Shown here: positions 1 through 35,161 of the stretch, one piece after another
How positions within the stretch are numbered: the first letter of the stretch is position 1
Layout of the letters: every line of letters begins with the position of its first letter
Source of the DNA: Streptomyces sp. AcH 505
GTDB lineage: Bacteria > Actinomycetota > Actinomycetes > Streptomycetales > Streptomycetaceae
DNA length: 35,161 bases
Direction: 5' to 3'
Assembly (NCBI RefSeq): GCF_000818175.1
Contig: NZ_JTIY01000002.1
Location: 1,067,673 to 1,102,833, forward strand
Notes under the pieces: generated by a model
Told to the model about the DNA's origin: nothing
The model's database searches: none
The model's input: the letters and a program-made list of their open reading frames with translations, nothing else
Translations under genes and position numbers: made by a program

Positions 1-2
1 CG

Positions 3-872
3 GTGTTCCTGCCGAAACGGGGCAGTCACTCGGTCGGCGTGCATCGCAGCTTCGTCCCCGCGTCCGGCCGTACCATCAACGGCCAGCAAGGGGTGGGGAT
101 ATTCCTCGCCACGGACAGGGGGGCTTTCGCAGCCGACTGGCGCCTCGTGCTCCCACCGGACTGGACGGACGACCCCGCACAGCGTCAGCGGGCCCGGATC
201 CCGGACGCCGTACGCGCACAGTCCGTGCACGACTGCGTTCTGGACCTCGTACGGGCCCTGGACGCAGAGGTCCAGCACACCAAGGTCCCGGTCATCGCGG
301 ACCTGGCGGGCCCCGCGAACCCGCTTCCCGTCCTGCGCGGTTTGAGCACACGGGATCAGGAGTTCATCATCGCGGTGCCGGCCGGCCTCCGGGTGGTGCC
401 CGAGCGCAGCAGCCGGACCCCGGTCCCCGTCGGCGAATTACTGCGGCGAAGCGGACACCGCAAACTGCACGCGGCCTTCGAACGCAGGGACGGCCTCCCC
501 ATGCGCAGGGTGCGGGTCGCCTCGTCGACGGCCTGGCTCACCGGATCAGAACCCCATGCTCCGGACAGCGGGCACACGGTACTGCGCTTCTTCGCCACGC
601 ATCTGCCGACCGGACAGGGACGGATCTGGGTCACCAACGCCCTGCACCGTCGTATCGACGACCTGCTCGATCTCGTCCGCCTGCACCCGGGCGCCGCCGA
701 CGCCATCCGGACGATGAGCGACGAGCACGGGCTGCTCGACTTCGAAGGCCGCTCCTTCCCCGGCTGGCACCACCATATGACGCTGGTCTCCGCGGCTCAT
801 GCCTACCGGCGGCTGGGCCAGGCGCTGGGCGATCCGCAGATCCGTCACCCGCGGCCCAGACCGGCCGCCTGA
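3..872 (+). mobile_element. IS701-like (DDE) transposase, C-terminal part, cut by window edge
   Basis: The reading frame is open to the left edge, so only the C-terminal 289 residues are visible. The start FLPKRGSHSVGVHR, the following GRTINGQQGVGIFLAT, the WTDDP...RARIPD segment and the closing FEGRSFPGWHHHMTLVSAAHAY match the layout of actinobacterial IS701-type DDE transposases as I know them. The first catalytic Asp would lie just before the visible start. One TTA codon (438-440) is present, a rare bldA-dependent codon in Streptomyces. I could not identify a terminal inverted repeat downstream of the stop, so whether the element is complete cannot be judged. The 77 bp up to the next gene show nothing notable. 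Confidence 0.7.
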
Positions 873-949
873 CCCGAAATCAGTCAGACCCCTTGACCGC
901 CCACCTCGCCACCGCTGTTCCCGGCATCGAGCCGGCTGGCTCCGCCGGG

Positions 950-1396
950 TCAGCTGCGGGCGGTGGCCAGCAGGGTGAAAGCGGCGATGATGACGGCGAC
1001 ACGGACGTAGTGGAAGCGGAGCCAGCGGTTCAGTTGCTCCTTCCAGTCGTCGGGCCGGTTCTCCGGGGTCCATGTCTTGCCCTGGTTGTTGATCGGGACG
1101 AGCAGCAGGATCGACATGATCACGCTGAGTATCAGCAGCGCGCCGGCGGTGACGACGAGGCCGGCGCCGTGGTGGTGCCGTCCGGTGACGGCCCAGGCCG
1201 CGACGAGGACGACCGAGCCGATGTACCAGACCGGCATCACGGCGCCGAGCATCCGGCCCCCGTGGGCGTGGGCGAGTTGGCCGCTGTCGTCGGGGAGTGC
1301 GTTGAAGATCGGGTTCATGACGAAGGCGACGGTGAACTCCACCCCCACCATCACGCCGACGACCACGATGGTGACGACCTCAAGTGCGTTGAACAT
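950..1396 (-). CDS. DUF1772 (anthrone oxygenase-like) membrane protein
   Basis: A 148-residue integral membrane protein with about four hydrophobic helices: VVTIVVVGVMVGVEFTVAF near the N-terminus, a second around VMPVWYIGSVVLVAAWAV, a third around GLVVTAGALLILSVIMSILLLV, and a C-terminal VAVIIAAFTLLATA. The conserved PINNQ...W...RW..FH pattern after helix 3 is typical of the DUF1772 family; some members are called anthrone oxygenases, but most have no known activity. The ATG at 1396 is chosen because GAGAGGG (1402-1408, minus strand) lies 5 bases before it. It is divergent from the TetR gene at 1487 and shares its 90 bp intergenic region, so it is the likely target of that repressor (inference). 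Confidence 0.8.
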   Translation of the reverse strand: MFNALEVVTIVVVGVMVGVEFTVAFVMNPIFNALPDDSGQLAHAHGGRMLGAVMPVWYIGSVVLVAAWAVTGRHHHGAGLVVTAGALLILSVIMSILLLVPINNQGKTWTPENRPDDWKEQLNRWLRFHYVRVAVIIAAFTLLATARS

Positions 1397-1413
1397 GACG
1401 ACCCTCTCGACAT

Positions 1414-1477
1414 CTAGTGGTGCTAGCTGTTGAGGCAACGCTAGTACTGTTGCCGCTTGATTGTCTAGCGGTGCTAG
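1414..1477. promoter_or_regulatory. Two CTAG-type inverted-repeat operators in a divergent promoter
   Basis: CTAGTGGTGCTAG (1414-1426) and CTAGCGGTGCTAG (1465-1477) are near-identical copies, each an inverted repeat of CTAGY/GCTAG around three bases, placed 51 bp apart start to start. CTAG is rare in high-GC DNA, so two ordered copies are unlikely by chance. The right copy overlaps a possible -10 (TAGGAT, 1475-1480) seven bases before the TetR ATG, with TTGCCG (1450-1455) as a weak -35. Likely operators of the adjacent TetR, controlling itself and the DUF1772 gene (inference). Confidence 0.6.
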
Positions 1478-1486
1478 GATCGGATC

Positions 1487-2065
1487 ATGTCGGTACAGGA
1501 ACGCAAGGAGCGCGAACGGGCGGCCCGCGAGCGTCTGATCGTGGCGACAGCCCGCGAACTCGCCGAGAAGCAGGGCTGGGACGCGGTCACCACGCGCCGG
1601 CTCGCCGAGCGCATCGAGTACAGCCAGCCCGTCCTCTACAGCCACTTCCGCGGCAAACGGGAGATCATCGGCGCCGTCGCCCTGGAGGGCGCCGCCGAGA
1701 TGGCCGCGGCTGTACGTGCCGCCACCGCCGCCGCGGACAGCCCGCGCGAGCGGGTGTACTCCCTCGCCCGCGCCTACCTCGACTTCGCCAAGCGCAACCC
1801 GGCGGTCTACGACGCCATGTTCCAGCTCGACGGCGGTCTCCCGTACGCACAGGAGGACACCCCGGAACCTCTCAAGGACGCCTTCGCCGCACTCCTGGAA
1901 TGCCTCGCCGAGGTCGCAGGGGACGGCGTGGACCCGGGGCTGTTCACCGAGGTGTTCTGGGCGTCCCTGCACGGGGTGGCGACCCTGACCCGGTCGGGAC
2001 GGCTACCGCCGGCGGAAACCGACCGGAGGGTGGAGCTGCTGGTGGACCGGCTGGCCATGGTCTGA
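1487..2065 (+). CDS. TetR-family regulator with WHG-type C-terminal domain
   Basis: A 192-residue repressor. Residues 15-62 form the TetR helix-turn-helix (RLIVATARELAEKQGWDAVTTRRLAERIEYSQPVLYSHFRGKREI), with the usual YSHF...KREI end of the recognition helix. The C-terminal half (YLDFAKRNPAVYDAMFQ ... FWASLHGVATLTRSGRL) carries the W-x-x-LHG signature of the TetR_C_33/WHG group. The ATG follows a possible -10 by 7 bases and has only a weak AGGA (1476-1479), so the transcript may be leaderless. It is divergent from the DUF1772 membrane protein and probably represses it and itself through the CTAG boxes. The ligand is unknown. Confidence 0.9.
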   Translation: MSVQERKERERAARERLIVATARELAEKQGWDAVTTRRLAERIEYSQPVLYSHFRGKREIIGAVALEGAAEMAAAVRAATAAADSPRERVYSLARAYLDFAKRNPAVYDAMFQLDGGLPYAQEDTPEPLKDAFAALLECLAEVAGDGVDPGLFTEVFWASLHGVATLTRSGRLPPAETDRRVELLVDRLAMV

Positions 2066-2089
2066 CCCATCGCCCGGCGGGCACACGGC

Positions 2090-2106
2090 CAAGGTCTCGG
2101 ACCTTG
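2090..2106. terminator. Short hairpin between convergent genes
   Basis: CAAGGTC-TCG-GACCTTG forms a perfect 7 bp stem with a 3-base loop between the convergent TetR and CPBP genes. It has no U-tract and is short, so its role as a terminator is only plausible. Confidence 0.3.
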
Positions 2107-2152
2107 AGCTGCTGGCCTTGCTCGACGGCCGCGTATCCGGGCGGTGCCGCAG

Positions 2153-2761
2153 TCAGTTCGGGATCGCCGGAGACGCGGTCTCGATCGTGCGGCGCTTGAC
2201 GAGCAACACGACGATCAGGACGACTTTGAGGAGGGCGACGAGGACCATGCCCAAGGACGCCTGAGGTTCGTCTCCCACGAGGTTGGAGATCAGGCTGGTG
2301 TCCCAGAGCCCGTGGACGAGTATCGGCAGCAGGATGACACCGCCGACGCGCAGGCGCGGGTAGAAGAAGTAGCCCGAGGTGGACATGACGAGAGCCTGCA
2401 CGAGGGCCTGCGCGCCCTGGCCGAAGGCGTCGCTGACGTGCACGAGTCCGAAGACGAGCGAGGAATACAGGGCGACCTTGCTCTCGGTGAGTCCGGCCCG
2501 CTGGAAGACATGGACGCCGATGCCCCGGAACATGAGTTCTTCGCCGACGCCGACGAACACCCCGAGCAGCAGCAGGCACGCCATAAGCGAAGCGCTCTGG
2601 TCGGCGAGGTGCCCGTAGTTGAGGCCGACCAGGGCGACGGCGATCATCGAGATCGGTACCCGGCGCGTCCAGCGCCGCACGGGCGCACGGTAGTGCAGGA
2701 CCTCGCTCCACCAGCCGAACAGACATCCCGGGCAGCCGCTTACCCGGCAGGACCGGCGCAC
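2153..2761 (-). CDS. CPBP-family intramembrane metalloprotease, probably N-terminally truncated
   Basis: The protein carries the CPBP (CAAX protease/bacteriocin-processing) signature: GVGEELMFRG is the EExxxR motif, FGLVHVSDAFGQG supplies the second motif and VHGLWDTS the third, all within membrane helices. Such proteins act in the membrane; some process prenylated or small peptide substrates, most are uncharacterised. The start is uncertain. GTG at 2761 has GGGG 6 bases upstream and gives 202 residues; ATG at 2647 would give 164. Relatives usually have one or two further N-terminal membrane helices, which are missing here, and the upstream DNA is occupied by the promoter of the TetR gene at 2810. 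It may be a degenerating gene. It is convergent with the TetR at 1487-2065. Confidence 0.65.
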   Translation of the reverse strand: MRRSCRVSGCPGCLFGWWSEVLHYRAPVRRWTRRVPISMIAVALVGLNYGHLADQSASLMACLLLLGVFVGVGEELMFRGIGVHVFQRAGLTESKVALYSSLVFGLVHVSDAFGQGAQALVQALVMSTSGYFFYPRLRVGGVILLPILVHGLWDTSLISNLVGDEPQASLGMVLVALLKVVLIVVLLVKRRTIETASPAIPN

Positions 2762-2773
2762 GTCCGACCCCAA

Positions 2774-2803
2774 TAGAGTGGTGGCTCCAGAATTTGGTAA
2801 ATT
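2774..2803. promoter_or_regulatory. Candidate operators upstream of LmrA-like TetR
   Basis: TAGAGTGGTGGCTCCA (2774-2789) resembles the palindrome upstream of the SDR gene (TAGAGGGAGCACTCTA, 3525-3540), sharing both TAGAG and CTCnA arms in the same spacing (11 of 16 bases). Directly after it, AATTT-GGT-AAATT (2791-2803) is a perfect inverted repeat ending 6 bases before the ATG and containing a possible -10 (TAAATT). Together they suggest autoregulation and a leaderless transcript (inference). Confidence 0.45.
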
Positions 2804-2809
2804 GATGGT

Positions 2810-3433
2810 ATGGAGAGCCGTACCGCCACGCAGCGCCTGACCCCCAAGGGGCGGGCGACCCGGGACCGTATCGTGGCCGCCGCGGCCCAGCTGATGTTCG
2901 AGCGGGGTGTGGCGGGGACCAGTACCGAAGACGTGCAGAAGGCGGCCGGTGTCACCAGCCCGTCGCAGATCTACCACTACTTCGGCGACAAGAAGACGCT
3001 GGTCCAGGCCGTCATCACGTACCAGACCGAGTACGTGCTCGCCTTCCAGCGACCGCTGCTCAGCCGGCTGGACAGCTTCGAGGCGCTGGAGGCGTGGCGG
3101 GACGCCATCATCCAGGCGCAGCAGGCGAACGGCTGCGAGGGTGGCTGCCCGATCGGGTCGCTGTCCGTGGAGCTCTCCGACCGCGACCCACAGGCCCGCG
3201 CCCAGCTCGCCGCGGGCTACGCCGAGTGGCAGGACGCGATCCAGGCGGGGCTCCAGGAGATGCAGAACCGGGGCGAGTTGGGCCCCGACGCCGACCCGGA
3301 GCAGCTGGCGCTGGCCACGCTCACCGCGTTGCAGGGCGGTCTGCTGATGACCCAGGCCCGCCGCGACACGATCGCACTGGACGCCGTCCTGACCGCGATG
3401 ATCGAGCGGATCCGCTGTCACGCCGTGAGCTGA
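2810..3433 (+). CDS. TetR-family regulator, LmrA/YxaF-like
   Basis: A 207-residue repressor. The N-terminal helix-turn-helix is clear (RDRIVAAAAQLMFERGVAGTSTEDVQKAAGVTSPSQIYHYFGDKKTLVQAVI). The C-terminal half, with GCEGGCPIGSLSVELSDRDPQARAQL and a later LTALQGGLLMTQARRD, matches the LmrA/YxaF-type ligand-binding domain. LmrA/YxaF proteins of Bacillus bind TAGA...TCTA palindromes and respond to flavonoids or drugs (established for that family). A TAGAG...CTCTA palindrome lies in front of the next gene, an SDR oxidoreductase, 131 bp downstream on the same strand, and a weaker copy precedes this gene, so both are probable targets. Confidence 0.88.
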   Translation: MESRTATQRLTPKGRATRDRIVAAAAQLMFERGVAGTSTEDVQKAAGVTSPSQIYHYFGDKKTLVQAVITYQTEYVLAFQRPLLSRLDSFEALEAWRDAIIQAQQANGCEGGCPIGSLSVELSDRDPQARAQLAAGYAEWQDAIQAGLQEMQNRGELGPDADPEQLALATLTALQGGLLMTQARRDTIALDAVLTAMIERIRCHAVS

Positions 3434-3496
3434 GCCGTTCGCCGGTGAAGCAGGCCGGTTGAGCCGCGGCGCGAGCCGAAGCGACCCCCTGAACGT

Positions 3497-3540
3497 TTGA
3501 CACCGTCTCTGCGGCGACTAAAAATAGAGGGAGCACTCTA
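3497..3540 (+). promoter_or_regulatory. SDR promoter with TAGAG...CTCTA operator
   Basis: TTGACA (3497-3502) is a consensus -35; an A-rich TAAAAAT (3519-3525) at 16-17 bp spacing is the -10. It is immediately followed by TAGAGGGAGCACTCTA (3525-3540), a palindrome with 6 of 8 base pairs symmetric, covering the expected transcription start. The position blocks RNA polymerase, and its TAGA/TCTA ends fit LmrA-type repressors such as the gene just upstream. Confidence 0.65.
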
Positions 3541-3563
3541 AAAACTCGGAAGAAGGCAGCACG

Positions 3564-4295
3564 ATGGAACTCAACGATCAGGTCGCACTCATCACCGGCG
3601 GCACCGCCGGCATCGGCCTCGAAGCCGCCCGCCTCTTCGTCAGGGCAGGCGCGACCGTCGTCATCTCCGGCCGTGACGCCGAGCGCGGCGCCAAGGCCGT
3701 CGCCGACATCGCACAGGGTCCCGGAACGGTTCGTTTCGTGGCCGCGGACCTCGCCGACCTGGAGTCGGTCGGTGCACTCGCCGAAGCGGCAGGACCGGTC
3801 GACATCCTGGTCAACAACGCCTCCGCCTTCCCGGTCGCGCCGACCGTCGAGCAGGACGTCGCCGGCTTCCAGCGGATGTTCGACACGAACGTGCGGGGCA
3901 CGTACTTCCTGACCGCGGCGCTCGTGCCCGCCATGCTGGCCAAGGGCAGCGGAAGCATCGTCAACGTCACCACCATGGCCGCCTCGATGGGCGTCCCCGG
4001 CGCCTCCGGCTACAGCGCCACGAAGGCCGCCCTCGCGTCCTTCACCCGCACCTGGGCCGCGGAGTTCGGCCCGCAGGGCGTGCGGGTCAACAGCGTCGCC
4101 CCCGGCCCGACCATCACCGCAGGCGTCCTCGCCGAGTGGGGCGACGGTGTCGCCGAGCTCGGCAAGGGCCTCCCACTGCGCCGTACCGCCAACCCCCTTG
4201 AGATCGCCGAGGCCATCTACTTCCTCGCCTCACCCCGCTCCAGCTACGTCACGGGCTCCACCCTCGCCGCCGACGGTGGCGGCACCGCCGTTTGA
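3564..4295 (+). CDS. Short-chain dehydrogenase/reductase (classical SDR)
   Basis: A 243-residue NAD(P)-dependent oxidoreductase of the Rossmann fold. Visible motifs are TGGTAGIG (11-18, cofactor-binding glycine motif), LVNNAS (82-87), the catalytic Tyr150 and Lys154 in YSATK, and the C-terminal YVTGSTLAADGGGTAV common to the FabG-like group. The Arg37 after the second strand (SGRD) suggests NADPH preference (inference). The ATG lies 3' of AGAAGG. It has its own strong promoter with a TAGAG operator and is presumably induced when the LmrA-like repressor binds its ligand. Substrate unknown; the next gene is an ABM-family monooxygenase, a pairing often seen in quinone or polyketide handling. Confidence 0.9.
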   Translation: MELNDQVALITGGTAGIGLEAARLFVRAGATVVISGRDAERGAKAVADIAQGPGTVRFVAADLADLESVGALAEAAGPVDILVNNASAFPVAPTVEQDVAGFQRMFDTNVRGTYFLTAALVPAMLAKGSGSIVNVTTMAASMGVPGASGYSATKAALASFTRTWAAEFGPQGVRVNSVAPGPTITAGVLAEWGDGVAELGKGLPLRRTANPLEIAEAIYFLASPRSSYVTGSTLAADGGGTAV

Positions 4296-4455
4296 GGGAC
4301 GCGCCCGGACACTCATGGGAACGGAGAGCCGCAGCGGGCGGTGAGGATCCACACTGCTGTCAGCACCCTGCCGCAGGGCACGTCACGGCGGTACCAGCGC
4401 CTGCTGCGGGTGCTCCGTCAACCGACGACGTTCGACAACTCTCAAGGTGGACACC

Positions 4456-4752
4456 ATGACCGTCACGGTCGGACTTCTCGTACAGCTGGAAGCAAAGCCC
4501 GGCAAGGAAGACGAACTCGCCTCGTTCCTCGAAGCGGGTCGCGCGCTCGCGATGCAGGAGTCAGGGACGGTGACCTGGTACGCGTTCCGTACGGGCCTGA
4601 GCGGGTTCGGCATCTTCGACACGTTCGAGACCGAGGACGGCCGACAGGCACACCTCGCCGGTGAAATCGCCAAGGCGCTGGGCGAAGCAGCTCCCGATCT
4701 GCTCGCTCGGAATCCTGAGATCACGTCCGTCGACGTGCTCGCCGTGAAGTAG
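4456..4752 (+). CDS. Antibiotic biosynthesis monooxygenase (ABM)-family protein
   Basis: A 98-residue protein with the ferredoxin-like dimeric alpha/beta-barrel pattern of the ABM/YgiN family: VTVGLLVQLEAKPGKEDELASFLEAGRALAMQESGTVTWYAFR then FGIFDTFETEDGRQAHLAG. Members include quinol monooxygenases and cofactor-free oxygenases of polyketide tailoring. A GTG at 4447 is in frame, but AAGGTGG (4444-4450) lies 5 bases before ATG 4456 and overlaps the GTG, so 4456 is the start. The 160 bp gap to the SDR has no convincing promoter or terminator, so co-transcription is possible. Function unproven. Confidence 0.8.
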   Translation: MTVTVGLLVQLEAKPGKEDELASFLEAGRALAMQESGTVTWYAFRTGLSGFGIFDTFETEDGRQAHLAGEIAKALGEAAPDLLARNPEITSVDVLAVK

Positions 4753-4879
4753 CCGAGCCGATACCGGGCCTGGCGCACGTCAAGCCGCGCGTCGAGCCGC
4801 AGGTCAGGTCTTACGAAACGCGAACGTGGGGGCGGCGCGGCCGTTGCGGCGGTAAGAGTGGCGTCGCGGTGGCTGCTAA

Positions 4880-4900
4880 GTGGTCGTTCTCTTCGACCAC
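4880..4900. repeat. Inverted repeat in leader of lactonase-like gene
   Basis: GTGGTCG (4880-4886) and CGACCAC (4894-4900) form a perfect 7 bp stem with a 7-base loop, 11 bases before the ribosome site of the next gene. It may be an operator or a 5' leader hairpin; nothing decides between them. Confidence 0.35.
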
Positions 4901-4921
4901 CGCACACCACCAGGAGCTCTC

Positions 4922-6067
4922 ATGCGTTTCCCCGTTCGCACTGTCCGCACGGCCGCGGTCGGCATGTCGGTCGCCGCGGCCGCCCTCGTCGCGACGCCGG
5001 CTTCTGCTTTGGCTTCCGGGCATCCGTCGCAGGACCGGTCGGGCGCTCCCGTGTTCGTACAGACCGACAACACCGACGGCAACGCGGTCGTCGCGTACCG
5101 GCGGCACGCCGACGGCACGCTCTCCGCGGCCGGCACCTACCGCACCGGCGGGAAGGGAGGGGTACTTGAGGGCTCGGCCGTGGATCACCTCGCCTCGCAG
5201 GGCTCGTTGACGTACGACCAACGCCAGCACCTGCTGTACGCGGTCAACGCGGGCAGCGACACCGTGACGGTGTTCGCCGTACACGGTGAGCGGCTGGACC
5301 GGGTGCAAGTCATCTCGTCCGGCGGTGAGTTCCCCGTCAGCATCGCGGTCCACGGCGATCAGGTCTTCGTGGCCAACGCGCTGGACGGCGGGTCGATCCA
5401 GGGATATGTGCGCGTCGGCAACCGGCTGTTGAAGGTCTCGTCCTGGCACCGGGCGCTCGGCCTCGACCCGGAAGCGGCACCGCAGTTCACCAACACCCCC
5501 GGACAGATCTCCTTCACACCCGACGGCTCGAAACTCGTCGTCACCACCAAGGCCAACGGCAACAGCATCGACGTGTTCCCGCTGAGCCGGCTGGGTGCCC
5601 CTTCGGCCGAGCCGGTGGTGAACGTCGAGGCGGGCACAGTGCCGTTCGGCTTCACGTTCGACGCCGAAGGTCGGCTCGTGGTCACCCAGGCAGGGCCCAA
5701 CGCCGTCGCGACCTACCGCGTCGGGCGCGACGGCAAGGTCACGGCCGTGGACCAGCAGGCCACCGGCCAGATGGCGACCTGCTGGGTCGTCCGGGTCGGT
5801 GACCGGCTGTACGCGTCGAACGCGGGCAGCGGCAGTCTCTCCGGTTTCCGCGACGAGCACGGCGCGCTGACCGCACTGGGCGACACCGCCACCGACGGCG
5901 GCACGGTCGACACCGCCGCCTCGTCGGACGGCCGCTACCTGTACGCGCAGACCGGCAAGGACGGGAACATCGACGCGTTCCGGGTCGGCCGCGACGGCTC
6001 GCTCACGGCGATCGGCTCCGTCAACGTACCGGGCGCCGTGGGCGGCGAAGGGATCGTCGCGCTCTGA
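4922..6067 (+). CDS. Secreted beta-propeller protein, lactonase/YncE-like
   Basis: A 381-residue exported protein. Residues 1-31 are a signal peptide (basic MRFPVRTVR, hydrophobic AAVGMSVAAAALVA, cleavage near ASALA). The mature part has repeated beta-propeller blades recognisable by LLYAVNAGSDTVTVFAV, VFVANALDGGSIQGY, ISFTPDGSKLVVTTKANGNSIDVF, LYASNAGSGSLSGF and YLYAQTGKDGNIDAFRVGRDGSL, as in the 7-bladed lactonase/6-phosphogluconolactonase-like group. AGGAG (4912-4916) is 5 bases before ATG 4922; a longer GTG start at 4880 would bury the signal peptide and is rejected. The family name does not prove lactonase activity; many secreted members are of unknown function. Confidence 0.85.
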   Translation: MRFPVRTVRTAAVGMSVAAAALVATPASALASGHPSQDRSGAPVFVQTDNTDGNAVVAYRRHADGTLSAAGTYRTGGKGGVLEGSAVDHLASQGSLTYDQRQHLLYAVNAGSDTVTVFAVHGERLDRVQVISSGGEFPVSIAVHGDQVFVANALDGGSIQGYVRVGNRLLKVSSWHRALGLDPEAAPQFTNTPGQISFTPDGSKLVVTTKANGNSIDVFPLSRLGAPSAEPVVNVEAGTVPFGFTFDAEGRLVVTQAGPNAVATYRVGRDGKVTAVDQQATGQMATCWVVRVGDRLYASNAGSGSLSGFRDEHGALTALGDTATDGGTVDTAASSDGRYLYAQTGKDGNIDAFRVGRDGSLTAIGSVNVPGAVGGEGIVAL

Positions 6068-6188
6068 CGCCGCGCCGTTCATCGACGGCCGGCGGCCACC
6101 TCGACGAGGAATCCGCCGGAGGCGACCACTTCGGCGCCGCCGGGCAGAACCGCCGGTGCCACGGGGCGCCGCGCAACACAATGACCAC

Positions 6189-6209
6189 CGGTCCGCATCA
6201 CGCGGACCG
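6189..6209. terminator. Hairpin in the 244 bp gap after the lactonase-like gene
   Basis: CGGTCCGC (6189-6196) and GCGGACCG (6202-6209) form a perfect 8 bp stem with a 5-base loop. It lies 122 bases after the lactonase stop and 103 before the redoxin ATG, so it could end the former or lie in the leader of the latter. The rest of the gap shows no clear promoter. Confidence 0.4.
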
Positions 6210-6311
6210 TACGTAGCTCCGCGGCGTCGGCGGCTCCTGCCGCCCGCGCCGCGGCCCCCGCCGTGCCGGGACACCGACCCGCGCGGCTCACCCGACCGAC
6301 AGGAGATCCTG

Positions 6312-6797
6312 ATGAATGACGCTCTGCACCCCGGGGACGCCTTCCCGTCCCTCACCGTCACCGTGCCCGGCGGTGAGAAGGTGGAGCTGCCCGAAGCCCT
6401 GAGTGGACAGTTCGGCGTGGTGCTCTTCTACCGGGGGTCCTGGTGCCCCTACTGCAACGCCCAGTTGCGGGCCTTCCAGCGTGCCCAGGAGACGCTGAAC
6501 GAGCTCGGCGTGAAGGTCGTCGCGCTCTCCGTCGACGACGAGGACACCACCCGCGCGCTGGTCGAGAAGCACAAGCTGACGTTCCCTGTGGGGCACAGCG
6601 CCGACGCACGAGCCGTCGCCGCGGTCACGGGCGCCTTCGTCAACCCCGGCCCGGAATACCTCCAGTCCACCGGATTCGTCCTCGACCCGCAGGGGCAGGT
6701 CATCGTCGCCGTCTACTCCAACGGCGCCATAGGACGTCTCGTCCCCGAAGATGTCGCTGGCCTGATCAAGTACGTCAAGGAGCACGCGGCGAGCTGA
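6312..6797 (+). CDS. Peroxiredoxin/thioredoxin-fold redoxin (AhpC/TSA family)
   Basis: A 161-residue cytoplasmic redoxin. After a strand-loop start (LHPGDAFPSLTVTVPGG) comes VVLFYRGSWCPYCNAQL with Cys45 and Cys48 in a W-C-P-Y-C motif, then the peroxiredoxin-like LGVKVVALSVDDEDTTRALVEKHKLTFPVGHSAD and a final FVLDPQGQVIVAVYSNGAIGRL. The CxxC in place of the usual TxxC points to the actinobacterial 'peroxiredoxin-like' group that may reduce peroxides or disulfides. AGGAG (6301-6305) is 6 bases before the ATG; a longer in-frame extension from 6156 has no conserved sequence. A strong terminator follows directly. Confidence 0.87.
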   Translation: MNDALHPGDAFPSLTVTVPGGEKVELPEALSGQFGVVLFYRGSWCPYCNAQLRAFQRAQETLNELGVKVVALSVDDEDTTRALVEKHKLTFPVGHSADARAVAAVTGAFVNPGPEYLQSTGFVLDPQGQVIVAVYSNGAIGRLVPEDVAGLIKYVKEHAAS

Positions 6798-6801
6798 ACC
6801 A

Positions 6802-6836
6802 CGGGCCCGCCGGAATACGGCCTGCCGGCGGGCCCG
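6802..6836. terminator. Strong hairpin terminator between convergent genes
   Basis: CGGGCCCGCCGG (6802-6813) and CCGGCGGGCCCG (6825-6836) form a perfect 12 bp stem with an 11-base loop, 4 bases after the redoxin stop. It also faces the end of the convergent zf-HC2 gene, so it can serve both. Confidence 0.8.
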
Positions 6837-6843
6837 CAGTTCC

Positions 6844-6877
6844 GCGCGCGTCACAGTCCTGCGCGCGTCACAGTCCT
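6844..6877. repeat. Perfect 17 bp tandem duplication
   Basis: GCGCGCGTCACAGTCCT occurs twice back to back (6844-6860, 6861-6877). The right copy contains the stop codon of the zf-HC2 gene (6868-6870), the left copy is just beyond it. It looks like a recent slippage duplication with no effect on the protein. Confidence 0.85.
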
Positions 6878-7083
6878 GCGGCGAAGGTGACCGACCGCAG
6901 CAGCCCCTGGTAGTCCTCGGAGCACGGCCCGCACGCACGCAGATGTGCCTCCACGCCGGGCATCGCCTCGCTTCCGCCGGCGGCCAGTTCCGCGTATACA
7001 TGCAGGGCTGCCATGGCCTGTCCGCATCCGACGTCCTCGGGGTCGGTGCGAAGGAGGTTGTCCAGTGTCGTGGTGTCGATCAT
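6868..7083 (-). CDS. Small zinc-finger (zf-HC2) anti-sigma-like protein
   Basis: A 71-residue protein with the zinc-binding pattern of ZAS-type anti-sigma factors: Cys20, then His47-x3-Cys51-x2-Cys54 in GVEAHLRACGPCSED. The LHVYAEL and CGPCSEDYQGLL segments are typical of the short partners of a particular actinobacterial sigma-70 group. It has no membrane helix, so it would be cytoplasmic. Its ATG overlaps the TGA of the sigma gene by ATGA (7080-7083), implying translational coupling. Because the sigma gene is interrupted by a TGA codon, this partner may now be without a full-length target. Confidence 0.8.
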   Translation of the reverse strand: MIDTTTLDNLLRTDPEDVGCGQAMAALHVYAELAAGGSEAMPGVEAHLRACGPCSEDYQGLLRSVTFAAGL

Positions 7084-7808
7084 GAGGGCCTCGCTGTGTC
7101 CGTGTCCAGGAACCCCTGGGCGACCAGCCGGTCGCGCAGTTTCCGCCGGGCGTCGAACATTGTCTTGTAGACGGCGTTGCGGTTGGTCCCCAGCCGGTCC
7201 ACCAGCGCGTCGAGCGGCACCGCGTCGAGGACGAGCGCCGTGAAGATCCGGCGCTGGTGAGCGGTCAGAGTCTCGTCGACCGCTGTGCGCAGGGCTATGA
7301 CCAGCGCCCGGGCCTCGGACTGGGCGGCCGGGTCGAGGCCGAGCCGATCGGGCAGCCGCTCCCAGTCCTCGCTTTCCAGTGCCACGGCGGCGGATCGTCA
7401 GAAATGCCGGCCGACCTTGGCCGACACCTCGAACACCACGAAAGTGAACGCCCAGGTGGTGAACTTGCTCTCGCCGCGGAACCGCCCCACCTTCCGGACG
7501 ATCGCCAGGAGGGCGTCCGAGGCCGCCTGCTGGGCCAGGTCGTCCAGTTCGGGACCGGTGATGTTGTGACTGCCGCAGCGCCGCGCCAGCTCCGAGTGCG
7601 CGATCCGCAGCAGCACCTCATGGAGGCGGGTGCAGGCATCCTCGAAGACGCCGCCCTCCGACAGCAGCGCCCGCACCCACCACTCCGACTCCGGATCGAA
7701 CGCGCGCCGCCCGGCCGCCGCCGGCCCCGATTCGGCGCCGAGGCCGTCCGGCGGACGATCTCCGTCACGTCCCGTTGTACCGAATGCATGCGATGTAATG
7801 GATGCCAT
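7080..7808 (-). pseudogene. ECF-type sigma factor split by one in-frame TGA
   Basis: Two ORFs in the same frame make up one sigma factor. Codons 1-136 (7808-7401) end in the region 2 block LDDLAQQAASDALLAIVRKVGRFRGESKFTTWAFTFVVFEVSAKVGRHF. Codon 137 is TGA (7398-7400). The frame continues as RSAAVALESEDWERLPDRLGLD and then region 4, HQRRIFTALVLDAVPLDALVDRLGTNRNAVYKTMFDARRKLRDRLV, ending at 7080. In relatives I recall, GRHF is followed by W-R, so a single TGG-to-TGA change explains the break. Region 4 could restart at GTG 7385. Options are a recent pseudogene, a sequence error, readthrough (the TGA is followed by C), or two separate polypeptides. Start ATG 7808 has a weak AGGG upstream. Confidence 0.8.
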
Positions 7809-7972
7809 ATTCGCACCCTAGGGAAGTCGCAGCCCGCGGTCGCGGTGACGCGGGCGCACGTCAGGATTCCGTCATACGTGGCGCTGCATGGACCGCTCCC
7901 AGGTCCGCACCCAGGGTGACTACGTGTCCCGGTATGAAAGCCCGGCCCATTCCCACGCCCCGCGCGCCCTTC

Positions 7973-7991
7973 TCCCACCGTTCTCACACCC
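7973..7991 (+). promoter_or_regulatory. 19 bp motif shared with the DUF1800 upstream region
   Basis: TCCCACCGTTCTCACACCC here and TCCCACGGTTCTCACACCC at 9627-9645 differ at one base. This copy is 61 bp before the sulfatase start in the 243 bp gap shared with the divergent sigma factor. It could be a common regulator site or a -35 region; no shared -10 was found. Confidence 0.45.
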
Positions 7992-8051
7992 TCCTGCGGC
8001 ACGGTCGGGCTTTCGGGATTCATTCGGTCACGCTGCCCAGGAGGAGAACCG

Positions 8052-9587
8052 TTGACCATCGCAGGTGTGCGCAGGAAAGCTCCGCTGTGGCTGGCCACGG
8101 CGGCCCTCGCGGCCGGCCTGGCCGGGTGCAGCGGGGACAGCGGCGGCGGCGCGCCGGACACGGACAGGGAGAGTCCGAGCGCCAGCGCGCAGCGTACGGA
8201 TTCGGCCCAGTCACCGAACATCGTGTGGGTGCTGACCGACGACCTCTCGTCGGACCTGGTGACCTACATGCCCCACGTGAAGGCCATGCAGAAAAGCGGT
8301 CTGACCTTCTCCAACTACACGGTGACGGACTCGCTGTGCTGCCCGTCGCGTTCGTCGATCTTCACCGGTAAGTTCCCGCACAACACAGGGGTGTTCACCA
8401 ATATGCCCCCGGACGGCGGCTTCGAGACCTTCCATGAGAAAGGGAACGAGGACAAGACCTTCGCCACCGCCCTCCAACAGCAGGGCTACCGGACCGCGAT
8501 GATGGGCAAGTACCTCAACGGCTATCAGCCGGACATGACCGTGAACGGCAAGAACAACTACGTACCCCCGGGCTGGAACGAGTGGGACGTGGCCGGAAAC
8601 GGCTACAAGGAGTACGACTACACACTCAACCAGAACGGCAGGACGGTCGACTACGGGCACGACCCGGCCGACTACCTGACCGATGTCGTCAGCGCAAAGG
8701 GCCAGGAGTTCATCGAGAACTCGGTGAAGGCGAAGAAGCCCTTCGTGCTCGACATCTCCACGTTCGCGCCGCACGGCCCGGCCACCCCGGCCCCCGAGGA
8801 CCAGGGCGCGTTCAAGGACCTGCCGCTCCCGAAGCCCCCGGCCTTCGACAAGACCCCGACCGACGCCCCGCAGTGGCTCAAGGACAAGAAGTCCTTCACT
8901 CCTCAGCAGATCACGAAAATCACCAAGACGTACCGCAAGCGCGTTCGCGCCGTGCAGGCGGTCGACCGCATGATCGGTGACCTCCAGGAGAAACTGAAGA
9001 AGGCAGACGTCTACGACAACACCGTCTTCGCCTTCGCCTCCGACAACGGCTTCCACATGGGTCAGTACCGCTTGATGCCGGGCAAACAGACGGCCTTCGA
9101 CACCGACGTGAACGTACCCCTGGTCGTCACGGGACTGGGGGTCAAGCAGGGCGCCACGACCAAGGCGGTCGCCTCCAACATCGACATCTGCCCGACCTTC
9201 ACCGAACTGGGCGGCGGCAAGCCCGACCCGGAGACCGACGGCCGCAGCCTGGTGCCCCTGCTGCACGGGGGAACTCCGGAAGACTGGCCGCAGACCGCGC
9301 TGGTGGAGCACCACGGGCCCAACACCTCTCCCCAGGACCCCGACAAGCCCGGTAAGGGCAGCGGCAATCCGCCGAGCTACGAGGCGCTGCGCACCGGCCG
9401 GTACACGTACGTCGAGTACAAGAACGGCTCTCACGAGTACTACGACCGCAGCAAGGACCGGGACATGCTGCACAACGTCTACGCCCAACTGTCCTCGGAC
9501 ACCAAGAAGAACCTCGCGTCCACGCTGCTGAAGCTCCAGGACTGCAAGGGCTCGGAAGAGTGCACCGCCGCGGCCCGAACCGACTGA
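8052..9587 (+). CDS. Lipoprotein sulfatase (arylsulfatase/GlcNAc-6-sulfatase type)
   Basis: A 511-residue surface enzyme predicted to hydrolyse sulfate esters. Residues 1-26 are a lipoprotein signal (RRK, hydrophobic core, LAGC with Cys26 lipidated). IVWVLTDD (57-64) gives metal-binding aspartates. SLCCPSRSSIFTG contains the sulfatase signature C-x-P-S-R with Cys96 expected to become formylglycine. MMGKYLNGYQP, APHGPATPAPE and FASDNGFHMGQYRL are further conserved blocks. TTG at 8052 is the start: AGGAGGAG (8039-8046) lies 5 bases upstream. It is divergent from the broken sigma factor and is followed by the DUF1800/DUF1501 pair with a shared upstream motif. Substrate is not evident. Confidence 0.92.
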   Translation: MTIAGVRRKAPLWLATAALAAGLAGCSGDSGGGAPDTDRESPSASAQRTDSAQSPNIVWVLTDDLSSDLVTYMPHVKAMQKSGLTFSNYTVTDSLCCPSRSSIFTGKFPHNTGVFTNMPPDGGFETFHEKGNEDKTFATALQQQGYRTAMMGKYLNGYQPDMTVNGKNNYVPPGWNEWDVAGNGYKEYDYTLNQNGRTVDYGHDPADYLTDVVSAKGQEFIENSVKAKKPFVLDISTFAPHGPATPAPEDQGAFKDLPLPKPPAFDKTPTDAPQWLKDKKSFTPQQITKITKTYRKRVRAVQAVDRMIGDLQEKLKKADVYDNTVFAFASDNGFHMGQYRLMPGKQTAFDTDVNVPLVVTGLGVKQGATTKAVASNIDICPTFTELGGGKPDPETDGRSLVPLLHGGTPEDWPQTALVEHHGPNTSPQDPDKPGKGSGNPPSYEALRTGRYTYVEYKNGSHEYYDRSKDRDMLHNVYAQLSSDTKKNLASTLLKLQDCKGSEECTAAARTD

Positions 9588-9626
9588 CCTCGGCCTGGTA
9601 CGCGCCGTCCTGCCACCCCGATCGAT

Positions 9627-9645
9627 TCCCACGGTTCTCACACCC
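9627..9645 (+). promoter_or_regulatory. Second copy of the shared 19 bp motif, before DUF1800
   Basis: TCCCACGGTTCTCACACCC matches the sulfatase upstream copy at 18 of 19 bases and ends 42 bp before the DUF1800 ATG, a distance similar to the 60 bp at the sulfatase. This supports co-regulation of the two transcription units. Confidence 0.45.
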
Positions 9646-9687
9646 GGCGCAGACGCGCGTGGAACCCCGTACCCGCAAACTCCCACC

Positions 9688-11076
9688 ATGGGAAGGACAC
9701 TTGACAGCCGGGCACACGTGACACGTCTGCTGCAACGCACGGGGTTCGACGCCGTGCCGGACGCCGTGGACGCCGCGCGGAAGGCCGGGTTCGAGGCCAC
9801 GCTCGAACGCGTGCTGACCCCAACAGGAGCTGACCGGGGGGCCGATGCGACGCCCGCCCCTGAACCGGGCCCTCTGCCGGCGCGCAACTCCGAGACCCAG
9901 CAGAAGCGTGCACAGAAATCCGGGGACGGTACGGAACCGAAGAAACCCGGGGACGACCCCGTCCGCAAGCACTACCGCGAAGTTCTGCGGCAACAGCGCG
10001 AAGAACTCACCCAGTGGTGGCTGGAGCGCATGGTGGCCGCCGAGCATCCATGGGTGGAGAAGCGGACGCTGCTGTGGCACAACCACTGGGCCACGTCCAT
10101 CCAGAAGGTCAAGTCCGCTGCGGCGATGCTGCAACAGAACGAAACGCTGCGGCGTCTGGGCGGAGGCGATTTCCGCGAGCTGGCCCGGGCCATGGTGGTC
10201 GACCCGGCGCTCATGGTGTGGCTGGACGCCGACGGCAGTGTCGCCGAGGCGCCGAACGAGAACCTCGGCCGGGAGCTGATGGAGCTCTTCGTGCTCGGGG
10301 TCGGCCACTACACCGAGTCCGACGTGCGCCAGGCAGCCGCCGCCCTCACCGGGTGGACCGTGGACCGGCGTGCCCATCCGTGGAAGGCCCACTTCAAGCC
10401 GCGCAGGCACGACCAGGGACAGCAGACCGTGGTGGGTGAGACGGCCGATTTCTCCGCGCGGACGCTCATCGACCACCTGGTGAGCCTGCCGGACTCGCAC
10501 GGCCACGTGGCCACCCGCATGTGGGGCGCCCTGGTGAGCAACGAGAACAAGCCCTCGAAGACCGCACTGGCACGCGTCACGGCGGCCTACGGGCAACAGC
10601 GCGACACAAAGGCCATGTTCCGGGCGGTGTTCACCGACGAGGCGTTCGCCGACGCCGACAACGTACTGGTGAAACAGCCGGTCGAATACGTGGTGGGCAG
10701 TCTGCGGGCGCTGGGAGTACACCCTTCCGCACTGCCGCAGAAGGCTCGGAGGCAGTTGCTGACCCGCACCCTGACGGGTCTCGGCCAGACGCCGTTCGCA
10801 CCGGACAGCGTGGGTGGTTGGCCCGCCGGCGCGGCATGGCTCACCACTGCCGCCGCCCAGGTGCGGATCACCTTCGCGCAGCAACTCGTACGCCACGCCG
10901 AGCTCGGCGACGTGGCCGCGGCCGCCACAACCGAGCGCCCGGATCTGCTGGCTCGCAAGCTCGGGGTCGGCGCCTGGAGCGCGGCCACACGCGAGGTGCT
11001 GCGAGCGGCCGCACACGATCCCCGCAAGGTGACGGCCGTCGCGCTGACCGCACCCGAACACCTCGTCCTGAGCTGA
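9688..11076 (+). CDS. DUF1800 family protein
   Basis: A 462-residue protein of the DUF1800 family, recognised by RAHVTRLLQRTGFDA at the start, WWLERMVAAEHPWVEKRTLLWHNHWATS (about 110-137), NENLGRELMELFVLGVGHYTESDVRQAAAALTGWTVD (about 190-226) and QPVEYVVGSLRALG (about 330). A charged Ala/Pro-rich insert near residues 48-90 is variable. No signal peptide is visible. Family members are almost always encoded next to a DUF1501 protein, as here 13 bp downstream; their joint biochemical role is not established. There is no clear Shine-Dalgarno sequence before the ATG, so initiation may be leaderless or use another signal. Confidence 0.88.
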   Translation: MGRTLDSRAHVTRLLQRTGFDAVPDAVDAARKAGFEATLERVLTPTGADRGADATPAPEPGPLPARNSETQQKRAQKSGDGTEPKKPGDDPVRKHYREVLRQQREELTQWWLERMVAAEHPWVEKRTLLWHNHWATSIQKVKSAAAMLQQNETLRRLGGGDFRELARAMVVDPALMVWLDADGSVAEAPNENLGRELMELFVLGVGHYTESDVRQAAAALTGWTVDRRAHPWKAHFKPRRHDQGQQTVVGETADFSARTLIDHLVSLPDSHGHVATRMWGALVSNENKPSKTALARVTAAYGQQRDTKAMFRAVFTDEAFADADNVLVKQPVEYVVGSLRALGVHPSALPQKARRQLLTRTLTGLGQTPFAPDSVGGWPAGAAWLTTAAAQVRITFAQQLVRHAELGDVAAAATTERPDLLARKLGVGAWSAATREVLRAAAHDPRKVTAVALTAPEHLVLS

Positions 11077-11089
11077 AGGAGAGAGCCCC

Positions 11090-12334
11090 ATGGACACCTG
11101 GACGCGACGAAGGTTCCTCATCACGAGCGGTGTGGCCGGGGGAGTCGCGCTGGCCGCCGGAGCCACCGCCTGGGGCGTGGACGAATTGCTCGCCACCGGT
11201 TCCGGCGCCGCCGACAGTGACGCGGCGACGCTGGTGCTGGTCACCCTGTACGGAGGCAACGACGGCCTCAACACCCTGGTGCCCGCCGCCGATTCGCACT
11301 ACCAGAGCCTGCGCGGCGATCTCGCCTACAGCGCGGACGAGGTGCTCCCCCTGGGCGACGGACTCGGCCTCAACCCGGGGATGAAGCGAATGAAGGAGCT
11401 GTGGGACGACAAGCAACTCGCGGTCGTACGCGGCGTGTCCTACCCCAAGCCGGATCACAGCCACTTCCGCTCGATGGCGATCTGGCAGACCGCGTCCCCG
11501 TCCGGTCCGCTCCCGTCGGGCTGGCTGGGCCGCTGGCTGGACCACGAGGGCGGCGCGAATCCGCTCATGGGCGTCTCCGTGGGCGCCACCCTGCCGCCGC
11601 TGATGGCCGGCGAGCGGACAGCGGGCGCGGCTGTCCGGCTGGGCGGCGCGAAACTGCCGGACGCCTGGCAGCGCACCTGCACCGAGCTGGCACACATCGA
11701 CGACGACGCTCACCCGCTGCTGAAGCGGGCGGGTGCCTCGCTGGCCGACCTGACGAAGGTCACCTCGGCTTTCGGCGGTGCTCCGGACGCGGACCAGGAC
11801 GGCGCCGGGGGGCCGAGCGACGACGACGCGACGAACGACGCGAGTTCCGCGGGCGGCCAGAGCGGGCTCGGCATGCAACTGGACGTGGTGGCCAGGGCGA
11901 TCACGTCAGGCGTGCCCACTCGCGCGTACAGCGTGAGCCTCGGCGGCTTCGACACGCACGCCGCCGAGAAGACCACCCAGTCCCGCCTGCTCGGCCAACT
12001 CGACCACGAGCTGGGCGCGTTCCTCGACCGCGTCAGAAAGACGAAGGCAGGGCAGAAGGTCGTCGTCGCCGTCTACTCGGAGTTCGGCCGCCGCCCCAAG
12101 GCCAATGCCAACCAGGGCACCGACCACGGCACCGCCGGTCCGGTGTTCCTGCTCGGCGCACCGGTCAAGGGCGGCTTCTACGGTGACCAGCCGAGCCTCA
12201 CGGACCTCACGGACGACGATCTGCGAGCGACGACCGACTTCCGCGACGTGTACGCCACCCTGCTGCGCGACGTCCTCGACACCGACCCGGCGAAGATCCT
12301 CGACGGCCACGACACGACGCTCGCCTTCCTGTGA
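11090..12334 (+). CDS. DUF1501 family protein with Tat signal
   Basis: A 414-residue exported protein. The N-terminus TRRRFLITSGVAGGVALAAGATAWG is a twin-arginine signal. The mature part has LVLVTLYGGNDGLNTLVPAADSHY (about 45-68), the conserved SHFRSMAIWQTA (about 123-134), SLGGFDTHAAE (about 282) and VAVYSEFGRRPKANANQGTDHGTAGPVFLLG (about 325-355), all hallmarks of DUF1501, whose fold is of the alkaline phosphatase/sulfatase type. It starts 13 bp after the DUF1800 stop, behind GGAGAG, and forms an operon with it. It probably acts outside the membrane with DUF1800; the substrate is unknown. It is convergent with the histidine kinase, whose stop is only 40 bp away. Confidence 0.9.
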   Translation: MDTWTRRRFLITSGVAGGVALAAGATAWGVDELLATGSGAADSDAATLVLVTLYGGNDGLNTLVPAADSHYQSLRGDLAYSADEVLPLGDGLGLNPGMKRMKELWDDKQLAVVRGVSYPKPDHSHFRSMAIWQTASPSGPLPSGWLGRWLDHEGGANPLMGVSVGATLPPLMAGERTAGAAVRLGGAKLPDAWQRTCTELAHIDDDAHPLLKRAGASLADLTKVTSAFGGAPDADQDGAGGPSDDDATNDASSAGGQSGLGMQLDVVARAITSGVPTRAYSVSLGGFDTHAAEKTTQSRLLGQLDHELGAFLDRVRKTKAGQKVVVAVYSEFGRRPKANANQGTDHGTAGPVFLLGAPVKGGFYGDQPSLTDLTDDDLRATTDFRDVYATLLRDVLDTDPAKILDGHDTTLAFL

Positions 12335-12373
12335 AGCCGGCCCGGCTCCCGTGCGTCAGGGTGCGCCGCTGCG

Positions 12374-13813
12374 TCAGGGGGCCATGGGGAGCCGGACGGT
12401 CACACAGGTTCCCTCCCCGGGGGCGCTGGTGACCTCCACGCTCCCACCGTGTGCCTGGGCCACTGCCGCGACGATGGCCAGCCCCAGGCCGCTGCCGTCG
12501 CCGCTGTGCGCCGGGTCGGCGCGGTAGAAGCGGTCGAAGAGGCGCGGCAGTGCCTCGGCGGGGATCCCCGGACCCTCGTCGGCGACGGCGAGGATCACGT
12601 CCGGCCTGCCGTTGCCCGGCGCGGCCGGACCGCCGGCGCGTACCGTCACCTGTGCCGCTGTCCCGGACGGCGTGTGGTTGCGTATGTTCGCCAGCAGGTT
12701 GTCGACCACACGCCGCAGGTGCTCGCCGTCGCCGTGCACCCGCACACTGCCGTCGGCCCGCACCGTCACGGGGCTGCGCGGTGCCACGACGCGTGCGGCG
12801 GACACGGCCTCGCCCACGATTCCGACCAGGTCCACGGAGTTGCGGCCGCGGACAGGGACGCTGTCGAGCCGGGCGAGCAACAGCAGGTCGTCGACGAGTC
12901 GTTGCATGCGCAGGGCCTCTGTGGTGATGCCGTTCATCACCCGCTCCCGCTGCTCGGGGCGGGCGAGCGCACCCTGGTGGTGCAGATCGGCGTAGCCGAG
13001 CACGGCGGTGACGGGCGTGCGCAGTTCGTGTGAGGCGTCCGCGACGAACCGGCGCAGCCGATCCTGGGTGTTCCGCTCGGCGGCCAGCATCGTGTTCAGG
13101 GCGAGGCCGAGCCGCCCGACCTCCGTGTTGTCATCGGCGGGTGCGACACGGTCGGCACGGTCACCGGACGCGATGCCGTCCGCGTCCCTGGCCATCGACT
13201 CCAGCGGCCGCAGACCGCGACGCAGGACCCACAGCCCCGCACCAGCGAGGAGCGCCAGCACACTGCCGGTCGCCACCGCCTCGACGATCAGCACCTGCCG
13301 CAGCGTCCCCTGGACCTGGTCCAGGGGCGCGGCGGCGATCAGCGTGCCACGGCCGGGGACCCGCTGCACCAGCAGCCGGTAATCGGGGCCGTCCGGCGAC
13401 ACCGGCCCCACCGTGACCGGGTCGGTGCCACGGGCAGCGGACAGCGGATCCGGCAGGCGCGGCGCGGCATCGTCCGGGTCCCGCAACTGCGGTACGAGAT
13501 CGCGCACGCTCCCGTCGGGCCTGCGCAGCTGGAGGTAGAACTCCGAGGCACCGAGCAGCCGGACGTCGCTGCCGAGCGTTCCCCCAGGACCGGTCTGTGC
13601 GAGTTGCTGGGCCACCCGCTGGCGCACCGCGCGCAGGGTGACATCGGTGCGGTGCGTCATGTCGTTCCGCAGTGCGCCGAACACCACTGCGTCCAGGGCG
13701 AGCAGGGCCGCCGCCGCGAGGGTGAGCAGTGCCAGCAGAAGCCGGCCCCGCAGCGAACGGGGCCGCAGCGAACGAGGCGGCAGGGAGCGGCGTTCGGATG
13801 CCGTCCGACTCAC
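12374..13813 (-). CDS. Sensor histidine kinase
   Basis: A 479-residue membrane kinase. A first transmembrane helix (about 25-48) and a second (about 172-198) enclose a 120-residue extracytoplasmic sensor. A HAMP segment follows (RRGLRPLESMARDADGIASGD). The H-box is FVADASHELRTPVTAV with His262 as phosphorylation site; the N-box is NLLANIRNHTPSG, G1 is ADEGPGIP, the F-box FDRFYRAD and G2 GSGLGLAIV. The GTG start overlaps the stop of the response regulator (GTGA, 13810-13813), so the pair is translationally coupled. It resembles the PhoR/TcrY-like OmpR-partner kinases; the signal is unknown. Confidence 0.93.
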   Translation of the reverse strand: MSRTASERRSLPPRSLRPRSLRGRLLLALLTLAAAALLALDAVVFGALRNDMTHRTDVTLRAVRQRVAQQLAQTGPGGTLGSDVRLLGASEFYLQLRRPDGSVRDLVPQLRDPDDAAPRLPDPLSAARGTDPVTVGPVSPDGPDYRLLVQRVPGRGTLIAAAPLDQVQGTLRQVLIVEAVATGSVLALLAGAGLWVLRRGLRPLESMARDADGIASGDRADRVAPADDNTEVGRLGLALNTMLAAERNTQDRLRRFVADASHELRTPVTAVLGYADLHHQGALARPEQRERVMNGITTEALRMQRLVDDLLLLARLDSVPVRGRNSVDLVGIVGEAVSAARVVAPRSPVTVRADGSVRVHGDGEHLRRVVDNLLANIRNHTPSGTAAQVTVRAGGPAAPGNGRPDVILAVADEGPGIPAEALPRLFDRFYRADPAHSGDGSGLGLAIVAAVAQAHGGSVEVTSAPGEGTCVTVRLPMAP

Positions 13814-14514
13814 GGGGTCGCCTGCTCGCGGAGTATGTAGCCGACGCCCCGCCGGGTCTCGATCATCCCCGGGCCCAGCGCGTCGAGTTTGCGACGCAGA
13901 TAGGAGATGTAGGTCTTCAGCACCCCGTGATCGCCCTCACCGAAGTCCCACACAAGCTCAAGGAGTTGATCGTGTGTCAGGACGCGGTTCCGGTTCAGCA
14001 GCAGATGGTGGAGCAACCGGTATTCGGTGGGGGAGAGCTCCACCCGCACCCCACCCCGGCGTACTTCGTAGGTCTCGGTGTTCATCTCCAGATCCCCGCA
14101 GACGAGGAGTTGGGTCGAGGCGGTGCTCTCACCCCGCCGCAGCACGGCACGCACCCGCGCGGCGACCTCGGCGAGCCGGAACGGCTTCGTGATGTAGTCG
14201 TCGGCACCCAGATCGAGTCCGCCCACGATGTCCTGGCCGCTCTCGCGAGCGGTCAGGAAGATCACCGGCGTTGCCGAGCCGGCCGCCCGCACCCGGCGCA
14301 CCACCTCGAAACCGTCGATGTCGGGAAGCATCACGTCGAGCAGCACGAGATGGGGGGCGTGCTCCCGGATCGCCGTCAGGGCCGCCCTGCCGGTCGCCGC
14401 CTGCGACACCTCGTACCCGAGGAACTGCAGCGACGTGGCCAGGACGTCCAGGATGGCCGGCTCGTCCTCGACGACGAGCAGCCGCGTACCGGGCGGGACG
14501 TCTGATGCGTTCAT
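13810..14514 (-). CDS. OmpR/PhoB-type response regulator
   Basis: A 234-residue regulator. The receiver domain (about 10-125) shows the acidic pair Glu16/Asp17 in VVEDEP, the phosphoacceptor Asp60 in LLDVMLPD, Thr in FLTARES and Lys in ITKPF. The C-terminal winged helix (about 140-234) has LSPTEYRLLHHLLLNRNRVLTHDQLLELVW and TYISYLRRKLDALG...IETRRGVGYIL. The ATG at 14514 is preferred; the longer frame to 14550 adds a non-conserved glycine-rich stretch. It precedes and overlaps its kinase. A small palindrome GGGAC-C-GTCCC (14565-14575) upstream could be an autoregulatory site, but it is short. Confidence 0.94.
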   Translation of the reverse strand: MNASDVPPGTRLLVVEDEPAILDVLATSLQFLGYEVSQAATGRAALTAIREHAPHLVLLDVMLPDIDGFEVVRRVRAAGSATPVIFLTARESGQDIVGGLDLGADDYITKPFRLAEVAARVRAVLRRGESTASTQLLVCGDLEMNTETYEVRRGGVRVELSPTEYRLLHHLLLNRNRVLTHDQLLELVWDFGEGDHGVLKTYISYLRRKLDALGPGMIETRRGVGYILREQATP

Positions 14515-14597
14515 GCCCGCATCCTGGCATCGTCCCCCTCCCGCAGGCACCGTGGCCCCGGGATGGGACCGTCCCTCTCGTCCTGCACGGGGTGGCT

Positions 14598-15560
14598 TCA
14601 GGCGGTCTTGTTACGAGAGGCAGGGGACATGTGCATGCCGTAGCGGGCCCACAGGGTGCGTTGTACGAGCAGGGTGAGGGTGCCGGCGATGAGCATCCCC
14701 GCCAGGTTGATCCCGAGTTGTTCGAACGACGCGCCGACCTCGTGCCAGTGCGCCAGCGCGACGGCCACGGCGATGTTGCCCGCGGCGGGAACGGTGGTGA
14801 CGGAGATGAAGACGCCGATCAATGCGGACGATTTCCCGGCCGTCAGGGAGAGGATCCCCGCTACCCCCGCCAGTACGGCGACGATGAACGACCACTTGTC
14901 CGGGTGGATGATGAAGTCGGTCAGGGGACGGTCGTCCAGCATGCCTGGCGTGATCCAGCCCAGCAGCCGGCTGACGGACGTACACGCCAGCGTGATCGCG
15001 ATGGCCACGGTGAAGCCGATCACGAGTGCCCGTACGGCCGCGCCGATCAGCCGCCGGTCGCCTCGCAGCAGTCCGAAGCAGATGGCCGCCACGGGGCCGA
15101 ACTCCGGGCCGAGGACCATCGCTCCGACGATGAGGATGGGCTGGTCCAGCAGGGCGCCGATGGCCGCGATCTGAGTCGCGAGGGCGAGGAAGGCCAGGAA
15201 GCCCCAGGTGACGCGGGTATCGGTGGCGGTACGGGCCGCCAGCTCCTTCCAGACGACCGCGTCGTCCGGGTCTCCGGGGGCTACTTCCTCGGCCACCTCG
15301 GACGCCGTGGAGATGGACAGGTCCAGTTGTTCGACGGTGATGGCGCCGGTGTCCTTGAGGCCGAGGGCACTCAGCTGGTCGAGTACCCCGTTGGCGGCCT
15401 CCCGGGCGACGTCGAACTCCACGAAGTCGCCCTTGGGCGCGTGGGCGGCACCAAGCATCTTGATCACGTTGACGATCGCCGGATGGTCGTCGGCGATCCG
15501 CAGCACCTCGTCGGTACTGACGGCAGGACTGATCACACGTACATGCAGCACGCGGGCCAT
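14598..15560 (-). CDS. DUF389 membrane protein
   Basis: A 320-residue protein. Residues 1-100 form a soluble ferredoxin-like N-terminal part (LHVRVISPAVSTDEVLRIADDHPAIVNVIKM). About six membrane helices follow, with DQPILIVGAMVLGPEFGPVAAICFGLLRGD (about 150-180) as the family hallmark and TAGKSSALIGVFISVTTVPAAGNIAVAVALAHW later on. DUF389 proteins are widespread and of unproven transport role. ATG 15560 is the only start that keeps the conserved N-terminus, although the ribosome site is weak. It lies between NhaA and the two-component genes on the same strand; co-transcription with NhaA (107 bp apart) is possible. Confidence 0.88.
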   Translation of the reverse strand: MARVLHVRVISPAVSTDEVLRIADDHPAIVNVIKMLGAAHAPKGDFVEFDVAREAANGVLDQLSALGLKDTGAITVEQLDLSISTASEVAEEVAPGDPDDAVVWKELAARTATDTRVTWGFLAFLALATQIAAIGALLDQPILIVGAMVLGPEFGPVAAICFGLLRGDRRLIGAAVRALVIGFTVAIAITLACTSVSRLLGWITPGMLDDRPLTDFIIHPDKWSFIVAVLAGVAGILSLTAGKSSALIGVFISVTTVPAAGNIAVAVALAHWHEVGASFEQLGINLAGMLIAGTLTLLVQRTLWARYGMHMSPASRNKTA

Positions 15561-15606
15561 TGTGCCGTCACCGGTGCCCGTGCCGGACGCCGGTACGGCC
15601 GAACGC

Positions 15607-15641
15607 CGGTAGCGGATCGGTAGCGGATCGGCAGCGCGGAT
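15607..15641. repeat. 11 bp tandem repeat in NhaA-DUF389 spacer
   Basis: CGGTAGCGGAT occurs at 15607-15617 and 15618-15628, followed by a degenerate third copy CGGCAGCGCGGAT (15629-15641). It lies upstream of the DUF389 gene and may simply be slippage, or a regulator array. Confidence 0.5.
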
Positions 15642-15667
15642 CGTACGGGGCAGGCGGGGCAGCCAGG

Positions 15668-16981
15668 TCAGGCGCGGTCGGGCGGGGTCTGGTAGACGTC
15701 GGGGATGCCGTCGTGGTCGGCGTCGACGGTCTCGGCCTCGCACAGCCGGCGATACACGCCGTTGCGCCAGCGCAGTACGACGGCGGCCAGGACGGCCGCG
15801 GTCAACGAGCCGAGCAGGATGGCGGTCTTGATGTGGTTCTGGCGGTCGGTACCGGGCTCGAAGGCGAGTTCGCCGATCAGGAGCGAGACGGTGAAGCCGA
15901 CCCCGGCGAGCAGCGAGACGCCCAGGACGTCCCACCAGGACAGCTCGCTGTCCAAGGAGGCGTGGGTGAAGCGCGCCAGCAGATAGGTCGAGGCGAACAC
16001 CCCGACGAGTTTGCCGATGACCAGCCCGAGGCCGACGCCGAGACCCGCAGGGTCGGCGAAGGTCGCTCCCAGGCCGCCGGAGAGTGAGACCCCTGCCGAG
16101 ACCAGGGCGAACAGCGGAACCGCGACCCCGGCCGACACCGGGCGCCAGTGGTGCTCGAACCGCTCGGAGAGACTGACCTGTTCACCGGAGCCGGCCAGCG
16201 CGGGAACGGCGAAGCCGAGCAGGACCCCGGCGATCGTCGCGTGCACCCCGGAGGCGTGCATCAGGGCCCAGGCCACGATCCCCAGCGGTCCCAGCAGCCA
16301 CCAGTGAGTGATGCGGCGGCGGGCCAGGAGGCCGAAGACCGCGATCACCGCGAACGAGCCGAGCAGCGGCCACAGGCTGATGTGGTCGCTGAACGCCACG
16401 GCGATCACCACCACGGCGAGGAGGTCGTCCACGACCGCCAGCGTCAGCAGGAACGAGCGCAGCCCTGCGGGCAGATGGGTGCTGATGATGGCCAGGACCG
16501 CAACGGCGAACGCGATGTCGGTCGCCATCGGCACGGCCCAGCCCTCCAGTGTCCCGCCGCCCATCACCGTGTTGACGATGACGTAGACGACGACGGGACC
16601 GATCATTCCGCCGACCGCGGCGATGATCGGAAGGGCCGCCCGGCTGGGGGAGCGCAGGTCCCCGGCGACGAACTCCCGTTTGAGCTCAAGACCCACGACG
16701 AAGAAGAACACCGCCAGCAGGCCGTCCGACGCCCACTGGGCCACGCTCAGATGCAGGTGCAGCCCGTCCGGCCCGAACGTCGCGTCGGTGAAGGAGGCGT
16801 AACCGGCCTTCCACGACGAGTTCGCCCACAGCAACGCGACGACGGCACCGGCCAGCAGCAGCAGACCGCCGACGGTCTCACTGCGCAGCGCGGACGCCGT
16901 GGCCTGCGCACTACGCCAGCTACTGGGACGGGCGAACAGCCGTGTCACGGACCGACGCGGGGGGAGCGGGCTGGCGGGCAT
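15668..16981 (-). CDS. nhaA: Na+/H+ antiporter NhaA
   Basis: A 437-residue membrane antiporter that exports sodium in exchange for protons. The NhaA hallmarks are FFFVVGLELKREFVAGDL (about 98-115), the AAVGGMIGPVVVY helix, GWAVPMATDIAFAVAVLAII with the ion-path Asp, LTLAVVDDLLAVVVIAVAF with the paired Asp residues of the ion site, HASGVHATIAGVLLGFAVPA, and a C-terminal GFTVSLLIGELAF. About 12 helices fit the family. The C-terminus ends in an extra soluble tail (AETVDADHDGIPDVYQTPPDRA). ATG 16981 is chosen because GGGAG lies 7 bases upstream; the longer frame to 17041 lacks support. The 279 bp upstream to the MFS gene holds no gene I can support. Confidence 0.94.
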   Translation of the reverse strand: MPASPLPPRRSVTRLFARPSSWRSAQATASALRSETVGGLLLLAGAVVALLWANSSWKAGYASFTDATFGPDGLHLHLSVAQWASDGLLAVFFFVVGLELKREFVAGDLRSPSRAALPIIAAVGGMIGPVVVYVIVNTVMGGGTLEGWAVPMATDIAFAVAVLAIISTHLPAGLRSFLLTLAVVDDLLAVVVIAVAFSDHISLWPLLGSFAVIAVFGLLARRRITHWWLLGPLGIVAWALMHASGVHATIAGVLLGFAVPALAGSGEQVSLSERFEHHWRPVSAGVAVPLFALVSAGVSLSGGLGATFADPAGLGVGLGLVIGKLVGVFASTYLLARFTHASLDSELSWWDVLGVSLLAGVGFTVSLLIGELAFEPGTDRQNHIKTAILLGSLTAAVLAAVVLRWRNGVYRRLCEAETVDADHDGIPDVYQTPPDRA

Positions 16982-17260
16982 CGATGACTCCCGAGGGGAA
17001 GAGGGCAGGCAGAAGGACTCGCCGACCAGACTTCCCGGCACACCACGATCAACCTAACGCATCCTCGGCACTTCACCCTTGTCGAACGCCGCACGGGCCT
17101 GACCTTCGACCGGACGGCGTTCGGAACGACGGGGTCCGGGGATCCGACCGTGACTCGGCAGGCTTCATGACCGAGATGGGTGCGCGTCCGCCACGCGGGC
17201 ACGCCGCGCGCTGTCCGGCGGCGACGGCGGTATCCATGACCCGCCGTACGAGACGTCGCG

Positions 17261-18577
17261 CTACGGCTGGTTCAACGGCGCCGTGGAGTCCTGAACGGCG
17301 CCCTCCTGGGCGGGATCCTGGGACGCCGGGTGATCCGGACCGCCGGCCGGGGCAGCGGCGCGCAGCGCGGCTTCGACCCGGCGGTTGCTGGTCATGGACG
17401 CGGTGACTGCCGTCATCGTCAGGAGGAGGCCGGCCGCGGCGTAGAGCGGGGTGCGGATGTCGTACGTGGCGGCCAGCCAGCCGCCGAGGAACGCCCCGAC
17501 GGGGGCGGCGCACATGGCCAGCATGCGGGAGGTGGAGGCGACCCGGCCCATCAGACGGGCGGGGACGATCGCCTGCCGGAGGGAGGGCCCGAGCACCATG
17601 GTGGCGCCCATGCCGGCCCCGCAGACGGCGAGCGCCAGCCCGGCCACGTACGGGTTCGGGGCAGCGGCCAGGCCCAGGATGGCAAGCCCTTCGACGGCGG
17701 CCGTGCAGGTCAGCGCGGTGCCGGTGCCGAGTCGGCGGCCGAGGTACGAGGCGATGCCCGCACCGAGCAGACCGCCGGTGGCCTCCGCCGTGAGGAGCAG
17801 GCCGAAGCCGTAGGTGTCGATGCCGAGGCGGTCGTGCGCGAAGAGGGCGAGGACGGTCTCCACAGCGAGGAAGGCGATGTTCCCGACCGCCGGGCGGAGC
17901 GCGAGCCCGAGCAGCACCCGGTCCCGGAAGACGTACGAGGCCCCGGCCCGCGCCTGCCGAAGCAGCGACTCGTGGACCTCCGGCACGGGGCGGGGCATGG
18001 CGGGCAGCGACCGTACGAGCATGGCGGAGAGCGCGAACGACACGGCGTCGGCCAGCAGCGGAACCGCCCGCCCGAGCGCGAGCAGCGCACTGCCCGCAGG
18101 CGGCCCCGCGAAACCGGACGCGGCGGTCTGGGCGCCGCGCAGACGGGAGTTGGCGCGCTCCAGGAGCGCGGGGTCGCGGTGGAGCAGATCCGGCAGGAAG
18201 GCCGTGGCGGCCGTGTCGAAGAAGAGTCCGCCGAGGCCGAGCAGAAAGGCGACGCCAGCGAGCAGCGGAATGCTCAGCGCGTCGAGCGCTGCCGCTGCCG
18301 CCGGTATCGCGAGCAGCACCGCACGCGCCGCGTCCGCGACCCACATCGTGCGCCGACGGTCCCAGCGGTCCACCAGCGCACCGCCGAGCACCCCGAAGAG
18401 CAGCCACGGCAGCGTCCCCGCTGCCGTGACGACGGCGAGCGCCATCGGATCGCGCGTCAGCGTCAACGCGATCAGCGGCAGCGCGGCCTGGGTGACCCCG
18501 TCGCCGAGCGATGACACGGTCTGCGCAGTCCACAGCCGTCCGAATCCGGTCGGCAACTTCTCAACGGACGAGATCAC
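17261..18577 (-). CDS. MFS transporter, drug-exporter type
   Basis: A 438-residue permease with about 12 membrane helices. The start FGRLWTAQTVSSLGDGVTQAALPLIALTLTRDP and the loop after helix 2, LLFGVLGGALVDRWDRRRTMWVADAARA, are the MFS motif A form of the enterobactin/macrolide exporter-like subgroup. The GTG start (18577) overlaps the stop of the ArsR-like regulator as GTGA, so the two are one operon and translationally coupled. Expression is therefore expected to be controlled by the operator at 19120-19143. The polar C-terminal tail (AAPAGGPDHPASQDPAQEG) is not conserved. Substrate unknown; efflux of a toxic compound is the likely job. Confidence 0.9.
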   Translation of the reverse strand: MISSVEKLPTGFGRLWTAQTVSSLGDGVTQAALPLIALTLTRDPMALAVVTAAGTLPWLLFGVLGGALVDRWDRRRTMWVADAARAVLLAIPAAAAALDALSIPLLAGVAFLLGLGGLFFDTAATAFLPDLLHRDPALLERANSRLRGAQTAASGFAGPPAGSALLALGRAVPLLADAVSFALSAMLVRSLPAMPRPVPEVHESLLRQARAGASYVFRDRVLLGLALRPAVGNIAFLAVETVLALFAHDRLGIDTYGFGLLLTAEATGGLLGAGIASYLGRRLGTGTALTCTAAVEGLAILGLAAAPNPYVAGLALAVCGAGMGATMVLGPSLRQAIVPARLMGRVASTSRMLAMCAAPVGAFLGGWLAATYDIRTPLYAAAGLLLTMTAVTASMTSNRRVEAALRAAAPAGGPDHPASQDPAQEGAVQDSTAPLNQP

Positions 18578-19113
18578 TTGGCGCCCCCCTCGGGCTGCTC
18601 CGGCTGTGCGGGGTGGAACAGTGCGAAGACGAGTGACGCGTCCGGCAGCGACGGATCGGACAACTCGCGGTATTCGTCCGCCAACGCCTCCAGCCGCGCT
18701 CCCAGCTGTGCGAACTGCTCCGCGGTGAGCCGGAGATGCGCCATCCGCACATGCCGCTCGCCGTCCGCCGGCGCCGCCTCCAGATCCGCCACCGCGTGCC
18801 GCATCAGCACATCCGGCCCTCCTTCGCCCGGGTCCGGCAGCTCGATCGACCGGGCGGCCATGGCGTAGTACCGCTCGGTGACGCCCCGGACCTTCCGCGT
18901 CCGCACCACCTTGACCAGGCCGGCCCGCTCCAGCAGCCGCACGTGATAGCTGGAACTCCCTTTCGCGAGGCCGACCCGCGCGGCGATCTGCGTGATCGTC
19001 GCCGGCTCGAAGCGGAGCACGGCCATGATCCGGTGGCGGGTGAGATTGGAGACGGCGCGCAGCTGCTCGTCCGTCGTGACGTGAAACGTCTCGGGAGGCT
19101 CGTCGGTAGGCAT
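18574..19113 (-). CDS. ArsR-like winged-helix regulator
   Basis: A 179-residue regulator. The N-terminal winged helix is clear: TDEQLRAVSNLTRHRIMAVLRFEPATITQIAARVGLAKGSSSYHVRLLERAGLVKVVRTRKVRGVTERYYAMAAR (about 14-88). The C-terminal half, ending MAHLRLTAEQFAQLGARLEALADEYREL, is the helical part common to this HTH_20/ArsR subgroup, which is often paired with an MFS transporter in Streptomyces. No metal-binding CxC is present, so the signal is probably not a metal (inference). ATG 19113 is preferred over the ATG at 19149, since the latter would place the perfect operator inside the coding region. The MFS gene overlaps the stop. Confidence 0.88.
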   Translation of the reverse strand: MPTDEPPETFHVTTDEQLRAVSNLTRHRIMAVLRFEPATITQIAARVGLAKGSSSYHVRLLERAGLVKVVRTRKVRGVTERYYAMAARSIELPDPGEGGPDVLMRHAVADLEAAPADGERHVRMAHLRLTAEQFAQLGARLEALADEYRELSDPSLPDASLVFALFHPAQPEQPEGGAK

Positions 19114-19119
19114 GCGAGT

Positions 19120-19143
19120 AATGGTCAACGAGTCTTGACCATT
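19120..19143. promoter_or_regulatory. Perfect 9 bp inverted-repeat operator of the ArsR-MFS operon
   Basis: AATGGTCAA (19120-19128) and TTGACCATT (19135-19143) are exact inverted copies around CGAGTC. The repeat ends 6 bases before the regulator ATG and would cover a leaderless promoter. The symmetry and place strongly suggest the regulator's own binding site. Confidence 0.75.
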
Positions 19144-19260
19144 GCGCAAGGGGTTTGTTCGGCCAAACGCCGACGCCGGGTCCCGCGCCCGTCGTGATCA
19201 CCTGCAACGAGCTGCCGGAACAGGGGTCTTCCTGATGCGGCGGCGTAGAGTCCGCGCGAA

Positions 19261-19306
19261 CCGTAGGGCCGGGGTCGGACCTCCACACCGCGCCCCGGCC
19301 CTACGG
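19261..19306. terminator. Terminator hairpin after ohr
   Basis: CCGTAGGGCCGGGG (19261-19274) and CCCCGGCCCTACGG (19293-19306) form a perfect 14 bp stem with an 18-base loop, starting 2 bases beyond the ohr stop on the minus strand. Confidence 0.8.
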
Positions 19307-19308
19307 CG

Positions 19309-19737
19309 TCACACCACTGTGGCGTCGATGGCAACCGCGATGTTGCCGCGCGTCGCGTTGGAGTACGGGCACATCGCGTGTGCCGCCTCGATCAGCTGGT
19401 CCGCCACCGCTTGTTCCACGCCGGACAGTTCGACGTGCAGCGCGGCGTTCAGGCCGAATCCGCCCTCCGGTGTGGGGTGCACTCCCACCTCCACAATGAC
19501 CGCGGAGTCGGCGATCTGAGTCTTCTGCTGCGCGGCCACGGCCTTGAGCGCCGAGTGGAAGCACGCAGCCCAGCCGGCCGCGAACAGTTGCTCGGGATTG
19601 GTCGCCCCGCCGGGGCCGCCCATCTCCTTCGGGATCGCCAGCGTCATGTCGAGCAGCCCGTCGTTGGTCCGGACACGACCTCCAGCCCTGCCGTCGCCGG
19701 TAGAGGTGGCAATGCCCGTGTAGATCTCTTTGGTCAT
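19309..19737 (-). CDS. ohr: Organic hydroperoxide resistance protein, Ohr/OsmC family
   Basis: A 142-residue cytoplasmic peroxidase that reduces organic hydroperoxides through two cysteines. Cys59 (AAGWAACFHSALK) and Cys123 (AAHAMCPYSNATRGN) match the reactive and resolving cysteines of Ohr, and the start MTKEIYTGIATSTGDGRAGGRVRTNDGLLDMTLAIPKEMGGPGGATNPEQLFA is typical. Two ATGs are in frame at 19743 and 19737. GGAAAGG (19744-19750, minus strand) directly abuts the first but lies 6 bases before the second, so 19737 is the start. The gene is divergent from the HdeD-like/FAD oxidoreductase operon. Most Ohr genes are run by a MarR-type OhrR; none is seen here, and the palindromes suggest TetR control instead. 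Confidence 0.94.
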   Translation of the reverse strand: MTKEIYTGIATSTGDGRAGGRVRTNDGLLDMTLAIPKEMGGPGGATNPEQLFAAGWAACFHSALKAVAAQQKTQIADSAVIVEVGVHPTPEGGFGLNAALHVELSGVEQAVADQLIEAAHAMCPYSNATRGNIAVAIDATVV

Positions 19738-19774
19738 CTTCATCCTTTCCGCGCCATCTGAAGATCGTCCGAAA

Positions 19775-19790
19775 CGAGAGAGAACGATCT
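19775..19790. promoter_or_regulatory. AGAACG-type site in the ohr leader
   Basis: CGAGAGAGAACGATCT holds the imperfect palindrome AGAACGATCT (19781-19790). Read on the minus strand it gives CGTTCTCTCTCG, matching CGTTCTCTCTTG of the central site (19837-19848) at 11 of 12 bases. It lies 38 bases upstream of the ohr ATG. Confidence 0.5.
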
Positions 19791-19829
19791 ATCTGCTTGT
19801 AGTTTCACCCTCTGTTCGGTCGCTGTCAA

Positions 19830-19851
19830 GGTAGAACGTTCTCTCTTGACA
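19830..19851. promoter_or_regulatory. Central palindrome AGAACGTTCT overlapping a -35 box
   Basis: AGAACGTTCT (19833-19842) is a perfect 10 bp palindrome. It is followed by a consensus TTGACA (19846-19851) that can serve the rightward operon; another TTGACA on the minus strand (19824-19829) can serve ohr. The 22 bases from 19830 match the TetR upstream site at 23796-23817 at 19 positions. Confidence 0.7.
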
Positions 19852-19883
19852 AGCGGCTCCACCCCTTGCCAAGCTGATGCGAC

Positions 19884-19897
19884 AGAACGGTCGTTCT
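19884..19897. promoter_or_regulatory. Third palindrome AGAACG-GT-CGTTCT
   Basis: AGAACG and CGTTCT are exact inverted copies around GT, 31 bases before the GTG of the HdeD-like gene and downstream of its likely promoter, a position suited to repression. Confidence 0.65.
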
Positions 19898-19928
19898 TGC
19901 AGACCGTCAGCCAATCGAAGGGATCATC

Positions 19929-20489
19929 GTGAGCACCATCACCGCTCCGGCCGGCGTCGCCGGCACCGCCTCCGCTCTGCGGCGGCTGTACTTCGTCCGG
20001 TTCGCGTTCGCCATCATCTGGGCGCTGATCATGGTGCCGACTGCTTCGAAGCTGAGCCCGGTCGTGGTCGCGCTGCTCGTGCTGTATCCGCTGTTCGATG
20101 TGGGTGCGGCCGTGTACGACGCGAAGGTTTCTCGCGGCACGGGGTCGACGAAGCTGCTGTACGTGAACGTCGCGGTCAGCCTCGTCACGGCTGTCGGCCT
20201 GGGCATCGCCTGTGCGTCCGGTATCCCGGCGGTGCTGCGCGTGTGGGGGGCCTGGGCGATCGTGGCCGGGCTGGTCCAACTCATCGTGGCCGTACCGCGC
20301 CGCACGATGGGTGGCCAGTGGCCGATGATCCTCAGTGGTGGCATCTCGGTCCTGGCCGGTGGGTCGTTCGTCGCGTCGGCAGCGGCGGACAAGCCGAGCC
20401 TGACCAGCGCCGTCGGCTACGCCATTCCGGGCGCCATCTTCTTCCTCATCTCGGCCCTGCGCCTGGGCCGCGCTGCCAAGGGGAACTGA
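19929..20489 (+). CDS. HdeD/DUF308-like six-helix membrane protein
   Basis: A 186-residue membrane protein with six predicted helices: LYFVRFAFAIIWALIMVP, VVVALLVLYPLFDVGAAVY, VNVAVSLVTAVGLGIACA, WGAWAIVAGLVQLIVAV, ILSGGISVLAGGSFVASAA and AIPGAIFFLISALRLG. This spacing is that of the HdeD/DUF308 group, which in enteric bacteria is linked to acid stress; here only the fold is suggested. The start is GTG at 19929 after GAAGGGA. The stop is followed one base later by the GTG of the FAD oxidoreductase, so the two are one operon under the divergent promoter with AGAACG palindromes. Confidence 0.75.
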   Translation: MSTITAPAGVAGTASALRRLYFVRFAFAIIWALIMVPTASKLSPVVVALLVLYPLFDVGAAVYDAKVSRGTGSTKLLYVNVAVSLVTAVGLGIACASGIPAVLRVWGAWAIVAGLVQLIVAVPRRTMGGQWPMILSGGISVLAGGSFVASAAADKPSLTSAVGYAIPGAIFFLISALRLGRAAKGN

Positions 20490-20490
20490 C

Positions 20491-21930
20491 GTGGACGCCA
20501 ACACGTACGACGTCATCGTGATCGGTGCGGGGCCGGTCGGGGAGAACGCCGCCGACCGGGTGGTCCAGGGCGGGCTGAGCGCCGCGATAGTCGAGCGGGA
20601 GCTGGTCGGCGGCGAGTGTTCCTACTGGGCCTGCATGCCGACCAAGGCGCTGCTGCGGAGCACGGCCGCGCTTCGAGCCGCCCGTCAGGTGCCGGGGGCG
20701 CGTGAGGCCATGACCGGTGACCTGGACGTCGCGGCCGTGCTGCGCCGCCGTGACTCCTTCGCCTCGCACTGGAAGGACGACGGGCAGGCGTCGTGGCTCG
20801 ACTCGGCCGGGATCCCGCTGCACCGGGGCCACGGGCGGATCAGCTCCGAGCGGGTCGTCGAGGTGACGGGCGAGGACGGTGTCGTGACGTCGCTGACCGC
20901 GCGGCATGCGGTCGTCGTCGCGACGGGCAGCGCCGCGCTCCTGCCGGACATCCCCGGCCTCAGTGAGGTGGCACCGTGGAGCAGCCGGGAGGCGGCCGCC
21001 GCGAGGGCGGTCCCCGAACGGCTCGCCGTGATGGGTGGCGGCGTGGTGGCCTCGGAGATGGCGACGGCATTCGCCGCGCTGGGGTCGTCGGTGACGATGC
21101 TGGCCCGTGACGGTGTGCTGCCGCTCGCGGAGCCGTTCGCCGGCGAACGCGTCACCGCATCGCTGAGGGAGGCCGGCGTCTCGGTGCTCCTCGGTGCGGA
21201 AGCCGCAGCCGTGAAGCGCGACGGTGACGGTACGGTGCACATCACGCTCACCACCGGCGAGCGCGTCGAGGCCGACGAACTTCTCGTCGCGATCGGCCGT
21301 ACACCGAACACCCAGGACATCGGCCTCGGCGCCGTCGGTCTGACGCCGGGCACCTGGCTCACGGTGGACGACACACTGCGGGTGGTCGGGGACGACGGGG
21401 CGCCGACGTCCGAGGGGTGGTTGTACGCCGCCGGTGACGTCAACCGCAGTGTGCTGCTGACCCATCAGGGCAAGTACCAGGCCCGTGCGGTGGGCGATGT
21501 CATCGTCGCGCGAGCCAAGGGCGAAGCGGTCGAGGACCGCCCGTGGGGCCGGCACGTGGCCACGGCCGACGACCGCGCGGTGCCGCAGGTGGTCTTCACC
21601 GAGCCCGAGATCGCGTCGGTGGGACTGACCGCGGCCGCCGCCGAGGCCGCCGGGCTCCGGATCCGCGTCGTCGACCACGACCTGGCCGCCGTCGCGGGAT
21701 CGGCCCTCCACGCCGACGGATACCAAGGCCACGCCCGCATGGTGGTCGACGAGGACCGGAAGGTGATCGTCGGCTTCACGCTCGTCGGCCCCGATGTCGC
21801 CGAACTCCTGCACGCCGCGACGATCGCGATCGTCGGAGAGGTTCCGCTGGACCGGCTGTGGCACGCGGTTCCGGCGTTCCCCACGATCAGCGAAGTGTGG
21901 CTGCGCCTGCTGGAAGCGTACGGCCGCTGA
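20491..21930 (+). CDS. FAD/NAD(P) disulfide oxidoreductase (class I, lipoamide dehydrogenase/mercuric reductase-like)
   Basis: A 479-residue flavoprotein. The FAD motif VIVIGAGPVGENAADRV is at 8-24, the redox-active pair Cys43/Cys48 lies in GGECSYWACMPTKALL, a second GxG motif LAVMGGGVVASEMATAFAALG binds NAD(P)H, and YAAGDVNRS is the second FAD contact. The C-terminal dimer domain ends HAVPAFPTISEVWLRLLEA. It differs from true lipoamide dehydrogenases by GxCSYWAC in place of GTCLNVGC, a variant common in actinobacterial enzymes of unknown electron acceptor. It is the second gene of the operon divergent from ohr, so a role in peroxide or thiol stress is likely (inference). Confidence 0.9.
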   Translation: MDANTYDVIVIGAGPVGENAADRVVQGGLSAAIVERELVGGECSYWACMPTKALLRSTAALRAARQVPGAREAMTGDLDVAAVLRRRDSFASHWKDDGQASWLDSAGIPLHRGHGRISSERVVEVTGEDGVVTSLTARHAVVVATGSAALLPDIPGLSEVAPWSSREAAAARAVPERLAVMGGGVVASEMATAFAALGSSVTMLARDGVLPLAEPFAGERVTASLREAGVSVLLGAEAAAVKRDGDGTVHITLTTGERVEADELLVAIGRTPNTQDIGLGAVGLTPGTWLTVDDTLRVVGDDGAPTSEGWLYAAGDVNRSVLLTHQGKYQARAVGDVIVARAKGEAVEDRPWGRHVATADDRAVPQVVFTEPEIASVGLTAAAAEAAGLRIRVVDHDLAAVAGSALHADGYQGHARMVVDEDRKVIVGFTLVGPDVAELLHAATIAIVGEVPLDRLWHAVPAFPTISEVWLRLLEAYGR

Positions 21931-22044
21931 CGGTCCGACCACGATGCCTCGTCCCGTCGGGCCGGACGGAGGCGAGGCGGTCTCCCGAACACCGTGCTGA
22001 CACAGGGCGTTGAAGGCTCGTCGTGACGCCAACAGGAGAAGCCC

Positions 22045-22116
22045 ATGAAACAAGAACCACTAGCGGTTACGAGCAAGGTGTCCCGACAGCGTCCTGACGC
22101 GAGTGGTGACGCGTGA
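22045..22116 (+). CDS. 23-residue leader ORF coupled to the hydrolase
   Basis: ATG at 22045 follows AGGAG (22034-22038) at 6 bases and encodes MKQEPLAVTSKVSRQRPDAS then GDA, ending in a TGA at 22114-22116. That stop overlaps the GTG of the hydrolase as GTGA in another frame. The hydrolase has no good ribosome site of its own, so the short ORF may carry ribosomes to it. It contains one rare CTA codon. No homologue is known to me; it may be a leader peptide or simply the translated 5' leader. Confidence 0.5.
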   Translation: MKQEPLAVTSKVSRQRPDASGDA

Positions 22117-23033
22117 ACGCGGATGCCGGCACCGCTGACCAGGCATTGGAGCAGTTACGTCTGCACGACGGCCGTGTTGTCGAGTTCGCCGTGCGAGGGC
22201 CGGAGGACGGGCCTGTTGTGTTCCTCCAGCACGGCATGCCTGGCTCGGCGGTTCCCATGGACACCGTGTGGGGCTCGGCCGTGGAGCGTGGGTACCGCGT
22301 CATCACGTACTCACGCGCGGGTTACGGCGCGTCGACTCCGATGCCGGGGCGCGCGGTTGCCGGCGCTGTGGAGGACGGTCGCGTACTGCTGGACCATCTG
22401 GGCGTCCGCCGCTGTCTGGTGGCGGGATGGTCTGCCGGTGGGCCGTACGCATTGGCCACCGGGGCGGCGGATCCACAGCGCGTGTCGGGCGTGCTGTTGA
22501 TCGCCTCGTTCGCTCCCTACGACGCCGAGGGGCTGGAGTTCGTCGCGGGCATGGGCGTACAGAACGCCGTGCTGTTCGGTGCCGCGGTTCAGGGTGAACA
22601 GGCCTTGCGTACCGCCGTGTTGCGGATGGGCGGAGCCCTCAGGGGCAGCGGCCCGGCGGACCTTGCCGCCGCGATGGCCAGTCTGCTGCCGGCGGTGGAC
22701 AGCAACGAACTCACGTCGGCGTACGGCGCGGACAACGCCGCGAACGTCAACCACGGCCTCGCGAGGGGGGACGCCGGATGGCTCGGCGACCTCCACGCGC
22801 TGACGTCGCCGTGGGGATTCGACCCCGGCAGCGTCGTCGTTCCCGTCGACCTGTGGCACGGCTCCCTCGATCGGATGGTGCCGATCGCGCACGCGAGGTG
22901 GCTGGCCGAACATCTGCCGACCGCGCGTCCCCACCTGCGGAACCACCACGGACACCTGTCGATCGGCGTCGGAAGCCTGGGGGACAAGCTCGACCGGCTC
23001 ATCACGAGGACGTCCCTGACGAGGCCGGTCTGA
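22113..23033 (+). CDS. Alpha/beta hydrolase
   Basis: A 306-residue alpha/beta-hydrolase fold enzyme. HG at 40-41 (FLQHGMPGS) forms the oxyanion hole, Ser107 in GWSAGG is the nucleophile, the Asp lies in DLWHGSLDRMVP and the His in NHHGHLSIG. It resembles actinobacterial esterases/haloperoxidase-like hydrolases with R-x-GYGAS after strand 4. The GTG start overlaps the stop of a 23-codon ORF. It is 182 bp after the FAD oxidoreductase on the same strand, so it may belong to the same regulon. Substrate unknown. Confidence 0.88.
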   Translation: MNADAGTADQALEQLRLHDGRVVEFAVRGPEDGPVVFLQHGMPGSAVPMDTVWGSAVERGYRVITYSRAGYGASTPMPGRAVAGAVEDGRVLLDHLGVRRCLVAGWSAGGPYALATGAADPQRVSGVLLIASFAPYDAEGLEFVAGMGVQNAVLFGAAVQGEQALRTAVLRMGGALRGSGPADLAAAMASLLPAVDSNELTSAYGADNAANVNHGLARGDAGWLGDLHALTSPWGFDPGSVVVPVDLWHGSLDRMVPIAHARWLAEHLPTARPHLRNHHGHLSIGVGSLGDKLDRLITRTSLTRPV

Positions 23034-23190
23034 GGAGCCGCGACGAGCGCGGTCGTCCCGGGCGCAACCCCAGCAGGAAACGATCGCTCACCAGCTTCAT
23101 GTACGACACCGGGTGCACCCGAGGCTGATCGACACCCAACTCTACGGCTGGACAACGGTGTTCATGGATCCCAAGGCCATGGACACCTGG

Positions 23191-23775
23191 TCAGGCGGTG
23201 CTTGTCTGCAGGATTCCCTCGACGCCGTTGATGAAGGTCTCGGAGATCAGTTCCGGGTCGAAGAGGCAGCCGGCTGCCATGGCGCCGTCCCGGAGCATGA
23301 CGAGGTGCCGGCCCGCGGGCTCGGCGGTTGTGGGGTGTGTCTGTGCCAGCAGCTCCGTGACGGTCTCCAGGAACCACTGCCGGTGGGCCAGGACTGCTTG
23401 GTGGATCGGGTGACTGATGTCGGGGTACTCGGCTGCCGCGTTGAGGAAGGCGCAGCCGCGGAATCCGTCGGACCGGATGCCCTCGGCGATGGATGCCGCG
23501 ACGGCCCGTACCTGGTCCGGCGCCGACTCGCTGCTGGTCCGCGCGGTGGCGACCTGGCCGCGAATGCCCTGGTCGGCCAGATCGAGGTAGGCCAGGACGA
23601 GTTCTTCCTTGCCGGCGAAATGCCGGTACAGCGTGGCTCGGGTCACCTGTGCTTCCGCGACGATCCGGTCGATGCCGACGGAGTGGATCCCCTCGGCGTA
23701 GAAGATCTGGGTTGCCGTGTTGAGCAGCCGTGCCCGTGCCTCCGAGGTGCTGCCGCCCGCTGTACTCCGACTCAT
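23191..23775 (-). CDS. TetR-family regulator
   Basis: A 194-residue repressor. The helix-turn-helix runs RLLNTATQIFYAEGIHSVGIDRIVAEAQVTRATLYRHFAGKEELVLAYLD (about 16-65). The C-terminal domain with FRGCAFLNAAAEYPDISHPIHQAVLAHRQWF is common in TetR proteins that answer to small reactive or lipophilic compounds. The longer open frame upstream has no conserved sequence. Its own promoter carries GGTAGAACGTTC followed by GGTCTTGGCA, nearly the same as the site between ohr and the FAD oxidoreductase operon 4 kb to the left. It is therefore the best candidate regulator of that divergon. It is convergent with the hydrolase; the 157 bp between them has no feature I can support. Confidence 0.88.
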   Translation of the reverse strand: MSRSTAGGSTSEARARLLNTATQIFYAEGIHSVGIDRIVAEAQVTRATLYRHFAGKEELVLAYLDLADQGIRGQVATARTSSESAPDQVRAVAASIAEGIRSDGFRGCAFLNAAAEYPDISHPIHQAVLAHRQWFLETVTELLAQTHPTTAEPAGRHLVMLRDGAMAAGCLFDPELISETFINGVEGILQTSTA

Positions 23776-23795
23776 GGCGCCCGAGCTTACCAAAC

Positions 23796-23817
23796 GGTAG
23801 AACGTTCGGTCTTGGCA
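23796..23817. promoter_or_regulatory. TetR operator related to the ohr divergon site
   Basis: GAACGTTC (23800-23807) is the centre of a 22-base stretch matching 19830-19851 at 19 positions. On the minus strand a possible -10 (TAAGCT) lies 8 bases before the ATG, and this site occupies the space just upstream of it. Confidence 0.65.
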
Positions 23818-23929
23818 GCAGGGCGAACACCTCGAAGAGAACGTAGCGGCTGGTCGGCTGTGTCTCGGCGGAGAGCGGATGGCGATGCTCAGGAGCGGTC
23901 GTGCCGGGACGCGGACGGAATCAACACAG

Positions 23930-24005
23930 CGGTGATAAAAAACGACACCGTGTAGACTTTCTTGCGAGGGGGTCGATCCGGACCCTCGTGAGACCTCCTT
24001 GGAGG
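23930..24005 (+). promoter_or_regulatory. Promoter and structured leader of the SDR-TetR operon
   Basis: CGGTG (23930-23934) and CACCG (23946-23950) form an inverted repeat just before a -10 (TAGACT, 23953-23958), a likely operator. The expected transcript begins near CGAGGG (23965-23970), which pairs with CCCTCG (23983-23988). Then CCTCC-TT-GGAGG (23994-24005) is an inverted repeat whose right arm is the ribosome site, so it could be masked in a hairpin with a CTTG loop. Confidence 0.45.
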
Positions 24006-24009
24006 ACCA

Positions 24010-24858
24010 ATGGAGAAGCAGAACTGGCTCATCACCGGTGTCAGCTCGGGTCTGGGACGTGCCTTCGCCCAAGCCGCGCTGGCCGCCGGGCACGCCGTCG
24101 TGGGCAGCGTCCGCTCGGAGGAGGACCTGCGCGCCTTCGAAGGGCTCAACCCCGGGCACGCCCATGGCCGGATCCTGGACGTGACGGACGACGACGCCGT
24201 ACGGAGCGTGGTCGCGGAGGTCGAGCGGACCGTCGGTCCGCTGGACGTCGTCATCGCCAACGCCGGCTACGGCCTGGAAGGCACCTTCGAGGAGACTCCG
24301 CAGGCCGAGGTGCGGCGGCAGTTCGAGGTCAACGTGTTCGGGGCTGTGGCCACACTGCGGGCCGCGCTGCCCGCCATGCGCCGACGTCGCCGTGGACACC
24401 TGATGGCCGTCACCTCGATGGGTGGACTCATGGCCGTGCCCGGCATGTCCGCCTACTGCGGCAGCAAGTTCGCCCTGGAAGGCATCCTGGAGGCGCTGGG
24501 CAAGGAGGTCGCCCAGTTCGGGATCCATGTGACGGCGATCGAGCCCGGCTCCTTCCGCACCGACTGGGCCGGACGGTCCATGACACGCGCCGAGCAGTCC
24601 ATCGACGACTACGACGAGCTGTTCAGCCCCATCCGGGAAGCGCGGCGGAAGGCCAGCGGTAACCAGCTCGGCAATCCGGCCAAGGCCGGGGAAGCCGTCG
24701 TGCACATCGCGTCGGTCGAGCAGCCGCCGGCCCACCTCGTCCTCGGTTCGGACGCCCTGCGCCTGGTCACCGCCGCGCGCACGGCAGTGGACGAGGACAT
24801 CCGCGCGTGGGAGACGCTCTCCCGTACGACCGACTTCGCCGAGGGTGCTCAGCTCTGA
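24010..24858 (+). CDS. Short-chain dehydrogenase/reductase
   Basis: A 282-residue SDR. The cofactor motif TGVSSGLG is at 9-16, NAG at 84-86, and the catalytic Tyr149-Lys153 in YCGSK. The sequence IEPGSFRTDWAGRSM and the extended C-terminus are typical of the SDR group annotated 'oxidoreductase, retinol-dehydrogenase-like' in actinomycetes. GGAGG (24001-24005) is 4 bases before ATG 24010 but lies in an inverted repeat. Its stop overlaps the start of an EthR-like TetR by one base (TGATG), so the enzyme and its probable repressor form one operon. Substrate unknown; a toxic carbonyl is plausible. Confidence 0.9.
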   Translation: MEKQNWLITGVSSGLGRAFAQAALAAGHAVVGSVRSEEDLRAFEGLNPGHAHGRILDVTDDDAVRSVVAEVERTVGPLDVVIANAGYGLEGTFEETPQAEVRRQFEVNVFGAVATLRAALPAMRRRRRGHLMAVTSMGGLMAVPGMSAYCGSKFALEGILEALGKEVAQFGIHVTAIEPGSFRTDWAGRSMTRAEQSIDDYDELFSPIREARRKASGNQLGNPAKAGEAVVHIASVEQPPAHLVLGSDALRLVTAARTAVDEDIRAWETLSRTTDFAEGAQL

Positions 24859-25472
24859 TGTCCGACAACCACCCCGCGCGAAGCCGCCGCACCGCGGAAC
24901 GCAAGGGCGATGTCCGGGAGCGGGCCATCCTCGACACGTGCGAGGCGCTGTTGGCTCGTAAGGGCTACGACGCCATGACCGTCGGCGACATCGCCCAGGG
25001 CGCCGGCATCACACGCGGCGCCCTGTACTTCTACTTCGGCTCGAAGCAGGAAGTGCTCACGGCACTCGTGGCCCGGACCGTCGAGCACCTGTGGGAGCGG
25101 TCCCGGGTCACCGCGCAGACCGAGGAGCCACGCCGGGCCGTCACGGCGGCGATGCGGCGCACGGTAGAGCTGTGGAACGAGCACGGCCTGGTCATGCGCA
25201 CGGCCATCGACTTGACGTTGACGGTGCCGGAGATCGGCCACCTGTGGAACCGCACAGCCGACTTGTTCATCGCTGCCATCACCGCCGTCCTGGAGCGGGC
25301 CGGCGTCGAACCGGGCACCGAACCACAACAGGCCTCGGCGATGGCGCGCGCCCTGTGCTGGATGATCGAGCGAACCTTCTACCACGCTTCGCAGGAGTCC
25401 CGCGAGAAGCTGCAAGAGGCCTCCGCGACCTGTGAACACATCTGGCTGACCAGCGCCGGGCTGACCGGCTGA
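24858..25472 (+). CDS. TetR-family regulator, EthR-like
   Basis: A 204-residue repressor. The helix-turn-helix (RAILDTCEALLARKGYDAMTVGDIAQGAGITRGALYFYFGSKQEVLTALV, about 20-70) is followed by a C-terminal domain with LVMRTAIDLTLTVPEIGHLWNRTADLFIAAITAVLERAGV, close in pattern to EthR, which represses a Baeyer-Villiger monooxygenase in mycobacteria. The ATG at 24858 overlaps the SDR stop, and the frame upstream of it is the SDR gene itself. It probably controls the SDR operon through the inverted repeat at 23930-23950. It is convergent with the alcohol dehydrogenase, 75 bp away. Confidence 0.88.
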   Translation: MSDNHPARSRRTAERKGDVRERAILDTCEALLARKGYDAMTVGDIAQGAGITRGALYFYFGSKQEVLTALVARTVEHLWERSRVTAQTEEPRRAVTAAMRRTVELWNEHGLVMRTAIDLTLTVPEIGHLWNRTADLFIAAITAVLERAGVEPGTEPQQASAMARALCWMIERTFYHASQESREKLQEASATCEHIWLTSAGLTG

Positions 25473-25547
25473 GGGCCGCCCGTGTGGGCTCGTGGTCGGA
25501 GCGGTCAACATGATCGGCCGGACAAGTCCGTGTCCCGTGAGCTTCGT

Positions 25548-26591
25548 TCAGCTGTCGAGGTCGGACATGTCCAGGACGAACCGGTAGCGGACGTCGCCGG
25601 CAGCGAGGCGGTCCAAGGCGATGTCGACCTCGCTCGAAGGAAGCGTCTCTATGTCGGCGGTGATGCCGTGCTCGGCGCAGAAGTCGAGCATCTCGGCGGT
25701 CTGTCGCAGCCCTCCGGTACCGGACGAGGTGAGCTTCTTGCGGCCGGCTCCGAGCTCCAGGAGCCGTGGTCCGGCCAGCAGTGGGTTCCCGAGAACGCAC
25801 AGCGTCCCGTCCAGGCCCAGCATGCCGATCAGCGGTGTCAGCTCGTGATCGGCCGGGATGGTGTCGAGGACCAGGTCGAAGCGGCCCCTTGCGGCGGCGA
25901 CTTGGGCATCGTCAGTGGTTACGAGGAGTTCGGAGGCCCCGAGGTTCAGGGCATCCGCCTCCTTGGCCGCGTCGCGGCTGAGGGCGGTGACGTCGGCTCC
26001 CAGTGCGGCGGCGAGCTTCACCGCGATGTGGCCGAGCCCTCCGAGACCGGCGACGGCGACGTTGCTGCCCGGGCCGATGCCGGCCGCCCGCAAGGGCTCC
26101 CAGACGCTGACGCCGGCGCACATGAGCGGGGCGGCGGCGGCCGGGTCGAGCCCGTCGGGCAGGTGGAACGCGAACTTCTCCCGCAGGACGTACTCGCGGC
26201 TGTAGGCGCCTTGTGTCGGAGTGCCGTCGATTCGGTCGGTGCCGCCGTAGGTGGTGGTCACCCGCTCATAGCAGAAGTTCTCCTGCCCGACCTGGCACAT
26301 GGCGCACGCGCCGCACGAGTCGACGATCGTGCCGATCGCGACCCGCTCGCCGACAGCGAAGCGGTCGACCGCCTGGCCGACGGCGGCGACGACGCCGGTC
26401 GCTTCGTGTCCGGGGACGAGGTCCTTCTCGCCGAGCATCCCGTGAATGCGGTGCAGGTCGCTGTGGCACACGCCGCAGTAGTCGATCCGCACGGCGATGT
26501 CGTCCGGGCGCAGGTCACGCCGGTCGATGGTGACGCGGGTCAGTGTGTTGCTGGTCGGGTCAAGGCTCTGCCAGCCGGTCGTGGTCCTCAT
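25548..26591 (-). CDS. Zinc-dependent alcohol dehydrogenase, CAD/YahK type
   Basis: A 347-residue medium-chain dehydrogenase that oxidises alcohols or reduces aldehydes with NAD(P). The catalytic zinc is held by Cys42 (YCGVCHSDLH), His61-Glu62 (GHEATG) and the Cys of PLMCAGVSVW; the structural zinc by Cys93, Cys96, Cys99 and Cys107. The Rossmann motif is VAVAGLGGLGHIAVKLA. Two starts are in frame: GGAGGGG (26597-26603, minus strand) abuts GTG 26597 but lies 5 bases before ATG 26591, so the latter is used. The gene is divergent from a TetR and its leader holds one of two matching operators. Confidence 0.93.
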   Translation of the reverse strand: MRTTTGWQSLDPTSNTLTRVTIDRRDLRPDDIAVRIDYCGVCHSDLHRIHGMLGEKDLVPGHEATGVVAAVGQAVDRFAVGERVAIGTIVDSCGACAMCQVGQENFCYERVTTTYGGTDRIDGTPTQGAYSREYVLREKFAFHLPDGLDPAAAAPLMCAGVSVWEPLRAAGIGPGSNVAVAGLGGLGHIAVKLAAALGADVTALSRDAAKEADALNLGASELLVTTDDAQVAAARGRFDLVLDTIPADHELTPLIGMLGLDGTLCVLGNPLLAGPRLLELGAGRKKLTSSGTGGLRQTAEMLDFCAEHGITADIETLPSSEVDIALDRLAAGDVRYRFVLDMSDLDS

Positions 26592-26603
26592 GAGCACCCC
26601 TCC

Positions 26604-26655
26604 AAAGCGGAATCTGCATTCAGGTTAGCACTAAGATGAATGCGGATTCCGCTTT
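26604..26655. promoter_or_regulatory. Paired GAAT-N4-ATTC operators in the ADH-TetR divergent promoter
   Basis: AAAGCGGAATCTGCATTCA (26604-26622) and TGAATGCGGATTCCGCTTT (26637-26655) are inverted copies with a single mismatch in 19. Each arm itself holds a palindrome GAAT-N4-ATTC (26610-26621; 26638-26649), 28 bp apart centre to centre. One lies before the ADH ribosome site, the other just before a -10 (TACACT, 26659-26664) of the TetR gene. Confidence 0.8.
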
Positions 26656-26671
26656 GGGTACACTGGCGGCG

Positions 26672-27247
26672 ATGACCCTAAGACCGAACGCCTCGAACAC
26701 GTCCCGCGCACCGCGCCGGGACGCCCTGCGCAACGACGCGATCGTCATCAACGCGGCCCGTGTGGTCTTCGCCGAGCAGGGTCCGCAGGCCAGCATGGAG
26801 TCCATCGCGTCCCGGGCCGGCCTGGGCGTCGGCACGATCTACCGCCGGTTCGCGGGCAAGGACGCCCTCCTCGACGCCATCGCGCGGCTTTTCACCGAGG
26901 AGATCGACCAGGCCGCCGCATCCGCGCTCGCCGACCCGGACCCCGGCGCCGGGCTGGAACGGTTTCTCGATTTCGTCGGAGCCTTCAACGCGGAGAAGCG
27001 CCGATACGCGGCCGAGTTGGCCGACCGGGTCTCCGGCGACGAGGTGAGCGCGACGGAGGACCGGGTCCGGCACCTCACACGCAACGCGGTCGCCAGCGGC
27101 TACCTCGCGCCGGACGTGACCGGCGAGGACATCAAGGCGCTCATCGTCGCGATCCGAGGAGTCGTCGCAGCCTCGCCGGACGGGGACGACGCCCCATGGC
27201 GTCGCTTCGTCCGCGTTCATCTCGCCGGGCTTCGCGCCGATCGATGA
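26672..27247 (+). CDS. TetR-family regulator of the adjacent ADH
   Basis: A 191-residue repressor. The helix-turn-helix is RNDAIVINAARVVFAEQGPQASMESIASRAGLGVGTIYRRFAGKDALLDAIARLF (about 18-72); the C-terminal half is short and helical, of the group common in actinomycete oxidoreductase repressors. An ATG at 26636 is in frame but lies inside the operator. The ATG at 26672, 8 bases after TACACT, fits a leaderless transcript and is preferred. It is divergent from the zinc alcohol dehydrogenase and should repress both genes through the paired operators. Ligand unknown. Confidence 0.88.
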   Translation: MTLRPNASNTSRAPRRDALRNDAIVINAARVVFAEQGPQASMESIASRAGLGVGTIYRRFAGKDALLDAIARLFTEEIDQAAASALADPDPGAGLERFLDFVGAFNAEKRRYAAELADRVSGDEVSATEDRVRHLTRNAVASGYLAPDVTGEDIKALIVAIRGVVAASPDGDDAPWRRFVRVHLAGLRADR

Positions 27248-27295
27248 CATGGCCGGGCCGGATCTCCGACGGCTCCACCTTGGCTCCTTGGGGTA

Positions 27296-28075
27296 TCAGA
27301 GGTGGAGGAACTCGCGAATCTCCTCGCCGGTGTCGATGTCGTGGTGTGACGGGCCGACGAAGCGGGGGCTCGGGGAAGTCTTGAGGTTGGGAATGACGTG
27401 GCCTGCGCCGATCTGGCTGATGAGGCGGACCCCGTCCCAGTCGCGGCGCTCGACGTCCCCGGACCGGACCACGGCCGGCTCGCCGGCGGGGGCGTAACTC
27501 AGGGCCGTGTCCAGGGCGGACCGCACCGTGCCACGGGTGCGGCCCAGCAGCTTCGTCACACCTCCCTCGTAGGGGACGACCGGATCGCCGGTGCCGTGGA
27601 ACAGCAGCATCGGGATCCGGGCCGGGGCCACCCCGGCCAGTGTGAAGTCCTCATCGACAGGAAGGCCCGCGGCGATCACGACGGCGCCGACGAAGGTCTC
27701 CGGGACTTCGCGCAGCAGCCGGTGAACGAGCTGGCCGCCGTTGGAGTAGCCGACGACGACGGCGGGCTTCGCGAAGCGCTCGACCACGTCCCTGACGAAC
27801 CGCACGTCGTCCATGTCGCGCTTCTGGGCCGCGGACGTCTTGATGCGACGCGCGTCGTTCCAGGCGCGCCTGTAGCCGTTCAAGTAGACGAGGTCGGCGC
27901 CGATCTTCTCGGCGAGGTCGTCGATCGTGCCGCCGCTGAACTTTCTCATCGCCTTGGCGTTCTGCGTGGTGCCGTGCAGCGCGACGATCAATGGCGCGGT
28001 CGGTGCGGTGCGGTGCGGGGCGATGTGCAGGTAGGTCCGGCGTCGGCCGTCGACCTCGATGGTTTCGCGTGACAT
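27296..28075 (-). CDS. Alpha/beta hydrolase, PHB depolymerase/feruloyl esterase (LpqC)-like
   Basis: A 259-residue esterase. LIVALHGTTQNA (29-40) supplies the oxyanion hole, Ser111 in VVVGYSNGGQLVHRLL is the nucleophile, the Asp is in MLLFHGTGDPVVPYEGG and the His in IGAGHVIPN. This order, with HGTGDPVVPY, is typical of the poly(3-hydroxybutyrate) depolymerase/feruloyl esterase group. No signal peptide is present, so it is likely cytoplasmic, unlike LpqC. ATG 28075 has TAGGGTG upstream. It is divergent from a TetR, which probably controls it, and convergent with the TetR at 26672. Confidence 0.85.
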   Translation of the reverse strand: MSRETIEVDGRRRTYLHIAPHRTAPTAPLIVALHGTTQNAKAMRKFSGGTIDDLAEKIGADLVYLNGYRRAWNDARRIKTSAAQKRDMDDVRFVRDVVERFAKPAVVVGYSNGGQLVHRLLREVPETFVGAVVIAAGLPVDEDFTLAGVAPARIPMLLFHGTGDPVVPYEGGVTKLLGRTRGTVRSALDTALSYAPAGEPAVVRSGDVERRDWDGVRLISQIGAGHVIPNLKTSPSPRFVGPSHHDIDTGEEIREFLHL

Positions 28076-28111
28076 GGCAACACCCTACCGCCCGAACGGA
28101 TGAACTATCCA

Positions 28112-28136
28112 CATCGATACTTCATCGACTTCGATG
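28112..28136. promoter_or_regulatory. CATCGA-type operator in the esterase-TetR divergent promoter
   Basis: CATCGA-CT-TCGATG (28123-28136) is a perfect palindrome, preceded by a direct CATCGA copy (28112-28117) eleven bases upstream. A possible -10 (TAGGCT, 28147-28152) lies 6 bases before the TetR ATG. Probable operator for both genes. Confidence 0.65.
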
Positions 28137-28158
28137 GGGGATCCGGTAGGCTGCGGCC

Positions 28159-28734
28159 ATGCCAGCGATCGAACCGTCCGCAGCATCGGTGTCCGGGCTC
28201 CGCCGGGATGTGGCCAGGAACCGCCGCCTCATCCTCGAAGCGGCACGGGAGATCCACCAGGCGGGCGAGCCGCTGCAGCTGAACGCGGTCGCGCGCAGGG
28301 CCGAGGTCGGAGTCGGCACGGTGTACCGGCACTTCGCCACACCCGAGGCCCTGCGCGAAGGGCTCGTCGAGCACCACTTCGTCGAACTGATCGAGCTGGC
28401 GCGCGACGCGACAGGGGCCGCCGACCCCGTGGCCGCGCTTCGCCTGTTCCTGTCGCACGCGTTCCGCCTGTACGCGGACGATCCGGCATTCGCCGAGGTG
28501 TCGACCAGCACACGACTGGAGCGCTCCGAGACCGAGGAGCTGCGCACGGAGCTCGTGGGCGAATTCAGCGGGATCGTGCAGCGAGCGGCGAAGGAGTTGC
28601 GACCCGGCCTCGACGGCACCGACCTGCTCCTGCTGGTGTGCGGAATCGGTTACGCGGCTCGCCGCCGCCCGGAGAAGGCATCCGAGTACCTGAGCGCGCT
28701 TCTCGCGGGCCTGCTGGACGACAACCAGGCCTGA
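28159..28734 (+). CDS. TetR-family regulator
   Basis: A 191-residue repressor. The helix-turn-helix is NRRLILEAAREIHQAGEPLQLNAVARRAEVGVGTVYRHFATPEALREGLVEHHF (about 21-74), with the VGTVYRHF end of the SCO-type TetR group. The C-terminal domain has LRLFLSHAFRLYADDPAFAEV and closes LLLLVCGIGYAARRRPEKASEYLSALLAGL. It is divergent from the esterase and shares an 83 bp intergenic region with a perfect CATCGA palindrome. A weak hairpin (ACCTGA/TCAGGT, 28763-28781) follows the stop. Ligand unknown. Confidence 0.88.
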   Translation: MPAIEPSAASVSGLRRDVARNRRLILEAAREIHQAGEPLQLNAVARRAEVGVGTVYRHFATPEALREGLVEHHFVELIELARDATGAADPVAALRLFLSHAFRLYADDPAFAEVSTSTRLERSETEELRTELVGEFSGIVQRAAKELRPGLDGTDLLLLVCGIGYAARRRPEKASEYLSALLAGLLDDNQA

Positions 28735-29164
28735 CGGAGTCGAGCCCCACCTCGTACGGCTTACCTGACGTTTCCTCAGGTCCATTCATGCGGCGAGGAG
28801 AAGGCAGCGCTGTGCCTTTGCCACCTCGGAGCCAGGTCCAGGCCACGTCGGACCGCCCTCGGACCATCAAGGTGCTGCCGTCCAAGCATGGCAACAATTG
28901 ACGACGAGCACCACCGGCGCGCGGTCTCTGCGGACGGGCTCCCGCCCGCAGAGACCGGTGTCGACGCGGGCGACGCGTACGTCGTCCGGACGAGCCGAGA
29001 CTCCTTGACACCTCCACGGTCGCGATGCAAGGTAAGACCTATTGGTTCGGTCCGTTTCCGCGCAGATCCAGAGTGCCTCTCCTGCGGCGACCACGGTCAG
29101 CACTGCGGCGGATGCGCATCGCTCTTAGTCCCACTGATCCGACCGAACGACACAGGAGGTACCG
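28735..29164 (+). other. 430 bp intergenic region without a supported gene
   Basis: It contains a weak hairpin after the TetR stop, a strong hairpin at 28922-28957, a consensus TTGACA (29005-29010) with no clear -10 (CAAGGT at 17 bp), and the inverted pair GTTCGGTC (29045-29052) and GACCGAAC (29141-29148), 88 bases apart, which might be regulator half-sites. AGGAGGT (29154-29160) serves the monooxygenase. A 95-codon frame from 28888 has no recognisable sequence and is not called. Confidence 0.6.
28922..28957. terminator. Strong hairpin upstream of the monooxygenase
   Basis: CGGTCTCTGCGGACGG (28922-28937) and CCGCCCGCAGAGACCG (28942-28957) form a 16 bp stem with one mismatch and a 4-base loop. 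It likely ends the TetR transcript and isolates the monooxygenase unit. Confidence 0.7.
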
Positions 29165-30436
29165 ATGACGGTTGAGAGCGAGAACGCGTCCGAGAGGCTC
29201 AGCGCGATCCTTGAGAGGATCCGCGCGCTTGGACCGACTTTGCGGGAGCGCGCGATCGCGGCCGAGCGCGCGGGCCGTCTCTCCGACGAGACGATCGCCG
29301 ATCTGGATGCCACCGGTGCTTTCAATATCGGCAGTCCTGCTGAGTTCGACGGCTATGAGCTTTCCGTTCGGCAACAGTTGGACGTTGTCTCCGAAGTCGC
29401 CAAATGGGACGGCTCGTGCGGCTGGTGCGTGTGGGTGGGAGCCTCGACGAACTGGATTCCTGCCGGTTCGGGCGCGCGCGTCGTCGAAGAGGTGTACGGA
29501 CCGAATTGGGTGGGGCCGCGCGTTGCCGGTTCGAGTCACTTCCCGGCCTCGCGGGGGCGTGCGAAGCGGGTCGAGGGCGGTTGGATAATTTCCGGCGGCC
29601 CCTGGACGTTCGGCAGCGACTCGCTCTGGGCGCCTTTCACGAACCTGGGCTGCATCGCGGACGACGGCGAGGGGCCGAACCTGGTGGGTGCTCAGGTGCC
29701 GCTGGACGAATTGCGGTTCCTCGACGACTGGCAGGTGGCGGGCATGCGCGCCACGGGCAGTGTCTCCTGCACGCTCGCCAGTGACGAGCTCTTCGTCCCG
29801 GATTACCGCTGCGTCGACTTCCGCGACATCGTCGGCGGAACTCTCGACAACGGCCTCAAGGGATCAATCTGGAAGGCGCCCTCGCTCGGCTGGGCGTTCA
29901 GCCTCATGGCCGGGATGTCGATCGGCATCGCCCAGGGCGCCCTCGATCGCTTCATCGAGCGTTCCGCCGGCCGGTCGATTCGCGGCACGACGTACAAGAA
30001 CCAGTTGGAAGCCCCCCTCACCCATTTGATGCTGTCCGAGGTCCACTCCAAGATTCGGTCCGCGACGTTGATGGCTCGTGCCAACGCCGATGAGACCGAT
30101 CGACTCGGTGCGCTCGCGGCAGCGGGAACACCGGCGGATCCGGAATACATGCAGAAATTCAGCGCACGGGTCCTCGTGGAGACGGCCTACTCGGCAAAAT
30201 GGTGCGCGGAGGCGATCGAGCTGTTGCAGCGAAATTCCGGATCAACCGCGATCATGGATTTCGAGCCGATCCAGCGAGCGTGGCGTGACGCGCGGGTGAT
30301 CACGTTGCACGGTGCGCTGAACCTTGAGGCTCTTTCTGAGAATTACGGGCGGCTGATGGCAGAAATGCAGCCGCATCAGTTCGCGGGAATCACCACGCTG
30401 GATCGGTTTGCGCCGGCCCCGGTGAAGACTTCCTGA
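29165..30436 (+). CDS. Acyl-CoA dehydrogenase-fold flavin monooxygenase, oxygenase component
   Basis: A 423-residue flavoprotein of the acyl-CoA dehydrogenase fold, close in pattern to group D two-component monooxygenases such as HsaA and the HpaH-type oxygenases. Visible parts are an N-terminal helical domain (ERAGRLSDETIADLDATGAFNI...), the KWDGSCGWCVWVGASTNWI segment, the middle beta domain with GGWIISGGPWTFGSDS and DDWQVAGMRATGSVSCTLASDELFVPDYR, and a C-terminal helical bundle. These enzymes use reduced flavin supplied by a partner; a flavin reductase is encoded at 33569-34735. AGGAGGT (29154-29160) is 4 bases upstream of the ATG. Third-position A/T codons are more frequent here than in neighbours, hinting at transfer. 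Substrate unknown, probably aromatic or steroid-like. Confidence 0.85.
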   Translation: MTVESENASERLSAILERIRALGPTLRERAIAAERAGRLSDETIADLDATGAFNIGSPAEFDGYELSVRQQLDVVSEVAKWDGSCGWCVWVGASTNWIPAGSGARVVEEVYGPNWVGPRVAGSSHFPASRGRAKRVEGGWIISGGPWTFGSDSLWAPFTNLGCIADDGEGPNLVGAQVPLDELRFLDDWQVAGMRATGSVSCTLASDELFVPDYRCVDFRDIVGGTLDNGLKGSIWKAPSLGWAFSLMAGMSIGIAQGALDRFIERSAGRSIRGTTYKNQLEAPLTHLMLSEVHSKIRSATLMARANADETDRLGALAAAGTPADPEYMQKFSARVLVETAYSAKWCAEAIELLQRNSGSTAIMDFEPIQRAWRDARVITLHGALNLEALSENYGRLMAEMQPHQFAGITTLDRFAPAPVKTS

Positions 30437-30451
30437 CCGGCGGTGCGAACA

Positions 30452-30487
30452 GCGTGGGACGCCCCGTAGCCGCGGGGCGTCCCACGC
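30452..30487. terminator. Bidirectional terminator hairpin
   Basis: GCGTGGGACGCCCCG (30452-30466) and CGGGGCGTCCCACGC (30473-30487) form a perfect 15 bp stem with a 6-base loop, 16 bases after the monooxygenase stop and facing the CocE gene. A 15 bp direct repeat (GCGTCTCYGTCGGAC, two copies, 30486-30515) follows. Confidence 0.8.
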
Positions 30488-30656
30488 GTCTCCGTCGGAC
30501 GCGTCTCTGTCGGACTCCCATCGCTCGGAGGCGCCCGCAGGACCGACGCGGCCGCCCAGGAACGTCAGGTGACCCGTGAGGCACGCTCATCGCGACCTTG
30601 CGGGTGCACCGGTCCTGGACGGCCGGCCAGTCTTCACGCCCGAGTACCCGACGAGT

Positions 30657-32990
30657 TCACCTCGCCGGCACGATCGGCAACTGCACATAGCTCGGATGGG
30701 CCGGTCCGGTGCGGACCGTGTTCGTCGCGCCTACGTGATAGCTCTCGTCGTAGGCGCGGGACGGCAAGCCGGCGGGTGAACAGGGCTGAACGTCAATCCG
30801 CAGCCTGCACCCCGCTCGGATCAACGCACTGCTGGGACAGAGCCCCAGCTCGATCTCGACGACTTCGCCGGCTTCGAGCGGGCGGTGATCCGCCTCGGTG
30901 TGCGTGTGGACCGGCCAGTAGTCCGTCGACCTCGTGTCATCGATCGCGCGGTGCGACACCTTGAGCAATCCATGACCAACGGGATGAATGTGCGTCGGGT
31001 CGATGGGAGGGACCAACGACTCGTAGCGGATTTCACGGTCATGCTCGTCGATCACGCGCAGGGACACGAAGACATCCATGTCGCTGCTCGTCGACGACAC
31101 CCACAATCCGGCCTTCATGTACCCGGCCAGCACGACGTCCTCGGTCAGCGGATCGCTGACGAAGGAGACGCCTGTCGACCAGCGCGGAGTGCCGCCGGCG
31201 AACCCGGTGGGCGCCAATATCGGCTGCCCGCGGTCGAGATGGGCGTCGTAGCTCGCCGACCCTTCGGCGGCGGGGATCGTCTCGCCGATGCGCAGGAAGT
31301 CGGTCCGACGCCCGTCTCCCGTCCAGTCCGACGGTTCGGCATTCAGGTACCAACGACGGTACGTGGTACGCGCGATGGGCCACGCCGCCTCCTCCGAGAC
31401 GTAGTGCCCGCCGTTGCCCGTCCTGACCTGGACCCGAACCGGTGCACCGGTCGTCGCGCCGTTGTCCAGCCCCTTGAGCCAGTGGTCGAAGAAGTCCATG
31501 TGTTCGGCGATCGTCGAGTCCGCGTAGCAGTGCGGGAACCACGCGTCGACGAAGTCGAACTTCTTCGCCTGGGTGCCGGTCGAGTGGATGAAGGTTTCAC
31601 TGCTGCCCAGTTGGTGGATGACGACGCCGGTCTGAGGACCGACGATCCACACCGGCACGGTCGCCTTCTCGATCTCGGGACGCATGAAGATCGACCCCTG
31701 AGTACCGTACGCGGCGGGGTCGTTGAACGGGGTGGCCAGCAGGCGTTCCCGCCAGTCCGTTTCCCGCCGCTCGCCGCAGTGGTTGTGACCGGCCATCGCC
31801 ACTCCCCACCAGTTCCAGAAGCCTTCCCCGAACAGACCGCCGCCGTAAAGGGCCTCGTTGTACAGATCGGCGTCGGTACCCAAGGCGATCATGGCCTTGA
31901 GGTGGGGTGGTTGCAGGCTCGCGACGGTGTGCTGGGTGATCGCGAGGTAGGACATTCCCCAGAGCCCGACATTGCCGTTGGACCAGGGCTGTGTCCCCGC
32001 CCACTCGATCGCGTCGTAGTAGTCCTCTGCCTGTTGCACGCTGAAGGGCGCCTGTAGTCCGGGGCTGTTGCCCACGCCACGGGCGTCGACCCGAATGCAC
32101 ACGTAGCCGTTCGGCACCCAGACGGACGAGTCCACACTCTCGTGGTTCTCGTACTGAAGACCGTCCGGGTTCCCCGTGAAGTAGCGGTCCTCCAGCTCCT
32201 CCTTTCGCGCCGCGTCCTCTTCGCCACAGATGCAGCCGTGATCGAAGCTCTTCCCGTAGAACCCCTTGTTCATGACCACGGGATGCCGGCCGTCGTCGGC
32301 CGGGCGGAAGACGTCCGCACAGACGAAAGACCCGTCGCGCAGCGGGATCTTGACGTCTGTCATCTTGACGATGCCGCGAATGTTGCGCCGAAGCTCGTTG
32401 CGTGCGGCAGCGGCGTCGCGGAGCCTTCTGGGGTGGTTCGCCGTGAAGACGCCGGGCGTCGCGTTGAGTTTCTCCAACAGCCCGGTCACCACGGGGTCGT
32501 CGGCGAAGACGGCCGTGCGGTCGCCGGCGAAGGAGACCATGCGGTCGGGTGACGGGTCGTTGGATGCGGCTGCTGCGTCAGCCGCCCTGGCCGCGTCGGT
32601 GTCCGCCTGGTTGAGGTTGATGACGGTCGGTCCGACGAGTTCGTGCACGATCGGGGCGATCGTGACACCGTTCTCGACGTCGCCATCCTGATCCAGTGTC
32701 TGGACCAGCCGCGCGAGGTTGGTCACGATCGGGTCGTGGAGTCTGTCGATCTTTCCGTCGGCGCGGTTGACGAGTTGGGCCAGGTTCAGTCTCGGCGCAC
32801 CCTTGGCCGATCCCAGGACGAGCCCACCGACCAGGAAGACGACCGTCTCGCCTTCCCTGTACTGGAATTCACCGCGTTCGTCGGTGACACCCGTTGTCGT
32901 GGGTGTCTGATACCTGAGGCCGGCAACCGGGCCGGCGAAGACACCGGTGGCGAAGTCCGTCGCGTGCCGGGGCGCAGTGGTGTCGGTCAT
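30657..32990 (-). CDS. CocE/NonD-type hydrolase with an unusual N-terminal domain
   Basis: A 777-residue protein. From about residue 208 it is a CocE/X-Pro dipeptidyl-peptidase-type hydrolase: KIPLRDGSFVCADVFRPADDGRHPVVM, CIRVDARGVGNSPG, the nucleophile Ser347 in GLWGMSYLAITQ, the WLKGLDNG segment, and a C-terminal jelly-roll (LAGYMKAGLWVSSTSSDMDVFVSLRVIDE...) ending RLRIDVQPCS. It should cleave an ester or amide. Residues 15-205 are extra: GPVAGLRYQTPTTTGVTDERGEFQYREGETVVFLVGG and NLARLVQTLDQDGDVENGVTI resemble a repeat domain of secreted or surface proteins, yet no signal peptide is visible. The ATG overlaps the SnoaL-like stop (ATGA). An internal ATG at 32363 could give the hydrolase alone. 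Confidence 0.87.
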   Translation of the reverse strand: MTDTTAPRHATDFATGVFAGPVAGLRYQTPTTTGVTDERGEFQYREGETVVFLVGGLVLGSAKGAPRLNLAQLVNRADGKIDRLHDPIVTNLARLVQTLDQDGDVENGVTIAPIVHELVGPTVINLNQADTDAARAADAAAASNDPSPDRMVSFAGDRTAVFADDPVVTGLLEKLNATPGVFTANHPRRLRDAAAARNELRRNIRGIVKMTDVKIPLRDGSFVCADVFRPADDGRHPVVMNKGFYGKSFDHGCICGEEDAARKEELEDRYFTGNPDGLQYENHESVDSSVWVPNGYVCIRVDARGVGNSPGLQAPFSVQQAEDYYDAIEWAGTQPWSNGNVGLWGMSYLAITQHTVASLQPPHLKAMIALGTDADLYNEALYGGGLFGEGFWNWWGVAMAGHNHCGERRETDWRERLLATPFNDPAAYGTQGSIFMRPEIEKATVPVWIVGPQTGVVIHQLGSSETFIHSTGTQAKKFDFVDAWFPHCYADSTIAEHMDFFDHWLKGLDNGATTGAPVRVQVRTGNGGHYVSEEAAWPIARTTYRRWYLNAEPSDWTGDGRRTDFLRIGETIPAAEGSASYDAHLDRGQPILAPTGFAGGTPRWSTGVSFVSDPLTEDVVLAGYMKAGLWVSSTSSDMDVFVSLRVIDEHDREIRYESLVPPIDPTHIHPVGHGLLKVSHRAIDDTRSTDYWPVHTHTEADHRPLEAGEVVEIELGLCPSSALIRAGCRLRIDVQPCSPAGLPSRAYDESYHVGATNTVRTGPAHPSYVQLPIVPAR

Positions 32991-33511
32991 TTCGCCTGGA
33001 TCGCCTTCAGGAACGCGATCTTTCCTTCGGCGGCGTGGGTGCTCAGAACGTTCAGGTTCATGTCCGGGTCGTGGTCCCCGTGCGGCTCGGGGACGAGCGG
33101 GTTGCCGCTCCAGGACTGCAGTCGGCACACGCGGTGTCGGATCCGCCAGCCCTGATCGGTCCGGACGAGCTCGTCGTCGTACCAGCCCGTCCCGAGCCAG
33201 GTGGGGCCGCCCTCGGCCGCGTTCCGTACGAGGAGCCAGTTGCCGTAGCTGAAGGCGTAGGCCTTGTCCCCGTCGATGTGCACCAACTGGCCCATCATGG
33301 TGTGCTGGTGACTGTCCAACAGGTCGTGGAACTCGGCGAAGGAGCGCTTGAACACGGCCAGGCCCTCCCAGGCGGCCCCGGCCGGGCCGAACTCCGCGAC
33401 CACGTCGTCCGAGAAGACTCGGTCGAACAGGTCCCACTGCCGGGCGTCAAGCGCGAGGCCGTAGAGATTCAGGATCTCGATGACGGCTGCCTTGTCCTCG
33501 TACTCAGTCAT
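32987..33511 (-). CDS. SnoaL-like/NTF2-fold protein
   Basis: A 174-residue protein of the SnoaL-like (nuclear transport factor 2) fold: EDKAAVIEILNLYGLALDARQWDLFDRVFSDDVVAEFGPAG at the start, then HQHTMMGQLVHIDGDKAYAFSYGNWLLVRN and TGWYDDELVRTDQGWRIRHRVCRLQSWSGNP. Members are cyclases, dehydratases, isomerases or ring-hydroxylation helpers; the His pair in DSHQHTMMG is typical. ATG 33511 follows GAGAGAG; a GTG at 33532 has no ribosome site. The stop overlaps the CocE start, and it is 57 bp after the flavin reductase, so the genes are one operon. Confidence 0.85.
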   Translation of the reverse strand: MTEYEDKAAVIEILNLYGLALDARQWDLFDRVFSDDVVAEFGPAGAAWEGLAVFKRSFAEFHDLLDSHQHTMMGQLVHIDGDKAYAFSYGNWLLVRNAAEGGPTWLGTGWYDDELVRTDQGWRIRHRVCRLQSWSGNPLVPEPHGDHDPDMNLNVLSTHAAEGKIAFLKAIQAK

Positions 33512-33568
33512 GCTGCTGCTCTCTCTTCTCACTAGCTGTTCTGGACGGTGTTGCTGTTGGCGCGCCGG

Positions 33569-34735
33569 TCACCCGCGGGCACCGGTCATGGCCGCTCCCA
33601 CCGAGCCCGCGACCTGTTTGAGCCTGTGGACCCAGGACTCGATCTCTTCCACCGACGCGGAGTCGCGCATACCGGTCATCCGGATCGCCATCGGGGGCAG
33701 GCCGGCGTCAGCGGGGACGGGTGCGACGATCGAGGCGAGGTCGTACAGTTCGCCCGGCTGGAGGTCGGGGCAGAAGACTTCGGCCAGTTCGGAGGTCGCC
33801 TGCCGCACCGCGCGCTCGTGTCGTGGCAGGCGGTCGGACTGCTCGAACGCGGACAGCGCCGCTTGCTGACGCTGGAGCAGCCGCGGCTCGGCGGCGAGGA
33901 GGGAGTAACCGCACTCTCGTACTTTGTCGAGCCGGGAACGGTAGACATCGCGGTGGTCGCGACTGTCGTCCGGGGCACGCCGCAGCCACTCCTCGACCTC
34001 CGCCGTCGTCGAATTGACCAGGAAGACCGCTCCCAGCGGCGGAATGATCGGTTGCCGGTGGCCGAGGGGAAACGGGTCGGGGACGGACCCGCGATTCGCG
34101 GCGAGCACCTGTACCGCGTCGCTGCGGATCTTGACCAGGACGCCGCAGTTGACGGCGAATTCGGCGCTGAGGTCCTCGACCTCGGATCGGACCGTTTCGG
34201 CCAGCTGCGCTGCCTGGATCAGGTCGGGATCCGGAGTGGCGACGAAGGAGCCGGGGGAGAAGCGCCCGTAGCCGCCCTGGAAGAACAGCAACGGGAGCGT
34301 CGATCGCTCGACGGCCAGGTCGTGGACGAGCCCGAGGACGACGAGGTGGTCGCCCGCTTCCCGGATGTCCTGGAACGTGCACTCGATCCAGGACACGGCG
34401 TCCTCGAGGATGGGCGAACCGAGTGGCCCGGGCCGCCAGCGCACACCGTCGAACTTGTCCGCCCCGCCGGTCGCGAAGCGACGGCACAGCGGCTCCTGAT
34501 CGGCTGCCAGGACATTGACGCAGAACGCTCGCGCGGTCCGGAGCTGCGACCAGCTCCGGGAGTTGGCCGCCGGGAAGAACGCGACCATCGGCGGGTCCAA
34601 GGAGACGGAGGAGAACGTTCCGACAACCATGCCGGCGGGGTGGCCGTCCTCGGCCACAGCGGTGACCACGGCCACCCCGGTCGGATAGTGGCCCAGCGTC
34701 TCGCGGAACAGTACGGGGTCGGTGGCCTTGAACAT
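33569..34735 (-). CDS. Flavin reductase fused to an IclR-like ligand-binding domain
   Basis: A 388-residue protein. Residues 1-165 are a flavin reductase domain that makes reduced FMN or FAD for a monooxygenase: FRETLGHYPTGVAVVTAVAEDGHPAGMVVGTFSSVSLDPPMVAFFPAANSRSW and ARAFCVNVLAADQE are typical. Residues about 195-388 look like the effector domain of IclR regulators: LAETVRSEVEDLSAEFAVNCGVLVKIRSDAVQVLAANRG, HRQPIIPPLGAVFLV, RSRLDKVRECGYSLLA and DLASIVAPVPADAG. There is no helix-turn-helix, so this part probably senses the substrate and switches the reductase, as the MarR-like tail does in Acinetobacter C1-HpaH. AAGGAGG precedes the ATG at 34735. The partner oxygenase is probably 29165-30436. 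Confidence 0.87.
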   Translation of the reverse strand: MFKATDPVLFRETLGHYPTGVAVVTAVAEDGHPAGMVVGTFSSVSLDPPMVAFFPAANSRSWSQLRTARAFCVNVLAADQEPLCRRFATGGADKFDGVRWRPGPLGSPILEDAVSWIECTFQDIREAGDHLVVLGLVHDLAVERSTLPLLFFQGGYGRFSPGSFVATPDPDLIQAAQLAETVRSEVEDLSAEFAVNCGVLVKIRSDAVQVLAANRGSVPDPFPLGHRQPIIPPLGAVFLVNSTTAEVEEWLRRAPDDSRDHRDVYRSRLDKVRECGYSLLAAEPRLLQRQQAALSAFEQSDRLPRHERAVRQATSELAEVFCPDLQPGELYDLASIVAPVPADAGLPPMAIRMTGMRDSASVEEIESWVHRLKQVAGSVGAAMTGARG

Positions 34736-34749
34736 AAAGCCTCCTTCGG

Positions 34750-35161
34750 TCATTTGCTAGTGCTGTCGAGGACTCGCCGGAAACGACCCGGTCCGGTCCT
34801 GCGGGTGGTGGGCGCCCTGCGCCAGGCGGCGAGGCCGACGGCGGCGAGGAGGGCGGTGCCGTTGAAGAGGTCGGGGATCCAGATGGGGAGGCCGGCGAGT
34901 TGGAGGCCTTTGACTCCGACGGCGAGGGTGTAGGCGGCGAGGACGGTGCCCCAGATGTTGAATCGGCCGCCGCGGAATTGGGTGGAGCCGAGGAAGACGG
35001 CGGCGATGACGGGGAGCAGGTAGCCGGGTCCGACGGTGGGGTCGCCGGTGGACAGCTGGGACGTCAGCAGCAGCCCGGCGAGTCCGGCGATCGCACCGGA
35101 GGTCACCAGCGCGAACAAGATGATCCGGGAAGGGCGCACACCGACGAGGGCAGCGGCGTGA
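34750..35161 (-). CDS. ABC transporter permease, RbsC-like, C-terminal part
   Basis: The frame is open to the right edge, so only the last 136 residues or so are seen. AALVGVRPSRIILFALVTSGAIAGLAGLLLTSQLSTGDPTVGPGYLLPVIAAVFLGSTQFRGGRFNIWGTVLAAYTLAVGVKGLQLAG matches the last helices of RbsC-type permeases (BPD_transp_2), which carry sugars, nucleosides or other small molecules with a binding protein and ATPase. The stop is 14 bp before the flavin reductase ATG, so it is in the same operon and probably brings in the substrate of the oxidation pathway. The rest of the transporter lies outside the window. Confidence 0.85.
   Translation of the reverse strand, partial: HAAALVGVRPSRIILFALVTSGAIAGLAGLLLTSQLSTGDPTVGPGYLLPVIAAVFLGSTQFRGGRFNIWGTVLAAYTLAVGVKGLQLAGLPIWIPDLFNGTALLAAVGLAAWRRAPTTRRTGPGRFRRVLDSTSK

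Follow-up and report, generated by a model that had tools for sequence, protein, structure and literature searches.

An ECF sigma factor gene of Streptomyces sp. AcH 505 interrupted by a single in-frame TGA, probably as a recent nonsense allele

ECF (group IV) sigma factors have their two domains, sigma-2 (region 2) and sigma-4 (region 4), on one unbroken chain, and one-piece proteins of this kind are the closest described relatives of the gene reported here, e.g., those of Streptomyces sp. NRRL F-5126 (L043), S. hyaluromycini (L069) and Saccharopolyspora soli (L044). The motif Hx3Cx2C is given as the signature of zinc-binding class I anti-sigma factors (PMC7406223). A natural sigma factor in two parts, SigO-RsoA, is listed for Bacillus subtilis; according to the same listing SigO consists of sigma-2 and sigma-3 and RsoA of sigma-4, both being dedicated proteins of 22.5 and 9.0 kDa, respectively (PMC10141391). 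For an engineered ECF20 that was divided and fitted with split inteins, output in the absence of a driving interaction is described only at high expression (PMC8566587), which suggests, as far as this description goes, that two separate domains are insufficient by themselves in an engineered system. Among the stop codons UGA is cited as the leakiest, with readthrough of at least 1e-2 to 1e-3 in Salmonella and E. coli (PMC4989110).

The window, i.e., the whole stretch of 35,161 nucleotides that was analysed, covers positions 1,067,673-1,102,833 of contig C2 in a genome of 9.0 Mb and 27 contigs. Its minus strand carries at 7808-7080 a frame of 242 codons, closed by a regular TGA and broken once, by a TGA at codon 137 (Table 1). 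Translation yields 136 residues, TGA, 105 residues and TGA, so that the single in-frame stop between two halves in the same frame, as claimed in an earlier sequence-only reading, is correct, and the C directly behind the internal TGA is likewise confirmed. Due to this TGA the two domains do not lie on the unbroken chain of an ECF sigma factor. Sigma70_r2 matches the N half with an E of 1.6e-4 and 21.8 bits (cut-off 24) and Sigma70_r4_2 the C half with an E of 1.9e-4 and 21.4 bits (cut-off 25.7), both below the Pfam cut-offs. Against TIGR02937 (sigma70-ECF, cut-off 42.9) the halves alone likewise stay below the cut-off with 20.2 and 25.8 bits, and the frame in which the stop is read as a residue exceeds it with 47.0 bits. 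Each half aligns to one-piece relatives with up to 68-69% identity, and on these alignments the interrupted frame is more than a chance arrangement. The second-best match to the sigma factor in this genome has only 29% identity, which leaves the gene without a close second copy. None of the titles and abstracts found in the literature describes an ECF sigma factor broken by such a stop.

Table 1. Features of the interrupted sigma factor locus; positions refer to the window.
Feature	Position	Strand	Basis
Codons 1-136 (N half) of the ECF sigma factor gene; sigma-2 (region 2)	7401..7808	-	translation, Sigma70_r2, model
Internal TGA (codon 137) with C as the next base; column occupied mostly by Trp in relatives	7398..7400	-	translation, alignment
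Codons 138-242 (7397-7083; C half) with the regular stop codon; linker and sigma-4 (region 4)	7080..7397	-	translation, Sigma70_r4_2, model
GTG, restart codon proposed in the sequence-only reading; without Shine-Dalgarno pairing	7383..7385	-	pairing computation
Gene of a 71-aa probable zinc-type anti-sigma factor, ATGA overlap with the sigma stop	6868..7083	-	HLRACGPC (Hx3Cx2C), overlap
AhpC/TSA peroxiredoxin gene, possible target	6312..6797	+	PF00578, E 2.2e-22
Lactonase-type beta-propeller gene, possible target	4880..6067	+	PF10282, E 2.6e-17

Relatives were taken from a scan of 84,980 species with one genome per species, from which records very near the window's genome are possibly left out; the scan provided 304 relatives, of which the best 80, with no more than 68% identity over the best segment, were used. 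The one-piece ECF sigma factors of the type of L043, L069 and L044 share with the window's gene the sigma-2/sigma-4 layout, up to 68-69% identity and an overlapping small ORF with a zinc motif, but they possess a single open frame and Trp at the column of the window's stop. Trp was also named for the relatives in the sequence-only reading, and rightly so: the column displays 77 W, 2 R, 1 A and no stop in the best 80 of the 304 relatives, and 15 W and 1 R in 16 further matches which overlap with those 80. The few homologues with Arg at this position (L065, L093, L138, L005 and L006, of which L005 and L065 are apparently one gene) suggest that Trp is not strictly required. Relatives closer than 68-69% identity were found neither among the best 80 of 304 in the species scan, nor in overlapping genome samples, two from genus and family (392 and 394 genomes) and two from the genus (393 and 305), nor among 150 relatives obtained by DNA. 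A relative at E <= 1e-80 occurs in only 9 of 393 genomes of the genus, the window's genome counted; the sigma gene is therefore dispensable in the genus, and most members are without it.

Departures from the family are few in the sigma gene. The window deviates at 2 of the 73 columns that are at least 85% conserved (the stop column excluded), and 35 of the best 80 of 304 relatives display more departures, even with the stop counted against the window. Apart from the stop the sigma-2/sigma-4 frame is well conserved, although the branch of the N half is long: the terminal branch of the window measures 0.44 in the N-half tree (rank 5 of 81), compared to an ordinary 0.21 in the C-half tree (rank 28 of 81). 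By these branches the part behind the stop shows no visibly faster decay and the N half has changed more than that of most others, which weakens the argument from conservation for the N half. In a simulation of neutral mutation of the same gene, the probability of at most two departures and no new stop was 0.33 at 2% divergence, 0.12 at 3% and 0.0065 at 5%. Provided that the gene has had no use since it acquired the stop, these probabilities put the age of the stop below roughly 3-4% neutral divergence, a model-based bound in which indels are ignored. The 2 departures in 73 columns and the ranks of the branches are compatible with a pseudogene only as a young allele.

The position of the stop within the protein can be read from an AlphaFold2 model built from 49 family sequences (mean pLDDT 81, pTM 0.52), which consists of sigma-2 with a final helix at 116-139, a low-confidence linker, and sigma-4 helices from about 160 to 230. 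Region 2 of E. coli sigmaE (Z 10.6, rmsd 2.6, 90 aligned) and region 4 of M. tuberculosis SigL (Z 9.8, rmsd 1.8, 73 aligned) are among the structural matches of this model; a search of solved structures by sequence returned no match. Because the modelled helix 116-139 is followed by the linker, the stop at codon 137 is, according to the model, in the last turn of the final sigma-2 helix.

The anti-sigma partner was held to be kept and coupled in the sequence-only reading, and it is indeed present with its ATGA overlap. Among 81 loci (the window and the best 80 of 304 relatives), 62 have an ORF with Hx3Cx2C behind the sigma gene, and in 60 of the 81 the next ORF starts with the same offset of one base. 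With 2 departures in 26 conserved columns, in comparison with 61 relatives, the 71-aa gene looks intact. The protein resembles class I anti-sigma factors, as these are characterised in the source cited above, in its Hx3Cx2C motif, its shortness and the location of its gene right after the ECF gene. Unlike them, it matches none of the Pfam and NCBIfam models, and its binding to the sigma factor is only predicted. Judged from the motif and the gene order it fits a putative small soluble zinc-binding class I anti-sigma factor. In nine Streptomyces loci (L074, L077, L081, L083, L084, L085, L090, L098 and L103) no Hx3Cx2C ORF was found after the sigma gene; these look like a Streptomyces subgroup with different regulation.

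In 30 of the best 80 of 304 relatives a homologue of the beta-propeller gene is located no more than about 4 kb away from the sigma gene, which suggests a functional link of the lactonase-type gene with this ECF family. A peroxiredoxin homologue is near the sigma gene in 8 of the same 80, and both the lactonase-type and the peroxiredoxin gene are plausible candidate targets of the sigma factor. A conserved autoregulatory promoter of the form GGAAT-N15-CGTC, a pair of elements present 62 nt upstream of the sigma start, was considered and dropped, because the pattern occurs in only 4 of 80 upstream regions (window included) compared to 43 of 1312 control stretches. In the wider surroundings, a sulfatase gene (8052-9587, PF00884) precedes adjoining DUF1800 and DUF1501 genes (9688-12334, plus strand; PF08811, PF07394). 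Further along the window an acyl-CoA dehydrogenase/hydroxylase-like gene (29165-30436, plus strand) adjoins a gene for an X-Pro dipeptidyl-peptidase-type hydrolase (Peptidase_S15, PepX_C; 30657-32729, minus strand), beside which a SnoaL_4 gene is located (about 32987-33532, minus strand).

Contig C2 was scanned by codon bias for other broken genes. The scan recovers 476 of 552 simulated Trp-codon breaks, and a stricter version of it misses the window's own stop. It flagged 32 in-frame stops with coding-like flanks, including that of the window; 30 of the 31 others were read across and compared to Pfam at E <= 1e-4, and the remaining one lay at the edge of a stretch. No listed Pfam match spans the stop in 28 of these 30 cases, and as three of the 30 are without any Pfam match, a break is possible there. 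Pyr_redox_2 across the stop at L190:3777-4679 (23.3 bits, below the cut-off of 26.1) and Beta-lactamase across the stop at L174:18739-19602 (32.9 bits, above the cut-off of 27) were both judged to be alignment overreach; the Beta-lactamase match overlaps a short-chain dehydrogenase domain that ends at the stop. A nearby next start codon does not decide such a case, because the window's stop itself has one four codons on. The scan thus gave, in our judgement, no second convincing break on contig C2. The short frame at L174:19189-19602 (C2 about 399,189-399,600), located after the short-chain dehydrogenase gene and with only a C-terminal Beta-lactamase profile match, is possibly a gene remnant.

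We interpret the interrupted gene as probably a nonsense allele of recent origin, at most leaky, of an ECF sigma factor present in a single copy. This is the fresh pseudogene that the sequence-only reading had named among its options, and it is supported by a frame-breaking change present in none of the best 80 of 304 relatives and by the lack of other decay. The strongest competing explanation is an error of one base in the draft assembly, because the comparison contains no close strain and the nearest relative has 68-69% identity; the gene of the organism would then be intact and the stop not real. We consider such an error rather unlikely, though well worth bearing in mind. The assembly is a scaffolded draft, contig C2 includes 105 runs of N (not all of which are necessarily gaps), and a sigma gene without other decay, broken in isolation on its contig, is what a wrong base would look like. 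However, the isolation also speaks against a high error rate, with one convincing case on a contig of 1.47 Mb, and nonsense alleles are a frequent natural occurrence in bacterial genomes. An isolated event of this kind fits a natural mutation and a base error alike, either of them being rare.

The remaining explanations assign a function to the stop. UGA followed by C is a leaky context, and Trp, inserted via tRNA-Trp, is the usual residue at a misread UGA. As the relatives mostly carry Trp in this column, misreading by tRNA-Trp would restore the family residue, and regulated or constitutive readthrough could provide low or stress-dependent amounts of full-length sigma factor. The C half is still conserved, and the absence of further decay is equally expected under readthrough. 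We nevertheless regard readthrough as improbable, given that the stop is shared by none of the best 80 of 304 relatives nor by the 16 further overlapping matches; with the nearest relative at 68-69%, this is compatible with a short-lived, lineage-specific use. The 80 nt of RNA behind the stop fold no better than shuffled sequences (-31 kcal/mol versus a mean of -34.7 for the shuffles, z +1.0; 172 of the 200 equal or exceed it in stability). Selenocysteine at the UGA was rejected, as all matches to selB and tRNA-Sec in the genome remain below cut-off. The best selB match reaches 208.5 bits (cut-off 242.25), and the second-best is in a frame read as EF-Tu-like with runs of N. The best tRNA-Sec match reaches 45.8 bits (cut-off 47) and is called tRNA-Ser by ARAGORN, which assigns five of the six tRNA-Sec candidates to ordinary tRNAs (Ser, Trp, Gly, Cys, Met) and makes no call for the sixth. 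What stands of the readthrough switch in the sequence-only reading is thus the general leakiness of UGA, the leakiest stop in the source cited at the outset, and the C next to it; the unshared stop, the unremarkable fold and the lack of selenocysteine machinery above cut-off speak against it. A more elaborate form, in which the lineage keeps an ECF sigma factor behind a leaky UGA, makes the full-length protein only in traces or when stress lowers decoding accuracy, and has an abundant sigma-2 fragment as a potential competitor for RNA polymerase or sink for the anti-sigma factor, appears highly improbable to us. A two-piece sigma factor, with a sigma-2 fragment that ends at codon 136, a sigma-4 fragment that starts at GTG 7385, and both together on RNA polymerase, has the slightest prospects of all and would be a surprise. 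Its strength is the location of the break between the domains, at the sigma-2/linker border of the model, which would leave both of them nearly whole. If both fragments were made, sigma-2 and sigma-4 would be on separate chains as in the SigO-RsoA pair; in contrast to the dedicated proteins listed for B. subtilis, the window has one interrupted gene, the second piece of which is without a visible start signal. The in-frame GTG proposed for the restart exists, but it pairs with the anti-Shine-Dalgarno end at 0.0 kcal/mol (rank 954 among 1004 minus-strand ATG/GTG triplets), compared to -6.2 at the sigma start and -7.0 kcal/mol at the anti-sigma start. Starts without Shine-Dalgarno occur in Streptomyces. 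The following in-frame starts (7220, 7202 and 7160) are already inside sigma-4, the best 80 of 304 relatives are one-piece at this site, and the split ECF20 described above likewise argues against unaided assembly of two domains. The place of the break thus favours the two-piece proposal of the sequence-only reading, but the GTG named there as restart shows no such pairing. Specific support is absent for the readthrough and the two-piece readings alike.

If the TGA is a recent nonsense allele, translation would mostly terminate at codon 137, and its product would be a sigma-2 fragment that lacks the domain for reading the -35 element. The regulon would lose its dedicated activator, perhaps including the genes of the lactonase-type protein and the peroxiredoxin, and translation of the anti-sigma factor, the start of which overlaps the proper sigma stop, may be lowered. 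Traces of full-length protein could come from ordinary UGA leakiness. The finding is nothing out of the ordinary, an isolated nonsense codon of recent origin or an assembly error. As it stands it matters little: a regulatory gene with a patchy distribution carries, in one copy, a nonsense allele or a wrong base. It calls for caution insofar as an annotation pipeline may give two fragments that can be mistaken for a split sigma factor. Should readthrough be shown, the locus would represent an unusual example of a sigma factor governed by the efficiency of termination, and if the more elaborate leaky-UGA scenario applied, a stress regulon would be switched by the rate of termination itself.
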